64,000 nt of DNA from NCBI RefSeq assembly GCF_013410545.1, contig NZ_JACCFV010000001.1, forward strand, positions 3,906,001 through 3,970,000, written 5' to 3'. Shown here in pieces: positions 1-64,000 of the stretch. The notes below the pieces were generated by a model that did no database searches, was not told where the DNA came from, and was given only the letters and a program-made list of their open reading frames with translations. How positions within the stretch are numbered: the stretch's first letter is position 1; each line of letters begins with the position of its first letter. The DNA is from Pseudoclavibacter chungangensis (lineage in GTDB: Bacteria > Actinomycetota > Actinomycetes > Actinomycetales > Microbacteriaceae). The translations under genes and the position numbers were made by a program.

Positions 1-2
1 CC

Positions 3-740
3 GGCGTCTTCGCCGATGTGCGCGTCCGGCAGGCGTTCCAACTCGGCATCGACCTCGACGCCGCCGTGCAGGCCGCGTTCGGTGGTGGTCTCGAGCGGCC
101 CTGGAGCATCCTCAGCCCCACCACGCCCAACGCGTACGACCCCGCCGTCGAGGGCACGTGGGCGCACGACCCGGCCCGCGCCGAAGCCCTCCTCGACGAG
201 GCCGGCTGGACCGAGCGCGACGCCGAGGGGTACCGCGTGAAGGACGGGCAGCGGCTGCACATCGACTGGCTCAAGTGGATCGACGGCAACGAGGACAAGG
301 TCGCGCTCGTCAACTTCCTCATCGAGGACCTCAAGCAGATCGGCATCGAACTCGTCTACGAGGAGACCGACGCCTACGCCGACCGTTGGCGCGTCGACGG
401 CGTCAACGTCTACGACTGGGACATCACCGACTGGAGCTTCTCGTCGATCTCCGCCGACGGCGCCCTGCGTAGCCACCTCTCCACCGAGGGGTTCCAGAAC
501 GCGAGCCGCGTCGCGGACCCCGAGATCGACCGGCTCCTCGACGAGGCCGTCGCGACGACCGACCCCGCGGAGCAGGCCGCGATCTACGCGAAGATCCAGG
601 AGTGGAACGTGCAGAACGTCGCGATCGTGCCGCTGTTCCCGCTCCAGACCGCGGTCGTCATGGCCCCGAGCGTGCAGGGGGTGCAGTTCGACAGCTTCGG
701 ACGCCCCGACTTCCAGGGCGCCTGGATCACCTCGGCATGA
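3..740 (+). CDS. Peptide-type ABC transporter substrate-binding protein, C-terminal part
   Basis: The open frame runs in from the left edge, so the N-terminus and signal peptide are missing; about 245 codons remain. The segment begins with the FADVRVRQAF motif typical of SBP_bac_5 (DppA/OppA/NikA) proteins, followed by an AIDLD-like helix and the C-terminal lobe ending in a PLFPLQ-type strand. The family captures peptides, nickel or related solutes outside the membrane and hands them to a DppB/DppC permease pair, and both are encoded next. Which solute it binds cannot be read. A 43-base gap separates it from the permease gene, consistent with one operon. Confidence 0.85.
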   Translation, partial: GVFADVRVRQAFQLGIDLDAAVQAAFGGGLERPWSILSPTTPNAYDPAVEGTWAHDPARAEALLDEAGWTERDAEGYRVKDGQRLHIDWLKWIDGNEDKVALVNFLIEDLKQIGIELVYEETDAYADRWRVDGVNVYDWDITDWSFSSISADGALRSHLSTEGFQNASRVADPEIDRLLDEAVATTDPAEQAAIYAKIQEWNVQNVAIVPLFPLQTAVVMAPSVQGVQFDSFGRPDFQGAWITSA

Positions 741-783
741 CGTCGCACGCGTCGCGCCCCTCGGCGACACTCCCGTCGGTCGG

Positions 784-1782
784 GTGAGGGACGTGTGGGT
801 CGTCCGGGCACTCGGCCGCTGGATCTCGCAGGGTGCGCTCGTCATGTGGGGCGCGGTCACGCTCGCGTTCCTCCTGCTGAAGGCCGTGCCGGGCGACCCC
901 GTCGACACGATCCTCGGTACCTCCGCGTCGGTTCCGGCCGAGACGCGGCAGGCGCTGCGGACGGACCTCGGGCTCGACCTGCCGCTGTGGCAGCAGTACC
1001 TCGCGGCGCTCGTCCGCCCCCTCACGGGTGACTTCGGGGTGTCGTATCGCGCGCGCCGCCCCGTGCTCGATCTGCTCGCCTCCCACGCCCTCCCCACGCT
1101 GTGGCTCACGCTGGCTGCGCTCGCCCTCGCCCTCGGCCTCGCGTACCTGCTTGCCGCCGTCACGCGGCGGGGCGTGTCGCGTCGCGTGGCCGACGTCGTC
1201 GAGCTCGTCGCGATCTCGAGCCCGACGTTCTGGATCGCGCTCGCGCTCGCACAGTGGTTCGCCTACCGCCTGAAGTGGCTGCCCGTGACTGGCGGCAACG
1301 AGGCGACACGGCTCATCCTGCCCGCGATCGCCCTCGCGATTCCGATGGCCGGGTACTTCGCGCAGCTCCTGCGCGACGGGCTCGACCGCGCCGAGCGGGA
1401 ACCGTTCGCCGAGACCGCCCGGGCCCGCGGGCTCAGTCGAGGCGGCCTGTTCGCGCGGCACACGCTCCGGCACTCGAGCGCGAGCCTGCTCACCGTCGTC
1501 GCGTTCAGCCTCGGCGGCCTGCTCGGCGGCACGGTGCTCGTCGAGAACGTGTTCGCGCGGCAGGGGCTCGGGCGCGTGACGCTCGACGCGATCATCAACC
1601 GCGACCTGCCCGTCGTGCTCGCCGTCACGATGCTCTCCGCACTCGTGTTCGTCGTCGTCAACGCGCTCGTCGACCTCATCGCGATGTTCGTCGATCCACG
1701 CCTGCGGACGATCGAGGGGCGGCGGCGCTCCGTCCGCGAGGCGGCCGAGACCGTCGACCCCGTGCGGACGGCAGCGGCATGA
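784..1782 (+). CDS. ABC transporter permease, DppB-like
   Basis: 332 aa with about six hydrophobic segments. The N-terminal helix leads into the KAVPGDP motif diagnostic of DppB/OppB permeases, and the EAA loop is visible around ETARARGLSRGGLFARHTLRHS. It starts with GTG. The stop overlaps the start of the next permease (ATGA), so the two are translationally coupled. The product is the first inner-membrane subunit of the peptide-type importer whose binding protein lies upstream. Family assignment is firm; the substrate is unknown. Confidence 0.9.
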   Translation: MRDVWVVRALGRWISQGALVMWGAVTLAFLLLKAVPGDPVDTILGTSASVPAETRQALRTDLGLDLPLWQQYLAALVRPLTGDFGVSYRARRPVLDLLASHALPTLWLTLAALALALGLAYLLAAVTRRGVSRRVADVVELVAISSPTFWIALALAQWFAYRLKWLPVTGGNEATRLILPAIALAIPMAGYFAQLLRDGLDRAEREPFAETARARGLSRGGLFARHTLRHSSASLLTVVAFSLGGLLGGTVLVENVFARQGLGRVTLDAIINRDLPVVLAVTMLSALVFVVVNALVDLIAMFVDPRLRTIEGRRRSVREAAETVDPVRTAAA

Positions 1783-2729
1783 GCGGCACGAACGGCGTGA
1801 ACAGCGCGAACGGCGCGAACGGCGCGAACGAGGGCACGCGAACCGGTTCGGCGCGAGCGAACGACGGTCCGGATGCGGGCACGACGGGGACGAAACGTCC
1901 GGGACCACCGGCACGTCGTTCGCGCATCCGGCCCGCCGATCTCGGCCTGTGGCTGTGCATCGCGTTCCTCGCCCTCGTACTCACGGCGGTGCTCGCGCCC
2001 TCCCTGCTCGCCCCGGGCGACCCGATCGCGGCCGACAGCGGTGCCGTGTTGCTCGCACCGAGCGCCGACCATCCGCTCGGCACCGACGCTTCGGGCCGTG
2101 ACGTCTACACACGGATCGTGCACGGGGCGCGCGCCTCGCTCGTCGTCGGGGTCACCGCGACCCTCGCGGCGCTCGTCGTCGGTCTCTGCATCGGCCTGAT
2201 CGCGGGCGCACGACCCGTCGACACGGTCATCGCCCGGGGGACCGACGTGCTCCTCGCCTTCCCGTCGCTGCTCGTCGCGCTCGCGATCGTCGCCGTGTTC
2301 GGTGCGGGCATCCAACAGGTGACGCTCGGCATCGCGATCGGCATGATCCCCCTCTACGTGCGCATGGGACGCGTACAGGCGAAGCTCGTGCGCCGCTCCG
2401 GCTACATGACCGCCGCGCGCGTGCTCGGTGTGCCCGCGTGGCGCGCCGCGCTCGTCCACATGCTGCCGAACATGGCGGGCCCGCTCGTGCTCATGGCCAT
2501 GATCGGCTTCGGGAGCGCCGTCTCGGCGGCCGCGGGCCTCAGCTTCCTCGGACTCGGGCTGCAACCGCCCGAACCCGAATGGGGACTCATCATCGGCGAG
2601 GGTCGCAACCGGCTCGCCGACGCGTGGTGGGTGAGCACGTTCGCGGGCCTCGCGCTCATCGCGACCGTCGTCGCCGTCACGGTCGTCGGACGGCGCCTGC
2701 AATTGCGCTGGGACAGGGGGCGATCGTGA
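1779..2729 (+). CDS. ABC transporter permease, DppC-like
   Basis: 316 aa. After an unusual Asn/Gly/Ala-rich stretch (residues ~4-20, built from repeated NGAN-type units) comes the DppC-type core: a first transmembrane helix, the HPLGTDASGRDVYTRI motif that characterises DppC/OppC permeases, and an EAA loop near TAARVLGVPAWRA. The start ATG overlaps the upstream stop, and the end overlaps the GTG of the ATPase gene (GTGA), so the three genes are tightly coupled. It is the second membrane subunit of the importer. The low-complexity N-terminus is not conserved in the family and is probably a disordered cytoplasmic tail. Confidence 0.9.
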   Translation: MSGTNGVNSANGANGANEGTRTGSARANDGPDAGTTGTKRPGPPARRSRIRPADLGLWLCIAFLALVLTAVLAPSLLAPGDPIAADSGAVLLAPSADHPLGTDASGRDVYTRIVHGARASLVVGVTATLAALVVGLCIGLIAGARPVDTVIARGTDVLLAFPSLLVALAIVAVFGAGIQQVTLGIAIGMIPLYVRMGRVQAKLVRRSGYMTAARVLGVPAWRAALVHMLPNMAGPLVLMAMIGFGSAVSAAAGLSFLGLGLQPPEPEWGLIIGEGRNRLADAWWVSTFAGLALIATVVAVTVVGRRLQLRWDRGRS

Positions 2730-4414
2730 TCGAGATCGACGGACTGACGATCCGGTTCGGGCGACGGACGGTCGTCGAGGACATCGGGTTCACGTTGGAG
2801 CCGGGCCGGTGCGTCGCGCTCGTCGGGGAATCGGGCGCGGGCAAGAGCCTGAGCGCGCGCGCCGCGATCGGGCTCGTGCCCGAGGAGGCGACGGTGCACG
2901 CGACGACCCTGCGCATCGGCGACCGCGAGCTGCGTGCTGCCGACGACCGCGCCTGGCAGCACGTCCGCGGACGCACCGTCGCGCTCGTCACGCAGGACTC
3001 GCAGAACGCCCTCGACCCGCTCCGGCGGGTGGGGGACGAGATCGCCGAGCCGCTGCGCATCCACGAGCCCGGCCTCACGGTCGACGAACGTCGCGAACGC
3101 GTCCTCGAACTCATGACGCGCGTCGGCATCCCCGCACCCGGGACGCGTGCGCTGCAGTTCCCCGGCGAACTCTCCGGCGGCCTGCGCCAGCGCGCCCTCA
3201 TCGCCTCGGCGCTCGCGGCGGAGCCGAGCTTCATCATCGCCGACGAGCCCACGACCGCGCTCGACACGATCACGCGACGCCTCGTCCTCGACCTCCTCGC
3301 CGCACGTAAGCGGGAGGGGATCGGTCTGCTCGTCGTCAGCCACGACCTCGGCGTCGTCGCGGAGCTCGCCGACGAGGTGCTCGTGCTGCGCGACGGTCGC
3401 GTCGTCGAACGCGGTGCGGCCGACGACGTCCTCCGCGCGCCCGCCCACGAGGAGACGCGCGCACTCCTCGCCGCGGTACCCGACGGCAGGCGCATCACGG
3501 TCCACGACGTCGCCGATGCGGTGGACGACCCCGCGTCCGGGGCCGACGACACGACGTCCGACACCGAGCCGGTGCTCGTCGCCCGCGGCCTGCGCAAGGG
3601 CTACGCGCTCCCCGGCGGCGGGGCGGTCGACGCGGTCGCCGACGTCTACCTCGAACTGCGGCGCGGCACGACCCTCGGCGTCGTCGGCGAGTCCGGCTCG
3701 GGCAAGAGCACGCTCGCCCGCCTGCTGCTCGCGATCGAGGAGCCCGACGCGGGCACCGTCCACCTCGGTGGCGAGCCCTGGCTCGGCCGGCTCGGTGCGG
3801 CGGACGTCGGCACCGCGACGTCCGGGCGCGGTCAGGGGAGGGGCCGCGTGCGTGCCGTGCGGGAGCGCGATCGGCACCGACGGCGCGGTGCGATCCAGCT
3901 CGTTCAGCAGGACGCGTTCGGCAGCTTCGACCCGCGCTGGACGGTGCGTCGGATCGTGCGCGAGTCACCCGCGCGCCCGGACGATCGGCGCATCGACGAG
4001 CTGCTCCGGCTCGTCGATCTCGATCCCGCGCTCGGCTCGCGACGGCCCTGGCAACTGTCGGGCGGGCAGCGCCAGCGCGTCGCGATCGCGCGCGCCATCG
4101 CCTCGGACCCGAGCGTGCTCGTCGCCGACGAACCCGTCTCGGCGCTCGACGCGACGGTTCAGCGCACCGTGCTGGAGCTGTTCGTCCGACTCCGGGAGCG
4201 TCTCGGCGTGGCGATCGTGTTCATCAGCCACGACCTCGGCGTCGTCGAGTCGATCAGCGACGAGATCCTCGTCATGCAGGACGGCGAGGTCGTCGAGCGT
4301 GGCCCCGTCGATCGCGTCGTCGGCGCGCCGGAGCACGAGTTCACCCGTCGGCTGCTCGCCGCTCGCTCGACCGAGCTCGGCGTTCCCTCCCGCGTGTGCG
4401 TTCCGGGGGAGTGA
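2726..4414 (+). CDS. ABC transporter ATP-binding protein with two ATPase domains (DppD-DppF fusion)
   Basis: 562 aa carrying two complete nucleotide-binding domains. Domain 1 has Walker A GESGAGKS (34-41), signature LSGGLRQR and Walker B IIADEPTTALD. Domain 2 has Walker A GESGSGKS (~321-328), signature LSGGQRQR and Walker B VADEPVSALD. Domain 2 carries a basic insertion (about 30 residues, Arg/Gly-rich) between Walker A and the Q-loop. The GTG start at 2726 overlaps the permease stop. One polypeptide supplies both ATPase sites of the importer. Its last 74 bases overlap the convergent EamA gene. Confidence 0.9.
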   Translation: MIEIDGLTIRFGRRTVVEDIGFTLEPGRCVALVGESGAGKSLSARAAIGLVPEEATVHATTLRIGDRELRAADDRAWQHVRGRTVALVTQDSQNALDPLRRVGDEIAEPLRIHEPGLTVDERRERVLELMTRVGIPAPGTRALQFPGELSGGLRQRALIASALAAEPSFIIADEPTTALDTITRRLVLDLLAARKREGIGLLVVSHDLGVVAELADEVLVLRDGRVVERGAADDVLRAPAHEETRALLAAVPDGRRITVHDVADAVDDPASGADDTTSDTEPVLVARGLRKGYALPGGGAVDAVADVYLELRRGTTLGVVGESGSGKSTLARLLLAIEEPDAGTVHLGGEPWLGRLGAADVGTATSGRGQGRGRVRAVRERDRHRRRGAIQLVQQDAFGSFDPRWTVRRIVRESPARPDDRRIDELLRLVDLDPALGSRRPWQLSGGQRQRVAIARAIASDPSVLVADEPVSALDATVQRTVLELFVRLRERLGVAIVFISHDLGVVESISDEILVMQDGEVVERGPVDRVVGAPEHEFTRRLLAARSTELGVPSRVCVPGE

Positions 4415-5453
4415 CCGGCGCCCTGCCGCTCGGGGGAGCGGGGCCCGTCGGAATCGTGAGGGTCGAGTGAGTCGGCGGCGATGACGTCGGCGGGGACGAG
4501 CCCGCCCCCGGCCCGTCGGCGATGCGGCGGTCGACGGCCTCGTCCGCCGATGTCGCGGCGCGCGAGCCCGGCAGGGGCACCACGAGCACGACGAGCGCGA
4601 GGCCGATCACGGCGAGGCCGATCCACGCGACGGGCGCGAGTCGCTCCCCGACGACCGCGACGGCGAGGACCGTCGCGACGGCCGGCTCGGTCAGCGTGAT
4701 CGTCGTGGCCGTGCTCGCGGGGACGCGCGTGAGGCCGAAGCCGAACAGGAGGTAGCCGCAGAACATCGGCACGAGCGCCATGTATCCGGCGACGAGCAGG
4801 AAGTCGCGCGAGCCGACGAGCGGCGCGGCCGTGATGCACAGCACCGGCACGAGCAGCGCGCCGCCCGCGCCGAACACGGCCCCCATCGCCGCGGCACGAC
4901 CCGCGCCCGCCGCGAGGAGGCGACGCACGCACCACGAGTAGCCCGCGTAGGTGATGCCCGCGACGAGCCCGAGCCCGATGCCGAGCAGGGTCGTGCCGGC
5001 GGCCGCCTCGGCGGGGTCGCGCAGTTTCGCGATGCACAGCAGGCCGCTGCCCACGATGCCGAGGGCGGCGGCGATCGTCCAGCGGCGCCCGAGCCTGCGT
5101 CGGTCGAGGAACCGTTCGAGCAATCCGGAGGCGAGCGGAGCGGAGGCGAGTGAGACGACCGAGCCGATCGCGACACCGGCCGCGGCCATCGACGCGTAGA
5201 ACGCGAGCGGGTAGACGGCGACACCGAGCGCCCCGATGAGCACCGTCGCCGCGTTCGCCCGCAGGACGTCGCGCGACGCGCGGAGCGCCGGGATCGCGAC
5301 GAGCGCCTGCAGCAGGCCGCCGATGCCGAGTGCCGCGGCACCGATCGCGAGCGGCCCCGCGTCCGGTGCGAACGTGGCCGCGGTGCCCGTCGTCCCCCAC
5401 AGCACGGACGTGACCAGGATCGCACCGGTGCCGACGAGGGCACCCCGCGTCAC
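4341..5453 (-). CDS. EamA/DMT-family transporter
   Basis: 370 aa with about ten hydrophobic helices arranged as two EamA repeats, the drug/metabolite transporter architecture; the N-terminus has the SVLWGTTGTAA motif seen in RhaT/EamA permeases. It starts with GTG four bases inside the end of the upstream TetR gene, so the pair is an operon. The C-terminal ~60 residues are Pro/Arg/Ser-rich, and the end of the gene overlaps the convergent ABC ATPase gene, so the true stop may have been extended by mutation. Likely an exporter of a small metabolite controlled by the adjacent TetR; substrate unknown. Confidence 0.85.
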   Translation of the reverse strand: MTRGALVGTGAILVTSVLWGTTGTAATFAPDAGPLAIGAAALGIGGLLQALVAIPALRASRDVLRANAATVLIGALGVAVYPLAFYASMAAAGVAIGSVVSLASAPLASGLLERFLDRRRLGRRWTIAAALGIVGSGLLCIAKLRDPAEAAAGTTLLGIGLGLVAGITYAGYSWCVRRLLAAGAGRAAAMGAVFGAGGALLVPVLCITAAPLVGSRDFLLVAGYMALVPMFCGYLLFGFGLTRVPASTATTITLTEPAVATVLAVAVVGERLAPVAWIGLAVIGLALVVLVVPLPGSRAATSADEAVDRRIADGPGAGSSPPTSSPPTHSTLTIPTGPAPPSGRAPVTPPERTRGRERRARSSERRAADG

Positions 5454-6016
5454 GAGGCGTCCAGGACGGTCACCGCGAGGCGTCGTGCCGATTCGAGCCG
5501 ACGCGGATCGCCCTCCAGCCCGGCGCGCTCAACCGCCCCCTCCAGCAGGAGGGCGAGGTGCTCGGCGGTCGCCGCCGCGTCGTCCACCGCTGCCTCGTGG
5601 AGGTGCGAGGCGAGGATCGACTCGACCTCCTCCTTGTGGCGTCGCACCGCACGCCTGCCCGCGCTTCCCGTCGATAGCTCGGCCGCGGCGTTCAGCAGGC
5701 CGCACCCGCGGAAGCCGCCCGATGCGGCGGCGTGATCGAGGTACGCGTCGAACACGGCGAGCACGCTGGCGGTGGGGGTGGCGGCGCCCGCGAGGCGCGC
5801 GCGGTACAGCGCGAGCCACTCCTCGTGCCGGCGGTCGAGGTAGGCCGAGACGAGTTCGTCCTTCGAGGCGAAGTTGTTGTAGAGGCTCATCTTCGCGACA
5901 CCGGCCTCGCGCGTGATCGTGTCGATGCCCGTCGCGTGGATGCCGCGCTCGTAGAACAAGCGGGCCGCGGCGACGAGGAGGCGCTCGCGGGCGGACGTCG
6001 TACCGGGCGTCGTCAT
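5450..6016 (-). CDS. TetR/AcrR-family transcriptional regulator
   Basis: 188 aa. The N-terminal helix-turn-helix is clear: RERLLVAAARLFYERG, then GIDTITREAGVAKMSLYNNFASKDEL, the standard TetR DNA-binding domain (residues ~9-55). The C-terminal helical ligand domain resembles TetR_C regulators of efflux genes. It is the first gene of a two-gene operon with the EamA transporter (4-base overlap). A perfect inverted repeat lies about 52 bases upstream of the start, next to a good -10 box, so autoregulation is likely. Confidence 0.9.
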   Translation of the reverse strand: MTTPGTTSARERLLVAAARLFYERGIHATGIDTITREAGVAKMSLYNNFASKDELVSAYLDRRHEEWLALYRARLAGAATPTASVLAVFDAYLDHAAASGGFRGCGLLNAAAELSTGSAGRRAVRRHKEEVESILASHLHEAAVDDAAATAEHLALLLEGAVERAGLEGDPRRLESARRLAVTVLDAS

Positions 6017-6062
6017 GTTCGGTCCCGTCCGTCCCGTGAGGCTGTTTCGATGCTCGCGCCCG

Positions 6063-6085
6063 ATATTAGGTAGATCAGTCTACCT
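6063..6085 (-). promoter_or_regulatory. Promoter and putative TetR operator for the tetR-eamA pair
   Basis: A perfect inverted repeat, AGGTAGA-TCAG-TCTACCT, occupies 6068-6085. On the minus strand it is followed directly by TAATAT (6063-6068), a near-consensus -10 box. The repeat would sit across the spacer/-35 region, the classic place for a TetR repressor to block its own promoter. Assigning the operator to the adjacent TetR protein is inferred from position. Confidence 0.7.
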
Positions 6086-6219
6086 CGACGGCGAAGCGTC
6101 AGGTGCGGTGCGGCGAACGCTACGACAGCCTCCGCCTCGCGGCGGTCCCACGACGAACGCCGCACGGGAGCGGACGCCCGCTCGGCGTCCGCTCCCGTTC
6201 GGAGCGGAGTGTGCGGTGG

Positions 6220-6801
6220 TCAGGCTTCCCGGTGGCCGACGTGCAGCACGAGGTGCGCGTGGAACGCCTGGAGCGCCGAACGCAGGAAGTCGCGCGTCGC
6301 TTCGTTCGTGATCTCACCCTCGTCGTTGATGAGCCCGTCCGTGTAGCGCAGGAACACCTCGGGCTGCGCGAGCTGCGGCGAGGCGAGGAAGAACAGCGGC
6401 GAGCGCAGGTGCTGCTGCGCGAGTGCGGTGCCGATCGAGCCGCGCGACGTCCCGACGACGTAACTCGGCTTGCCGCCCATGGGGGCATCGGTCTTCGGGC
6501 GGCTGACCCAGTCGATCGCGTTCTTCAGTACGCCCGGCACCGAGCGGTTGTACTCCGTGGTGACGAACAGGATGCCGTCGGCGGCCGCGATTCGCTCACG
6601 GAACTCGGTCGCGGCGGCGGGGTAGCTCGCGCCCTCCTCCTCGTAGTCGCGGTTGTAGAACGGCAGGGGCTCGATCGGGATCTCCCGCAGCTCGAGCCCC
6701 ACCTCGGGCCCGAGCTTCTCGAGCGCGAGCGCGAGGCGACGGTTGATCGAGGTCTTGGAGATGCTGCCGACGACGGTTCCGACGGCAAAGGTTTCGGGCA
6801 T
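6220..6801 (-). CDS. NADPH-dependent FMN reductase
   Basis: 193 aa flavodoxin-like protein. The phosphate-binding loop GSISKTSINR lies near the N-terminus, and the family motif TEYNRSVPGVLKNAIDW is present. Such enzymes reduce FMN, quinones, azo dyes or chromate using NAD(P)H. An upstream in-frame ATG (6819) exists, but the ATG at 6801 is preceded by AAGGA at correct spacing and fits the family's N-terminus, so 6801 is preferred. It lies 61 bases downstream of the MFS gene on the same strand and may share its transcript. Confidence 0.88.
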   Translation of the reverse strand: MPETFAVGTVVGSISKTSINRRLALALEKLGPEVGLELREIPIEPLPFYNRDYEEEGASYPAAATEFRERIAAADGILFVTTEYNRSVPGVLKNAIDWVSRPKTDAPMGGKPSYVVGTSRGSIGTALAQQHLRSPLFFLASPQLAQPEVFLRYTDGLINDEGEITNEATRDFLRSALQAFHAHLVLHVGHREA

Positions 6802-6862
6802 GGGGTTCCTTCCGGACATGGGTGTGGACCTGGTGCTGGAGCGAGGGGGCGCGCGGGCGGGA

Positions 6863-8092
6863 TCAACCGCGGTCGCGGGAGAACCGGCCGAGGAACGGCA
6901 GCGCGAGGAGTGTGGCGACGCCGATCGCGCCGGCGCACAAGAGGCCCGTGGTCGTGAGGGAGAGCACCTGCGTGAGGAGTCCGGCCGTGACGATCGGCAC
7001 GGAGATCGCGACGTAGGCGACGAGGAAGAACGAGGTCGTCGCCTCCGTCCGCGACTCGGCGGGCGTGCGCGAGGTGACGGCCCGCATGCCGCCCATGAAG
7101 AGACTGCCCTGGCCGATGCCCGCGAGGACGGCCGCCGCGATGAGCACCCACAGGAGCGAGGTGAGCAGCGCGGTCGCCATGAGCGCCATGCCGATCACGA
7201 GCGAGATGCAGCCGATCGTGATGAGCGTGCGCTCGCTGCGCGAGCGGAACAGGATCTGTGCGGTCGCGGAGGCGCCGAACAGGAGGAACGCGACGAATCC
7301 GATCGTGGCGGGGTCGTGCACGTCGAGCAGTTCGGTCATGAACGCCGGCACGATCGACGTGTAGATGCCGCACGACGCGAAGCCCGTGAGTGCGCCGATC
7401 GCCGATGCCCGGAAGACGGGGCGTGCCTCGCGGGGAACGCGGGGCAGCCGGACGACGGGCGCGTCGGGGCGCCGCTCGATCGTCTCGCGCACGACGAACA
7501 TCGCGAGGCCCGCGATCACGAGCAGCCCCGCGTGCACGATGTACGGCGTGCGCAGGGGTGTCGCCGCCGTCGCCGCGAGGACGCCCGCGAGCAGCACGCC
7601 GAGGCCGAGCCCGCCGATGTTCGCGGCCGTCGCGAGCGCGGAGGCGAGCATCGTGCGGCCCTTCGGGGCGTTCTCCATGACCGCGGCCGTGCCGGTCGCG
7701 GTGAAGATCCCCGCGGAGACACCCGAGACGATGCGGGCGACGTAGAGCACCCACATGGCGTCCGCCGTGATGAACAGGATCGCCGAGAGGAGCGAGACGA
7801 CGACCCCCGCGACGAGCACCGGGCGCCGCCCGAACCGGTTGGAGGCCTGCCCGAACAGCACGAGCGCGCCGATGACGCCGACCGCGTAGACGGCGAACAG
7901 GATCGTCGTCGTGAGGCTGCCGAAGTGATACTGCGCCTCGTAGGCCGGGTACAGGGGCGTCGGGAGTGTCGTGCCCATCATGACCGTCGTGAAGGCGTAC
8001 GTCACGGCCGCGAGCGACCAGCCGCTCGGTGCCCGACGATTCATCGGCCCGGTCGCCCCGCTCGTTCCGGTGGAGTCCGGCGTGCGCGTCAT
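6863..8092 (-). CDS. MFS transporter
   Basis: 409 aa with about twelve hydrophobic segments. The MFS A-like motif GQASNRFGRRPVL lies between helices 2 and 3, and the overall pattern fits a drug/small-molecule exporter of the major facilitator superfamily. No strong Shine-Dalgarno is seen before either ATG at 8092 or the in-frame ATG at 8044, so the first ~16 residues are uncertain. The FMN reductase gene follows on the same strand, and the broken LysR gene reads the same way from upstream. Substrate cannot be predicted. Confidence 0.87.
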   Translation of the reverse strand: MTRTPDSTGTSGATGPMNRRAPSGWSLAAVTYAFTTVMMGTTLPTPLYPAYEAQYHFGSLTTTILFAVYAVGVIGALVLFGQASNRFGRRPVLVAGVVVSLLSAILFITADAMWVLYVARIVSGVSAGIFTATGTAAVMENAPKGRTMLASALATAANIGGLGLGVLLAGVLAATAATPLRTPYIVHAGLLVIAGLAMFVVRETIERRPDAPVVRLPRVPREARPVFRASAIGALTGFASCGIYTSIVPAFMTELLDVHDPATIGFVAFLLFGASATAQILFRSRSERTLITIGCISLVIGMALMATALLTSLLWVLIAAAVLAGIGQGSLFMGGMRAVTSRTPAESRTEATTSFFLVAYVAISVPIVTAGLLTQVLSLTTTGLLCAGAIGVATLLALPFLGRFSRDRG

Positions 8093-8146
8093 CGAGGATC
8101 GACCGGACGGGGGACTCGGGGTGTGGACGCGGAACTCACCCGTTCA

Positions 8147-9113
8147 TCATTCGGGATCCGCCGTGCGCCGTCCAACATCGCTTCGCGTTCGCTGCGATCG
8201 CGAGCCGCGATCGTTCGCGCCGACGCGTGCCTCGACGAGTTCGACGAACGCGGATGCCGCGGCCGAGCGGCGACCGGGTGCCGACACGAGGCCCGACGGA
8301 TGCACGGCCTGTGCGTCGGTCAGGTGTCGGATCGCGCGTCCGGGCCGTCCGACGGGTGCCATGCGCGCGCCGCGGCGAGCGGGGCGACGGTCACGCCCAG
8401 CCCGCGCGCGGCGAGGCGCATCATGTCCGGGATCTGGCTGAGTTCGAACGCGCGATCGGGGGTCACCCCGGCGCGCGCGAACGCCGCCTCGACGCGCCTC
8501 CGGATGCCCGAGCCCGGCGCGAAGTGCACGAACGGGCCAGCGGCCGCGACGTCGCGAGCGCTTCCGGGTCGGTGCCGTCGAGCACACCGTCCGCCGCGGT
8601 GACCGCGACGAGCGGTTCGACCGCGAGCGGGACGTAGTCGAGGTCGGCGGGCACCTCGTCGTGCGCGAGCCCGACGATGGCGAGGTCGAGATCGCCGGAC
8701 GCGACCCGCGCGGTCATGACCTCGGACGGCGCGTCCGTGACGTGCAGTTCGATGCCGGGGTGGGCGTCCCTGAACGTGCCGAGGAGGTCCACGATGTCGA
8801 ACACGGGTGTCGGGGTCTGCAGCAGGCCGATGAGGAGTGTGCCGCGTTCGAGCCCGGCGAGCGCGTCCATCTCGGCGCGGATCCGCTCCGTCCGCCTGAG
8901 CAGGTCGCGGGCGAGCGGTACGAGCGCGGTGCCCGCCTCGGTGAGCGTCACAGAGCGCGAGGTCCGGTGGAAGAGGCGGACGCCGAGGTCGCGTTCGAGG
9001 AGCGAGATCTGCTGGCTCAGCGCCGATTGCGCGAGGTGGATGCGCGCGGCCGCGCGCGTGAAGTTGCGGGTCTCGGCGACCTCGAGGAAAGAGCGGAAGA
9101 GGCGAAGGTCCAT
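8147..9113 (-). pseudogene. LysR-family transcriptional regulator, broken by two frameshifts
   Basis: The N-terminal 180 codons are a textbook LysR helix-turn-helix and hinge (MDLRLFRSFLEVAETRNFT, then QSALSQQISLLE). Around 8535-8550 the frame is lost: downstream, GPFVHFAPGSG continues in another frame. Near 8360-8365, inside a GC-alternating run, it shifts again, and the LysR C-terminus (RPGRAIRHLTDAQAVHPSGL) ends at 8147. Both changes look like one-base losses. Restoring them gives about 322 aa, the normal LysR length. This is either genuine inactivation or sequencing error. It may once have regulated the MFS/FMN-reductase genes downstream. Confidence 0.85.
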
Positions 9114-9179
9114 GGGGTCCGGTTCCGGAGACGGTCGATGCGGCCGGGGTGGGCACTCGCCGCCACGCCTCGGGGTGCG

Positions 9180-9518
9180 TCAGTTCTCGACGGTCACATC
9201 GCCCGCCGCGCCGTCGCGGTCGAAGTTCACGACGAGGATCTGCTCGCTCGCGTCGTCGGGGAGGGCGAAGTCGACGGAGTGCCAGATCTCCTCGTCCTCC
9301 TCGTCGGTGCGGGCCCAGCCCATCTCGAGACCTGCGACGACGGCCTCGGCGGTCGGTGCGGGCGTGCCGAAGTGTTCGACCCAATAGTCGGCGTCGAGCT
9401 CGTCGAGGTGCGAACGCACGAAGCGTGCGACGTCGGCGTCTTCGTCGAGTTCGGCGAGGATGGCGGCGCGGGCCTGTGACTCGTAGGCGGTTGCGGTCGT
9501 GTCGAGCTCGTCGGTCAT
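9180..9518 (-). CDS. Small acidic protein of unknown function
   Basis: 112 aa, rich in Asp and Glu, with no signal peptide or membrane segment. The start is supported by GGAGGG six bases upstream of the ATG. A central stretch (DADYWVEHFG) and a C-terminal strand (ILVVNFDRDG) suggest a compact alpha/beta fold; a resemblance to DUF2004-type proteins is possible but not certain. It reads in the same direction as the Asp23 operon upstream but is separated from it by a 23-bp tandem repeat and a strong palindrome, so it is probably transcribed alone. Confidence 0.65.
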   Translation of the reverse strand: MTDELDTTATAYESQARAAILAELDEDADVARFVRSHLDELDADYWVEHFGTPAPTAEAVVAGLEMGWARTDEEDEEIWHSVDFALPDDASEQILVVNFDRDGAAGDVTVEN

Positions 9519-9617
9519 GGTCGCCCTCCGTTCGGCGGCCGGTTCACGCGGAACGGCACGCTGGCTGCGCCGGACGGCGGGTTCGCCGCGGCGCAGCCCA
9601 TCGTACGAGCACGGCCC

Positions 9618-9722
9618 GCGACGCCCCGCGAGTCCCACCCGCGACGCCCCGCGAGTCCCGCCCGCGACGCCCCGCGAGTCCCGCCCGCGACGCCCCGCGA
9701 GTCCCGCCCGCGACGCCCCGCG
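9618..9722. repeat. 23-bp tandem repeat, about five copies
   Basis: Units beginning GCGACGCCCC start at 9618, 9641, 9664, 9687 and 9710, an exact 23-base period; the last unit degenerates after 13 bases, and a partial copy follows at ~9730. The array lies in the 400-base gap between the 112-aa gene and the Asp23 operon terminus. There are no spacers between units. Confidence 0.9.
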
Positions 9723-9792
9723 CTGGACCCGCGAGTCCCTCCCCGAGCCGCAGCTGCGAGGGCTCCCCGCGACCCTTGTCCGGCGATAGAAA

Positions 9793-9839
9793 GCCGGGTT
9801 GTTGCTACCGGGCCCCGGGCCCGGTAGCAACAACCCGGC
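9793..9839. terminator. Long palindrome, family 1 copy 1 (probable terminator of the Asp23 operon)
   Basis: Two perfectly complementary 23-base arms surround one central base (9816). The right flank reads CCTTTTT, giving a T-tract in the + direction; leftwards the flank is CTTTCTATC. It lies 80 bases beyond the stop of the last leftward Asp23-operon gene. The core of the arms (CCGGGTTGTTGCTACCGGGC) recurs at 53025-53081, so it is a dispersed element as well as a likely hairpin terminator. Confidence 0.75.
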
Positions 9840-9917
9840 CTTTTTCGTGTCGATCTCACTCGTCGTGGCGAAGGACGGGTGTGGTTCGTCCCCCTGGAGT
9901 TGCGGCGCGGCGCCGGT

Positions 9918-10532
9918 TCAGTCGACCCGGCGCTGCTCGCTTGCGAACTTCGTCCGCAAGCTCGAGTGGATCGTGATGATCGCCGGCGCGCCCGGGCCCG
10001 TGAGCTTCTCGAGCCCGTCGAGCAACCGGTCGAGCGTGCCGACGACCTCGTCGGGCGGGGTCGACTGCCGTGGCGTGACCGCGACCTGCAGCACCTCCGT
10101 CCCGCGCACGTCGCGGAGCCCCACGTGGGATGACAGGATCTCGTCGCGCGACCCGAGCGCCTGCCGCAGCGCATCGGACGAGAACGCGTCCGAGACGACG
10201 ACCCGGCCCAGCGGATTGTCGTACCCGACACCGCGTTCGCGCGGCCGCGAACTCCTCGTCACGACCCGGATCGGGAGCGCGAGCAGGAGCACCACGAGCA
10301 CGACGATCACGGCGAACAGCCCGACCTCGAGCCACGTCACGGCCGAGTCGCCGATGCGGGACGCCGACTCGGCAGCGGCGAGCCAATCGCGCGCGGCCGT
10401 CGTGCCCTGCGTCCAGAGACGACCGAACTCGGGAACGTACAGCGCGGCGAGCGTGGCCGCCCCGCCGGCGAGCAGCGCGAGTCCGAAGACCCCCACGAGC
10501 AGGCGGTTGAGCCCACGGTTCGTGTTGTTCAT
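9918..10532 (-). CDS. Two-TM membrane protein of the Asp23 locus, AmaP-like
   Basis: 204 aa. Hydrophobic helices at ~11-33 and ~68-90 flank a short extracytoplasmic loop; the remaining ~110 residues are cytoplasmic and show the alternating strand/helix pattern of Asp23-type domains (VLQVAVTPRQSTPPDEV, then a helix, then AIITIHSSL). In Gram-positive bacteria AmaP is the membrane anchor for Asp23, and position and topology suggest the same here. The start has GGGGGAG upstream. It is the last gene of the leftward operon, 2 bases after the preceding stop. Function is inferred from context. Confidence 0.75.
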   Translation of the reverse strand: MNNTNRGLNRLLVGVFGLALLAGGAATLAALYVPEFGRLWTQGTTAARDWLAAAESASRIGDSAVTWLEVGLFAVIVVLVVLLLALPIRVVTRSSRPRERGVGYDNPLGRVVVSDAFSSDALRQALGSRDEILSSHVGLRDVRGTEVLQVAVTPRQSTPPDEVVGTLDRLLDGLEKLTGPGAPAIITIHSSLRTKFASEQRRVD

Positions 10533-10534
10533 CG

Positions 10535-11104
10535 TCACTCCCCCTTCTCTGCGACGCGCACCGAGGTGCGCGGGCGTGGCGTGACGCCGTAGCGCGACAA
10601 CTCGCCCTCGGCGATCTTCCGCACCACCGCTCGGTCCACGGGCAAACCCGCCTCGGGGCTCACCCGCACGTCGACCGTGCGGTGCCCGACCCCGACGACG
10701 ACCGAGGACGGTTCGAGCGAGAGCTCCTCCGCCAGGTGCCGAGCGAGTGCCGACGCGATGACGCCGTTGTCGGCGATCACGCCGCGCGTCCCGCACGTGA
10801 GCGCGTGACGCGGACGCTTCCCCGGCGTCACCGCCAGGACGACGAACACGAGACCGATCACGACGGCCGCCACGGCGACGCCGGGTACCCACGGTGCGGG
10901 TTCGGTGGGCAGTGCCACGATGCCGTCGAGGACCGGTCCGGGCGACCCGAGGAGCGCCGTGCGACCGAGGATGCGGAGCACGAGCTCGACCGCGACCCAC
11001 ACGAGGGCGGCGACGAGCAGCACGACGACGACGGTCATCGCGACGCTCCGCGGCGAGGTCAGCTCCCGGCGGACGACGCGTCGGACGGAACCTTCGGTGC
11101 TCAT
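10535..11104 (-). CDS. DUF6286-like membrane protein of the Asp23 locus
   Basis: 189 aa with hydrophobic helices at ~21-45 and ~73-93 and a C-terminal cytoplasmic domain. That domain begins GVIADNGVIASALARHL and ends with a VRV strand, the same strand-helix-strand layout as Asp23. The start overlaps the upstream stop (ATGA) and the next gene begins 2 bases after its stop, so all are co-translated. Likely a second membrane-anchored partner of the Asp23 protein. DUF6286 membership is from memory of the family and should be confirmed by HMM search. Confidence 0.75.
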   Translation of the reverse strand: MSTEGSVRRVVRRELTSPRSVAMTVVVVLLVAALVWVAVELVLRILGRTALLGSPGPVLDGIVALPTEPAPWVPGVAVAAVVIGLVFVVLAVTPGKRPRHALTCGTRGVIADNGVIASALARHLAEELSLEPSSVVVGVGHRTVDVRVSPEAGLPVDRAVVRKIAEGELSRYGVTPRPRTSVRVAEKGE

Positions 11105-11493
11105 CTGACCCTCCTCCGTGTGCTGACCTTCGCGCCGTCGATGCGGATCTCGACGCGGCCGATGCCCCGTCCGAGGAGCGTCTCGAGGCGGTCACGGAGC
11201 TCGATCTGGATCGCCGCGGCCCGCTCGGCGACGGGAACGGCTGCCGCGACGGCGGCCTCGTCGTCGAGATCCGGGACCGGGAACGGCGAGCGGATCTGCA
11301 GCGCGAGATCCCCCCGATAGCGCCCGAGTCGGGCCGTCACATCGCCGATGCCGACGCCGATGGCCTCGGCGGACGCCGCTTCGGCGACCCGACGGAGCAC
11401 ACGCTCCTGGACGGTGGTGCGACCGGCGGGCTCGGCCCGGCCGTCCGCCTTCGGGACGGCGTCGGCGGGCGGGACGCCCTGACGCGCGTCCAT
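11101..11493 (-). CDS. Divergent Asp23-like soluble protein
   Basis: 130 aa with no membrane segment. Residues ~30-125 show a helix (VQERVLRRVAEAASAEAIG), then strands (DLALQIRSPFPVP), a long helix ending RDRLETLLGRG and a final IGRVEIRIDGAKV strand, the order of elements in Asp23/Gls24. The match to the main Asp23 protein of this operon is weak but collinear. The ATG overlaps the TAA of the gene before it (TAATG) and its TGA overlaps the ATG of the next. Confidence 0.7.
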   Translation of the reverse strand: MDARQGVPPADAVPKADGRAEPAGRTTVQERVLRRVAEAASAEAIGVGIGDVTARLGRYRGDLALQIRSPFPVPDLDDEAAVAAAVPVAERAAAIQIELRDRLETLLGRGIGRVEIRIDGAKVSTRRRVR

Positions 11494-11681
11494 TACGACG
11501 TACGCCGACCGGTGAACGCGTTCACGATCGCACGCAGGTCGAGCTTGCCGGAGGCGAAGCGTCCGACGAGCCCGCCGATGATCGCGAACACGGCCGCGAG
11601 GAGGAATCCCCAGAACCCGAACTGGAGCGCGGCGAGGGCGAGGAGGACGCCGACGAGCGTCCCGAAGGCGGTCGTGCTCAT
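11493..11681 (-). CDS. Small two-helix membrane protein, DUF2273-like
   Basis: 62 aa, almost entirely two hydrophobic helices (~5-21 and ~24-41) joined by a Gly-rich turn, then a basic tail. Small proteins of this kind (DUF2273) commonly sit beside Asp23 and AmaP in Gram-positive envelope-stress operons. It overlaps both neighbours by 1-4 bases. Role as a membrane component of an Asp23 complex is inferred from gene neighbourhood. Confidence 0.75.
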   Translation of the reverse strand: MSTTAFGTLVGVLLALAALQFGFWGFLLAAVFAIIGGLVGRFASGKLDLRAIVNAFTGRRTS

Positions 11682-12193
11682 GAGACGCGCGACTCGTTGT
11701 GGTCGTTGTCGTCGTCGACGTTGGGCAGGTGCACGTCGTCGACGGCGATGTTGACCTCGACGACCTCGAGGCCGACGAGCTGCGTGATCGCGCGGGTGAC
11801 GGCGGCACGGACCTCGGCCGCGACGGCCTGGATGGGCGCCGGGTACTCCACCACGAGGGTGATGTCGACCGCCGCCTGCGTCTCGCCGACCTCGACCTTG
11901 ACGCCCTGCGTGAGGTCGGTCGCGTTGATCGCGTCGCGGATCGCGCCGAGGGTCCGTGCGCCGCCGCCGCCGAGGGCGTAGACGCCGTTGACCTCGCGCG
12001 CGGCGATGCCGGCGACCTTCGCGACGACCCCCTCGGCGATCGTCGTGCTGCCGGTCCCGTCGGCACGGCTCGCGTCGGTCACGGTGACCCGCGATCCGCG
12101 GTCGACCCGGTCGACGCGCGAGGCGGGTGCCGCCGGGGTGTGGGTGCCGGCTTCGACGCCGGCGTTGCTCGTGGTGAGATCCTGCTCGGTCAT
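11678..12193 (-). CDS. Asp23/Gls24-family envelope stress protein
   Basis: 171 aa. After a ~45-residue polar N-terminal tail comes the Asp23 domain: STTIAEGVVAKVAGIAAREV, NGVYALGGG, VDITLVVEYPAPIQAV, then a helix and VVEVNIAVDDVHLP, followed by a His/Asp/Asn-rich end. Family proteins are abundant, soluble, envelope-associated and induced by cell-wall or alkaline stress. It is the first gene of the leftward five-gene operon and has a good GAGGGAG ribosome site. It is divergently transcribed from an ECF-type sigma factor 144 bases away. Confidence 0.93.
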   Translation of the reverse strand: MTEQDLTTSNAGVEAGTHTPAAPASRVDRVDRGSRVTVTDASRADGTGSTTIAEGVVAKVAGIAAREVNGVYALGGGGARTLGAIRDAINATDLTQGVKVEVGETQAAVDITLVVEYPAPIQAVAAEVRAAVTRAITQLVGLEVVEVNIAVDDVHLPNVDDDNDHNESRVS

Positions 12194-12337
12194 GATGACT
12201 CCCTCAGGTCGTGACGTGGATTCCGACGCGGGACTCAGTGCGGTCCCGCACGGGAGCGTTATGGTCGCTCACACATAAGACGCCCGGAGGGGCGCATTCG
12301 TCACGAAGAAGTTTCGGGAGATGTTTCGGGAGGCATC
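12194..12337. promoter_or_regulatory. Divergent promoter region of the Asp23 operon and the sigma-factor operon
   Basis: This 144-base gap must hold the promoters of both operons. A 9-base direct repeat, GTTTCGGGA, lies at 12311-12319 and 12323-12331, immediately before the sigma gene; the second copy runs into its GGGAGG ribosome site. No unambiguous -35/-10 pair could be picked by eye. Autoregulation by the sigma factor is plausible but not shown. Confidence 0.5.
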
Positions 12338-12910
12338 GTGACGTCGACGGACGAGCTCGGAGCGGGCACCGAGGTGCCCGTGAGCGACGCGATCCTCGTC
12401 GCTCGTTCTCTCGATCAGGATCCGGATGCGTTCGGGGAACTCGTGCGACGCCACGCCCCGCTCATGCGCGCGTACGTCGCCCGCATCGTCGGCTCGAGGG
12501 CCGACGCGGACGACGTCGTGCAGAACGCGTTCATCGTCGCGTGGCGAAAACTCGACACCCTCCGCGACCCGTCGGCCGTGCGCGCGTGGTTCATGCGGAT
12601 CGCGAGCCACGAGGCGACGACGTTCGTGCGGCGGCGGCCCGTGCCCGTCCCGCTCGACACCGTCGAACCCGTCGCGCCCGCAGCCGCCTCGCCCGACGAC
12701 TCGGCGATCCGTTCCGCGCAGCTCGAAGCCCTCGCACGGGCCCTCGACTCGTTGCCCGAGACGCAGCGGCGGTGCTGGCTGCTGCGGGAGGGTGCGGGGC
12801 TCAGCTACGACGAGATCGGGCAGGAGCTCGGGCTCCCCGCGAGCACCGTGCGCGGGAGTCTCGCGCGGGCACGAACCAGCATCACCGTCCGGATGGAGGA
12901 ATGGCGATGA
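12338..12910 (+). CDS. ECF-type RNA polymerase sigma-70 factor
   Basis: 190 aa. Region 2 spans ~25-95 (DAFGELVRRHAPLMRAYVARIVG, ADDVVQNAFIVAWRKLD) and region 4 ~125-180 (LPETQRRCWLLREGAGLSYDEIGQELG, then TVRGSLARAR), with no region 1.1 or region 3, as in group 4 sigma factors. It starts with GTG after GGGAGG. The gene overlaps the next one by four bases. It heads a three-gene operon divergent from the Asp23 operon, which is the obvious candidate target. Confidence 0.92.
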   Translation: MTSTDELGAGTEVPVSDAILVARSLDQDPDAFGELVRRHAPLMRAYVARIVGSRADADDVVQNAFIVAWRKLDTLRDPSAVRAWFMRIASHEATTFVRRRPVPVPLDTVEPVAPAAASPDDSAIRSAQLEALARALDSLPETQRRCWLLREGAGLSYDEIGQELGLPASTVRGSLARARTSITVRMEEWR

Positions 12911-13515
12911 CCACCGAACAGCCGCAACTCGAGTGCGGCGCGACCCTCGAGGAGCTCAGCGAGTACCTCGAATCGGGTCGGACGCCGAGGGACGAACGCA
13001 TCGAGTCGTGTCCCGAGTGCCTCAACGCGCTCGACTCGCTCGAGAACGTCTTGAGGCTCTCACAGGAGCTCTTGGAGTCGGATGCGGAGCAACTGCCCGA
13101 GCCGTCGCGCGCGTGGTTCGACGACATCCGCGACACGATCGTGCGGGAGTTGCGCCCGGGCCGGGAGCTGCCGCTGCATCACCCGGATCCGCGCGTCGAG
13201 CTGTCGATCTCGGAGGGTGCGGTGCACGCGATGCTGCGTGCGACGGGCGATGCGGTCGACGGGGTGTTCGTGGCACGCAGCGACCTCGTCGGCGACGTCG
13301 AGACGCCCGGCGCGCCGATCCGCGTCGAATTGACGGCGAGTGTCGTGTGGCCGAGCGACGTGCGGGCGATCACCGAGCGTCTGCGCGCGGCGGTCTTCGC
13401 CGCGCTCGAGCAGCACACCGAGCTGCGGGTCGAGGCCGTCGACATCGTGATCGCCGACGTGCACGGCCCGGTGTCACGGCCCGGCGGGTCGATCGTGGAG
13501 GAGGGGGAGCGATGA
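12907..13515 (+). CDS. Anti-sigma-like zinc-finger protein fused to an Asp23-like domain
   Basis: 202 aa. The N-terminal ~40 residues hold C10 and a C35-P-E-C38 pair after a helix, resembling a zinc-binding anti-sigma module, although the canonical His is not obvious. A helical stretch follows (~40-85). Residues ~98-187 match the Asp23 domain encoded 0.7 kb away: VELSISEGAVHAML, DGVFVA, IRVELTASVVWPSDV, then VEAVDIVIADVHGP. There is no transmembrane segment. ATG 12907 is chosen over 12901 because GGAGGA ends too close to the latter. Its overlap with the sigma gene strongly suggests it is the cognate anti-sigma factor. Confidence 0.78.
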   Translation: MTTEQPQLECGATLEELSEYLESGRTPRDERIESCPECLNALDSLENVLRLSQELLESDAEQLPEPSRAWFDDIRDTIVRELRPGRELPLHHPDPRVELSISEGAVHAMLRATGDAVDGVFVARSDLVGDVETPGAPIRVELTASVVWPSDVRAITERLRAAVFAALEQHTELRVEAVDIVIADVHGPVSRPGGSIVEEGER

Positions 13516-13820
13516 CGATTCCGGGAACGCCGCAGGTGCGGCTGGACGAACTGCTCGTGACCGTGCCGGGCGTGGTCGCGGTGTATCCGCAGGCGGGCGT
13601 GCGCGCCGTGGTCGCCTCCGTCACATGGCTCGCCGCGACCGTCACGGGACGCGACGTGCGCGAGGAGGACGCGGTCACGCGATCACCCGAGGCCGTGAGC
13701 GCGACGATCGCGACGAGCCGGGGCGCGCGCAGCCCCGACGTCGCTCGCGCGGCCGCCGACGCGCTGCTCGCCGCGGCACCGTCGGAGCGCGTGAAGCTCA
13801 GGGTCGCTCGCATCACGTGA
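13512..13820 (+). CDS. Small protein of the sigma/Asp23 operon, possibly Asp23-related
   Basis: 102 aa, soluble, third gene of the operon (ATGA overlap). It contains LVTVPGVVAVYPQ near the N-terminus and ends with a helix plus VKLRVARIT strand. The layout, including an ATIATSRG strand in the middle, loosely follows Asp23 (GVYAL strand, ITLVVEY strand, helix, VNIAV strand). That relation is a weak visual match only. Probably a further partner of the Asp23 network; biochemical role unknown. Confidence 0.65.
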   Translation: MTIPGTPQVRLDELLVTVPGVVAVYPQAGVRAVVASVTWLAATVTGRDVREEDAVTRSPEAVSATIATSRGARSPDVARAAADALLAAAPSERVKLRVARIT

Positions 13821-13869
13821 CGCGGCGGCCGCGAGCCGCCGCGAGTTCGCGCAGGCCGATCTCACGCAG

Positions 13870-13936
13870 GCCGCGTTCCGGGTGGTTCTCGGGGTTCCGG
13901 GGCACCCGGAACCCCGAGAACCACCCGGAACGCGGC
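13870..13936. repeat. Long palindrome, family 2 copy A
   Basis: 32-base complementary arms with a 3-base loop (GCA at 13902-13904). The arm core, TTCCGGGTGGTTCTCGGGG, is shared with copies at 24599 and 26809. It lies 50 bases after the last gene of the sigma operon. No T-tract follows it, but the very stable stem could stop transcription; it could also be a dispersed repetitive element. Confidence 0.85.
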
Positions 13937-13971
13937 GAGCGGGGGCTGTGACGTCCTCGCGGGGCGGGCGG

Positions 13972-13977
13972 TAGCCT
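13972..13977 (+). promoter_or_regulatory. Probable -10 box of the LacI-regulator transcript
   Basis: TAGCCT is followed after six bases by GTG at 13984. This box-to-GTG spacing matches other apparent leaderless starts in the window (30591/30604, 53090/53102, 40223/40236). If transcription starts at 13984, the LacI gene has a 55-base leader containing AAGGGG before its ATG, and a 32-codon open frame (13984-14082) overlaps its start in another frame. Confidence 0.5.
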
Positions 13978-14038
13978 GAGCCCGTGACGACGACGTCGTC
14001 CCCGACCGAGGCGTCGGTACGAGCGCGGAAGGGGCACC

Positions 14039-15094
14039 ATGCGCACGACCGATGCCGGGGGTCGCGAGGCCGGACGTCGTGAGGGCGGGCGCCCCAGCAT
14101 CTACGACGTCGCGGAGGTCGCAGGCGTTTCGCACCAGACCGTCTCCCGCGTGCTCAACGGGCACTCGAACATCCGCGAGTCGACGCGTGAGCGCGTGCAG
14201 CGCGCGATCGAGGAGGTCGGCTACACGCGCAACTCGATCGCACGCGCCCTCGCGACGAGTCGGACGAAGCGCATCGGGGTGCTCGTCGACAGCGCCGTCG
14301 AGTTCGGCCCCGGCAGCACCGTCCGCGGCGTCGAGGCCGCTGCGCGGGCCGCGGGCTACACCGTGACGACCGCCTCCGTCGGCGAGGACGCGCGCAGCGG
14401 GGTGGGTGACGGGGTCGAGTACCTCATGACCCAGGGGGTCGAGGCGATGTGCGTCATCGCGCCGCGCTCGTCGTCGCTCGCCGCGCTCCGAGAGAGCTCA
14501 CCGCGCGTGCCGACGCTCGTCGTCGCGGCGGATGCGGGGGACGGCATCCTCTCCGTCTCGGTCGACCAGCGCAAGGGCGCGAGCGAGGCCGTGCAACACC
14601 TCGTCGACCAGGGGCACACACGCATCCGCCACCTCGCGGGCCCGCTCGATTGGCTCGATGCTCGCGAACGCGAACGTGCGTGGCGTTCGACGCTCGAGCG
14701 CGCGGGCCTCGAGATCGTCGAACCGGGTGTGGGTGACTGGTCGAGCGACGCAGGCTACCGCTACGCACTCGAGTCGCCCGACCTCGGGACGGGGACGGCC
14801 GTGTTCGTCGCGAACGACCAGATGGCGCTCGGGGTCATCCACGGCCTGCACGACCGTGGCCTGCGGGTGCCCGAGGACGTGAGCGTCGTCGGTTTCGACG
14901 ATCTGCCCGACGCCCGCCACTTCCTGCCACCGCTGACGACCGTCCGGCAGGACTTCCACGCACTCGGCGCGACGATCCTCCGCCTGCTCGTGCGCGCCCT
15001 CGAACGCGACGGATCCGTCGACGGGGCGACGACGCCCGCGGAGCTCGTGGTCCGGGAGTCGACGGCGCCGCCGCGGGGGAGTACCCCGGACTGA
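14039..15094 (+). CDS. LacI-family transcriptional regulator of the arabinose operon
   Basis: 351 aa. The helix-turn-helix is at ~22-45 (SIYDVAEVAGVSHQTVSRVLNG), followed by the hinge helix and a periplasmic-binding-protein-like effector domain ending in the typical VVGFDDLPDARHFLPPLTTVRQD segment. An AAGGGG ribosome site precedes the ATG. It lies immediately upstream of, and in the same direction as, a sugar ABC importer and araDBA, and a 14-bp palindrome typical of LacI operators lies before the importer genes. It most likely represses them until L-arabinose or a derivative binds; the ligand is inferred. Confidence 0.9.
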   Translation: MRTTDAGGREAGRREGGRPSIYDVAEVAGVSHQTVSRVLNGHSNIRESTRERVQRAIEEVGYTRNSIARALATSRTKRIGVLVDSAVEFGPGSTVRGVEAAARAAGYTVTTASVGEDARSGVGDGVEYLMTQGVEAMCVIAPRSSSLAALRESSPRVPTLVVAADAGDGILSVSVDQRKGASEAVQHLVDQGHTRIRHLAGPLDWLDARERERAWRSTLERAGLEIVEPGVGDWSSDAGYRYALESPDLGTGTAVFVANDQMALGVIHGLHDRGLRVPEDVSVVGFDDLPDARHFLPPLTTVRQDFHALGATILRLLVRALERDGSVDGATTPAELVVRESTAPPRGSTPD

Positions 15095-15704
15095 GGGCGG
15101 GGCCGGCCGCGACGCCGGCCTCGGTGGCGGCCCGTCGTGATCGGTCGGGTGGGTGTGTCCCGGGGCGGGGTGGGAGAGGACACGACACTCGTCGTGTTGG
15201 TGGATCCGCGGGATGCGTCGGGTGGGGCGTCCTCAGCCGAGGGCAGGGCGGCCGCGACGCGCGTCGACGCGTCGGGCCTGCGTGTCCTGTCGCGCACGTG
15301 CACCCCCGACCGAGGCGGGGCACGCCGCAACGCTCGTCGCGACGGCGGGACCCACCGCACGGTGACACCTCCCGCCGACGTCGGAGCCCTCGCCGGCCCC
15401 CGGATGCCCGCCGCGCGGTGTCCGGAGCGCGCGACGCCGGTGCCCGCCTTCCTCGGGGCGCGTCTGAGCCGTCGGCTCCCGACGGCTGTGCGGGCCGGTC
15501 GGTCGCCCGCTGGTCGCTCGCGGGACCGAGGCGACCGGCGTGACGGCTGCGAGCCGGGGCAAGATTCGAAACGGCTCTTGTTACCGGTAACATCATCGTG
15601 GGCAACACGTTCGGTCCTGCGCCGACACCGCGCACACCCTGACCGGTGCCGCGCGGCACGGCCCGTTCGGGCGACACGACCCGAGATCTCAAGGAGGAGA
15701 TGGC
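15095..15704 (+). promoter_or_regulatory. Intergenic region with a LacI-type operator before the sugar transporter
   Basis: 610 bases with no convincing gene. The palindrome TGTTACCGGTAACA (15579-15592) has the central CG and dyad symmetry of LacI-family operators and lies 113 bases upstream of the binding-protein gene. A strong AAGGAGG ribosome site at 15691-15697 precedes that gene. The rest is GC-rich and shows no clear structure by eye. Confidence 0.75.
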
Positions 15705-16694
15705 ATGGCACACAGGAATCGGATCCGATCGCTCATCGGTCTCGCCGCGGCAGGCGCGATGGCGCTCACACTCGGCGCGTGCGCGAGCGGTGGCGACGGC
15801 GGTGGCGGCGACACGATCACCGTCGGATTCGTCGCCGTCGGTCCCGAGGGCAACTGGCGCGCGGCGAACGAGGCGAACATCCAAGAGACGTTCTCGGCCG
15901 ACGCCGGCTTCGACCTCAAGTACGCACCCGCGGCGAACCTCGACCAGAAGTCGCAGATCGATGCCTTCACGTCGTTCGTCGACGAGGGCGTCGACGTGAT
16001 CCTGCTCTCGGCAACCGAAGCCACCGGCTGGGAGGATTCGCTCAAGCGCGCGCAGGAGGCGGAGATCCCCCTGGTCCTCATCGACCGCGGTATCGAGCCG
16101 GACGACCCGAGCCTCTATGTCACACGAATCGCGCCCGACAACGTCACGGTCGCCGAGTCCGTCGCGACCTGGGCGGTCGACGAGTTCCCGGACGGCGCGA
16201 AGTACTTCGTGCTCGAGGGTCCCTCGGGCGTCGGCGTCGTGAACGAGCGCAACCAGGGCTGGGACAACGTCGCCGGTGCGGCGACGAAGCTGGAGAAGGT
16301 CGGCTCCCAGACCGCGGACTGGTCGACCGAGGAGGCGAAGAGCGTCTTCGAGACGGTCCTCAAGGACAACGGCAACGACATCCAACTCGTCATCGCCCAG
16401 AACGACGAGATGGGCCTCGGGGCCGTGCAGGCCGTCGAGGAGGCAGGACTCGTGCCCGGTGTGGACGTGAAGATCGCGACGATCGACGGGACGACCCCGG
16501 CACTCGAGGCACTCGCCGCGGGCAAGCTGAGCTTCGTCGCCGAGTACAACCCGCTGTTCGGCCCGACCGCGCTCGAAGCCGTCCAGCAGGTGCTCGCGGG
16601 CGAGACCGTCGAGCCCGACATCACGGTCCCGAGCGTGGTGTTCGCCACCCCCGAGGACGCACAGAAGGCACTCGACGAGGGCCGCGAGTACTGA
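15705..16694 (+). CDS. Sugar ABC transporter substrate-binding lipoprotein (YtfQ-like)
   Basis: 329 aa. A signal peptide ends in the lipobox LGAC, so the protein should be lipid-anchored outside the membrane. The mature part is a Peripla_BP_4 (ribose/galactofuranose-type) binding protein: GFVAVGPEGNWRAANE, then ILLSATEATGWEDSLKRAQ and LVLIDRGIE, closely following YtfQ. With ATPase, two permeases and araDBA following, the likely ligand is L-arabinose or an arabinofuranosyl sugar. The start is fixed by AAGGAGG at 7-8 bases. Confidence 0.9.
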   Translation: MAHRNRIRSLIGLAAAGAMALTLGACASGGDGGGGDTITVGFVAVGPEGNWRAANEANIQETFSADAGFDLKYAPAANLDQKSQIDAFTSFVDEGVDVILLSATEATGWEDSLKRAQEAEIPLVLIDRGIEPDDPSLYVTRIAPDNVTVAESVATWAVDEFPDGAKYFVLEGPSGVGVVNERNQGWDNVAGAATKLEKVGSQTADWSTEEAKSVFETVLKDNGNDIQLVIAQNDEMGLGAVQAVEEAGLVPGVDVKIATIDGTTPALEALAAGKLSFVAEYNPLFGPTALEAVQQVLAGETVEPDITVPSVVFATPEDAQKALDEGREY

Positions 16695-16793
16695 TCCGAC
16701 ACCGACGGCCGGGCGTCGCCGCCCACCGGGTTCCTTCGGCGAGCCCGCACGACCGCGACGCCCGGCCCGTCGGCCCCACACAACGGAGTGATC

Positions 16794-18463
16794 ATGGACG
16801 CACGCACGCCCGTCGTCGAGATGACGGGCATCACCATCGCCTTCCCGGGCGTGAAGGCGCTCGACGGTGTCGACTTCCGCCTGCTGCCGGGCGAGGTCCA
16901 CACCCTCATGGGCGAGAACGGCGCCGGCAAGTCGACGCTCATCAAGGCCCTCACCGGGGTCTACCCGATCGATGCGGGCACGATCTCGGTGCTCGGCGAG
17001 CCGCGCAGTTTCCGCACGACCGCCGACGCGCAGGCCGCGGGCATCTCGACCGTGTACCAGGAGGTCAATCTCTGCACGAATCTCGACATCGGCGAGAACC
17101 TCATGCTCGGCCACGAGGTGCGCGGCTGGTTCGGCATCGACTGGCGGGCGACCTACGCCGCCGCGAGGGACGTCCTCGAGGGGATGGGCCTCGGGCACCT
17201 CGACCCGCGCGCACCGCTGTCGAGCATCTCCATCGCGATGCAGCATCTCGTCGCGATCAGCCGCGCGACGGTGACCGACTCCCGTGTGCTCATCCTCGAC
17301 GAGCCCACGTCGAGCCTCGACGCGGGCGAGGTCGCGGCACTCTTCGACGTCATGCGCGATCGCCGCGACCGAGGCGTCGCGATCCTCTTCGTCTCACACT
17401 TCCTCGATCAGGTGTACGAGATCAGCGACCGCATCACGGTGCTCCGCAACGGCACGTTCGTCGGCGAATACCCGACCGCGGATCTCGACCGGTCGACCCT
17501 CATCTCGCTCATGATCGGCAAGGAGCTCGCGGTCCTCGACTCGATCGATCGGGAGGCGAGCGAGCTCGCCGACCACGAGCCGCGGCGCGTGCTCCTCGAG
17601 GCGAACGGCATCGCACGGAAGGGGCGCGTCGAGCCGACCGATCTCGTCGTCCGGCGCGGTGAGGTGCTCGGTGTCGCCGGGCTCCTCGGATCGGGCCGCA
17701 CCGAACTCGCACGGCTCCTCTCCGGAGCCGATCGCGCAGACGCCGGGTCGATCGACATCGACGGGCGGACCGTGACCCTCGCGACACCCGACGCCGGGCT
17801 CCGGCACGGCATCGCGTACTCGACCGAGAACCGGCGCGACGAGGGCATCGTCGGCGACCTCACGGTGCGCGAGAACCTCATCCTCGCCGTGCAGGCCAGG
17901 CGCGGCTGGGCACGGCCCATCCCGAAGGCCGAGAAGGAACGGATCGTGCAGACCTACATGACCGAACTCGGGGTACGGCCCGCCGACCCCGACCGACCGA
18001 TCCGCAACCTCTCCGGCGGCAATCAACAGAAGGTGCTGCTCGGCCGCTGGCTCGCGACGGGTCCCGAGCTGCTCATCCTCGACGAGCCCACGCGCGGCAT
18101 CGACATCGGGGCCAAGGCCGAGATCCAGGAGGCCGTCGTCGAGCTCGCGAAGCAGGGCACCTCCGTCGTCTTCATCTCCTCGGAACTGGAGGAGGTCGTA
18201 CGGCTGAGCGAGCGGATCGTCGTCATGAAGGATCACCGCAAGATCGGCGAGATCGAGGTGGATGCGACGACGACGGCGCAGTCGATCGTCGACGCGATCG
18301 CGTCGGACGGGAGATTGCGGACGGGGACGTGGCCGACGACGGCGGCGAACCCGCCGGACGGATGCCGCGCGACGAGCCGGGCGCCGAGGGCGAGCCTGAC
18401 GCCGAGGTCGCTTCCGACATCCCCGACGAACGCGGTGACGACGAACGGGAGACGAGCGCATGA
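16794..18463 (+). pseudogene. Sugar ABC transporter ATP-binding protein (YtfR-like), frameshifted near the C-terminus
   Basis: Two ABC domains are intact: Walker A GENGAGKST, Walker B LILDEPTSSLD; second domain signature LSGGNQQK and Walker B LILDEPTRGID with the RbsA-type degenerate P-loop GLLGSGRTE. After AIASDG (~18308) the frame is lost in a G-run (18309-18311 GGG, where GGGG would restore it). In the corrected frame an acidic tail of ~50 residues ends at 18461-18463, overlapping the next ATG, exactly as expected for the operon. As written, the frame reads on wrongly to 19454. Catalytic regions are unaffected. Start ATG 16794 has GGAG five bases upstream. Confidence 0.85.
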
Positions 18464-19588
18464 CGACCCCACCACCCGTGCTCGCGGCTCCGGCGCCACC
18501 GAAGCCGCTCGAACGCGGCCGAGATCTGCTCCGGGCGCCGTGGTTCTGGGCCCTCGTCGCGATCGCGCTGCTGCTCGTCGTGAACCTCGTCAAGGATCCC
18601 GGCTACCTCGCGCTGTCGATCAACCCGCAGAACGGGAACCTCGTCGGCAACCTCATCGACATCCTGCGCGTGAGCGCACCCGTCATCATGATCGCGGTCG
18701 GCATGTCGCTCGTCGTCGCGACGCGGGGCATCGACCTGTCGGTCGGTTCGATCATGGTCGTCTCGGGCGCCGTGTCGATGGAGTTCCTGAAGAGCGCCGC
18801 CGCGGCCGACTCGGTCGGTGCGGCACTCGCGGCCGTGGGCCTCGCGCTCCTCGTCAGCACCCTCATCGGTGCCGTCAACGGCGTCCTCATCACGACGCTC
18901 GGACTGCAGCCGTTCATCAGCACACTCATCATGATGCTCGCCGGGCGCGGTATCGCGAAGGTCATCACGGCCGGGCAGAACACGAACGCCGCGAACGCAC
19001 CGTTCCAGTGGATCGCGAACGGCTACGTCGTCGGCCTGCCCGTCGTGTTCCTCCTCGCGGTCGGCATCACCGTGCTCGTCGCGCTCATCGTGCGGCGCTC
19101 CGCGTTCGGACTCATGATCGAGGCGATCGGCATCAACCCCGCCGCGAGCCGCATGGCGGGTATCCGCCCCGCGGGGTTCGTCGTCGCGGTCTACACGCTG
19201 AGCGGCCTGCTCGCGGGCATCGCCGGCATCTTCGCCGTCGGCTCGGTCATGACCGTCGACATCTCCCGCACGGGGTACCAGCTCGAACTCGACGCGATCC
19301 TCGCCGTCGTCATCGGCGGCACCTCGCTCGCCGGCGGACGGTTCTCGATCGGCGGTGCGTTCGTCGGGGCACTGCTCATCGCGACGCTCGACAAGACGAT
19401 CGTGTTCCTCGGCATCCCGGCCTCGGCGACGCCCGCATTCAAAGGCCGCCGTGATCGTCCTGCTGTGCCTGCTGCAGTCGCAGCGGGTCCGCGCCCTGTT
19501 CGCGCGACGCCGAGCGGCGACACCGTCCGTCCCGGGCGTCCCGCCCGCCGAGGGCGTCTCACCCACCACCGAAGGGAGCAGCGCATGA
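18460..19588 (+). pseudogene. Sugar ABC transporter permease 1 (YtfT-like), frameshifted near the end
   Basis: BPD_transp_2 permease with about ten hydrophobic helices; ATRGIDLSVGSIMVVSGAVS and TLGLQPFISTLIMM are family hallmarks. At 19441-19443 the sequence has AAA where AA would keep the frame (ATPAFK then AAVIVLLCLLQS). The corrected gene ends at 19588 and overlaps the next permease's ATG by four bases. As written, the frame instead runs without a stop through the next gene, giving an artificial 721-codon double permease. The shift breaks the last membrane helix. Confidence 0.85.
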
Positions 19589-20625
19589 CCGCGACACCGA
19601 TCGCGAGCCGCATTCCCGCGGCACAGCGACTCGTCGAGCGGACGAGGACCGCGTTCCGCTCCAACCCGTCCGTGCTGCCGACGCTCGCGGCCGTCGTCAT
19701 CACGATCGCGATGATCGTATACGGCGAGATCGCGTACGGCCGCATCCTGCAGTACAACACGCTGTCGAACCTGCTCATCAACAACGCACACGTCATCATC
19801 CTCGCGGTCGGCATGACGTTCGTGATCCTCACAGGCGGCATCGACCTCTCGGTCGGCGCGGTCATCGCCGTGTCCTCCGTCGCGGGCGTCATGCTCGCGA
19901 ACGCCGGCTGGAACCCCTGGCTCGCCGTGCTCGTGATGATCCTCATCGGGACCGCGACCGGCGCGGTGTCCGGCGTCCTCATCCAGTACTTCGATGTGCA
20001 ACCGTTCATCGCGACGCTCGCGATGATGTTCCTTGGCCGCGGCCTCGCGTCCATCCTCAGCACCGAGCCCCAGCGGCTCGCCGACGACTCCCCGATGCGC
20101 GCGCTCGGTGCGCCGATCACGATCATCGACGGGCCGAAGGTGAACGATCTCGTCGTGACGGGCGGTGTCGTCATCGCGGTCGCCCTCGTGCTCGCCGCCC
20201 TGTTCGTCCTGCACCGCACGCGCCTCGGGCGCACCGTGTACGCGATCGGCGGGTCGGAGGCGTCGGCGAAGCTTATGGGCCTGCCCGTGCACCGCACGAA
20301 GCTCACCGTCTACCTCGTGAGCGGCACGCTCGCGGGCGTCGCCGCCGTGGTCTACACGGCGCGGCTCGGCATCGGGCAGAACATCACGGGCATCGGTTGG
20401 GAGCTCGACGCGATCGCCGCGACGGTCATCGGCGGCACCCTGCTCACCGGCGGCGCGGGCTTCGTGCTCGGCTCGGTCGTCGGGGCGATCGTGCTCGGCC
20501 TCATGAACGTGCTCATCACGCGCGACGGCACGATCAAGCCGGAGACGGTGACGATCATCACGGGCGGCATCCTGCTCGTGTTCGTGCTGCTCCAGCGTGC
20601 GGTGACGCGACGGAAGGACGAATGA
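19585..20625 (+). CDS. Sugar ABC transporter permease 2 (YjfF-like)
   Basis: 346 aa, about ten transmembrane helices, BPD_transp_2 family. Motifs TGGIDLSVGAVIAVSSV and YFDVQPFIATLAMMFLGRG match YjfF, the second permease of YtfQRT-YjfF importers, which use a heterodimeric membrane channel. Its ATG overlaps the corrected stop of permease 1. Taken with the preceding genes, it completes a four-component sugar importer. Confidence 0.9.
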   Translation: MTATPIASRIPAAQRLVERTRTAFRSNPSVLPTLAAVVITIAMIVYGEIAYGRILQYNTLSNLLINNAHVIILAVGMTFVILTGGIDLSVGAVIAVSSVAGVMLANAGWNPWLAVLVMILIGTATGAVSGVLIQYFDVQPFIATLAMMFLGRGLASILSTEPQRLADDSPMRALGAPITIIDGPKVNDLVVTGGVVIAVALVLAALFVLHRTRLGRTVYAIGGSEASAKLMGLPVHRTKLTVYLVSGTLAGVAAVVYTARLGIGQNITGIGWELDAIAATVIGGTLLTGGAGFVLGSVVGAIVLGLMNVLITRDGTIKPETVTIITGGILLVFVLLQRAVTRRKDE

Positions 20626-21437
20626 TGGACGAGCGCACGGACGACGTCGCCGACGGCACCACTACGGACGCGGACCTCGCCGGCGCCCGCCCGGCGGCAG
20701 CCGACCGCGACGAGCGCGACCTCGTCGACGACAGAGCCGGGCACGACGACCTGGACGCGCGCATCGACGCGGTGCGGCGCGACGTCGCGGCGTTGCACGC
20801 CGAGCTCGTCCGCTACGGCCTCGTCGTGTGGACCGGCGGCAACGTGTCCGGACGCGTTCCGGGCGCCGAGCTGTTCGTCATCAAGCCCTCGGGGGTGTCG
20901 TACGACGAACTCGCGCCCGAGAACATGATCGTCTGCGACCTGGACGGCCGGGCCGTGCCCGGATCGCCGGGCAGCGAGCGCAGTCCGTCGAGCGACACAG
21001 CGGCGCACGCGTACGTGTACCGGCACATGCCCGAGGTCGGTGGCGTCGTCCACACGCACTCGACGTTCGCGGTCGCCTGGGCGGCGCGCGGCGAGGAGAT
21101 CCCGTGCGTCATCACGGCGATGGCCGACGAGTTCGGTGGTCCCGTGCCCGTCGGACCGTTCGCGATCATCGGCGACGACTCGATCGGGCGGGGCATCGTC
21201 GAGACGCTGTCCGGCCACCGGAGCCGTGCCGTGCTCATGCGCGGCCACGGGCCGTTCACGATCGGTGTGTCGCCGCGCGACGCGGTGAAGGCGGCCGTCA
21301 TGGTCGAGGACGTCGCGCGCTCCGTGCACCACGCGCTCGAGGCGGGGCCCGTCGAACCGCTCCCCGTCGACGCGATCGACCGGCTGTACGAGCGCTACCA
21401 GCACGTGTACGGCCAGGCGGGGGACGAGCGACGATGA
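20625..21437 (+). CDS. araD: L-ribulose-5-phosphate 4-epimerase
   Basis: About 270 aa class II aldolase/epimerase. After a ~45-residue acidic, probably disordered N-terminal extension come the conserved blocks: [30 protein letters not shown] (metal-binding His pair) and [10 protein letters not shown]. AraD converts L-ribulose 5-phosphate to D-xylulose 5-phosphate, the last step of L-arabinose degradation before the pentose phosphate pathway. Tandem ATGs occur at 20622 and 20625; GGAAGGA spacing favours 20625. The end overlaps araB (ATGA). Confidence 0.92.
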
Positions 21438-23044
21438 GCGCCGCCGATCTCGTCAGCGACGGCCGTGCGACGCTCGGCATCGAGCTCGGCTCGACGCGCA
21501 TCAAGGCGTGCCTCGTCGGCGAGGATCCGCACGACGTCCTCGCGGTCGGCGTGCACGCGTGGGAGAACGAGTTCGTCGACGGCATCTGGACGTACGCACT
21601 CGACGCCGTGCACGAGGGGCTCCGGCTCGCCTACGCGGATCTCGTGCGGGACGTGCAGGGCCGGTACGGGGTCGTCCCCACCGCGTTCGCGGCGATGGGC
21701 GTGTCCGCCATGATGCACGGCTACCTCGCGTTCGATACCGCGGGCCGTCAGCTCGTGCCGTTCCGGACGTGGCGCAACACGTCCACGAGGGTCGCGTCCG
21801 CGCAACTCGGGGACGCGCTCGGGCTCGACATCCCGCTGCGCTGGTCGATCGCGCACGTCCACCAGGCGGTGCTCGACGAGGAGGCACACGTTCCCGAACT
21901 CGACGCCGTCACGACGCTCGCCGGATACGTCCACGAGCGGCTCACGGGGCGCCGAGTGCTCGGGATCGGCGATGCCTCCGGCATGTTCCCGATCGACACC
22001 GCGCGCGGCGACTACGACGCCGCGGCGCTCGACGCGTACGAACGCCTCGCGGCGGGCCAGCTGCCGCGACCGCTCCGGCACCTGCTGCCCGAGGTGCTCC
22101 CGGCCGGGCGACCCGCGGGCGTCCTCACCGCGGCGGGCGCCGTGCTGCTCGATCCGAGCGGCACGCTGCGGCCCGGCGTCCCACTCTGCCCGCCCGAGGG
22201 CGATGCGGGCACGGGCATGGTCGCGACGAACGCGATCACGCCGCGCACCGCGAACGTGAGCGTCGGGACGAGCGTGTTCGCGATGGTCGTCCTCGACCGT
22301 CCGCTCACGGCCCGCCACGAGGAACTCGATCTCGTCACGACGCCCGACGGCGAACCCGTTGCGATGGTGCACTGCAACAACGGGGCGAGCGAACTCGCCG
22401 CGTGGGTCGGACTGTTCGCGCGCTTCGCATCGGCCGCGGGCCTCGCGCTCGAGCCGGACGTGGCGTTCGCCGTGCTCCTCCGCGAGGCCCTCGACGGGGA
22501 CGCCGACGCGGGCGGGCTCCTCGCGTACAACCACCTCGCGGGCGAGCCCGTCGTCGGCCTCGACGAGGGGCGCCCGCTGTTCGTGCGGACCCCGGACAGC
22601 TCGTTCACCCTCGCGAACACCGTGCGCGCACAGCTGTACGGCGTGTTCGCGGGACTCGCGATCGGCATGCGCGTGCTCACGGACGAGGGCGTCACCCTCG
22701 AACGCGTGCTCGCCCACGGCGGGCTGTTCCGCACCGAGGGCGTCGCGCAGCGCACCCTCGCCGCCGCGCTCGAGGCGCCCGTCGCGGTCTCCTCGAACGC
22801 CTCCGAGGGCGGCGCATGGGGCATCGCGGTGCTCGCCTCGTATCTCGCCCACGCGCAACGCACATCGTTGCGCGACTACCTCGACGACGTGTTCCGCGCC
22901 ACCGCGACGAACGTCGTCGACCCCGATGCCGGCGACGCCGCCGGCTTCGGCAGCTATCTCGAGCGGTACCGGGCGGGACTCGCGGTCGAGGCCGCGGCGA
23001 CGCGTGCGCTGCCGATCACCGACCGACCAAAGGGAGCAGCATGA
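21434..23044 (+). CDS. araB: Ribulokinase, FGGY family
   Basis: 536 aa FGGY carbohydrate kinase. The N-terminal phosphate loop [15 protein letters not shown] and the ATP-domain stretch [15 protein letters not shown], then VLAHGGLF near the C-terminus, identify the fold. Between araD and araA it should phosphorylate L-ribulose. Sequence alone cannot exclude xylulokinase-like specificity, since FGGY enzymes are hard to separate by eye, but the operon makes ribulokinase much the best reading. Both ends overlap neighbouring genes by four bases. Confidence 0.88.
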
Positions 23045-24552
23045 GCCGCAGTCCACTCACCACCACGCTCGACGGCTACGAGGTGTGGTTCGTCACCGGC
23101 AGCCAGAGCCTCTACGGCGAGGAGACGCTGCGGCAGGTGGCCGAGCAATCGCGCACCGTCGTCGAGGGGCTCGCCGAGCTTCCCGTGCGCGTCGTGTGGA
23201 AGCCCGTCCTGACCGATCCCGACGCGATCCGGCGCCTCGCCCTCGAGGCGAACGCCGACGACACCGTCATCGGCGTCATCGCCTGGATGCACACGTTCAG
23301 CCCCGCGAAGATGTGGATCGCGGGCCTCGAACGGCTCGCGAAGCCGCTGCTCCACCTGCACACGCAGGCCAACGTCGAGCTGCCCTGGGACGAGATCGAC
23401 TTCGACTTCATGAACCTCAACCAGGCCGCGCACGGCGACCGCGAGTTCGGGTACATCCAGACGCGGCTGGGTGTGCCGCGCAAGACGGTCGTCGGGCACG
23501 TACACAACGCCGCCGTGCGCTCGTCGATCGAGACGTGGCAGCGGGCCGCCGCCGGACGCCAGGCCGCGCAGACGCTGAAACTCGCGCGCTTCGGCGACAA
23601 CATGCGCTTCGTCGCCGTGACCGAGGGCGACAAGACGGAGGCCGAGATCCGCTTCGGCGTGCAGGTCAACACGTGGGGTGTGAACGATCTCGCGGCGGCC
23701 GTCGACGCGGCGACGGCCGCCGAGGTCGACGCGCTCGTCGAGGAGTACCTGGACCGCTACGACGTCGCACCCGAGCTGCTCCCCGGTGCCGAGCGGCACG
23801 CCTCGCTGCGGGACGGCGCGGCGATCGAACTCGGCCTGCGCTCCTTCCTCGAGGAGGGTGGCTTCGGGGCCTTCACGACGTCGTTCGAGGACCTCGGGGC
23901 GCTCCGGCAGCTTCCGGGGCTCGCGGTGCAGCGACTCATGGCCGAGGGGTACGGCTTCGGCGCGGAGGGCGATTGGAAGACCGCGATCCTCGTGCGCGTC
24001 GCGAACGTCATGGGTGCCGGCCTGCCGGGCGGCGCGAGCCTCATGGAGGACTACACCTACGACCTCGTCGAGGGCGAGGAGCGCATCCTCGGCGCCCACA
24101 TGCTGGAGGTCTCGCCGTCGCTCACGACCGCACGGCCCCGCCTCGAGGTGCACCCGCTCGGTATCGGCGGCAAGGACGATCCGGTGCGGCTCGTCTTCAC
24201 CGCCGATCCGGGCCCGGCTGTCGTCGTCGCGCTGAGCGATCTGCGCGAGCGCTTCCGTCTCGTTGCGAACGTCGTCGAGAACGTCGAGTCGCCGGAACTG
24301 CCAAAGCTCCCCGTCGGGCGGGCCGTGTGGCGGCCGGCACCGGATCTTGCGACGTCGGCAGCGTGCTGGCTCACGGCGGGCGCGGCGCACCACACGGTCA
24401 TGTCGACGGCCGTCGGGATCGAGGCGTTCCAGGACTTCGCGGACATGACGCGCACGGAGCTCGTCGTGATCGACGAGTCGACGACCGTCCGCGGCTTCGC
24501 CGACGCGCTCCGTTGGAACCAGGCCTACTGGCGACTGGCCCAGGGCCTGTAA
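23041..24552 (+). CDS. araA: L-arabinose isomerase
   Basis: 503 aa, full length for the family. It opens with [18 protein letters not shown] and contains [38 protein letters not shown] and the metal/substrate residues in MEDYTYDL. AraA converts L-arabinose to L-ribulose and is the first catabolic enzyme after uptake. It is the last gene of the araDBA segment; a long palindrome 47 bases downstream probably ends the transcript. Confidence 0.97.
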
Positions 24553-24598
24553 CGAGACGCCCTGCAGCGCGCGCCACAGCCGAGCGCGCCGCCGCCGG

Positions 24599-24655
24599 GT
24601 TCCGGGTGGTTCTCGGGGTTCCGGGTGCCCCGGAACCCCGAGAACCACCCGGAAC
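24599..24655. terminator. Long palindrome, family 2 copy B, between convergent genes
   Basis: 27-base perfect arms with loop TGC (24626-24628), sharing the TTCCGGGTGGTTCTCGGGG core with copies A and C. It sits between the stop of araA (+) and the stop of the cysteine hydrolase gene (-), the position of a bidirectional terminator. No T-tract flanks it. Confidence 0.75.
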
Positions 24656-24670
24656 GCGAATGGGCGCGGC

Positions 24671-25147
24671 TCAGCGCACGTGTGCGCCGAGTGATGTGAG
24701 TGCGCGGAGGCCCGCGTCGTGATTCGCCGCGGTGTCGGATCGACAGGCATCGGCGATCACCGTGACCTCGAAGCCCAGTCGGTGCGCCGATCTCGCGGCG
24801 TGGAGGACGCCGTGATCGGTGAGCAGGCCCGTCAGCACCACGTGCGCGACGCCCCGAATGCGCAGGTTCGTCTCGAGATCGGGGTCGTCGAACGCATCGC
24901 GGCCCGACTTGCTGAGCACGAGCGCGTCCGCCGGCGGCGCGAGCGCGGGGATGAACCGGGCTTCCGCGGACCGCGGGTCACCGCGCTCGCCGCCGTCCGC
25001 GTCGAGGTAGCGGAGGCAGAACAGGTGGGCGCCGCGCGCACGCTGCGCGACGCGCACCCGCTCCGCACGGGTGACGACCGCCGGATCGTCGACGAGCGCG
25101 ACGATCCACCCCTGGAAGTCGATCTCGAGCAGCGCGGTGCCGGGCAT
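24671..25147 (-). CDS. Isochorismatase-fold hydrolase
   Basis: 158 aa. The N-terminal strand carries the catalytic Asp (ALLEIDFQ) and the Lys lies in LSKSGRDAF. In the third catalytic position, where cysteine hydrolases have TDVCV, this protein has LTDHGVLHAA, a Gly instead of Cys. True isochorismatases such as PhzD also lack that Cys, so a vinyl-ether hydrolase-like or non-catalytic role is possible. It overlaps the aldo/keto reductase stop (TGATG) and is the third gene of the MerR operon. Confidence 0.82.
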   Translation of the reverse strand: MPGTALLEIDFQGWIVALVDDPAVVTRAERVRVAQRARGAHLFCLRYLDADGGERGDPRSAEARFIPALAPPADALVLSKSGRDAFDDPDLETNLRIRGVAHVVLTGLLTDHGVLHAARSAHRLGFEVTVIADACRSDTAANHDAGLRALTSLGAHVR

Positions 25148-26145
25148 CAGTAGCGCGATCCCGCGGCGGCGGGCAGGCCGTCGAGGATCGACAGGTCGTC
25201 CGCACCGAGTTCGAGCGTCGTAGCGCCGAGATTCTCGTCGAGTCGTGTGATGCGTGTCGTGCCGGGGATCGGGATGACCTCGGGCCCCCGCGCGAGGACC
25301 CACGCGAGCGCCACCTGTGCGGGGGTCGCGCCGTGGCGCTCGGCGATCTCGCGAACCGTCTCGACGAGCCGCAGATTGGTGCGTGCGGCGTCGCCGGTGA
25401 AGCGGGGGAGGTGCGCGCGGAAGTCGGAGTCGGGGAGCGTCCCGGGGTCGAGTGCGCCCGTCAGGAAGCCGCGGCCGAGGGGAGAGAACGGGACGAAGAT
25501 CGCCTCGTGGGCGGCGCACCAGCCCACGAGGTCGCCAGCCGCCGCACCGTCGGAGTTCGTGCCGACCCCGAGCGCATCACGCGTCCACAGCGACAGCTCC
25601 GACTGGATCGCGGCGACCGGGTGGATCCCGTGCGCGGTGTCGGCCTGTTCGGTCGTGACCTCACTGAGACCGATGGCGCGCACCTTGCCCGCCCGGACAG
25701 CCTCGGCGAGCGTGCCCCAGCTCTCCTCGACGGGCACCTGCGGGTCGATCCGGTGCAGGTAGTACAGGTCGATCACGTCGACGCCGAGCCGGCGGAGACT
25801 CGCGTCGACGGCCTCGCGCAGGTGTTTCGGGCGGCCATCGCGCTCGAGCGTCGGACGCCCGTCGACGACGTGCCCGACGAGGCCGCCCTTCGTGGCGATG
25901 ATCGCCTCGTCACGACGACCGCTGATCGCTCGTCCGACGAGCTCCTCGTTGGTGCCGGCGGCGTAGGCGTCGCTCGTGTCGAGGAGGGTGATGCCGCGGT
26001 CGAGGGCGGCGCGGATGACGTCGACGCCGTCGACCGAGTATGCGTCGGCGCGTGATGTGTAGGCCCACGACATGCCCATGCAGCCGAGGCCGATCGGTGC
26101 CGTGGTGCGGCCGAGTGCGGGGATGGTTCTGGTGGGGGTGCTCAT
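25147..26145 (-). CDS. Aldo/keto reductase
   Basis: 332 aa TIM-barrel NADPH-dependent oxidoreductase of the AKR13-like type. Visible are the catalytic Asp/Tyr region LLDTSDAYAAGTNEELVGRAI, Lys in IATKGG, His in YYLHRIDP and the cofactor loop IPIPGTTRITRLDENL. It reduces aldehydes or ketones; the natural substrate is unknown. It overlaps the upstream MerR gene (ATGA) and the downstream hydrolase, so the three act as one operon, probably responding to a toxic carbonyl or redox signal. Confidence 0.92.
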   Translation of the reverse strand: MSTPTRTIPALGRTTAPIGLGCMGMSWAYTSRADAYSVDGVDVIRAALDRGITLLDTSDAYAAGTNEELVGRAISGRRDEAIIATKGGLVGHVVDGRPTLERDGRPKHLREAVDASLRRLGVDVIDLYYLHRIDPQVPVEESWGTLAEAVRAGKVRAIGLSEVTTEQADTAHGIHPVAAIQSELSLWTRDALGVGTNSDGAAAGDLVGWCAAHEAIFVPFSPLGRGFLTGALDPGTLPDSDFRAHLPRFTGDAARTNLRLVETVREIAERHGATPAQVALAWVLARGPEVIPIPGTTRITRLDENLGATTLELGADDLSILDGLPAAAGSRY

Positions 26146-26759
26146 TCGTGCTCCGTTCCGTGGGTCGTTCCGAGCGTCGTGGCCCGGGGCGCTGCGTGCG
26201 CCGTCGCGTTCGTGTGGGAGGTGCCGTCGGTGATCCGGTCGCCGATCGGCTCGGAGGCCCGCTGCGCCTTTCGCTGCGCCGCGGGCACCGGCGCGCCGTC
26301 GCAGCCGAGGCCGGCGGCGATGAGTGCGCGGTAGTGGTCGATCTTCGTGTCGAGTGCGTCGACGGCGGCGTCGATCTCGTGCCTGCGCCGCTCGAGCAGT
26401 TCGCGTGTGCGTTCGAGGACGGCGATGCGCCGGCCGTGCGTGGTCGCGCCACCGTCGAGGAGGGCGACGAACTCGCGCATCGAGGAGGTCGGCATGCCGG
26501 TCGCTCGCAACGACGCGAGCAGACGGACGAGACCCTGTTCGCGGACGTCGTAGCGACGGGTGCCGTTGCTCGAACGGTGCACGCGGGGGAGCATGCCCTC
26601 GCGCTCGTACCAGCGGAGTGTGTCGATGCTCAGCCCGGAGCGCACGGCCATCTCGGCGATGCCGATAGGGGCGGTGCCGTCGGTGTCCCGGGAATCGGCG
26701 GGGGCCGGTGAACGCCGATGCGTGACGACGGCGGGGCGGCGGGCCGAAGTGATCTCCAT
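26142..26759 (-). CDS. MerR-family transcriptional regulator
   Basis: 205 aa. The MerR helix-turn-helix (IGIAEMAVRSGLSIDTLRWYEREGML, then RRYD) is at ~35-75, followed by a dimerisation coiled coil (LLERRRHEIDAAVDAL) and a low-complexity Thr/Ala-rich tail. The conserved Cys residues of metal sensors are absent apart from one near the C-terminus. Such regulators often control adjacent aldo/keto reductases. A longer in-frame start exists but would translate through a palindrome; ATG 26759 is preferred. Confidence 0.88.
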   Translation of the reverse strand: MEITSARRPAVVTHRRSPAPADSRDTDGTAPIGIAEMAVRSGLSIDTLRWYEREGMLPRVHRSSNGTRRYDVREQGLVRLLASLRATGMPTSSMREFVALLDGGATTHGRRIAVLERTRELLERRRHEIDAAVDALDTKIDHYRALIAAGLGCDGAPVPAAQRKAQRASEPIGDRITDGTSHTNATAHAAPRATTLGTTHGTEHE

Positions 26760-26808
26760 GCCGGGCACGTTAGGCGCTGGAGTGCACTCGAGCGCAAGAG
26801 CCGCCCGA

Positions 26809-26865
26809 GTTCCGGGTGGTTTTCGGGGTTCCGGGTGCCCCGCAACCCCGAAAACCACCCGGAAC
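26809..26865. repeat. Long palindrome, family 2 copy C
   Basis: 27-base arms with loop TGC and one mismatch (26831/26843). Compared with copies A and B the left arm has TTTTCGGGG instead of TTCTCGGGG and the right arm CCCCGAAAA instead of CCCCGAGAA, a paired change that preserves the stem. It lies between tRNA-Phe and the merR start. Confidence 0.85.
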
Positions 26866-26928
26866 GCTGCTGCGGACCGAGTTGGGGCGGCAGGGCCGCG
26901 GGGGTGCGAGAGTGGGGGAGAAACAAGA

Positions 26929-26956
26929 GAACCCCCGCAGTGGAGTGCGGGGGTTC
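26929..26956 (-). terminator. Terminator hairpin after tRNA-Phe
   Basis: Arms GAACCCCCGCA and TGCGGGGGTTC surround a 5-base loop, three bases past the 3' end of tRNA-Phe; in the minus direction TCTCTTGTTT follows, a weak T-rich tail. Confidence 0.75.
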
Positions 26957-26958
26957 AG

Positions 26959-27031
26959 TGGCTCCGACGGGCGTCGATCCCGTGACCTCACGATTTTCAG
27001 TCGTGCGCTCTACCAACTGAGCTACAGAGCC
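26959..27031 (-). tRNA. tRNA-Phe (GAA)
   Basis: 73 nt on the minus strand. The acceptor arm GGCTCTG/CGGAGCC, the D-arm TAGCTCAGTTGGTAGAGC, the anticodon loop CTGAAAA (GAA) and a GTTC-type arm variant GGGATCGACGCCC are all present. CCA is not encoded. Last of three clustered tRNAs in the order Glu-Asp-Phe. Confidence 0.95.
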
Positions 27032-27070
27032 GAGAGGGCGAACCCTCCGGGCGAACATGTCGCCTGAAAC

Positions 27071-27100
27071 GGAACGCCCGCTCCGAAGAACGGGCGTTCC
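27071..27100. terminator. Hairpin between tRNA-Asp and tRNA-Phe
   Basis: Perfect 10-base arms, GGAACGCCCG and CGGGCGTTCC, around a 10-base loop, immediately after tRNA-Asp in the direction of transcription. It could be a terminator or a processing signal for the polycistronic tRNA transcript. Confidence 0.7.
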
Positions 27101-27106
27101 GACTCG

Positions 27107-27180
27107 CGACCCTGACGGGACTTGAACCCGCGACCTCCGCCGTGACAGGGCGGCACGCTAACCAACTGCGCCACAGGGCC
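27107..27180 (-). tRNA. tRNA-Asp (GTC)
   Basis: 74 nt on the minus strand with acceptor pairing GGCCCTG/CAGGGTC, a GTTGGTTAGC D-arm, anticodon loop CTGTCAC (GTC) and T-arm CGGGTTCAAGTCCCG. CCA is not encoded. Confidence 0.95.
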
Positions 27181-27245
27181 TTGCGTATTGAATTGCGACA
27201 GTTCACTCTACACGACCCGGCGACCGGATCGTGACCCACCAATCG

Positions 27246-27318
27246 TGACCCCAACGGGATTCGAACCCGTGTTAGCGCCGTGAAAGGGCGCCGTCCTAGG
27301 CCACTAGACGATGGGGCC
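27246..27318 (-). tRNA. tRNA-Glu (TTC)
   Basis: 73 nt on the minus strand with acceptor GGCCCCA/TGGGGTC, D-arm CGTCTAGTGGCCTAGGACG, anticodon loop CTTTCAC (TTC) and T-arm CGGGTTCGAATCCCG. It is first in the Glu-Asp-Phe cluster. Confidence 0.95.
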
Positions 27319-27359
27319 AAGCGGCTGAGCACTTGACTGCCGAGATGAAAGCATACGGA

Positions 27360-27942
<583 letters not shown>

Positions 27943-29559
27943 ATGGCGTACGCCACGAAGTCGGAGCGGCGCTCCGGGCGCAGGGGGCGCGTGCCCCTCG
28001 GGCTCGGCGCACTTGCGGCCGCGGTCCTCGTCGCCACCGGACTCGCTGCCCCGGCCTTCGCCGACGAGACGTACGCCACCTGGGAGGACGTCGTCGCCGC
28101 CCAGGGCAACGTCGACCGCGCCCAGGCGCTCATCACCGAGATCCAGAACCAGATCAGCTCCCTCGACGCGGACGTCGCCACCGCGGACGAGGCCTCGCGC
28201 GTGGCGGGCGACGCCTACGGCGACGCCATGACGGCGTCGGCCGAGAAGTCCGCCGAAGTGCAGATGCTGCAGCAGCAGGCGGACGAGGCGACGGCCACGG
28301 CCGAGGCGTCGGCCGAACAGGCCGGTCGACTCGCTGCCGCGATGGCCACTCGCAGCGGCGGCAACCCCGAGCTCACGCTCCTCAGCCAGCCGCAGAACGC
28401 CGACAACCTGCTGTACCAGCTCGGCACGATCTCCAAGCTCTCGGCGCAGACCGACGGGATCTACCAGGAGGCCGTCACCCAGAAGAACACCGCGACGTCG
28501 CTCGGCGAGCAGGCGCAGGCCGCCCTCGACGAGCTCCAGGTGCTCGAGACCGATGCGAAGACGAAGTTCGATGCCGCACAACGCACGCAGCTGCAACTCC
28601 AGGCGCAGAAGAGCGCGGCGAACACGCAGCGAGCCGAACTCCAGGCGATGCTCGGGCCGCTCACCGAACAGCGGGACGTCACGGCCGCGGACTACCAGAA
28701 CGGCCAGCGCTTCCAGCAGGAACAGCTCGAGCGCGAGAACCGCGAGCGTGCGGAGGCCGCCGCGGCGGCGCAGGAGAAGGCCTACGAGGAGGCCGTCGCC
28801 GACGCCGAGCGCGCCGGTGTCGAGCCGCCGGCCAAGCCGGACATCCAGACCGAGGCGCCGCCGGTGGTCGTGCCGGACGCCCCCCAGGTGGATTCCGACG
28901 GGACGCTCGTCGACCCCGAGACGGTGCCCGAGCCCGCCCAGTCCGAGACGCCGACACCGGCCCCGACGACCACCGAGCCGGTCGCCACGGACGCCCCCCA
29001 GCCGACCGTGGACCCGGTCCCGGCTCCCCAGCCCAAGCCCAGCATCGACCCGTTCGTACCGCCCACGAAGCCCGACATCGAGGTGGTCCCGGAGCCCACC
29101 CCCGAGCCCGAGCCGCAACCGGCAGACGGCGTCGCCGCGGGCTACGCGGGCCCCATCGACAATGCGGTCGTGACCGACGAGTACGGCATGCGCTACCACC
29201 CGATCTCCGGCGAGTACCGGATGCACTGGGGCCTCGACCTCGGCGTGAACGGCGGGACGTGCGGCGCGCCGCTCAAGGCGGTGCACGCGGGGACGGTCAC
29301 GTACGCCGGCTACAACGGCGGCTACGGGAACCACATCGTGCTCGACATCGGCGGTGGCGTCACCGTGTCCTACTCGCACATCATGGAGGGCGGCATCAAC
29401 GTCGTCGTCGGCCAGTGGGTGAACGCGGGCGACGTGCTCGCCTATGCGGGCACCACCGGTTCGTCGACCGGTTGCCACCTGCACTTCGAGGTCATGAACT
29501 TCGGGGAGAACATCGACCCGAAGCCCTGGCTCGCCGGTCTCGGTATCTACTACTACTGA
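27943..29559 (+). CDS. Secreted M23-family peptidoglycan endopeptidase with coiled-coil and Pro-rich linker
   Basis: 538 aa. A Sec signal peptide (hydrophobic core, cut after APAFA) leads to a coiled coil rich in Ala/Gln/Glu (~35-290), a Pro/Thr/Glu-rich linker (~290-400) and a C-terminal LytM/M23 domain. The zinc ligands are visible: H428 and D432 in HWGLDLG, and H514 in CHLHFEV (C511-V517). Proteins of this build cut peptide crosslinks or activate hydrolases during division. The ATG follows GAGGAGGAG. The gene stands alone and ends at a bidirectional terminator shared with ppa. Confidence 0.92.
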   Translation: MAYATKSERRSGRRGRVPLGLGALAAAVLVATGLAAPAFADETYATWEDVVAAQGNVDRAQALITEIQNQISSLDADVATADEASRVAGDAYGDAMTASAEKSAEVQMLQQQADEATATAEASAEQAGRLAAAMATRSGGNPELTLLSQPQNADNLLYQLGTISKLSAQTDGIYQEAVTQKNTATSLGEQAQAALDELQVLETDAKTKFDAAQRTQLQLQAQKSAANTQRAELQAMLGPLTEQRDVTAADYQNGQRFQQEQLERENRERAEAAAAAQEKAYEEAVADAERAGVEPPAKPDIQTEAPPVVVPDAPQVDSDGTLVDPETVPEPAQSETPTPAPTTTEPVATDAPQPTVDPVPAPQPKPSIDPFVPPTKPDIEVVPEPTPEPEPQPADGVAAGYAGPIDNAVVTDEYGMRYHPISGEYRMHWGLDLGVNGGTCGAPLKAVHAGTVTYAGYNGGYGNHIVLDIGGGVTVSYSHIMEGGINVVVGQWVNAGDVLAYAGTTGSSTGCHLHFEVMNFGENIDPKPWLAGLGIYYY

Positions 29560-29611
29560 CACCGGCCTCCCGGTCGCGACCGTTCTTCCCCGGTGACGGA
29601 CGCGACCGAAC

Positions 29612-29645
29612 GAAGGGCGTCGCTCCTGCAGGAGCGACGCCCTTC
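29612..29645. terminator. Bidirectional terminator between the M23 gene and ppa
   Basis: Perfect 15-base arms (GAAGGGCGTCGCTCC and its complement) around TGCA, between two convergent stops. Confidence 0.9.
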
Positions 29646-29669
29646 GCGTGCGTTCGGACGATCGTGTCG

Positions 29670-30158
29670 CTACTCGGCGGGCACGTAGGCCGCGATCGAG
29701 GCCTCGACGATCTTCTCGGCGTCCGCGGCCGAACCCCAGCTGTCGACCTTGACCCACTTGCCGGGCTCGAGGTCCTTGTAGTGCTCGAAGAAGTGCTTGA
29801 GCTGGTCCTTCGTCGACTGGTCGACGTCGTCGAGATCCTGGATGTGGGCCCAGCGCGGGTCCTTGTAGGGCACGCAGAGGATCTTGTCGTCGCCGCCGGC
29901 CTCGTCCGACATGTGCAGGACGCCGACGGGGCGCACCTTCAGCCCGACACCGGGGAACAGCGGGTACTCGAGCAGCACGAGTGCGTCGAGCGGGTCACCG
30001 TCGTCGGCGAGCGTGTGCTCGAAGAACCCGTAGTCGACCGGATAGACGAACGGCGTGAACAGGACGCGGTCGAGGTACACGCGACCGGTCTCGTGGTCCA
30101 CCTCGTACTTGTTCTTGCTCCCTCGCGGGATCTCGATGACGACGTCATAGGTGCCCAT
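29670..30158 (-). CDS. ppa: Inorganic pyrophosphatase
   Basis: 162 aa, the usual length for family I soluble pyrophosphatases. The signature [25 protein letters not shown] holds the metal-binding acidic cluster, and [10 protein letters not shown] at the N-terminus is equally typical. It hydrolyses PPi to phosphate, pulling biosynthetic reactions forward in the cytoplasm. AAGGAG lies seven bases before the ATG. Convergent with the M23 gene. Confidence 0.97.
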
Positions 30159-30321
30159 TGGGACGCTCCTTGTGGTGGAAAGCCGACCCGGCGCCGACGA
30201 CGGGGCGCGGGCAGCGAACGAAGCGGTCGACCCCGCACACGGCGTGAGCGACCGCGCGGGCCCTGCGACCCGCGTCATCAGGCTAATGGATGCTCTCGGG
30301 GTCCCGTGGCAGTCTGGGGAC

Positions 30322-30552
30322 ATGAACGCACACCTCTCGTCGGGCGAGGCCCGCCCCTCCCGCGCCGCTCGCGGATTCCTGCTCGTGTCCGGCACCATTC
30401 GTCTCGCGCTCCAGGCCGCGGCGGTCGTGAGCATCGTCCGTCGTCGCCCCGAGGCGATCAACGGTCCGAAGTGGCTGTGGCTGTTGATCAGCTGCATCGG
30501 CTTCGCCGGCCCGATCGCATATCTCCTCGGTGGGCGGAAGATCGGCAGGTGA
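30322..30552 (+). CDS. Small membrane protein, PLDc_N-like
   Basis: 76 aa. Two hydrophobic helices separated by a turn containing [14 protein letters not shown] resemble the phospholipase-D nuclease N-terminal (PLDc_N) small membrane protein family; GGRKIGR ends the protein. A CAGTCT box lies six bases before the ATG, hinting at a leaderless start. It precedes tilS by 51 bases. Function unknown. Confidence 0.75.
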
Positions 30553-30603
30553 GCCGGATGGAGACGCGTGCTCCGGCCGCCGAAGGCCAGTAGGCTGGTG
30601 CCC

Positions 30604-31644
30604 GTGTCCGACCGTCCTCGCCTCACGCCGCCCGTCGCCGACATCCGTCGTGCCGTCCGCGGTGTCCTCAAGGGCTCGACGGCGCCGGGCGATCTCGTGC
30701 TCGTCGCATTGAGCGGCGGCCCCGACTCCCTTGCCCTCGCCGCAGCCACCGCGTTCGAAGCGCCGCGGGCCGGACGCCGCGCGGGTGCCGTGATCATCGA
30801 CCACGGACTCCAACCGGATTCGGCGGCGGTCGCGGAGCGCGCCGCCTCGCAGGCGCGCGAACTCGGGCTCGACCCGGTCATCGTCGTGCGCGTCACCGTG
30901 ACCGAGACGGACGGCGAGGGGCCGGAGGCCGCGGCACGCACGGCCCGCTACGAGGCGATCGAGGCGACCCGCAAGGAACTCGGCGCGAGCGCCGTGCTGC
31001 TCGGTCACACCCTCGACGACCAGGCCGAGACGGTGCTGCTCGGGCTCGCGCGCGGGTCGGGCGGGAAGAGCCTGCACGGTATGGCGATCGAAACGGGGGC
31101 GCTCCTACGCCCGCTCCTCGGGGTCCGTCGGGCCGACACGGTGCAGGCGTGTGCCGACCAGGGACTCGAGCCGTGGATCGATCCGCACAACTCCGACCCC
31201 GCGTACACGCGGGTCCGCGTCCGTGAGCGGGTGTTGCCGATGCTCGAGGAGGAACTCGGCCCCGGGATCTCGGAGGCACTCGCGCGCACCGCGACGACGC
31301 TCCGCGAGGACTCCGAGACGCTCGACGCCCTCGCGCTCGAGTGGGCGCACGAGGTCGTCTCGACCGACGCGGACGGGCGCATCTCGCTCGATGTCGGCGG
31401 CATCGTGACGCAGCCGCCCGCACTTCGTCAGCGCATCTGCCGCATCGTCGCCGAGCAGGGCTTCGGCGTCTCGCTCTCGCGGCGGCACACGATGGCGGTC
31501 GCGGCGCTCGCGACGGAGTGGCGGGGCCAGGGGCCGGTCGATCTGCCGGGCATCCGCGTGGAACGTCGTCAGAACCAGATCCTGTTCGGGGCGACCGAGC
31601 CGCAGGGGAGCGCGGGCGACGCCGCGGCCGCCGACACCGAATAG
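30604..31644 (+). CDS. tilS: tRNA(Ile)-lysidine synthase
   Basis: 346 aa. The PP-loop SGGPDSLAL binds ATP, and the [21 protein letters not shown] block is diagnostic of TilS. It modifies C34 of the CAU-anticodon tRNA-Ile to lysidine, which is essential for AUA decoding. The GTG at 30604 lies seven bases after TAGGCT (30591-30596), the spacing of a leaderless transcript; no Shine-Dalgarno is visible. hpt follows 51 bases later, the standard actinobacterial order tilS-hpt-ftsH. Confidence 0.95.
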
Positions 31645-31695
31645 CCGAGAACGCAACACCAACCCGAACCCCCCCCCAGGGAAGGAACCCGCTTC

Positions 31696-32298
31696 GTGCG
31701 AGCCGAGGACATCGCGAACGACATCCGAGAGGTACTGCTGCCCGAGGAGCGGATCCGGCAGCGCATCGCCGAGCTGGCACGCGAGATCGAGCAGGACTAC
31801 GGCGACGACGAGCCGCTGCTCGTGGGTGTGCTGAAGGGCGCCGTCATGGTCGTGTCGGACCTCGCGCGGGAGCTCCGGATCCCCGTCACGATGGACTGGA
31901 TGGCCGTGTCCTCGTACGGTTCGGGCACCGAGTCGACGGGTGTCGTGCGCATCCTCAAGGACCTCGACACCGATCTGTCGGGCCGGCGGGTGCTCATCGT
32001 CGAGGACATCATCGACTCGGGTCTCACCCTCTCGTGGTTGAAGGCGAATCTCGAGTCGCGTGGCCCGGCGTCGGTCGAGATCTGTGCGCTGCTGCGCAAA
32101 CCCGAGCGGCTCGTGAGCGACGTGCCCGTCCGCTACGTCGGGTTCGACGTGCCGAACGAGTTCGTCATCGGCTACGGGCTCGACTACGACGAGAAGTACC
32201 GCCACCTGCGTGACATCGCGGTGATGCAGCCGCACGCCTACGGTGCGTCCTGCCACTGCGGCTCGGCGGACGACGCGGCGACGCCCGCGACACACTGA
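31696..32298 (+). CDS. hpt: Hypoxanthine phosphoribosyltransferase
   Basis: 200 aa. The PRPP-binding motif VLIVEDIIDSGLTLSWL and the loop LVGVLKGAVMVVSDL identify a type I purine PRTase; FVIGYGLDYDEKYRHLRDI is the family's C-terminal signature. It salvages hypoxanthine and guanine to IMP/GMP. An extra C-terminal tail containing CHCGS follows the usual end. GTG start with GAAGGAA upstream. Confidence 0.95.
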   Translation: MRAEDIANDIREVLLPEERIRQRIAELAREIEQDYGDDEPLLVGVLKGAVMVVSDLARELRIPVTMDWMAVSSYGSGTESTGVVRILKDLDTDLSGRRVLIVEDIIDSGLTLSWLKANLESRGPASVEICALLRKPERLVSDVPVRYVGFDVPNEFVIGYGLDYDEKYRHLRDIAVMQPHAYGASCHCGSADDAATPATH

Positions 32299-32478
32299 CC
32301 TCCGTTTCCGTGCAGGCCGACTCACGATGATCGGGTCGGGTACGCCGGGGCGTGCTCCGTGCGTGGTCGGTGTGCGCGTGCGCGTTCGGTGAGCGCCGAG
32401 GTGGGCTCCGGTAGCGTCGATCGCGTCGGTCACGCGCCGGCGTGGACCGTCCCCTGCACGACATCCCGGAGACATCGC

Positions 32479-32694
32479 ATGAAGACCAGTACCCGAGTGC
32501 TCGCCGTGACCGCCATCGCCCTCAGCGGATTCGCTCTCGCCGGTTGCGGTGGCGAGTCGGACGACGAGCCCGAGAACTCCTCGAACGTCCAGTGGTCGAA
32601 CAGCAACCAGGAGGGTGACGACCAGCAGGGGGACGACGAGGGCGACGACGATCAGGGCGACGACGGCCAGGACGACGACGGGCAGGACGACTGA
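32479..32694 (+). CDS. Small lipoprotein with Asp/Gln-rich tail
   Basis: 71 aa. A signal peptide ends in lipobox LAGC (Cys at 23), followed by an Asn/Ser linker and about 30 residues built of GDD, QGDD and DDGQ units. This is a surface-anchored, highly acidic tail; cation binding or a spacer role is possible but unproven. It lies between hpt and the convergent ribonuclease gene. Its last codons are part of a 65-bp tandem duplication. Confidence 0.75.
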   Translation: MKTSTRVLAVTAIALSGFALAGCGGESDDEPENSSNVQWSNSNQEGDDQQGDDEGDDDQGDDGQDDDGQDD

Positions 32695-32815
32695 TCACGT
32701 GGGTCGACGGGGCCATCGGACCCCTGGCCGCCTGACGCGAGTACGGCGCGGACGACTGATCACGTGGGTCGACGGGGCCGCGGTCGGACCCGCGACCGCC
32801 TGACGCGAGAACGGC
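32686..32815. repeat. 65-bp tandem duplication spanning the lipoprotein stop codon
   Basis: 32686-32750 and 32751-32815 share GACGACTGATCACGTGGGTC at their start and CCTGACGCGAG near the end, with scattered differences between. The first copy contains the stop codon of the lipoprotein gene, and the second lies in the gap before the convergent ribonuclease gene. Confidence 0.85.
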
Positions 32816-32824
32816 CCCGACGAC

Positions 32825-34471
32825 TCAGTCGGTGACCGCCTCGAAACGGACCGTCCGCGTGGACGCGTCGGCCGTCACGAGACGAGCGCGAACGCGGGAA
32901 CCCGAGGCGGGTTCGCCGCCGCACGCGGCGATGACGGGTGGATCGAGCACGAAGATCTCGGCGTCGTGCTTCTCCGTGGCGGGCCGGAGCACGGCCGCAT
33001 CGAACACGTCGCCCACGTGTGGTGCCAGCACGACGGCCTCGGCCTCGTCGAGGCAGGCCGCCTCGACCGCATTGGCGAGGCGTGACGACTCGGTCATCCT
33101 CGCGGGGATCTCCGGGAGGGCCGCCACGAGCCCGGGCTCGGGTTCGATGTGCGCCTGTGCGGCGAGACAGAGTTCGATGGCGTAGCGGTCCGCGAGCCGT
33201 CGGAGGGGTGCGGTCGCGTGCGCGTACTCCGTCGCGACGCCGGCGTGCCAGCGTGCCGTCGGATCGGGGAGCGTGTGGAACCGGCGGCTCGCCGCGCTAC
33301 CGGAGCCGTTCGTCGCGCTGCCGGAGCCGTTCGTCGCGCTGCCGGAGCCGTTCGTCGCGCTGCCGGAGCCGTTCGCCGCGCTGCCGGAGCCGTTGGTCGT
33401 GCTGCCCGGTTCGTCGGCCGCGCCGTGCGGTGGGTTCGCCGGTGTGTCCGGGGCGTCCGCCGGTATGCCCTGGGAGCCCGTCGGGCCGTCGTCGTCCCTG
33501 ACGTCGCGCGCGTCGAAGGCGAGGTAGCCGGATCCGCGGAGCAGCTTGGTGGCCGCCGACATGAGCGCGAGCGTGCGCACGTCGGCGTCGTCGAGCGACG
33601 CCAGGAAAGCGCCCGGCGACACGTTCGGCGGCCAGCTCAGCCCGAGCGCTGCCGCGGCCGCGCGGAATGCGGCGTCGGCCTTGGCATCCGCCGCCGGAAG
33701 GGTGCGGAGGATGCCGATGCGGGCCTCGATCATGATCGACGCCGCGGCCTGCCCGGTCACGAGCGAGCACTCGGCGTTCCACGCGTCGACGACCGTGCGG
33801 GGCTCGAGTCGGAGCTGCCAGCCCGATCCGTCGTTCGTGAGGTCCTGTGCCGGCAGGCGCAGCTCGACGGCGCCGCGCTCGATCGCGAGCCGCTGCCGGG
33901 CCGCCCCGAACGCGGGGAGCGCCGCGATCGCGGCCGGTACCTCGCTGCCCTCGTCGAACGCCCGCTGGACGTGCTCGTACTCGAGCTGCGCGCGCGAACG
34001 CACGACCGCGCGCTCGACCGTGCGCCGCCGGACGACGCCGTGTTCGTCCGTCTCGATCGTCCACAGCGCGCAGGGACGGTCCTGCTCGGGCAACAGGCTC
34101 GCCGCGCCCTCGGAGAGCGAGCGCGGGTGCAGTGGCACGCTCCCGTCCGGGACGTAGACGGTCTGGCCGCGCCGCCTCGCCTCGAGGTCGAGCGCCGAAT
34201 CCGGTACGACGAACGCGCCGACGTCGGCGATCGCGTAGTGGAGAAGGAAGCCGTCCGATGTGCGCTCGAGGTGCACGGCCTGATCGAGGTCGCGGGATCC
34301 GGGCGGGTCGATCGTCACGAACGGGATGTCGCGCGCGTCGCGTCGGTCGGCGGCGAACCGGTCCGTCGCCTCGGCGGCCTCGCGCTCGACCTCCGCCGGG
34401 AACGCATCAGGGAGTTCGAACTCACGGCGTACCCCGTCGAACTGCAGGCCCTCGGCGTTGACTCCTCGCAC
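32825..34471 (-). CDS. RNB-domain (RNase II/R-type) ribonuclease
   Basis: 548 aa. The RNB catalytic motif FVTIDPPGSRDLDQAVHL (~50-67) carries the metal-binding aspartates; YAIADVGAFV and RRRGQTVYVPDGSVPLHP follow as in RNase II. It lacks obvious N-terminal cold-shock domains, as in the short actinobacterial RNB proteins. A Gly/Ser/Asn/Thr linker made of seven-residue repeats interrupts the domain at ~365-400 before the ATEYAHATAPLRRLADRY active-site helix. Likely a 3'-5' exoribonuclease in RNA turnover. Confidence 0.9.
   Translation of the reverse strand: MRGVNAEGLQFDGVRREFELPDAFPAEVEREAAEATDRFAADRRDARDIPFVTIDPPGSRDLDQAVHLERTSDGFLLHYAIADVGAFVVPDSALDLEARRRGQTVYVPDGSVPLHPRSLSEGAASLLPEQDRPCALWTIETDEHGVVRRRTVERAVVRSRAQLEYEHVQRAFDEGSEVPAAIAALPAFGAARQRLAIERGAVELRLPAQDLTNDGSGWQLRLEPRTVVDAWNAECSLVTGQAAASIMIEARIGILRTLPAADAKADAAFRAAAAALGLSWPPNVSPGAFLASLDDADVRTLALMSAATKLLRGSGYLAFDARDVRDDDGPTGSQGIPADAPDTPANPPHGAADEPGSTTNGSGSAANGSGSATNGSGSATNGSGSATNGSGSAASRRFHTLPDPTARWHAGVATEYAHATAPLRRLADRYAIELCLAAQAHIEPEPGLVAALPEIPARMTESSRLANAVEAACLDEAEAVVLAPHVGDVFDAAVLRPATEKHDAEIFVLDPPVIAACGGEPASGSRVRARLVTADASTRTVRFEAVTD
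33300..33404. repeat. 21-bp in-frame tandem repeat, five copies
   Basis: Units starting CCGGAGCCGTT at 33300, 33321, 33342, 33363 and 33384 encode seven-residue NGSGSAT-type repeats on the minus strand within the RNB ribonuclease. The period is a multiple of three, so copy-number change keeps the frame. Confidence 0.92.
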
Positions 34472-34622
34472 CCGCTCACCCTAGCCCGCCGAGTCCGCGC
34501 CGACAGCGAACACGCGTCTGCGCAGGGAGGGGCTCCGGTACGCTCGACCCGACCACACGCGCGCGTGCCGGCGCAGCGGTTTCGACCCACCGGAAGGCTT
34601 CGAGTTCGCGACTCGCTCGTCC

Positions 34623-36590
34623 ATGAAAAATCTCGCCAAGATCTTCAAGAACCCTCTCGTCATCGTCGCGCTCGCGGTGCTCGTGATCGGTATCGGATTC
34701 AGCTTCGTGAACGGCCAGGGCGTCCGAACGGTCACGACCGAGGAGGGCCTGACCCTCATCACCCAGGGACGCGCCGACGAGGTGAAGATCGTCGACGGTG
34801 AGAACCGCGTCGATGTGAAGCTCACGGAGCCCGACGCCGAGTACGGCCAGAACGTGCAGTTCTACTTCGTGCAGGCGCGCGCCGACGCGGTGGTCGACGC
34901 CGTCAACACGGCTGCACCGGCCGGCGGGTTCGACGACGAGGTGCCGCAGCCGAGCTGGTTCATGTCGGCGATCTCGATCCTCCTGCCGCTCCTGCTCATC
35001 GGCTTCTTCATCTGGATCATGTTCTCCGGCATGGCGGGTGGCGGCGGCGGTCGCATCATGCAGTTCGGCAAGTCGCGCGCGAAGCTCGTCTCCAAGGAGT
35101 CGCCGCAGGTGACGTTCGCCGACGTCGCGGGCGCCGACGAGGCGCTCGAGGAGTTGCAGGAGATCAAGGAGTTCCTCAAGGAGCCCGACAAGTTCCTCGC
35201 CGTCGGCGCGAAGATCCCGAAGGGCGTCCTGCTCTACGGCCCTCCCGGAACGGGAAAGACGCTCCTCGCGAAGGCCGTCGCGGGCGAGGCCGGGGTCCCC
35301 TTCTACTCCATCTCGGGCTCCGACTTCGTCGAGATGTTCGTCGGTGTCGGTGCGAGCCGCGTGCGCGACCTGTTCGAGCAGGCGAAGCAGAACTCGCCCG
35401 CCATCATCTTCGTCGACGAGATCGACGCCGTCGGCCGCCACCGCGGCGTGGGTGTCGGCGGCGGCAACGACGAGCGCGAACAGACCCTCAACCAGCTGCT
35501 CGTCGAGATGGACGGCTTCGACTCCACGACGAACGTCATCCTCATCGCGGCGACGAACCGCCCCGACGTGCTCGACCCCGCACTGCTGCGTCCCGGCCGG
35601 TTCGACCGTCAGATCGGCGTCGACGCTCCCGATCTGCAGGGCCGCAAGCGCATCCTCGAGGTGCACGCGAAGGGCAAGCCGCTCTCGCCGGACGTCGACC
35701 TCGCGGTCATCGCCCGGAAGACGCCGGGGTTCACGGGCGCCGATCTCGCGAACGTCCTCAACGAGGCCGCGCTGCTCACGGCGCGCTCCGACGCGCAGAT
35801 CATCGACAACCGCGCGCTCGACGAGGCCGTCGACCGCGTCATCGCCGGGCCGCAGCGACGGAGCCGCGTCATGAACGATCAGGAGAAGCTCATCACCGCG
35901 TACCACGAGGGCGGCCACGCCCTCGCGGCGGCCGCGATGCGCCACACCGATCCCGTGACGAAGATCACGATCCTGCCGCGCGGTCGCGCGCTCGGCTACA
36001 CGATGGTGCTGCCGCTCGAGGACAAGTACTCGGTGACCCGCAACGAACTGCTCGACCAGCTCGCGTACGCCATGGGCGGCCGCGTCGCGGAGGAGATCGT
36101 GTTCCACGATCCGACGACGGGCGCCTCGAACGACATCGAGAAGGCCACGAAGACGGCGCGGAAGATGGTGACCGAGTACGGCATGACCTCGTCGGTCGGC
36201 TCCGTGAAGCTCGGCGACTCGTCGAGCGAGCAGGTCTACGGCCAGCAGACCGGCGCCACGCGCAACTACTCCGAGAAGGTCGCGGAGGACATCGATCGCG
36301 AGGTGCGCGGCTTCATCGAGCAGGCGCACGACGAGGCCTGGACGGTGCTCAACGAGAACCGCGACATCCTCGACCAGCTCGCGCGCGAGCTCCTCGAACA
36401 CGAGACGCTCGATCACGTCCGACTCGAGCAGATCTTCGCCGACGTCCGCAAGCTCCCCGAGCGGCCGACGTGGCTCTCGAGCCCCGAGCGTCCCGTCTCG
36501 GAGCTGCCCCCCGTGTCGCTCAAGCCGAGCCACCCGGTCGACGAGATCGGCCGCGAGGGCGGCGCGCTCGGCGACTACGACAAGTCGTAG
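34623..36590 (+). CDS. ftsH: ATP-dependent zinc metalloprotease FtsH
   Basis: 655 aa. Two membrane helices (~10-27 and ~115-137) bracket an extracytoplasmic domain. The AAA module has Walker A GPPGTGKT (206-213), Walker [12 protein letters not shown] and the second region of homology; the protease zinc site is H428-E-G-G-H432. FtsH degrades misfolded membrane proteins and regulators. No convincing Shine-Dalgarno sits directly before ATG 34623. It follows the divergent RNB gene and precedes the folate genes, the usual actinobacterial arrangement. Confidence 0.97.
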
Positions 36591-36618
36591 CGGTACCCAC
36601 ACGGACGGGGGAGCGAGC

Positions 36619-37356
36619 ATGGGCGACGGGACGGACGCGGGCGCGTCGATCGACGGGCCCGCGGTCGAGGCCGCGGTCGCCGCGTTCCTGCGGGCGATCG
36701 GGGAGGACCCGACACGCCAGGGGCTCGCACGGACACCCGCACGCGTCGCGGAGGCGTCGCGCGAACTGCTCGGCGGCATCGGCGTCGACCCGGTGCCCGC
36801 GCTCCGGGCCGGACGATTCGCGATCCCCCTCGTGCCCGACGGCACGTACCCGGTCGCGTCGGGCACGACGCAGCCCGCCGCGGACGCGTCGGGCGACGTG
36901 CCGCTGACCGGTCCCGACCAGCCCGTCCTCCTCCGCGGCGCACGATTCCGTTCGATGTGCGAGCACCATCTGCTGCCGTTCACGGGCACGATCAGCCTCG
37001 CGTACGTGCCGGGCGACGACATCGTCGGCTTCGGCCGGCTGCACGATCTCGTCGAGACCGTCACGACGCGCCTCACGTTGCAGGAACGCATCGGGGATGA
37101 CATCGTCGACGCCCTCATGGCCGGACTCGACGCGCGCGGCGCGCTCGCCGTCATCGACGCCGTCCACGGCTGCGTGTCGCTGCGCGGATCACGACAGGAA
37201 CACGGTGACGCCGTGACCGTCGCGGCGCGCGGCGTCCTCGCCCGGCCCGAGTCGAGGCACGAGGTGATGGCGCTCATCGCGGCCGGCCCGGTTCCGGCGG
37301 GCGCGGACGCGACGAGCGACGGCACGCGGGTTCGCGGGCGGTTCCGGCCCTCGTGA
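36619..37356 (+). CDS. folE: GTP cyclohydrolase I
   Basis: 245 aa. The zinc-binding SMCEHHLLPFTG motif and the later HGCVSLRG (second zinc Cys) are present, with GFGRLHDLVETV and LQERIGDDIVDAL. It makes 7,8-dihydroneopterin triphosphate, the first step of folate synthesis. Compared with ordinary FolE it carries an extra ~25-residue Pro/Ala/Gly-rich stretch before SMCEHH and a diverged end after the second Cys, so it is an unusual but probably active version. It starts 28 bases after ftsH and leads the fol cluster. Confidence 0.9.
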   Translation: MGDGTDAGASIDGPAVEAAVAAFLRAIGEDPTRQGLARTPARVAEASRELLGGIGVDPVPALRAGRFAIPLVPDGTYPVASGTTQPAADASGDVPLTGPDQPVLLRGARFRSMCEHHLLPFTGTISLAYVPGDDIVGFGRLHDLVETVTTRLTLQERIGDDIVDALMAGLDARGALAVIDAVHGCVSLRGSRQEHGDAVTVAARGVLARPESRHEVMALIAAGPVPAGADATSDGTRVRGRFRPS

Positions 37357-37452
37357 CCGCGGACGCGTCGCGCGCGCGAGCCACACGTCGTCCGGCCGGT
37401 GCCCTCGACGGGCACGGCTCCGTGAGCGCCCGCACGGTACCGTAGGAGGCAC

Positions 37453-38370
37453 ATGAACGCCGCACCGAGCGAGACCCTGGACGCCGCGTCGCACCCGAAC
37501 GAGCGAGCGGACGATCAGGCGCGTGCCGCCCGGCACCACACGCGCCCGCACATCATGGGGATCCTCAACGTCACGCCAGACTCGTTCTCCGACGGGGGCG
37601 CGTTCGAGCGGGACGATCGGACGGAACGCACGCGAGCGGCGGTCCGCGCGGCGGAACGTCTCGCGGCCGACGGCGCGACGATCGTCGACGTCGGTGGCGA
37701 GTCCACCCGCCCCGGAGCGCGTCGCGTGCCGCAGGGCGAGGAGGCGCAGCGCGTCGTCCCCGTCGTCCGGGCGCTCGCCGAGCGGGGCATCGCGGTGAGC
37801 GTCGACACCATGAACGCGACGACCGCGGCCGCGGCCCTCGACGCCGGCGCGACCTGGATCAACGACGTGTCCGGCGGGCGGGCGGACGAGGCGATGCTGC
37901 CGCTCGTCGCCGACCGGGACACACCCTTCGTGCTGAGCCACTGGCGAGGGCACTCGATCGGCATGAACGCACTCGCCGACTACGCCGATCCGGCGCGCGA
38001 GATCCTCGACGAACTCGCTCGCGCCCGCGACGCCGCCGTCGCGGCGGGGCTCGCCGCCGAGCGCATCGTGCTCGACCCCGGACTCGGGTTCGCGAAGCGC
38101 GCCGCCGACAACTGGGCGGTGTTGCACGCGCTGCCCTCGTTCGTCGCACTGGGGCACCCGCTGCTCGTCGGGGCCTCCCGCAAACGATTCACGGCCGACC
38201 TGCTCGCCGCGGACGCGCCCGTCACGGACCGCGACCTGCCGACGGCCATCATTTCCGCACTGTGCGCCCGCGAGGGCGTCTGGGGCCTCCGCGTCCACGA
38301 CGCGGCCGTGACGCGCATCGCGCTCGACGTCGTCGACGCGTGGACGAGAGGAGCCGATCATGTCGATTGA
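37453..38370 (+). CDS. folP: Dihydropteroate synthase
   Basis: 305 aa TIM-barrel. The signatures MGILNVTPDSFSDGG and DVGGESTRPGA, then LDPGLGFAKRAADNW and ASRKRF, mark the pterin and pABA sites. It condenses dihydropterin pyrophosphate with p-aminobenzoate and is the sulfonamide target. It overlaps folB by 11 bases, indicating translational coupling. A GTAGGAGG-type ribosome site precedes the ATG. Confidence 0.97.
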   Translation: MNAAPSETLDAASHPNERADDQARAARHHTRPHIMGILNVTPDSFSDGGAFERDDRTERTRAAVRAAERLAADGATIVDVGGESTRPGARRVPQGEEAQRVVPVVRALAERGIAVSVDTMNATTAAAALDAGATWINDVSGGRADEAMLPLVADRDTPFVLSHWRGHSIGMNALADYADPAREILDELARARDAAVAAGLAAERIVLDPGLGFAKRAADNWAVLHALPSFVALGHPLLVGASRKRFTADLLAADAPVTDRDLPTAIISALCAREGVWGLRVHDAAVTRIALDVVDAWTRGADHVD

Positions 38371-39013
38371 GAGCGACCACGCGGCCGCGGCACCCGACCG
38401 GTCGGGCGAGCCCGTGCCCGACGCCGCCGCCACGCAGCGGAGCGCGCGACGCGGCCGACCCGACACGCACCCCGCGACCGCGGCCGTCCGCCTCATGCCG
38501 TCGAGGCCGGGCCCCGCGGCACACCCCGCACTGCCGCAGCCCCAACTGGACGTCATCCACATCCACCGGCTGCACGTCCGAGGGTTCCACGGCGTCCACG
38601 ACCACGAGCGCGCCGAGGGACAGGACTTCTACATCGATGCCGATGTCTGGATTGACACGCGGGCCGCCGCCGCGAGCGACGACGTCGCCGACACCCTGCA
38701 CTACGGGCACCTCATGATCGCCCTCGCCGACATCGCGGGCGGCGAGCCCGTCGACCTGCTCGAGACGCTCGCGGAACGACTCGCCGCCGTGACGCTCGCC
38801 TTCGCCGGGCCGCAGGCGGTCCGTATCACGGTGCACAAGCCACAGGCACCCGTCAATCTCGACTTCGAGGACGTCACGGTCTCGATCCTCCGGTTCCGGC
38901 CCGACGACGACGGCCCGGTCTCGACGGCGACGGGCGTCGGGACACCCGATCAGGACGCGCGCGTCGGCGATCCGGAGGCACACGGCGACGACAGGAACGG
39001 GGAACCGACATGA
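38360..39013 (+). CDS. folB: Dihydroneopterin aldolase with N-terminal extension
   Basis: 217 aa. The core (~65-185) has IHRLHVRGFHGVHDHERAEG, YGHLMIALADIAGG, LLETLAERLA and a closing VTVSILRF strand, the FolB fold with its catalytic Lys/Tyr region (VHKPQAPV). About 60 residues of Pro/Arg/Ala-rich sequence precede it and ~30 polar residues follow, both unusual. It converts dihydroneopterin to 6-hydroxymethyl-dihydropterin. It overlaps both folP and folK. Confidence 0.92.
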   Translation: MSIESDHAAAAPDRSGEPVPDAAATQRSARRGRPDTHPATAAVRLMPSRPGPAAHPALPQPQLDVIHIHRLHVRGFHGVHDHERAEGQDFYIDADVWIDTRAAAASDDVADTLHYGHLMIALADIAGGEPVDLLETLAERLAAVTLAFAGPQAVRITVHKPQAPVNLDFEDVTVSILRFRPDDDGPVSTATGVGTPDQDARVGDPEAHGDDRNGEPT

Positions 39014-39615
39014 GCGGCGAACGACGGCGAGCGGTCATCGCGCTCGGCGGCAACATGGGCGACCGGACCGAGATCCTCCGGCGGGGCATGTCCGACATCG
39101 ACGAACTCGACGGCACGCGCGTCGTCATCGCCTCGAGCCTCTACGAGACGCCCGCACTCACGATGCACGGGATCGACGAGACCGTGCGGCCCTACCTCAA
39201 TGCCGTCGTCATCGTCACGACCGACCGGAACCCGCACGAACTGCTCTCCCTCCTCCAGACGATCGAGGACCGTCACGGCCGACGCCGGGGCGAGCGGTGG
39301 GGGAGTCGCACGCTCGATCTCGACATCATCAGCATGGACGGCATCGAGCTCGCGACCGAGACGCTCGAGATCCCGCACCCCGCCGCCTGGCAACGGGCGT
39401 TCGTCCTCGCCCCCTGGCACGAGATCGATCCCGACGCGCAGATCCCGGGCCGGGGCAGCGTCGAACAGCTGCTGTCGGTCGCGACCGATCGCGTGCTGCT
39501 CTACGCCGAATCGGGCCTCGGGGCCCGAGGGCGCGAGGGCGTCTCGACCGACCGCGGGCTCCCGCTGCGCTGTCCCACGGAGGGCGGCGACGCGGGCACC
39601 GCCACGGAGCGCTGA
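39010..39615 (+). CDS. folK: HPPK, 6-hydroxymethyl-7,8-dihydropterin pyrophosphokinase
   Basis: 201 aa. ALGGNMGDR at the start, SSLYETPAL, and the signature GERWGSRTLDLDIISMDG identify FolK. It pyrophosphorylates hydroxymethyl-dihydropterin for FolP. About 30 extra C-terminal residues of low complexity follow the domain. It overlaps folB by four bases and the next gene by one base (TGATG). Confidence 0.95.
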   Translation: MSGERRRAVIALGGNMGDRTEILRRGMSDIDELDGTRVVIASSLYETPALTMHGIDETVRPYLNAVVIVTTDRNPHELLSLLQTIEDRHGRRRGERWGSRTLDLDIISMDGIELATETLEIPHPAAWQRAFVLAPWHEIDPDAQIPGRGSVEQLLSVATDRVLLYAESGLGARGREGVSTDRGLPLRCPTEGGDAGTATER

Positions 39616-40187
39616 TGCGTCGTACGTCGCCCGGCGTCCTCGCCCTGCTCGCCTTCATCGTCGCCGTCTCGACGTGGACGTTGGAGACGTGGCTCGTGTC
39701 AAGTGGCCGCGCCATGTTCACGCCACCGATCACCCTCGCGATCACGCTCGTCGTCCTCGCGATCGTGCTGCTCGTGCTCGCGTGGCCGATTCGTCGCTAC
39801 ACGGGTGAACTCGGTTCGACGCCGCGCGAGGGACGCGCCACGGACGCGACGGAGGAGGAACACGCGGAGCGCAGCGACGCGGAGCAGCGCCGCGCCGAAG
39901 CTGCGGGTCGACGACGCGTCGACCCGCAGCACGCCGTCCGCGTGCTCGCCCTCGCGAAGGCGTCGTCGCTCACGGCATCGGTCCTCGGCGGACTCGCGCT
40001 CGCCGTCGTGGTCTTCGTCGTGACGCGACCCGTCGTCGCCGCCGGGAGCACCGTCGACGCGCTCGCCTCGCTCGTCGGAGCGATCGTGCTGCTCGTCGCT
40101 GGACTCCTCGCCGAGTCGTGGTGCGCACTGCCGCCCGACGACGGTGCGCACGGGACCCGGCCGCAGCGCGCCGCGCCGACGGCCTGA
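39615..40187 (+). CDS. DUF3180-family membrane protein
   Basis: 190 aa. Four hydrophobic helices in two pairs (~5-28 and ~35-57; ~120-140 and ~150-170) are separated by a highly charged loop rich in Glu/Arg/Ala. DUF3180 proteins characteristically follow folK in actinobacteria. The ATG overlaps the folK stop. Function unknown; perhaps envelope-related, since PH-domain membrane proteins follow. Confidence 0.85.
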   Translation: MRRTSPGVLALLAFIVAVSTWTLETWLVSSGRAMFTPPITLAITLVVLAIVLLVLAWPIRRYTGELGSTPREGRATDATEEEHAERSDAEQRRAEAAGRRRVDPQHAVRVLALAKASSLTASVLGGLALAVVVFVVTRPVVAAGSTVDALASLVGAIVLLVAGLLAESWCALPPDDGAHGTRPQRAAPTA

Positions 40188-40235
40188 GACACCGCACGCG
40201 GCTCGGCGTCCGCGGCACCCCCTACGCTTGGGGGA

Positions 40236-40763
40236 GTGGGCGGAACGAGCCGCCCGCGCGAACCACCGGAGCAGAGGGGCGGATCCGTGCTCGATCACCC
40301 GGACATCCGATGGCGGCGGGTCTCACCTCGATACGTCGTCGTGACGCTGCTCGGTGACGTGATCTGGGCGGTGGTCTTCGTGGCCGCGGCCGTGGTCGCG
40401 TTCACGGTGGGCGAGCTGCCGTGGGTCGCGGGCGGCCTCGCCGTGCTTGCGCTCGGATCGCTCGTCGGCGCGCTCCTCGCCCTCCGGCGGGCTCGGTCGA
40501 TCGGGTACGCGCTGCGCGACGACGACCTCCTCTTCCGGCGTGGTCTGCTCGTCAGCCGCATGGTCGCCGTGCCTTACGGGCGCCTGCAACTCGTGACGGT
40601 CCAGTCCGGTCCCATCGCCCGGCTCCTCGGCTTCGCGTCGCTGCGCGTCGTGACGGCGACGGCGGCCACGGGCGTGGTCCTCCCCGGCATCGTCGCGGCC
40701 GAGGCCGCCGACGTGCGCGACCGTCTCATCGCGCTCGCCGAACGACGGCGGGTCGCCGCGTGA
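40236..40763 (+). CDS. PH-domain (DUF304/bPH_2) membrane protein 1
   Basis: 175 aa. Two helices (~36-55 and ~60-80) precede a bPH_2 domain with ARSIGYALRDDDLLFRRGLL and VPYGRLQLVTVQSGP. The GTG at 40236 lies seven bases after TACGCT (40223-40228), a leaderless layout seen elsewhere in this window; an alternative GTG at 40287 has GAGGGG upstream. It overlaps the next gene (GTGA). Like Bacillus YdbS it probably pairs with the larger YdbT-like protein next door. Confidence 0.85.
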   Translation: MGGTSRPREPPEQRGGSVLDHPDIRWRRVSPRYVVVTLLGDVIWAVVFVAAAVVAFTVGELPWVAGGLAVLALGSLVGALLALRRARSIGYALRDDDLLFRRGLLVSRMVAVPYGRLQLVTVQSGPIARLLGFASLRVVTATAATGVVLPGIVAAEAADVRDRLIALAERRRVAA

Positions 40764-42742
40764 GCGGGGACGCCCCGCAGCCCGTCCCGGGCGGCGCGCC
40801 GACGACACCGTCGGCCGACGGCGGCGGCTGGCGCCGGCTGCACCCCGCCTCGCCGCTCCTCCGTGGCGGGCTCGTCGCCGTCATCGTCCTCGGCTGGGTG
40901 CTCTCGCAGACGTGGAACCGACTCCTCGACTTCCTCACGAGCGGGGCGTGGCGGGGCGAACCGCTCGACCTCACCGATCCGTCGGCCGACTGGATGCAGG
41001 ACGTGACCGGCATCCCGATCCTCGTGCTCGTCGGTGCGGGCATCGTGGTCGTCGCGCTCCTCGTCGTTCTCGCCTTCTACCTGCAGTGGCGCATGCTCAC
41101 GTATCGCGTGACCGACGACGTGGTCGAACTCCGTGAGGGGCTCATCCGGCGCCGCCACCGGCAGGCGCGGCTCGACCGCATCCAGTCGATCAACGTCGTG
41201 CGCCCCGCACTCGCGCGGCTCTTCGGCGCCGTCGTCCTCGACATCGAGGGGGCCGGCGACGGCACCGGCATCAAGCTGCAGTACGTGCGTGCGAGCGAGG
41301 CCGACGAGCTCCGCGCGGAGATCCTCGAACGTGCGTCCGGTGCTCGTGTGCGGAGCAGCGCGGCGCGTCCCGCACCCCTCGCCGACGGTGATGAGGGCGC
41401 GCGCGACACCGCAACCGGCGGCGGCACCGGGGCAATCGGGGGCGACCTGACGCCGACCGCGCACGCGCCTGCCCGCGGGTCCCTCTCCGACCTCATCTCC
41501 TCGCGCGTCGACGATCTCGTCCACGCGGACGACATCGCGAACGAGCCCAGCACCCTCGTGCAATTGAGCAAGGGCCGACTCGTCGGTACCGTCCTCGTCG
41601 ATCTCGTCGTCACCGCGTTCTTCGTCGGGCTCGTGGTCGTGTTCGTCGTCGCCGTCCCGATGGCGATCGCGCGGATCGTCCTCGGTCCCGAGAGCGACCT
41701 CGCGGTGCCGTCGTGGCTGCCGTTCGTCCTGCTCGGATTCCTGCCGCCCCTCTTCTTCGTGTGCATCGGTTCGATCGCGGGTCGCCTCATCCCGTTCCTG
41801 CGGTACGACATCCACGGCACCGTCGACGGGGTCCGTCTCGTCCGCGGCCTGTTCACCACCACGACCGAGACGCTGCCGCCGGGTCGTATCCATGCGATCG
41901 AGGTGCGTCAGCCGCTCCTCTGGCGGCCGTTCGGCTGGTGGGAGGTTCGCGTGACGCGTGCGGGCGGCCAGGCGCCGGCGGCGCAGTCGAGCGGACAGCG
42001 TCAGGCGCAGTTGCGCAACGTCGTGCTGCCCGTCGGCACGCGCGACGACGTGCAGCGCGTCATCGCCCTGTTCCTGCCGACCCGGGTCGGCGCGGGCGCC
42101 GAACGCATGATCGACGACGGACTCGTGAAGCCCGCCCAGGGTGACGGCTACGTGCCGGCCCCACGCCGTGCACGCTGGACGCACCCCTTCTCGTTCCGCC
42201 GCATCGGGCACGTGCTCGCGACGGACGTCTTCGCAGTCCGGACCGGTGCGCTCACGCGACGGCTCGCGATCGTCCCGCTCGAACGGGTGCAGTCGATCCG
42301 CGCCGTGCAGGGACCGATCCAGAACTGGTTCCGGCTGGCTGCGGTCGCTCCCGACACGGTCGCGGGCGTCGTCGACACGCGCGTCCCGGCGGTCGACGCG
42401 AGGCAGGCGGTGCAGCTCCTCGACCGACTCGCCGCCGCCGCGATCGCGGCCGCGGCCCACGATTCGTCGCACCGGTGGGCCGAGCTCTCGGCCCGCTCCG
42501 CTGTCGTCTCCGCCCGTCTCCGGATCGCCGACGCCGCGGAGCGTGGCGTCGCGCCGGATCGTCGCTCGGTCGCGATCATGGCGGCAGCCGACGAGTTCCG
42601 CGCCACGCGGGACGGGCGGACGGCGTCGGACGCCACACCGCCGCCCGCGGGCCCCGTTCCGTGGCCCGACGTGCACGGCGGTCCGGTGCAGGGTGGCCCT
42701 GCACACGAGCGGCCGGCGAACGGCGAGGGAGGGACGACATGA
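40760..42742 (+). CDS. Large PH-domain membrane protein, YdbT-like
   Basis: 660 aa, longer than usual for YdbT. It has repeated units of paired helices followed by bPH_2 (DUF304) domains: TYRVTDDVVELREGLIRRRHRQARLDRIQSI, later DGVRLVRGLF and TLPPGRIHAIEVRQPLLWRPFG, then VRTGALTRRLAIVPLERVQSIRAVQGP. A charged, Gly/Ala-rich loop divides the halves, and a polar tail ends the protein. In Bacillus YdbST affects antimicrobial peptide resistance; the role here is unproven. Coupled to both neighbours by four-base overlaps. Confidence 0.88.
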   Translation: MSGDAPQPVPGGAPTTPSADGGGWRRLHPASPLLRGGLVAVIVLGWVLSQTWNRLLDFLTSGAWRGEPLDLTDPSADWMQDVTGIPILVLVGAGIVVVALLVVLAFYLQWRMLTYRVTDDVVELREGLIRRRHRQARLDRIQSINVVRPALARLFGAVVLDIEGAGDGTGIKLQYVRASEADELRAEILERASGARVRSSAARPAPLADGDEGARDTATGGGTGAIGGDLTPTAHAPARGSLSDLISSRVDDLVHADDIANEPSTLVQLSKGRLVGTVLVDLVVTAFFVGLVVVFVVAVPMAIARIVLGPESDLAVPSWLPFVLLGFLPPLFFVCIGSIAGRLIPFLRYDIHGTVDGVRLVRGLFTTTTETLPPGRIHAIEVRQPLLWRPFGWWEVRVTRAGGQAPAAQSSGQRQAQLRNVVLPVGTRDDVQRVIALFLPTRVGAGAERMIDDGLVKPAQGDGYVPAPRRARWTHPFSFRRIGHVLATDVFAVRTGALTRRLAIVPLERVQSIRAVQGPIQNWFRLAAVAPDTVAGVVDTRVPAVDARQAVQLLDRLAAAAIAAAAHDSSHRWAELSARSAVVSARLRIADAAERGVAPDRRSVAIMAAADEFRATRDGRTASDATPPPAGPVPWPDVHGGPVQGGPAHERPANGEGGTT

Positions 42743-43347
42743 GCGACGGAACCGGCGCCGGTGACGCCACGGCCCCGCGGCGGCCCGACGGTGGCGAGCC
42801 GGGGTTCGAGGTTCGTGCTGCATCGCGGCGCGGGCCCGACAGCAGACCCGGCGGTGGCACGGCCCCGTCGGGAGGCACGTTCGGGGACGACGGGGCCTGG
42901 CAGCGGGTCTCCCGGAAGTACGTGATCGTCGAACTCGTGCCCGCGCTCGTGCTGAGCGCCGTGCTCGCGGCCGCCGTGGCGTTCCTCATCGCGATCGACG
43001 TTCCCTGGGGGGCCGCGATCGCGGGCTTCGCGCTCTTCTGGTGCCTGCTCGGTGCCGTCCTCGCGGTGCCGACCGCCCGGGCGATCGGCTACCGCCTGCG
43101 CGACGACGACCTCGTGTTCCGCCGAGGTCTCGTGTGGCGGAGCGAGGTCGCCGTCCCGTACGGTCGCATGCAGCTCGTCGACATCCGCCAGGGGCCGCTC
43201 GAACGCGTCCTCGGGCTCGCATCACTCAGGCTCGTCACGGCGGCACCCGCCGGGACCGTCGTCGTCGTCGGATTCACGCGCGAACAGATCGAATCGCTGC
43301 GAGCCGGGCTCGTGGAGCTCGCCGAGTCGCGACGGGCCGGGCTGTGA
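42739..43347 (+). CDS. PH-domain (DUF304/bPH_2) membrane protein 2
   Basis: 202 aa, a close paralogue of the first PH protein: WQRVSRKYVIVELVP, ARAIGYRLRDDDLVFRRGLV and VPYGRMQLVDIRQGPLERVLGLASLRLVTA align almost block for block, but with a ~55-residue Gly/Pro/Arg-rich N-terminal extension. Two membrane helices precede the PH domain. It overlaps its neighbours by four bases on both sides. The presence of two YdbS-like partners flanking one YdbT-like protein suggests a three-part membrane complex. Confidence 0.87.
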   Translation: MSDGTGAGDATAPRRPDGGEPGFEVRAASRRGPDSRPGGGTAPSGGTFGDDGAWQRVSRKYVIVELVPALVLSAVLAAAVAFLIAIDVPWGAAIAGFALFWCLLGAVLAVPTARAIGYRLRDDDLVFRRGLVWRSEVAVPYGRMQLVDIRQGPLERVLGLASLRLVTAAPAGTVVVVGFTREQIESLRAGLVELAESRRAGL

Positions 43348-44072
43348 GCGCACGCGACGGCCGCCTCGGCGTCGGGGTCATCGGTCGTGGCCGCCTCGGT
43401 CCCGTCCTCGCGGCGGGACTCGCGGGCGCCGGGCACGCGATCGTCGGCGTCGAGGCGGCGGAGGGCGCGGAGCGGGACCGCGTCGAGGCACTCCTGCCGA
43501 ACGTGACGATCGCGACCGCGGCGCAGCTCGTCGAGCGGAGCGAACTCCTCATCATCGACGTCGACGATCCGCGCTCGCTCGAACCGCTCGTCGACGCCCT
43601 CACGGCGGACCGCGCGTGGGTCGCGGGGCAGCTCGTCATGCACACCGAGGCGGGGTTCGGCACGGCCCTGCTCGGGCACGCACTCGACCAGGGCGTCATC
43701 CCGCTCTCGGTGCACCCCGCGATCGACGTGACCGGTTCGTCCCTCGACCTACAGCGGCTCCGCGAGGCGTGGTGCGCGGTGACGGCCCCGCGCCCCGTGC
43801 TCCCCATCGCACAGGCCCTCGTGGTCGAGCTCGGCGCCGAGCCCGTCGTGATCGCCGAGGAGGACCGCCCACGCTACGCCGAGGCGATCGCGACCGCGAC
43901 CGACTTCACGCACTCGATCGTGCGGCAGGCGACCGGGATCCTCGCCGAGATCGGCGTCGCGGAGCCCGGCTTCGTCCTGTCGAGCCTCGTCCGTTCGGCC
44001 GCCGACAACGCGCTCGCCGACGCGAACCCCGTCGTGGTCGAACCCCCCACCGATCCGGAGGACCCCGAATGA
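43344..44072 (+). CDS. Rossmann-like/DUF2520 protein
   Basis: 242 aa. The N-terminal Rossmann segment has GVGVIGRGRLGPVLAAGLAGAG, followed by LLIIDVDD and LVMHTEAGFGTALLGH; the C-terminal helical half (RPRYAEAIATATDFTHSIVRQ) matches DUF2520. These proteins resemble ketopantoate reductase-like or pyrroline-carboxylate reductase-like dehydrogenases and typically sit next to panC, as here. A role in pantothenate synthesis is suggested by position only. GTG start, four-base overlap on both sides. Confidence 0.85.
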   Translation: MSARDGRLGVGVIGRGRLGPVLAAGLAGAGHAIVGVEAAEGAERDRVEALLPNVTIATAAQLVERSELLIIDVDDPRSLEPLVDALTADRAWVAGQLVMHTEAGFGTALLGHALDQGVIPLSVHPAIDVTGSSLDLQRLREAWCAVTAPRPVLPIAQALVVELGAEPVVIAEEDRPRYAEAIATATDFTHSIVRQATGILAEIGVAEPGFVLSSLVRSAADNALADANPVVVEPPTDPEDPE

Positions 44073-44926
44073 CCGTCGTGTTGCACACGATCGACGAGGC
44101 ACGCGCGTTCGTCGCCGAGGCGCGCTCGCGCGGGCAGCTCGGGCTCGTGCCGACGATGGGGGCACTGCACGACGGCCACCTCTCGCTCGTCCGGCTCGTC
44201 GCCGAGCGGGTCGAGACCGTCGTCGTGTCGATCTTCGTCAACCCCATGCAGTTCGGGCCGAACGAGGACCTCGAGCGCTACCCGCGCACGTTCGACGACG
44301 ACCTCGCGAAGCTCGAGGCATCGGGCGTCGCGGCCGTGTTCGCACCGTCGGCGGCCGAGATGTACCCGCGTGGCCTCGGGCAGACCCGCGTCGTGGCCGG
44401 CCCCGCGGGGAGCATCCTCGAGGGGGAGCGTCGCCCCGGCCACTTCGACGGCGTGCTGACGGTCGTCGCGAAGCTCTTCGGCATCGTGCGGCCCGACATC
44501 GCGGTCTTCGGCCGCAAGGACGCCCAACAGCTGCACCTCATCGAACGCATGGCCGATGACCTCGACCTCGGCATCGAGATCCTCGGCGCACCGATCCTCC
44601 GCGCGGACGACGGCGTGGCCCTCTCCAGCCGCAACGTGTTCCTCGCGCCCGACGAACGGGCCGCGGCGCGTTCCCTCCCGCGCGCGCTCGAGGCGGCGGC
44701 CGAGGCGGGGGCGCGCGGTGGCCGTTCGGCCGCGCTCGCGGCGGGCCGCGCGGTTCTCGACGGCGAGCCGCTCGTTACACTTGACTACCTGGAGATCGTC
44801 GATCCCGACGACTTCGCGCCCGTCGACGACACCCGCCGCGGCACGGTCCTCGTGCTCGTGGCCGCACGCGTCGGAGCGACGCGGCTCATCGACAACACGT
44901 CCGTCGATCTGGACGTCACCACCTGA
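44069..44926 (+). CDS. panC: Pantothenate synthetase (pantoate-beta-alanine ligase)
   Basis: 285 aa. The ATP-binding VPTMGALHDGHLSLV, VSIFVNPMQFGPNEDLERYPR, FGRKDAQQLHLIERM and SSRNVFLAPDER are all family signatures. It joins pantoate to beta-alanine in coenzyme A synthesis. It overlaps the DUF2520 gene by four bases and is followed 15 bases later by lysS, so they share a transcript. Confidence 0.97.
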   Translation: MTVVLHTIDEARAFVAEARSRGQLGLVPTMGALHDGHLSLVRLVAERVETVVVSIFVNPMQFGPNEDLERYPRTFDDDLAKLEASGVAAVFAPSAAEMYPRGLGQTRVVAGPAGSILEGERRPGHFDGVLTVVAKLFGIVRPDIAVFGRKDAQQLHLIERMADDLDLGIEILGAPILRADDGVALSSRNVFLAPDERAAARSLPRALEAAAEAGARGGRSAALAAGRAVLDGEPLVTLDYLEIVDPDDFAPVDDTRRGTVLVLVAARVGATRLIDNTSVDLDVTT

Positions 44927-44941
44927 GTGCAAGGAGCACGC

Positions 44942-46444
44942 ATGTCCGCCGAGCCCACCACGGCCAACGACACCGCAGGCGACGAGCTGTCGGAGCAGGA
45001 GCAGGTTCGACTCGACAAGCGGGCGCGGCTCATCGAGGCGGGCGTCTCGCCGTACCCCGTCACGCTCCCCGTCACCCACACGATCGCGGAGGTGCGCGCG
45101 GCGTACCCCGAGCTCGAGGCGGACACGCAGACGGGCGACGTCGTCGGTGTCGCAGGCCGCGTCGTGCACCTTCGCAACACGGGCAAGCTCTGCTTCGCGG
45201 CGCTGCAGTCGGGTGACGGCGAGCGCATCCAGGTGATGCTCTCGCTCGCCGTCATCGGCCAGGACGAGCTCGACCGCTGGAAGGAGTTCGTCGACCTCGG
45301 CGACCACGTCTTCGCGTCCGGCGAGGTGATCTCCTCGCGGCGCGGCGAGCTGAGCATCATGGCGACCGAGTGGCGCATGGCGTCGAAGGCGTTGCGTCCG
45401 CTGCCGAACCTGCACACCGAGCTGAGCGAGGAGGGGCGCGTGCGGCAGCGGTACCTCGACCTCATCGCACGACCCGTGGCGCGCGAGGTCGTCCGGACGC
45501 GCGCGCTCACGAACGCGTCGCTCCGCGCGACGTTCGCGTCGCACGACTTCATCGAGGTCGAGACGCCGATGCTCCAGACGATGCACGGCGGGGCCGCGGC
45601 CCGCCCGTTCTCGACCCACTCGAACGCGTTCGACACCGAGCTCTTCCTCCGCATCGCGCCCGAGCTGTACCTCAAGCGCGCCGTCGTCGGCGGGCTCGAG
45701 CGGGTGTTCGAGATCAACCGGAACTTCCGCAACGAGGGGGCCGACTCCACGCACAGCCCCGAGTTCGCGATGCTCGAGGCGTACCAGGCGTACGGCGACT
45801 ACAACTCGATCGCCGATCTCACGCAGGAGCTCGTGCAGAACGCCGCACTCGCCGTGTCGGGTTCGCACGTGGTCACATGGGCCGACGGCACCGAGTTCGA
45901 TCTCGGCGGCGAGTGGGCACGCATCTCGATGTACCCGTCGCTCTCGGAGGCCGCGGGCGTCGAGATCACGCCCGACACACCGCTCGCCGAGCTGCAGGCG
46001 CTCGCCGACCGGGTCGACGTCGAGGTCGCGCTGCCCACCCACGGCAAGCTCGTCGAGGAGCTGTGGGAGCACTTCGTGAAGCCCGGGCTGAGCGCGCCGA
46101 CCTTCGTGCTCGACTTCCCGATCGAGACCTCGCCGCTCACGGCGAACCACCGCTCGATCGCCGGTGTCGTCGAGAAGTGGGACCTCTACGTGCGCGGCTT
46201 CGAGCTCGCGACGGGGTACTCCGAGCTCGTCGACCCCGTCGAGCAACGGCGACGCTTCGTCGAGCAGGCGACGCTCGCCGCGCGCGGTGACGACGAGGCG
46301 ATGCGACTCGACGAGGAGTTCCTCGCGGCCCTCGAACACGCGATGCCGCCCTCGGGCGGTATGGGGATGGGCATCGACCGCCTGCTCATGTCGCTCACGG
46401 GGCTCGGGATCCGCGAGACGATCCTCTTCCCGCTCGTCAAGTGA
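44942..46444 (+). CDS. lysS: Lysyl-tRNA synthetase, class II
   Basis: 500 aa. The OB-fold anticodon domain (~60-150) precedes the class II catalytic core: motif 2 region [20 protein letters not shown] and motif 3 [11 protein letters not shown] are clear. It charges tRNA-Lys. ATG 44942 has AAGGAG seven bases upstream and is preferred over an in-frame upstream start at 44927. Last gene of the folate-pantothenate-lysS run. Confidence 0.97.
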
Positions 46445-46522
46445 ACCGACCGCCCGACCGCCGCGCGCGCCCGGAAGCTCCCGGTGCGCGCACGGCGGGC
46501 GGCGCGTAGACTCGACCGCACT

Positions 46523-46720
46523 ATGGACTTCCTCGCGAACGCCGTGTGGTCGGTCACGCCGACCATCCTCATCGGTCTCCTCTTCTGGGGGATCCTGCGC
46601 GGCGTGATCACCGCCGACCGGCAGGAGCGACGTGCGCTCGCCTCGGTCGAACGCGAGGAGCGCAAACGCCTCGGGCTCCCCGATCCGGGTAGCGAGAGCG
46701 AGAACGACACCACGGCCTGA
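46523..46720 (+). CDS. Small single-pass membrane protein
   Basis: 65 aa. One hydrophobic helix (~8-27, VTPTILIGLLFWGILRGV) is followed by a charged, probably helical tail rich in Glu and Arg. TAGACT (46507-46512) lies ten bases before the ATG, so the mRNA leader is very short. Similar small proteins occur next to lysS in actinobacteria, but the function is unknown. Confidence 0.72.
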   Translation: MDFLANAVWSVTPTILIGLLFWGILRGVITADRQERRALASVEREERKRLGLPDPGSESENDTTA

Positions 46721-46753
46721 GACCCTCCGTCCGGGCACGACGGAGACGGGACG

Positions 46754-48148
46754 ATGGCGAAGCGGCCGCGGACGCGCCTCGGTGCGCCGTTCGCGTGGCT
46801 GCTCGGCGCGGGCGGCTCGAGCAACCTCGTCGACGGCCTGCTCCTCGCGGCCGGTCCGCTCATGGTCGCGCAACTCACCGCCGACCCGTTCTTCGTGGCC
46901 CTCGCCGTCGTCGCGCAACAGATCCCGTGGCTCCTGTTCGGCCTCCTGGCCGGGGTCATCGCCGACCGCCGCTCGCGCGTCGGCATCATCGCGATCGGGA
47001 GCGCCGCGCGGGCGCTCACCCTGTTCGCGGTCGCCGCGTTCCTCCTGACCGGCGCGATGTCGCTCCCCGTCCTGTACGCGGCACTCTTCCTCATCGGCAC
47101 GACCGAAGCGTTCATGGACAACGCGTGGTCGAGCCTCGTGCCCGATGTCGTCCCCAGTGAGCACCTCGGGGTCGCGAACGCGCGGTCGTCCGGCGTCATG
47201 ACGCTCACGAACCAGCTGCTCGGGCCGGCGATCGGCGGGCTCCTGTTCGCGATCGGCGCGGCGGTCCCGTACGGCGGTGCCGCACTGCTGTCGGCTGCCG
47301 CGGTCGTTCTCGTGCTGCGGGTGCGTGTCGCCCCGAGCCCGCGACCGGGGAACGACACGGAGCCGGCGGTCGACCTCGAACGTCCGTCGACCGGTGTGAT
47401 CCCCGTGACCGTCGCGCCCGTCGAAACCGATCCCGACGGGACGGACGACGCCGTCCGCGCTGCGCAGCACGACGGGCCCGGGGCGACGCCGAGCGAGCGC
47501 GCCGGCCTCGTCCGGACGGTGCTCGACGACATCGCCGAGGGTGCCCGCTGGCTGTGGGCACACGCGCCCGTTCGTGTGCTGGCCCTCGTCATCTTCTTCT
47601 TCAACATCACCTTCGGGATGACCTGGAGCATGCTCGTGCTCTGGTCGACCGAACGCCTCGGCCTCGGTCCGGAGGGATACGGCGCCCTGCTCGCGGTATC
47701 CGCCGTCGGTGGCATGCTCGCGGCGGCGGGGTTCCCCAGACTTGAACGAAGCATGCCGTACGGACGGATCATCCGGATCGCGCTCGTCCTCGAGACGCTC
47801 CTGCACGTCGCGATCGCGGTGACGACGAACGCGATCGTCGCGTTCGTGATCGTGTTCGTGTTCGGCGTCTACGCGACGTCCTGGGGTGCCCTCGCGAACA
47901 CGATCCGGGGTCGGCTCGTGCCCACGCACGTGCGCGGCCGCGTCACCTCCGTCTACCTCCTCGGCGTGGTGGGCGGGATGGCCGGTGGTGCGTTGCTCGG
48001 CGGCCTCATCGGCCAGGGCTTCGGCGTCGTCGCGCCGATGTGGGTCGCGGGTGCGCTCAACGTGGTGCTGCTCGCGTTCTTCTGGCGCTGGCTGCATCTC
48101 ATCGGCGCCGCTGGCCAGCACACGCGCTCGCCGGATGCGTCGGGCTGA
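46754..48148 (+). CDS. MFS transporter
   Basis: 464 aa with about eleven or twelve hydrophobic helices. The motif LLAGVIADRRSRVGI lies between helices 2 and 3 (MFS motif A) and DNAWSSLVPDVVPSEHLGVANA is typical of the MFS_3/enterobactin-exporter-like group. A long polar central loop (~195-255, rich in Asp/Thr/Pro) separates the two halves. Probably an exporter of unknown substrate. Starts 33 bases after the small membrane protein. Confidence 0.87.
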   Translation: MAKRPRTRLGAPFAWLLGAGGSSNLVDGLLLAAGPLMVAQLTADPFFVALAVVAQQIPWLLFGLLAGVIADRRSRVGIIAIGSAARALTLFAVAAFLLTGAMSLPVLYAALFLIGTTEAFMDNAWSSLVPDVVPSEHLGVANARSSGVMTLTNQLLGPAIGGLLFAIGAAVPYGGAALLSAAAVVLVLRVRVAPSPRPGNDTEPAVDLERPSTGVIPVTVAPVETDPDGTDDAVRAAQHDGPGATPSERAGLVRTVLDDIAEGARWLWAHAPVRVLALVIFFFNITFGMTWSMLVLWSTERLGLGPEGYGALLAVSAVGGMLAAAGFPRLERSMPYGRIIRIALVLETLLHVAIAVTTNAIVAFVIVFVFGVYATSWGALANTIRGRLVPTHVRGRVTSVYLLGVVGGMAGGALLGGLIGQGFGVVAPMWVAGALNVVLLAFFWRWLHLIGAAGQHTRSPDASG

Positions 48149-48263
48149 CGGGGCCGGACACGATGACGGCGTTCGGGCTTCCCACAGGGTTTTCGCGAAC
48201 GAGGCCCCTAGCTTTTGTCGAGCGCAACGCAACGCGCGCAGTCGACGGAAGGAAGATCATCGG

Positions 48264-49379
48264 ATGCGTCCTGTCGTCAGCGCACTCTTCGTCGCGGCCG
48301 CCGTCACGGCGCTCGCGGGGTGTGCGGCCGTTCCGGGCGTGGCGTCGGCACAGTCCGACGAGATCACGTCGTTCGGTGACGCGATCGAGGACATGCCCGG
48401 CGTCGACTCCGTGACGTTCGACGAGCTCGACCAGAGCGGCATGCTGGACCTCACGGTCGTTCTCGCGGACGAGGTCTCCGCCGACGAGGTCGCCGACGTC
48501 GGCATCGCGGCATCGCATTTCCGCCTCCAGGCGCTCCCGCCGGGTGTGTACACGGGCGACATCGAGATCCGGCACGGCGATTCGAGTTACAGCTACTTCG
48601 CGGCCGGCAACAACGAGACGACGCTTCGCGATCAATTGCGCTATTGGGTGGGCCTCTTCGACTCCGGCATCGAGTCGGCCGTCGTCCGGGCCTACACACC
48701 ACCGATGCAATCGAGCCCGGCACCGGAATCCGCGTCGGGCGGCCCGGTGATCGTGAGCGTCCCGATCGGTCGCTACGTCGGGCTGCGGCTCGCGGACGGG
48801 CCCGGTGCGGCGGAGCCGCTCGCGCAGATGGACGCGGTCAGGGGCGTCGAGGATCCGGGGGCATCGAGCGGCCAGTGGCGCATCGAGGGCCTCGCCCCGC
48901 AGGTCATCGCGGAGTTCCTGCAGGGGCCGATCCCGGCCCCGGACGCGGTCGAGCTCGCGAGCGCCGTCGCCGACGCGGTCCCGCGGCTGGGTGAACGAGG
49001 GTCCCTGCGCATCACCGAGGACAGATCCGACGGGGCCCTGAGCACGTCGGTCGAGATCACGACCTTCGACGACACGCTCGAGGGCGCTTCCCCGGCCGAG
49101 GCCGAGGCGCGGTTCCGCGAGCTGGAGGTGTGGACCCGGCTGCCCGGGCTCCTCACGGCGCTCGCCGGGTCGGGCGGCGACTTCGACGTCTCGGTCGTCT
49201 CGAACACGCTCGCGGACGCCGGGAACTTCCACCTCGCGGTCGGCGTGTACGACTGCACCTTCGCGGGTGACGCCGAATGGAGCGGGCTGAGCGACGACCT
49301 CAATGCGGCCTGGATCCGCGCGACCGGTGCGAGCGACGAGGCGGGCGCCAGGCAGGCCTGCGCGGCCATCGCGAATTGA
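48264..49379 (+). CDS. Lipoprotein of unknown function
   Basis: 371 aa. A signal peptide with lipobox LAGC (Cys at 20) anchors it outside the membrane. The mature protein appears to contain repeated alpha/beta units of about 100 residues, including DVSVVSNTLADAGNFHLAVGVYDC near the end, but no family is recognised. It ends with a conserved-looking Cys pair (DCTF, then RQACAA). GGAAGGA lies about ten bases before the ATG. It stands alone between the MFS gene and the Clp genes. Confidence 0.72.
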   Translation: MRPVVSALFVAAAVTALAGCAAVPGVASAQSDEITSFGDAIEDMPGVDSVTFDELDQSGMLDLTVVLADEVSADEVADVGIAASHFRLQALPPGVYTGDIEIRHGDSSYSYFAAGNNETTLRDQLRYWVGLFDSGIESAVVRAYTPPMQSSPAPESASGGPVIVSVPIGRYVGLRLADGPGAAEPLAQMDAVRGVEDPGASSGQWRIEGLAPQVIAEFLQGPIPAPDAVELASAVADAVPRLGERGSLRITEDRSDGALSTSVEITTFDDTLEGASPAEAEARFRELEVWTRLPGLLTALAGSGGDFDVSVVSNTLADAGNFHLAVGVYDCTFAGDAEWSGLSDDLNAAWIRATGASDEAGARQACAAIAN

Positions 49380-49521
49380 TCCGTCGCTCGACCGCGCTCG
49401 TCCCGGCGGAGCAACACGCCGCGGACGGGCATCCGATCCGCTGGCATACCGGGAATCCGGCTCACGTGCCCCGCCCGTGCGCACCGCGGCGGGTTCGTGG
49501 CCGCGACGGAGAAAGGCCGTG

Positions 49522-49779
49522 ATGCTCGGACGATTCACCGGTCGAGCGCGCCGAGGTGACGGTCGAGCACCCGCCTTCACCGAACGAGCACGCCGCGTGA
49601 TCGTCCTCGCCCAGGACGAGGCGAGCGCGTGCGGGCACGAGTTCATCGGCACCGAGCACATCCTCCTCGGTCTCGTCCGCGAGGGCGGGGGCGTCGCCGC
49701 GCAGGTGCTCGTGCGGCTCGGCGCCGACCTCGACCGGGTGCGCGGTCGGGTCGCCTCCGACTCCGGCGAGCGGACCTGA
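49522..49779 (+). CDS. Stand-alone Clp N-domain protein
   Basis: 85 aa. It matches the N-domain of the ClpC encoded 0.4 kb downstream, but as a chimera: residues ~19-52 ([16 protein letters not shown], then [10 protein letters not shown]) follow ClpC repeat 1, and the rest ([23 protein letters not shown]) follows ClpC repeat 2. There is no ATPase domain. It could compete with or modulate ClpC adaptor binding, as proposed for mycobacterial ClpC2. An AAAGG ribosome site precedes the ATG. It may also be a decaying duplicate. Confidence 0.72.
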   Translation: MLGRFTGRARRGDGRAPAFTERARRVIVLAQDEASACGHEFIGTEHILLGLVREGGGVAAQVLVRLGADLDRVRGRVASDSGERT

Positions 49780-50163
49780 GCCACGAGCCGGGGGCCACGC
49801 GGTGCTCGAGCTGTTCGCCCACCACGTCGCGCAGCCCGGCCGACCGCGAGCGTCCCGGCCTGTCGTGACGCTCGAGCGTGCCCCTGGACGGACCCGAGAC
49901 GGCGGCACGGCTCGTGTCGATCCGGCCGATCGATCCACGGTGTCCGACGCCGGACCCGCCCGCGACGAACCCGCTCCAGGAGATGACGGGGCGCTCCGCC
50001 CCACCCCGCTGCCCGATGTCGCGCACGGGGTGTGCAGGGGCCTCGGACGAGGTCACGCCGACGGCGAACAGGTGCCCGCCCGGGAGGGGGCACGGTTACG
50101 CTCGGATGACCGCGATCCCTCGTCCGACACGTGTAGTGGCTCGTGGCAGCTGAAGGAGACATG
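49780..50163 (+). promoter_or_regulatory. Upstream region of clpC
   Basis: 384 bases without a convincing gene. TACGCT (~50097-50102) is a plausible -10 box 60 bases before the start codon. GAAGGA at 50152-50157 is the ribosome site. No clear ClgR or CtsR operator was found by eye. Confidence 0.5.
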
Positions 50164-52731
50164 ATGTTCGAACGCTTCACCGACCGAGCACGCCGCGTGA
50201 TCGTCCTCGCCCAGGAAGAGGCGAAGATGCTCAACCACAACTACATCGGCACCGAGCACATCCTCCTCGGTCTCATCCACGAGGGCGAAGGGGTCGCCGC
50301 GAAGGCGCTCGAGTCGCTCGACATCTCGCTCGACGCGGTGCGCGAGCAGGTGCAGGACATCATCGGGCAGGGCCAGCAGCGGCCGACGGGGCACATCCCG
50401 TTCACGCCGCGCGCCAAGAAGGTGCTCGAGCTGTCGCTGCGCGAGGCCCTCCAGCTGGGCCACAACTACATCGGCACCGAGCACATCCTCCTCGGCCTCA
50501 TCCGCGAGGGCGAGGGCGTCGCCGCCCAGGTGCTCGTGAAGCTCGGCGCCGACCTCAACCGCGTGCGCCAGCAGGTCATCCAGCTGCTCTCGGGCTTCCA
50601 GGGCAAGGAGCAGGTCGCCGCGGGTCCCGGCGAGCAGACGCAGGCCGCGAACCAGGGCTCGGCCGTGCTCGACCAGTTCGGCCGCAACCTCACGCAGGCC
50701 GCCCGCGAGGGCAAGCTCGACCCGGTCATCGGCCGCGAGAAGCAGATCGAGCGCGTCATGCAGATCCTCTCGCGCCGCTCGAAGAACAACCCCGTCCTGA
50801 TCGGTGAGCCCGGCGTCGGCAAGACCGCCGTCGTCGAGGGCCTCGCGCAGGCGATCGTCGCGGGCCTCGTGCCCGAGACGCTCAAGGACAAGCAGGTCTA
50901 CTCGCTCGACCTCGGCTCGCTCATCGCCGGCTCGCGCTACCGCGGTGACTTCGAGGAGCGCCTCAAGAAGGTCACGAAGGAGATCCGCACGCGCGGTGAC
51001 ATCATCGTCTTCATCGACGAGATCCACACGCTCGTCGGTGCCGGTGCGGCCGAGGGCGCGATCGACGCGGCCTCGATCCTGAAGCCGCTCCTCGCGCGCG
51101 GCGAGCTCCAGACGATCGGTGCCACGACGCTCGACGAGTACAAGAAGCACTTCGAGAAGGACGCCGCGCTCGAGCGCCGCTTCCAGCCGATCCAGGTCGA
51201 AGAGCCGTCGATCCCGCACACGATCAACATCCTCAAGGGGCTGCGCGACAAGTACGAGGCGTTCCACAAGGTCTCGATCACCGACGAGGCGATCGTCGCG
51301 GCGGCGAACCTCGCCGACCGCTACGTGTCGGACCGCTTCCTGCCGGACAAGGCGATCGACCTCCTCGACGAGGCCGGTGCACGCCTGCGCCTGTCGGTCC
51401 TGTCGTCGCCGCCGCAGTTGCGCGAGCTCGACGACAAGATCGCGAAGGTCCGTGCCGAGAAGGAGGACGCGATCGAGCTGCAGGACTTCGAGGGCGCCGC
51501 GCGACTGCGCGACGACGAGAAGAACCTGCTCGCCGAGCGCGTGCGCCTCGAGAAGCAGTGGCGTTCGGGTGACGTCGCGGCCATGGGCACGGTCGACGCC
51601 GGGCTCATCGCCGAGGTGCTCTCGCAGGCCACGGGCATCCCCGTGTTCAAGCTCACGGAGGAGGAGACGGCTCGTCTCGTCTTCATGGAGGACGCACTGC
51701 ACCAGCGCGTCATCGGTCAGGACGAGGCCATCAAGGGCCTGTCCAAGACGATCCGCCGCACGCGTGCGGGCCTCAAGGACCCGAACCGCCCCTCGGGCTC
51801 GTTCATCTTCGCCGGTCCCACGGGCGTCGGCAAGACGGAGCTCGCGAAGGCGCTCGCGGAATTCCTGTTCGACGACGAGTCGGCGCTCATCTCGCTCGAC
51901 ATGTCGGAGTTCGGTGAGAAGCACACGGTCTCGCGACTGTTCGGTGCCCCTCCCGGGTTCGTCGGCTTCGAGGAGGGTGGCCAGCTCACCGAGAAGGTGC
52001 GCCGTAAGCCGTTCTCGGTCGTGCTGTTCGACGAGATCGAGAAGGCGCACCCGGACATCTTCAACTCGCTCCTGCAGGTGCTCGAGGAGGGTCGACTGAC
52101 CGACGGTCAGGGTCGCGTCGTCGACTTCAAGAACACGGTCATCATCATGACGACGAACCTCGGTACGAAGGACATCGCGGGTGGCCCCGTCGGCTTCCAG
52201 GTCGAGGGCGACACGACGACGTCGTACGAGCGCATGAAGGCGAAGGTGAACGAGGAGCTGAAGAAGCACTTCAAGCCCGAGTTCCTGAACCGTGTGGACG
52301 ACACGATCGTGTTCCCGCAGCTGTCCACGAAGGAGCTGCTGCAGATCGTCGACCTGTTCGTGAAGCGCCTCGCGGACCGCATGCTCGACCGCGACATGAC
52401 GGTGGAGCTGTCGGAGGACGCGAAGCTCGCGCTCATCAAGGTCGGGTTCGACCCGGCGCTCGGTGCGCGGCCGCTGCGTCGCGCGATGCAGCACGAGGTC
52501 GAGGACCTGCTGTCGGAGAAGATCCTGCGCGCGGAGCTCGTCGCGGGCGACCACGTGAAGGTCGATCACGACGGCACGGAGTTTACGTTCGAGGTCACGC
52601 AGCGGCCGACGATCTCCTCGGCGCCGGGCAGCGCATCGCTGTCGAAGTCGGTCTCGCCCGCCGGGGCGAGCGCTGGCGTCGACTCGGTCGCGGACGGCGT
52701 CGCGAACCAGTCGGAGGCCGACGCGTCCTGA
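50164..52731 (+). CDS. clpC: ATP-dependent Clp protease ATP-binding subunit ClpC
   Basis: 855 aa. A double Clp N-domain (repeats at ~1-70 and ~80-145) precedes AAA domain 1 (Walker A GEPGVGKT, Walker [11 protein letters not shown]), a UVR-bearing middle domain ([14 protein letters not shown]) and AAA domain 2 ([22 protein letters not shown]). ClpC unfolds substrates for ClpP. Tandem ATGs occur at 50161 and 50164; spacing from GAAGGA and the canonical [11 protein letters not shown] start favour 50164. A strong terminator follows. Confidence 0.97.
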
Positions 52732-52748
52732 TCGCGCGCTCGAACGAG

Positions 52749-52778
52749 GGAGGGGCTCACCGGATGGTGAGCCCCTCC
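52749..52778 (+). terminator. Terminator of clpC
   Basis: Thirteen-base arms (GGAGGGGCTCACC and its complement) around GGAT, 18 bases after the clpC stop. Confidence 0.88.
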
Positions 52779-52799
52779 GTCGTTCCCGCGCCGCCGGGT

Positions 52800-52960
52800 G
52801 TCGCGTCACGTGTCGGGCGGCGCCGTCGGCCGGGGTGCGTCGGCTGGCGGGCGTGTCGCTGGCCGGGGCGCGTCACCTGTCGGGCGGCACCGTTGCCGGG
52901 GCACGTCACCTGTCGGGCGGCACCGCTGCCGGGGCGCGTCGGCTGTCGGGCTGCATTGTG
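52800..52960. repeat. Degenerate 33-bp tandem repeat
   Basis: Units beginning CCGGGGCGCGTC recur at a 33-base period (~52863, ~52896, ~52929), with a more diverged copy before them (~52829). Each unit contains a CTGTCGGGCGGCACCG-like core. The array lies between the clpC terminator and a long palindrome; no gene is supported here. Confidence 0.8.
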
Positions 52961-53024
52961 CGCGTGGGGTGTCGTGTGCGGTCGGTTGTCGTCGCCCGTC
53001 GAGCCACGGAGCGCGGCATGCACG

Positions 53025-53081
53025 ATCCAGCCGGGTTGTTGCTACCGGGCCCGCGGCCCGGTAGCAACAACCCGGCTGGAT
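53025..53081. repeat. Long palindrome, family 1 copy 2
   Basis: Arms of 27 bases pair perfectly except at the innermost position, with a three-base loop (CGC). The central 20-base arm core is identical to that of the element at 9793-9839, while the outer bases differ but still pair. It lies just before the promoter of the EamA gene. Confidence 0.88.
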
Positions 53082-53101
53082 GCGGCGAGTACGGTGGTCC
53101 G

Positions 53102-54379
53102 GTGCGCAATGACGGCATCGGCGACGGCAGCGGCGAGGGTGGTCCGGGTTCGGGTTCGGGCTCGGACCCCGGGTGTCGTGAGTCGCATTCGGATTCCGTA
53201 GCGGGCGTGGATCCGGTGTCGGGCGTTCCCGGTTCGGGGTCGGGGCCTGGCCCGGAGGTCGGGGGAGCGGGAGGCGACGGCAACCGTTCGGCGTCGGGCA
53301 CGGGCACCGGGGGACGGCGCATTGCGCTGATCGGCATCGGGCTCGGGCTGGTCTCGTCGATCAGCTACGCGACCGTCAACGCGCTGCTGCGCTCCGTCGC
53401 CGGCGAGGTCGACCCGTTCACGGGCGCACTCATCCGCCAGCTCCCGCTCGTGGGCGCGCTCGCACTCCTTGCGCTCGTCCTGCGTCCGCGCGCGATGCGG
53501 CCCCGGGCTCCCGAGTTCATCGGCCCGAAACTCGCACTGACGCTCCTCGCGGGCGGCGTCGTCAGCCTCTTCGTCGGCAATGCACTGCTCTTCTGGGCGC
53601 TCGACTGGGTCGGCCTCGGCATCGCGACCGCCGCCTACCTCGGCGGTCTCCTCCTCGGCAGCGCCCTCATCGGCCGCGTGTTCCTCGGCGAACGGCCCGC
53701 GCGCGGCGAGCTCGTCGGCATCGCGTTCATCGTCGTCGGACTCGTCGTGACCGCCGTCTCGGCGCAGGGTGCGGCCGGTCGCGGGGACGGTGCCGGTCCG
53801 GGCATCGCCGTGCTCGGATTCGTCTTCGCCGTCGTCACGGGTGTCTGCTACGCGACGTCGAACTCGCTCGCGCGCGTCTCGCAGCAGGTGCCCGGACGCT
53901 TCGTCGTGACGCTCTCGCTCATCACGCTCGGCGGTGTGCTCGGCCTCGTGCTGTTCATCACGATCCTCCACGGCGGCAAGCTGCCCGAGGCCTTCACCGA
54001 GCTGACCGGCCGGCAGGCGCTCGTCCTCGTGCTCGCGGGGTGCGCGAACGGCGTCGCGCTCGTGAGCATCACGGTCGCGGTGCGCTACACCACCGTCACG
54101 ACGGTCTCGATGCTCAACGCGCTCGTCATCGTGTTCGGTGTGCTGTTCGGCAGGTGGTTCTTCGCCGAACCGATCACCGCGACGCTCGTGATCGGGAGCG
54201 CATGCATCCTCGCGGGCGTGGTGATCGGACAGATCCGGTGGCGGCGGCGGGAGTGGCGCGGGCGTCGTCGTCCGGACCGGCGCACCCCGGCGGCCGTGTC
54301 ACCGCTCGACGAGGCCGGGATCGTGGGGTGTCGTCGCCGGCGGGGCGATCGTGGAGCTGCCGGGCGCGGGGTGCGCTGA
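53102..54379 (+). CDS. EamA/DMT-family transporter
   Basis: 425 aa. A ~75-residue Gly/Ser/Pro-rich, probably disordered N-terminal stretch precedes ten hydrophobic helices in two EamA repeats (ISYATVNALLRSVAGEVDPF; later VTGVCYATSNSLARVSQQ). A basic tail follows. GTG 53102 lies six bases after TACGGT (53090-53095), so the mRNA is probably leaderless. Substrate unknown. It is the last intact core gene before the decayed region. Confidence 0.85.
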   Translation: MRNDGIGDGSGEGGPGSGSGSDPGCRESHSDSVAGVDPVSGVPGSGSGPGPEVGGAGGDGNRSASGTGTGGRRIALIGIGLGLVSSISYATVNALLRSVAGEVDPFTGALIRQLPLVGALALLALVLRPRAMRPRAPEFIGPKLALTLLAGGVVSLFVGNALLFWALDWVGLGIATAAYLGGLLLGSALIGRVFLGERPARGELVGIAFIVVGLVVTAVSAQGAAGRGDGAGPGIAVLGFVFAVVTGVCYATSNSLARVSQQVPGRFVVTLSLITLGGVLGLVLFITILHGGKLPEAFTELTGRQALVLVLAGCANGVALVSITVAVRYTTVTTVSMLNALVIVFGVLFGRWFFAEPITATLVIGSACILAGVVIGQIRWRRREWRGRRRPDRRTPAAVSPLDEAGIVGCRRRRGDRGAAGRGVR

Positions 54380-54395
54380 TGCCGCACGGCAACGG

Positions 54396-54602
54396 TCAGG
54401 CACCGCTCGGCAGCCGCGACTCGAGATGCGGGGGCCATCCGGTGCAGGCCTCGGCGAGATACGTGAGGCCTACCTCCGACTCGACCACGCTCCGCAACTC
54501 GCCGAGCTGCCGCAGGCGGTCGAACGCGTTGACGTCGGCGGTCTCGTGCAGCATGCCCGTCATCCACAACGAGAAGTTCTGCGGCTTCCAGATGCGCTGC
54601 AA
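54396..54602 (-). pseudogene. pobA: C-terminal remnant of 4-hydroxybenzoate 3-monooxygenase
   Basis: The last 68 codons of a PobA-like flavoprotein survive: RIWKPQNFSLWMTGMLHE, NAFDRLRQLGELRSVVESE and YLAEACTGWP align with the end of p-hydroxybenzoate hydroxylase. Upstream (towards 54640) homology stops abruptly at the junction with a zinc alcohol dehydrogenase fragment on the other strand. Most of the gene, including the FAD-binding domain, is gone. Confidence 0.78.
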
Positions 54603-54635
54603 CGCGGGTCGGCATACGTGTCGACGATTCGTTCG

Positions 54636-54884
54636 TCGCTCTCGTTCGGTGACCCTCCCGTGCCGACACCCGGCCCCGGGGCGGCGGTCGTGCGGACACA
54701 TGCCGTGAGCCTCTACGGCACGGATCTGCACATCCACGAAGACGGCTTCCCGACCGATTTGCCGCTCGTCCAGGGGCACGAGATCGCGGGGGTCGTCGTG
54801 ATCCGCGACGACGCGGGCACCGTTCGGGTGGGCGAGCGCGTCACGGTCGCCCCGCTCGTGTCGAGCGGCGAGTGCCGGGCCTGA
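54636..54884 (+). pseudogene. N-terminal fragment of a zinc-type alcohol dehydrogenase
   Basis: About 80 codons match the GroES-like catalytic domain: GAAVVRTHAVSLYGTDLHIHEDGFP, LVQGHEIAGVV, VRVGERVTV. The first zinc ligand Cys of the GxCGTDLH motif is Tyr here, and the frame ends soon after SSGEC, where the structural zinc loop should begin. No in-frame start codon with a ribosome site is evident. A truncated, dead gene. Confidence 0.78.
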
Positions 54885-55427
54885 CGGGGTGGGCGCGGCA
54901 ACGTGTGCCCGCACCTTTCGGTGCGCGGCGTCGCGCGGGGCCGATGCCGGAGCGAGCGTTGTGGTGGACGAGAAGGCCGACCGCATCGGGGGAACGACGA
55001 GCGCCGGGGCGGGGCCATCTGGTCTCCGGCGACATGTGCCGGCCCGGAAGCGGGGTTCGCGGACAGCGCGTCGGCGGGCGCCGCCTACCTGACCGCCGGC
55101 TCCGGTCACGTCAAGGACCCCGCACCGATCGAGTGGTACGTCGCGCAAGGCGAGTGAGGCGATCGACGATCTCACGACGCGCACTCGGGTGCCGTTGACG
55201 GCGCTCGCGAGACCCGACTACCGGGCCGACTGGGGTGGCGCGGCGCTGGGCGGACGCAGTCTCGACAACGGCGCCTTCGACCCGTCCGAGTTTCCCCGGG
55301 CCGGCGGACGCGTTGCGGCCGTCGTCGTACTTCCCGCCGCTGAGCATGGCCGAACACGACGACCCTAACGGCCGCGCACCCGCCCCGGAACTGATCGCCG
55401 AACGCAAGGAGCGCAGTGTAGGCAGTT

Positions 55428-55472
55428 CGCTCGTCGCTTCGCTCGTCGCTTCGCTCGTCGCTTCGCTCGTCG
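55428..55472. repeat. 12-bp repeat expansion inside the flavoprotein remnant
   Basis: TCGCTCGTCGCT repeats about four times; in the local frame it encodes SLVA four times in a row, which no flavoprotein of this family carries. Confidence 0.88.
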
Positions 55473-55926
55473 CGTCCGCGTTCCATCGTGGCGTCAGGAT
55501 CATCGCGGCCGCCCGGGCGACGGGCCTGTCCCACGTGGACGAGGGGTTGGTCATCGACGTCGGCAGCTCCCGCGTGCACGCCCTTTCGTTCGTGCTCGCG
55601 ACGGGTGGATTCGAACGGAATCCGCGACTGCCCGACGCTTTCCTCGCGTTCCCCGTCACGCCGATCAGCTCCCCGTCGAACGAGGGGGACGGCTTGGAGC
55701 TGGCACTCGTGGCGGGTGCTTGTGTGGCCGACATGACCGCCATCTTGTGCCCGTGCCGAGGCCGCCGGATCGCGTGTACGACGGTCGGACGTGCGGACGC
55801 AAAGGCAACGTCGAGATGACACTGCCCGATTCGATCGTCGTGAACGCCGCGGGGGAGGGGACTGCTGCATGGGTAGGTGACATCTGATCTGGCTTGCCCG
55901 AGGGGATGGCCTGGAAGGATGGCATC

Positions 55927-56235
55927 GTGCCAAAGCCCTATCCCACCGAGTTCCGTGACGACGTCGTGCGCGTCGCGCGCAACCGCGAGCCCGGAGTGAC
56001 GATCGAGCAGATCGCGAAAGACTTCGGGGTCCACCCGATGACGCTGCAGAAGTGGTTGCGTCGCGCCGACATCGACGAGGGCGCGAAGCCCGGCCAGTCG
56101 CGGTCCGAGGCGGTCGAGATCCGGGAGCTGAAGAAGCGGAACCGGTTGCTCGAGCAGGAGAACGAGGTTCTTCGGCGGGCGGCGGCGTATCTGTCGCAGG
56201 CGAACCTGCCGGGAAAAGGTGGTACCCGCTCGTGA
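55927..56235 (+). CDS. IS3 transposase OrfA (copy 1)
   Basis: 102 aa. A helix-turn-helix (TIEQIAKDFGVHPMTLQKWLRRADI) is followed by a leucine-zipper-like helix (RELKKRNRLLEQENEVLRRAAAYL), the standard OrfA layout for DNA binding and dimerisation. GTG 55927 follows GGAAGGA. The slippery GGGAAAAGG lies just before the stop, where IS3 elements make OrfAB by a -1 frameshift. Confidence 0.88.
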   Translation: MPKPYPTEFRDDVVRVARNREPGVTIEQIAKDFGVHPMTLQKWLRRADIDEGAKPGQSRSEAVEIRELKKRNRLLEQENEVLRRAAAYLSQANLPGKGGTRS

Positions 56236-57120
56236 CGGAGCTCGCCGCTGACGGGATCCCCGTCGTGGTGACGTGTCGGGTTCTCAAGCTCTCCCGCCAG
56301 CCCTACTACCGGTGGCTGGCCGACCCCATCACTGAAAGCGAGGTGGTGGAGGCGTATCGCGCGAACGCGCTGTTCGACGCGCATCGCGAGGACCCCGAGT
56401 TCGGGCATCGGCTCCTCGCGGACGAGGCACGCGACGCCGGCGAGGCGATGTCGGATCGGACCGCATGGCGGATCGCCTCCATGAACGGGTGGTTCAGCGC
56501 GTTCGGCAAGCCCAAGCGGGGTAGGAGCCGCCGGCCCGGCCCGCCGGTTCACGACGACCTCTGCGCCGTGGTCGATGAGGACGGTCGGACCCGGCATGTG
56601 TTCGCCGCGGACGCGCCGAACCAGCTCTGGCTGACGGACATCACCGAGCACAAGACCGTGGAGGGCAAGCTCTACCTCTGCGCGATCAAGGACGTCTACT
56701 CCGGCCGGATCGTCGGATACTCGATCGACTCGAGAATGAAGTCGCGGCTGGCCGTTCAGGCGCTCGAGAACGCCGTCCAGGTGCGCGGCGACGTCGCCGG
56801 CTGCGTGGTCCATTCGGACAGGGGATCTCAATTCCGAAGCAGGAAGATGCTCCGCGCTCTGGCCCGCCACCGCATGGTCGGGTCCATGGGCAAAGTCGGC
56901 TCCAGCGGAGACAACGCCGCGATGGAAAGCTTCTTCGCGTTGCTGCAGAAGGAACGTCCTCGACCGCCGCTCCTGGACCACACGCGAACAGCTGCGGATC
57001 GCGATAGTGACCTGGATCGAGCGGACCTACCACCGCCGACGCCGTCAAGCCCGCCTGGGCCGTTTGACGCCCATCGAGTTCGAGACCATCATGAACACGA
57101 CCGACGCACTGGCGGCGTGA
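56232..57120 (+). pseudogene. IS3 transposase OrfB (copy 1), frameshifted
   Basis: The integrase core is visible: first Asp in LWLTDITEH, second in VVHSDRGSQFRS, Glu in NAAMESFFALLQK. At ~56952 AAGGAACGTC appears where AAGAACGTC would keep the frame; the correct C-terminus (NVLDRRSWTTREQLRIAIV, then LTPIEFETIM) resumes in the next frame and ends at 57120. The one-base insertion lies right after the catalytic Glu, so the product is probably inactive unless it is a sequencing error. Confidence 0.85.
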
Positions 57121-57574
57121 CTACAACCTGTCACCTATCCATGCAGCAGACCCGAGCGCTTCGTCAACGAGGCACTCGCGTACCAGGACACCTCGTGGAT
57201 GTTCGTCGACACGGACCCTCGGACGGGCGGCAGCGAAGCGCACCGGCATGGCTCGCGTTCGAGCACGCGTTCGCGCAGCGATACCCGATCGTGGGTTTCT
57301 CGCCGGGCGCGGCCCCGATCGGGCGGTCAGCACCGACTCGTTCGGCGAGTTGGCGGATTCATTGGACATCGACGCGGCACGCCTGGAAGCGACCGTGGCG
57401 ACATTGAACGCGGACGCGGTCCCTGGACGCGACAAACGATTCCGGCGTGGCGACAGCCCACAGAACCGGTTCCTCGGGGACGCCTCGAACGAGCCGAATC
57501 CGTGCCTCGCGCCATTGACGGTGCCGCCGTTCTCGGCCGTGCCGATCCATGTCGGCGTGCTCGGGACGAGGTAG

Positions 57575-58625
57575 GTGTCGGGATCCTCGGTGCGGGGCCC
57601 ATCGGCCGGACGCATGCGGAGACGGTGACGGCGACGGCGGGCTTCGCACGCACCGCGGTGACGGATCCGTTCGATGGCGGCAGGGTGCTCGCCGAGGCGT
57701 TCGGCGTCCGGCATCACCTCGACCACCACGAGCTGCCGACGGCGAACACGGTGGACGCGGTCATCATCGCTGCGCCCAAACAGTTCCACGTCCCGATGGC
57801 GCTCGAGTTCGTGGCGGCGAGCATCCCGGTGCTCGTCGAGAAGCTGGTGGCGACGTCGCTCGAGGAGGCGCTCGCGCTCGTCGAAGCGTCGGAGCGCTCG
57901 GGCGTTCCCGGCCTCGGCCACCATCGCCGCCACTATCCGGTGCCGCGACGTGCAAAGCAGCTCACCGAGGCAGGACGGCTGAGGCCGTTCGTCGTGGTCG
58001 ACGTCACCTACTTCCTGTCGAAGCCTGTCGAGTGCTTCGACATCGCCCGGCGCCGGACGGCCGCGAGCGGTGGGGCGTTCCTCAGCAACCTGATCCGCGA
58101 GATCGACCTGCTTCGATATCTCGTCCGCGAGATCACGGATGTCACGGCGCTCGCGTCGGCGGCAACGAGCGGGGGTTCGGCGTCGAGGACACGGGCACAC
58201 TGACGTTCGTGTTCGAGAACGGCGCACTGGGCTCGCCCCATCATCACGGAAACGGCGGCCGGCCCGTGGAACTGGGATCTCACCGCAGACGATTCGGGAC
58301 GTCTCCCCGCTCACCAGGTGGAATCGCATCGCATCGGGAGGGGCGAGGCGTCACTCACGCTGCCGACGCTGGACGAATGGATGCACGCGGGGGAGGGGGC
58401 TGGGTGGAGCCCATGGAGGCGCGGCGCGTGCAGTGGACGGTGACGAGCGCCTACGTCGAGCAGTTGCGGTCACTTCGGCGACGTGATCGCCAGCCGCGCG
58501 GAACCGCTCGTGAGTGCGCTCGAGGGGGCAACCGACCTGGCCACCGTGGAGTTCGTGGCCGAGGCGGTCATGATGCGGAGGGTGACGGCCGTCGCGGCGC
58601 TGAACGCGCGGGGGCTGAGTCCCGC
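57575..58625 (+). pseudogene. Gfo/Idh/MocA-family oxidoreductase, multiply frameshifted
   Basis: The NAD-binding start GVGILGAGPIGRTHAETV joins the flavoprotein remnant directly with no start codon of its own. HHELPTANTVDAVIIAAPKQFH and VEKLVATSLEEAL follow, then the frame is lost near 58180 (NERGFGVEDTGTLTFVFENG), again near 58245 (AGPWNWDLTADDSG), near 58400 and near 58475, ending with ASRAEPLVSALEGATDLATVEF. Family assignment is solid; the gene is dead. It may once have acted in sugar or inositol catabolism. Confidence 0.8.
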
Positions 58626-58709
58626 CGACGGCGGATGTGCCGTGTCCCCCACGGGGACACGGCACATCGCTGCGCTCTGTCGGTTGTCGGTTGTCGGTTG
58701 CCTGGCGTC

Positions 58710-58949
58710 TCAGAGCTCGAGCTCGTCGTGGTCCGCTTCGCTCGACGAGGCCGCAGTGCGGCTCTCGAGAATCTTCGCGAGGGTCGTTGCCCTCCGCTCG
58801 TGCTTCTCTGCATCGCTGAGCAGCTCGTCGACGTCCGCCGGCGCGTACGGCGGACCAGGCAGTCCGCGAAGGCGTGCTTTCGCCACATGCTTGGAGAGCG
58901 GCGGCATGAGGTGGTGAATGGCCTCGTCCTCGCTGATGCGTCGCTTCAT
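58710..58949 (-). CDS. Small hypothetical protein
   Basis: 79 aa, highly charged and helical-looking (DEAIHHLMPPLSKHVAKARLRG, then ELLSDAEKHERRATTLAKIL), with an acidic C-terminus. No signal peptide or membrane segment. GGAGG lies six bases before the ATG. About 115 bases upstream are three AATCAACC repeats and an inverted repeat. Small charged proteins in IS-rich regions are sometimes antitoxins or regulators, but no such family is recognised and no partner gene is seen. Confidence 0.6.
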   Translation of the reverse strand: MKRRISEDEAIHHLMPPLSKHVAKARLRGLPGPPYAPADVDELLSDAEKHERRATTLAKILESRTAASSSEADHDELEL

Positions 58950-59387
58950 CGGAACCTCCGTCGTTGTCCGGGGTCCGGATGACCCCGCTGCGGAAAGGCT
59001 CCGTTTCGACACTGAGTAAAAATGCGAGTTCCGCCCGCGCGCGCGTCGTCGCGAATGGCTACAATCAACCAATCAACCAATCAACCAAGTACGTGGTTGA
59101 CGCGTTGCTCGGATTCCCGATTCACAGCTTCGTGAATCCGCCGCGGTGACGAGGGGCAGCGGCCTCCCATGCCGAAAGCGCGGTCCCTTCGAAGCCATCG
59201 CGGGCGCTTCGCAGATGAGCGGGTGGTCGGGTAGCGCGTTGGTGCCGGGTGGGGGCGAGGACTTCCGATGATGGAAGTGCTCACACTGCGCATCCGCAGG
59301 AAGACCTTGACCTGCAGCTCGCTACCTCCGCGACCACTGACCTGACGGTGTTCTGTCGTCTCGATGAACTGGGCCTCGGTTGTGTTG
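58950..59387. promoter_or_regulatory. Non-coding gap with direct repeats and an inverted repeat
   Basis: 438 bases without a supported gene. AATCAACC occurs three times in a row (59063-59086). The last copy begins an inverted repeat TCAACCA-N6-TGGTTGA (59081-59100). The array could be an operator for the small gene at 58710-58949, about 115 bases away. The remainder, towards the IS5 remnant, shows nothing recognisable. Confidence 0.55.
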
Positions 59388-60105
59388 CTAAACCCATTGG
59401 AGGGTCGCGGCGAGGCAGATCGCGGAGTGGTAGTTGCGGGCGGTCTTGTCTGAGCGCATCGTGATGCCGCGCCATTGCTTGAGCTTGTTGAAGCACCATT
59501 CGACGACGTTGCGGCACTTGTAGCGTTCTCGCTGCCCGCGCCCGAAGTGGATCGGTCGGCCGGGCCGCTTGAGACGGTGGGCGATCTGATCATCACGTTC
59601 GGGAATCTCGGCGACGATGCCGCGCTCGCGCAGCCAGGCGCGATTCGCTTTCGACGGGTACCCCGTGTCTACCAGCAACCGGTCCGGCCGTGACCTCGGC
59701 CTGCCGGTTCGCCCGGGGACACGGATTTCGCAGAGCACGTCGATGAGCATGCTCGTGTCCGCCGCCTGGCCTGGCGTCAACAGGAAGGCCAGCGCTCTGG
59801 CCTTCCCGTCGCAGACCAGGTGGTTCTTGGTGGTCAGCCCACCGCGGGAGCGACCGATCGCGTGGTCAAAAGGCTCCGCCCCGAACTTCTTGCAGTTCGA
59901 CCTGGCCCCCTGTGTCCCGACGCAGGGTCGCCCCGTGCTGGTGCACGCGCACGATCGTCGAATCGATCGACGCGACCCAGTCCAGCTCGCCACGCTGATG
60001 CGCGAGGGAGTCGACCTTCTCGAGCACCCGCGCCCAGACACCCTGCTCGGACCAGCGGTTGAAGTTCTTGTAGATCGTGTTCCAGTTCCTCCGCGACGGA
60101 GTGCA
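59388..60105 (-). mobile_element. IS5-family transposase remnant, truncated at its 5' end
   Basis: The first readable part (NTIYKNFNRWSEQGVWARVLEK, IDSTIVRVHQHGA) lies in one frame and the rest (GRSRGGLTTKNHLVCDG, LLVDTGYPSKANRAWL, RYKCRNVVEWCFNKLKQW) in another, with the shift near 59880-59930. The domain order is that of IS5-group DDE transposases, which often use two frames. The N-terminus is cut off near 60105, where an ISL3 fragment in the opposite orientation begins. The outer left end could not be fixed. Confidence 0.8.
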
Positions 60106-60336
60106 GATCGCGACGCTGGACCCGTTCGCTGGATACAAGAAGGCCCTCGACGACGAACTCGACGACGCGACCGCGGCCCTCGACGCGTTCCATGTGGTCA
60201 AGCTTGGCACCGCCGCGGTCGACGAGGTCCGCCGCCGCGTCCAGCAGGATCTTCACGGGCATCGTGGGCGCAAGGGTGATCCGCTCTACGCGATCCGCAA
60301 CATCCTCCGCACCGGACGGGAGAAGCTCACTGATCG
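60105..60336 (+). mobile_element. ISL3-family transposase fragment, opposite orientation
   Basis: About 77 codons (IATLDPFAGYKKALDDELDDA, DAFHVVKLGTAAVDEVRRRVQ, NILRTGREKLTDR) match the middle of the two larger ISL3 transposases nearby but on the + strand and with clear sequence differences, so it is a separate, older copy. It is cut on the left by the IS5 remnant and on the right by the end of the next ISL3 element. Confidence 0.85.
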
Positions 60337-60359
60337 GGCTCTTCGGACATCCGGTGGGG

Positions 60360-61152
60360 TCATGGGGTGAGGCCGCCGGCGGCGAGGAGCATGCGGAGTC
60401 GGTAGTTGTGGCGGTTGCGGTAGCCGCGGGCGAGGCGACGGTGGAGCTCGATGATCCCGTTCACTGCCTCGGTGCCCCCGTTCGATGAGCGCCCGGTGGT
60501 GAAGTATGCCAGGAACGCGGCTCGCCAGCGTCGGAGGGTGCGGCCCAGGCGTGCGATCTCTGGGATCGGGCAGGTATGGAACGAGTCGACGACCTTCTGG
60601 GCGATCCGCCGCCCGGCGGCGAGGTCCTTCTGGTGGTAGGTGGAGCGGAGTTGTTGCGCGCACTGCCACGCGATGAACACCTCGTCGTGCGCGGGGTCGG
60701 CTTCGATCGCCGCAGTCAGCCGCGTGCGCTGGCGGTCGGTGAGGTTCTCCGCTCCCGCGCGGAGGATGGTCTGGATCCCGTAGAGCGGGTCGCTCTTACG
60801 GCCCCGGTGGCCGAGGGTGTCTTGCTGGACGCGCCTGCGGACCTCGTCGACGGCGGCGGTGCCGAGCTTCACAACGTGGAACGCGTCGAGCACCGCGACG
60901 GCGTCCTGCAGCTTGTCGTCGATCGCGGTCTTGTAGCCGGCGAACGGATCCAACGCCGCGACCTTCACGCCTCGGCGGAACGCGTCGCCGCGCTCGGCGA
61001 GCCAGGACGCGTAGGCCTTCCCCGACCGGCCGGGCACGAGGTCCAGCAGCCTCGCCCGCGTGTTCCCGTGGTTGTCGCGGGTGAGGTCGACCATCCCGGT
61101 CAGCTCCTTCGGTCCACGCTTGCGAGGGTCTGTGTGATGCCAGACATGCTCG
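60360..61152 (-). pseudogene. ISL3 transposase 1, C-terminal part
   Basis: Continues from the separated N-terminal part (62426-62956) at the residues VWHHTDPRKRGPKELTG. It includes ALDPFAGYKTAIDD, LDAFHVVKLGTAAVDEVRRR and the C-terminal GTEAVNGIIELHRRLARGYRNRHNYR block holding the last catalytic acidic residue. Its terminal ~260 residues are intact and about 85-90% similar by eye to the second ISL3 copy. Confidence 0.88.
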
Positions 61153-61235
61153 TGGGCTGACCCCGTTTTGTAGGTCCAGTCGTTATGTGAGTGGTCCTGT
61201 CGCCCGAGGGTTCGGGCAGGGAGACTGGTCAGATC

Positions 61236-61547
61236 ATGACGAATAGCAGGAAGCGCCACACCCCGGAGCAGGTCGTCCGAAAGCTTGGGCAGGCCGACAG
61301 AATGCTCGCCGACGGCGCCGACGGCGCCGACGGCGCCGACGGCGCGGACGTCGCGGCGGTGTGTCGGGAGCTCGGCGTGTCCGAGCAGACGTACTACCGG
61401 TGGCGGAACCAGTATGGCGGCCTGAAGGCCGACGACGCGAAGCGGCTCAAGGAGCTCGAGAAGCAGAACGCCACTCTGAAGCGACTGCTGGCCGAAGCGG
61501 AGCTGGAGAAGGCCGCGCTCAAGGAGTTGGCTGAGGGAAACTTCTAG
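61236..61547 (+). CDS. IS3 transposase OrfA (copy 2)
   Basis: 103 aa. RKRHTPEQVVRKLGQADRML and VCRELGVSEQTYYRWRNQYGG form the helix-turn-helix, and KRLKELEKQNATLKRLLAEAELEK the zipper. Between them, four to five GAD triplets (9-bp repeats at ~61313-61350) replace the short linker usual in the family. It ends just before orfB. Confidence 0.87.
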   Translation: MTNSRKRHTPEQVVRKLGQADRMLADGADGADGADGADVAAVCRELGVSEQTYYRWRNQYGGLKADDAKRLKELEKQNATLKRLLAEAELEKAALKELAEGNF

Positions 61548-62412
61548 GCCCGGGTAGGCGCCGCGCCGCCGTCGCTCACCTGATCAGGACACTGCAGGTG
61601 AGCGAGCGGATGGCGTGCCGGCTGGCCGGGCTGAGCAGGTCCGCGTACCGTCGCCCGCTCAAGGGCGACACGACCGCCGACCCGGACAGGGCGTTGCGGG
61701 ACTGGCTGCGCGGTACGCAAAGAAGCACCCGCGGTGGGGATACCGCAGGGCCTACCACGACGCTCGCGGCGAGGGGTGGGCCGTGAATCACAAGAAGATC
61801 CAGCGGCTCTGGCGCGAGGAAGGCCTCCGTGTCCCCCAGCGGCGGCGGCGCAAACGCGTCGGATCCTCGACCGTTGACGCCCCGGCAGCGGTCGCCCCGA
61901 ATCTCGTGTGGGCGGTGGACTTCCAGTTCGATGCCGACGAGCAGGGCCGCCCGATCAAGATCTGCTCCATCGTCGACGAGCACACCCGTGAATGCATCGG
62001 AGGGCTTGTCGAGCGGTCGATCACCGCGGACCGACTCACTGCCCACCTCGAGGACCTCGCCGCCGTCCGCGGCGCGCCCGCGGTGCTCAGATCAGACAAC
62101 GGCCCGGAGTTCATCAGCGACGCGATGGCCGACTGGGCCGGCACCCGCACCGGCCTGTTCTACATTCCGCCCGGCTCGCCCTGGCACAACGGGTATCTCG
62201 AGTCGTTCAACAGCAGGCTCCGCGACGAGTGCCTGAACATCAACAGCTTCTACTCGCTGCTGCACGCCCAGGTCGTGATCGGCGACTGGAAGACCGAGTA
62301 CAACCACGACCGCCGACACTCATCGCTCGGATACCTCGCACCGGTCGACTACGCTCGGCAATGCACCCATCAACTGGAAACCGACGACTCGCACAGCGAC
62401 CGGACCGAATGA
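61547..62412 (+). pseudogene. IS3 transposase OrfB (copy 2), frameshifted
   Basis: The N-terminal part (VSERMACRLAGLSRSAYRRPL, to RALRDWLR) and the integrase core (YAKKHPRWGYRRAYHD onwards) are in different frames; one base is missing at ~61710 where CTGCGCGGTAC should probably contain an extra C. The DDE residues are in WAVDFQFD, LRSDNGPEF and WHNGYLESFNSRLRDE. The product needs correction or frameshifting to be functional. Confidence 0.85.
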
Positions 62413-62425
62413 GGGGGGCGGCCCA

Positions 62426-62956
62426 CTCGTCGACTCCGAGCGTGGTCACGCCATCGAACCTGGTCTCGTCCGCGGCGAGCTTCTCCAGTTCCGGTTCGAC
62501 GGCCCGCCACACCGTCTTCCACGATGTCCCGAGCTGCCGGGCCAGTCCCGCGATGGTCGCGTGCTCGCGACGCAGCTGCCCGATCGCCCACGCGACAGCG
62601 CGGGTAGTGATCGAGCCGCGCGGCGCGACCAGTCCAGGGACCTGCTCGACGAACGTCTTCCGCGGGCAGTCGGCATCGCCGCAGCGCCAGACCCGCTGCC
62701 GCCACACGATCCGCACCCGCGTCGCTGCGGGCACGTCATGCAACACCCGTCGGCGGCGCCCCCGACCGGCCGCGACGACCCCGCACGACGGGCAACCGGT
62801 CGGAGACGGCGGGCTCGAGACCGTGACGACGAGCAGCCCCGAGCGGCGGTCGGCGTGCTCGACATGGACACCGTCCAGGCCCAGGAGCAAGTCGCAGCGG
62901 GAACACGGGCAGGCGGCAGAGCGCGCGTCAGCGCACCCCGAACTATGGTGAGACAC
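62426..62956 (-). pseudogene. ISL3 transposase 1, N-terminal part
   Basis: About 176 codons from a GTG start: zinc-finger cysteines (CPSCGVV, then WRCGDADCPRKTFVE) and a helix-turn-helix (HATIAGLARQLGTSWKTVWRAV) lead to DGVTTLGVDE, where the IS3 element cuts the gene. The C-terminal half lies beyond the insertion at 60360-61152. Confidence 0.88.
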
Positions 62957-63075
62957 GTCGAGGTCCTCGTCATGGAACAGCAGTTGGCGCTACTGATCCT
63001 CGGGGACCTCGACCCCTACCCACCGACCATCACCCGGCGAGCCTCACCCCCACCGGATGTCCGAAGAGCCTTAGC

Positions 63076-64000
63076 GGCTCTTCGGACATCCGGTGGGGGT
63101 CATGGGGTGAGTCCGCCGGCGGCGAGGAGCATGCGGAGTCGGTAGTTGTGACGGTTGCGGAACCCTCTGGCGAGGCGGCGGTGGAGCTCGATGATCCCGT
63201 TGACGGCCTCGGTGCCGCCGTTCGATGATCGTCCGGTCGTGAAGTAGGCCAGGAACGCTGCCTGCCAACGGCGGAGGGTGCGGCCGAGGCGGGCGATCTC
63301 GGGGATCGGGCAGGTGTGGAATGTGTCGACGACCTTCTCGGCGATCCGCCGCCCCTCGACGAGGTCCTTCTGGTGGTAGGCGGAACGCAGTTGCTGGGCG
63401 CACTGCCATGCGACGAACACCTCGTCGTGCGCGGGGTCGGCCTCGATCGCTGCCGCGAGCCTGGTCCGCTGCTTCTCGGTGAGGTTCTCGGCGCCGGCGC
63501 GGAGGATGGTCTGGATCCCGTAGAGCGGGTCGCCGGTCCGACCGCGATGCCCGAGGGTGTCTTGCTGGACGCGGCGGCGGACCTCGTCCACAGCGGCGGT
63601 GCCGAGCTTGACGACGTGGAACGCGTCCAGCACGGCCGTGGCGTCTTCGAGCTTGTCGTCGATCGCGGTCTTGTAGCCGGCGAACGGGTCAAGAGCTGCG
63701 ACCTGCACGTTCTTCCGGAACGCTTCGCCGCGGTCTGCGAGCCAGGACGCGTAGGCCTTCCCGGAGCGGCCGGGCACGAGGTCGAGCAGTCTGGCCCGCG
63801 TCTTTCCGGTGCTGTCGCGGCTGAGATCGACCATCCCGGTCAGTTCCTTCGGGCCGCGCTTTCGGGGGTCGACGTGATGCCAGATGTGCTCATCGACGCC
63901 GAGGGTGGTGACGTTCTCGAACCGGGACTCGTCCTCAGCCAGTTTGACCAGCTCGGGCTCGACGGCCCGCCACACCGTCTTCCACGACGTTCCGAGCTGA
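63076..64000 (-). mobile_element. ISL3-family insertion sequence 2, running off the window
   Basis: Begins with GGCTCTTCGGACATCCGGTG, identical to the terminal repeat of ISL3 copy 1, only five bases (TTAGC) after that copy ends and in the same orientation. The right end lies outside the window. Confidence 0.9.
63100..64000 (-). CDS. ISL3 transposase 2, N-terminus outside the window
   Basis: 300 codons are visible, open to the right edge (the frame upstream reads QLGTSWKTVWRAVEPEL). GVDEHIWHHVDPRKRG is uninterrupted here, showing the ancestral sequence at the site where the other copy carries IS3. ALDPFAGYKTAIDD and GGTEAVNGIIELHRRLARGFRNRHNYR complete the DDE-type domain. No frameshift is seen, so this copy may be able to move itself and its neighbour. 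Confidence 0.92.
   Translation of the reverse strand, partial: QLGTSWKTVWRAVEPELVKLAEDESRFENVTTLGVDEHIWHHVDPRKRGPKELTGMVDLSRDSTGKTRARLLDLVPGRSGKAYASWLADRGEAFRKNVQVAALDPFAGYKTAIDDKLEDATAVLDAFHVVKLGTAAVDEVRRRVQQDTLGHRGRTGDPLYGIQTILRAGAENLTEKQRTRLAAAIEADPAHDEVFVAWQCAQQLRSAYHQKDLVEGRRIAEKVVDTFHTCPIPEIARLGRTLRRWQAAFLAYFTTGRSSNGGTEAVNGIIELHRRLARGFRNRHNYRLRMLLAAGGLTP

Follow-up and report, generated by a model that had tools for sequence, protein, structure and literature searches.

The SigB general stress regulon of Bacillales includes asp23 and csbD, and the Asp23 operon of Staphylococcus aureus is a member of this regulon. The staphylococcal Asp23-AmaP operon also encodes a DUF2273 protein. Asp23/Gls24 proteins occur widely, and what they do at the molecular level is described as unclear so far (PMC6954212). 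Soluble proteins of the Asp23 family have been predicted to act as the anti-sigma factors of the sigma groups ECF286 and ECF292; the published passage mentions neither an anti-sigma domain nor a target promoter, a regulon or a mechanism (PMC8999054). The soluble zinc anti-sigma factors of the RsrA/ChrR type have an N-terminal helical domain with C...CxxC and are encoded directly after their sigma factor.

The locus described here is from Pseudoclavibacter chungangensis (Actinomycetota, Microbacteriaceae; RefSeq GCF_013410545.1, contig NZ_JACCFV010000001.1). The window is the whole stretch analysed, 64,000 nt at positions 3,906,001-3,970,000 of the forward strand, and all coordinates are positions within it. 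The locus occupies 9918..13820 and consists of eight overlapping or adjacent ORFs, five leftward (-) and three rightward (+), in the divergent arrangement that a preliminary description had reported (Table 1). By gene neighbourhood, it resembles ECF286 and ECF292 in having an ECF gene beside a soluble Asp23-family protein that is predicted to be the anti-sigma factor. As in the staphylococcal operon, a single operon encodes Asp23, a DUF2273-like protein and an AmaP-like anchor (for AmaP in S. aureus, PMC6954212); unlike it, the locus has its own ECF/anti-sigma pair co-inherited with Asp23, plus extra Asp23-like proteins. The predicted targets overlap with those of the Bacillales SigB regulon (Asp23, CsbD), but the partner-switching module would be replaced by an ECF sigma factor with a one-step anti-sigma factor, and the set of targets seems to be a small one. 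Because of the ECF286/ECF292 prediction (PMC8999054) and because databases label many relatives of the anti-sigma protein Asp23/Gls24, the idea is less new than the preliminary description held. What the sequence analysis adds is the domain fusion, a candidate promoter, a putative regulon and co-inheritance.

Table 1. Features of the locus, in window coordinates.
Position	Strand	Feature	Length	Details
9793..9839	.	Terminator-like hairpin		Past the end of the leftward operon
9918..10532	-	AmaP-like membrane anchor	204 aa	NF033218 E=4.2e-4; hydrophobic segments ~8-34 and ~60-95
10535..11104	-	DUF6286-like membrane protein	189 aa	PF19803 E=5.7e-8; hydrophobic segments
11101..11496	-	Divergent soluble Asp23-like protein	131 aa	Family profile vs Asp23
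11493..11681	-	DUF2273-like small two-helix membrane protein	62 aa	PF10031 E=4.2e-5; residues 3-45 hydrophobic
11678..12193	-	Canonical Asp23, first leftward gene	171 aa	PF03780 E=3.4e-26, 92 bits
12254..12270	-	Inverted repeat GAGCG/CGCTC		Read from sequence; directly follows the -10, close to where the Asp23 mRNA should begin
12276..12304	-	Promoter-like site of the Asp23 operon		-35 GTGACGA 12298-12304; -10 CGTCTTA 12276-12282; 15 nt between TGACGA and CGTC
12338..12910	+	ECF sigma factor	190 aa	GTG start after GGGAGG; PF04542 3.8e-16, PF08281 2e-13, TIGR02937 9e-28
12907..13515	+	Predicted anti-sigma factor		ZAS-like domain ~10-82 (C10, C35, C38) fused to Asp23 domain ~99-186; ATGA overlap with sigma stop
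13512..13820	+	Third small Asp23-like protein	102 aa	AlphaFold layout; L084 counterpart; ATGA overlap with anti-sigma stop
13865..13941	.	Inverted repeat, 37-nt arms		Past the end of the rightward operon

The best reading of the locus, judged from sequence, is that an ECF sigma factor would drive an Asp23 stress regulon. Central to this is the 12907..13515 protein, for which the predicted architecture holds: a class I (zf-HC2/ZAS-like) anti-sigma domain at the N-terminus, an Asp23 domain at the C-terminus and no membrane helix. The Asp23 model PF03780 matches its residues 135-186 (E=1.5e-4), under the curated Pfam cut-off (22.6 of 28 bits). The same model matches every one of the 23 family proteins scanned, the window protein among them (best 5.4e-7), and exceeds the cut-off in a homologue from locus L095 (34.1 bits). 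Compared profile to profile, the C-terminus of the family matches Asp23 (64 rows) with prob 98.9, E=1.8e-17 and a score of 93.4, where 15 column-shuffled runs reached at most 16.8. AlphaFold places an Asp23 domain at 99-186, with pLDDT block means of 93-97 for residues 91-180 and 84 for 181-190. Alignments A1 and A2 hold 23 and 14 of 31 listed relatives, A2 with a further 27 of 74 loci, and A3 holds 46 of 74 third-gene sequences. In the 12907..13515 protein no hydrophobic segment reaches membrane-helix strength (highest 19-residue mean 0.95), and 2 of 78 homologues just pass a hydrophobicity of 1.6. Both the Asp23 domain at ~98-187 and the lack of a membrane helix, as originally proposed, are thus borne out.

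The N-terminal half was compared by hhalign with 30 zf-HC2 domains, a set that includes several near-identical members. The 33 rows with all three cysteines match with prob 93.6 and a score of 41.4 (null maximum 13.7), the other 43 rows with prob 63.9 and a score of 29.2 (null maximum 10.9), and the Cys columns align, in keeping with the anti-sigma-like, Cys-containing character first attributed to the protein. AlphaFold helices at 14-22, 30-33, 36-62 and 68-82 make up the three- to four-helix bundle of class I. These matches bear on the suggestion that the protein is an Asp23-family structural protein or co-activator, the sigma factor being independent and another sigma factor reading the Asp23 promoter. 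The Asp23/Gls24 database labels fit that suggestion, as does the lack of a Pfam zf-HC2 call for the window protein. The zf-HC2 model matches only 4 of the 23 proteins scanned, weakly, and this, like the R at the zinc histidine described below, counts against the favoured model. Against the structural-protein suggestion stand the zf-HC2 profile match, the translational overlap with the sigma gene in the window, the position of a sigma gene directly before it in every locus, and a Streptomyces relative that carries the name anti-sigma factor, and we regard it as very unlikely.

A different suggestion is that the cysteine/zinc domain is the sensor, as in an RsrA-like thiol switch, with the Asp23 half positioning or stabilising the protein and Asp23 a mere target gene. 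C10, C35 and C38 occur together in 33 of 76 aligned rows, and C35 with C38 in 37. The distant relatives in L082, L083, L085 and L086 have C...HxxxCxxC or come near it, and zinc domains are described as over-represented among soluble anti-sigma factors (PMC7406223). With RsrA/ChrR-type proteins the family shares solubility, an N-terminal helical domain with C...CxxC and a gene placed directly behind sigma. However, C35 or C38 is missing in 39 of the 76 rows, which counts against a purely redox sensor, yet sigma directly precedes the gene everywhere. In the window protein the Hx3Cx2C zinc motif is incomplete (R31, C35, C38), an R taking the place of the zinc histidine. Many class I anti-sigma domains are reported to be without this motif, and zinc may be purely structural (PMC7406223). 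A thiol switch would also leave unexplained the conserved Asp23 half, by which the family differs from RsrA and ChrR, and the co-inheritance with Asp23; we consider it improbable as the main input.

The unit of sigma, anti-sigma and third gene recurs across Microbacteriaceae and in Streptomyces-type genomes. In a set of 78 loci selected through the anti-sigma factor, with L001 dropped as a duplicate of the window, sigma lies immediately 5' of the anti-sigma gene in 78. The third gene is next in 74, the remaining four being short or cut. Asp23 lies within the locus in 67, and 46 loci have the complete set of five leftward gene types. Two distant families contribute five loci with the sigma factor and full-length relatives (L082-L086), and a further family of the order contributes L095. 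The L082 anti-sigma has 493 relatives; among the 120 listed, the named ones are from Streptomyces, once Streptomycetaceae, and one of the Streptomyces proteins is the relative named as an anti-sigma factor. Across 199 Microbacteriaceae genomes, the anti-sigma factor and canonical Asp23 occur together in 72, and neither occurs in 125. One genome has the anti-sigma factor without a detected Asp23 and one the reverse (Fisher 2.5e-52, which overstates the case since genomes and windows are related; 73 of 75 matches were counted as anti-sigma, G077 being weak and G204 Asp23 only). Strong evolutionary coupling between the sigma/anti-sigma unit and Asp23 is supported by these sequence counts.

The third gene of the rightward operon and the leftward operon encode further Asp23-like proteins. 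The sigma factor matches three models (Table 1), as expected for the ECF type claimed. The third protein has no Pfam match, and its family profile matches Asp23 weakly (score 20.7, null maximum 12.6, prob 5.9). AlphaFold gives it an Asp23-like element order, alpha-beta-(helix)-beta-alpha-beta, with a mean pLDDT of 81, in line with the possibly similar layout noted at the outset. The L084 protein in the same position passes the PF03780 cut-off (E=9.4e-11, 42.5 bits) and scores 25.4, 31.4 and 24.7 bits against the third-gene, Asp23 and anti-sigma models, which makes it a possible bridge between them. In the leftward operon, the canonical Asp23 is the sole above-cut-off match genome-wide. The small two-helix membrane protein had also been recognised correctly; it is under the PF10031 Pfam cut-off (23.9 of 25.4 bits), and its gene is present in 48 of the 78 loci examined. 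The soluble 11101..11496 protein has no Asp23 match in the Pfam scan, and its family profile matches Asp23 with prob 79.8 and a score of 34.7 (null maximum 13.3). The DUF6286-like and AmaP-like proteins are under their cut-offs as well (33.6 of 35 bits for PF19803; 20.1 of 55 bits for the NF033218 equivalog). The claim that the cytoplasmic ends of these two share the Asp23 layout has a mixed outcome. Compared directly with Asp23, they score no better than the null, while two below-cut-off cross-matches favour it, DUF6286 with one Streptomyces-type anti-sigma (6.2e-5) and the AmaP model with the window's Asp23 (1e-4).

An ECF-like candidate promoter for the leftward operon is supported by the sequences upstream of Asp23. 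TGACGA-N15-CGTC is present with at most one mismatch in 56 of 66 distinct windows and absent at that stringency from 10, related sequences being counted as separate. When spacers of 11-19 were scanned, 56 windows had a site at spacer 15 and at most 14 at any other, and perfect sites numbered 25 against at most one. In the window genome, the longer pattern has one perfect match, at 12276-12304 (-). The motif stays with Asp23 in rearranged loci and lies 5' of it in 8 of the 9 co-directional loci shown, L061 being unclear. Of the 73 system genomes, 31 carry the strict motif and 42 do not, and among the 126 others it occurs in 2 (p=6e-14, overstated by relatedness in the same way); the strict pattern overlooks sites with CGACC, for instance, and those with one mismatch. 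The reversed pattern has 3 matches against 45 strict-motif sites. The upstream windows examined for the sigma gene hold no clear motif copy in its own direction. The lack of any sigma effect on the leftward operon had been named as evidence that would speak against the proposal; an ECF-like promoter before Asp23 answers this in the predicted direction, at the sequence level only.

The same element could be an operator for a dimeric regulator rather than a promoter. Its core is the palindrome GACG-N16-CGTC, the dyad symmetry is seen in the window site and others, and two copies face genes that family scans confirm as AraC-type (L115, L117). The list of sites compared omits L028, which duplicates L027, and the L074 site, and counts related sequences separately. 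The exact spacing within the -35/-10 range, the asymmetric flanking bases and the strongly one-sided orientation towards Asp23 (56 sense windows and 2 antisense at spacer 15) speak for a promoter, and leave the operator only a slim chance.

In some relatives, CsbD and further small stress genes also have the motif in front of them. Eighteen further regions from system genomes have CsbD as the first gene in 6 and as the second in 1. The Tessaracoccus motif is separated from the sigma operon by a GlsB-type gene (PF04226 9e-11). The sole CsbD gene found in the window genome is without the motif. For CsbD genes away from Asp23, perfect sites precede 7 of 47 in system genomes and 1 of 53 in a control group that includes G077 and G204 (p=0.024; 5 of the 7 had themselves prompted the idea). 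With one mismatch allowed, the counts are 8 of 47 and 4 of 53 (p=0.22), so that this comparison is a weak one. Desiccation of Curtobacterium, another member of Microbacteriaceae, is reported to induce genes for Asp23/Gls24, GlsB/YeaQ and CsbD, together with two sigma-factor genes that are not specified; part of this induction is seen throughout the time course and part only once the water content is lower (PMC12029717). Ethanol shock in Streptomyces venezuelae is reported to turn an Asp23/Gls24 gene down, not up (PMC9769785). The findings suggest that in Actinomycetota, Asp23-partnered ECF sigma factors form a counterpart of the Asp23/CsbD response that SigB controls, and desiccation is a candidate for the signal. 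The co-inherited pair and its candidate promoter offer a handle, by which one promoter could show what the Asp23 layer reports on.

In the favoured model, the soluble fusion protein would hold the ECF sigma factor through its class I domain. Freed sigma would read TGACGA-N15-CGTC and turn on the Asp23 operon, and in relatives also CsbD, GlsB/YeaQ-type and other small stress genes. The input would be the anti-sigma factor's Asp23 domain, probably aided by the third Asp23-like protein. This domain may dock on Asp23-family proteins of the membrane-bound network and sense their assembly, so that the switch would report the network's state or amount. The architecture suggests that the cell gauges the state of its membrane lining through a copy of the lining's own building block. 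Taken as a whole, from sigma binding to the reported network, we consider this model fairly probable.

For the sign of the response we lean towards negative feedback, in which plentiful unassembled Asp23 keeps sigma held. With positive recruitment, stress-assembled membrane Asp23 would instead pull the anti-sigma factor off sigma through Asp23-Asp23 contacts, in a self-amplifying loop. This version is the nearest to the wording of the preliminary description. Recruitment shares the architecture and co-inheritance of the favoured model, and S. aureus Asp23 is described as forming filaments that AmaP anchors to the membrane (PMC6954212). However, earlier work cited in PMC6954212 found that S. 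aureus induces its cell wall stress response when asp23 or amaP is lost, which negative feedback fits better, and a self-amplifying loop would presumably require a separate brake. We find recruitment unlikely. The model of a docking Asp23 domain under negative feedback may extend to a decoy, a truncated Asp23 with a sigma-binding domain that joins the membrane assembly. The cell would then count free against assembled Asp23 and tune the assembly's transcription, a homeostat with a sensor paralogous to its polymer, across Actinomycetota. This extension is tentative, and we would sooner doubt it than assume it.

The inverted repeat at 12254..12270 lies just downstream of the candidate promoter. 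With two system-free regions (L118 and L119) excluded, the corresponding stretch after such promoter-like sites folds better than shuffled sequence.

The eight ORFs of the locus are arranged in two divergent operons. ATGA overlaps couple the anti-sigma gene to the sigma gene and the third gene to the anti-sigma gene. Among the eight products, curated cut-offs are passed by Asp23 and the sigma factor only. The DUF2273-like and DUF6286-like proteins each score ~1.5 bits under theirs, and the AmaP-like protein is 35 bits under.

Features of the Asp23 and sigma/anti-sigma locus (coordinates of the window)
Feature	Coordinates	Strand	Description
Tandem array	9606-9743		23-nt GC-rich unit, ~5 copies, just past the leftward terminator-like hairpin
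Terminator-like hairpin	9793-9839		Bounds the locus beyond the leftward operon
Leftward operon			Asp23, DUF2273-like two-helix protein, divergent soluble Asp23-like protein, DUF6286-like and AmaP-like membrane proteins
Asp23 gene	11678-12193	-	Canonical; first gene of the leftward operon
Inverted repeat	12254-12270	-	After the -10, near the expected mRNA 5' end
Promoter-like element	12276-12304	-	TGACGA-N15-CGTC
Rightward operon			ECF sigma, putative anti-sigma, small third protein
Sigma gene	12338-12910		ECF type
Anti-sigma gene	12907-13515		Overlaps sigma gene
Third gene	13512-13820		Overlaps anti-sigma gene
Inverted repeat	13865-13941		37-nt arms; bounds the locus beyond the rightward operon

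The C-terminal half of the anti-sigma is an Asp23 domain, as the preliminary description had proposed. PF03780 matches this half at E=1.5e-4, under the Pfam cut-off, and a match is found in 23/23 members of the anti-sigma family scanned. The family profile matches that of the family's true Asp23 proteins with a probability of 98.9 (E=1.8e-17, score 93.4), against a score of at most 16.8 for shuffled controls. AlphaFold predicts a beta-alpha-beta-beta-alpha-beta order with high confidence. The anti-sigma sequence was also checked for a membrane helix, and none was found.

The N-terminal half was previously described as Cys-containing and anti-sigma-like; it can now be assigned to the class I anti-sigma domains, with zinc optional. 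In profile comparison, the family matches 30 zf-HC2 domains with the Cys columns aligned; these references were drawn from related genomes and some are near-identical to one another. The probability is 93.6 for the 33 three-Cys rows and 63.9 for the other 43, with nulls <14. The window protein carries C10, R31, C35, and C38, and distant relatives carry C...HxxxCxxC. The cysteines could suggest that this domain senses zinc or redox state, but such sensing cannot hold for the whole family, as 39/76 rows, about half, lack C35 or C38.

Pfam gives no match for the third protein, whose direct profile match to Asp23 is weak (probability 5.9). Its predicted model has an element order similar to the Asp23 type, and its nearest solved folds, CDF C-terminal domains, are largely those of the anti-sigma C-terminus. 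At locus L084, which encodes a distant anti-sigma relative, the third-gene position is taken by a protein that scores above the Asp23 cut-off and is matched by the third-gene model as well. By profile, the soluble leftward protein resembles Asp23 (probability 79.8). Only indirect evidence points to Asp23-like cytoplasmic ends in the DUF6286-like and AmaP-like proteins.

The anti-sigma was compared across 78 loci: 74 found by searching named genomes with the anti-sigma, three from further relatives, and the window. Sigma is directly 5' of the anti-sigma in 78/78, and the third gene is 3' of it in 74/78, the remaining four loci being short or cut. Asp23 lies within the locus in 67/78, its operon either divergent from the sigma operon or co-directional downstream, and all five leftward gene types are present in 46/78. 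Among 199 Microbacteriaceae genomes, full-length anti-sigma and canonical Asp23 are both found in 72, each alone in 1, and neither in 125 (Fisher 2.5e-52, a figure inflated by the relatedness of the genomes). Because genera g1, g6, g17, g22, g43, and g72 each include one species with both and another with neither, the two are gained and lost together. The single exceptions are G092, with anti-sigma, motif, and CsbD and no Asp23 detected, and G204, with Asp23 and no full anti-sigma; an assembly gap is possible in each. The five loci L082-L086, from two distant families of the class, and L095, from another family of the order, also hold relatives accompanied by sigma. A search with the L082 protein returned 493 relatives; the names among the 120 listed are Streptomyces and, once, Streptomycetaceae.

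One paper reports that ECF286 and ECF292 genes adjoin soluble Asp23-family proteins, which are anti-sigmas by prediction only (PMC8999054). Predicted Asp23-family anti-sigmas are thus already known. The domain fusion, promoter-like element, and regulon appear to be new, as titles, abstract openings, and passages, the original classification paper being outside this scope, yielded no publication on them.

In the proposed mechanism, the anti-sigma domain would hold sigma, and the Asp23 half would most likely dock on proteins of its own family. By analogy to staphylococcal Asp23, the anti-sigma could gauge the amount of free or assembled Asp23. The staphylococcal protein forms filaments and has AmaP as its anchor, and a strain that loses Asp23 mounts the cell wall stress response (PMC6954212). 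The feedback may have either sign, with negative feedback our first choice.

Of 66 distinct windows upstream of Asp23, 56 contain the promoter-like element with <=1 mismatch and 25 contain it without any. Spacers other than 15 (range 11-19) give at most 14 such windows and 1 perfect, and the antisense strand at spacer 15 gives 2. The element belongs to Asp23, since it stays with this gene in 8/9 co-directional loci shown (L061 is unclear). The window's genome holds one perfect, zero one-mismatch, and four two-mismatch matches to a longer pattern, and three to the reversed pattern. The strict form occurs in 31/73 genomes with the system (anti-sigma present) vs 2/126 others (p=6e-14), neither of the latter having CGTC as -10; the reversed strict pattern gives 3 matches vs 45 sites. 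At the co-directional loci L011, L015, L021, and L022, another conserved block, GCAAGAAGTT...G(G/A)TTAG, lies upstream of the sigma gene and is perhaps that gene's own promoter.

The inverted repeat after the -10 is found at the same place after other sites, with a sequence that differs between genes. Mean folding z after the element is -1.18 (48 Asp23 sites) and -1.36 (18 other sites), and farther downstream +0.52 and +0.10, respectively. The repeat is possibly a 5'-terminal stabilizing hairpin common to the regulon.

Some copies in system genomes lie away from Asp23, and 18 such regions were fetched. A CsbD gene is first in six, followed by a GlsB/YeaQ-type gene in three of these. DUF7882-type genes account for three (Pfam confirms one; the other two were assigned by eye), small membrane proteins for two, AraC-type genes for two, an Asp23 gene for one, a membrane protein then CsbD for one, and other or unclear genes for three. 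Of the CsbD genes listed in system genomes, 46/93 are within 6 kb of Asp23, 45 on the same strand; the motif test at distant CsbD genes is weak. The sole CsbD gene found in the window's own genome has no element, and therefore the circuit there may extend no further than the Asp23 operon.

Two expression studies bear on the proposed mechanism and regulon. Curtobacterium responds to desiccation by inducing genes for Asp23/Gls24, GlsB/YeaQ, and CsbD, together with two unspecified sigma-factor genes (PMC12029717), in agreement with the predicted regulon. In Streptomyces venezuelae, an Asp23/Gls24 gene is down after ethanol shock (PMC9769785), which gives the proposed reading no help.

The AraC-type regulator genes at which the element points are in L115 (PF12833 2.9e-20), near a sigma/anti-sigma locus, and L117 (1.9e-9), near Asp23. 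In Tessaracoccus (L068:5565-5904), the element precedes a GlsB/YeaQ-type gene (PF04226 9e-11) heading the sigma, anti-sigma, and third genes, so sigma might control its own operon there.
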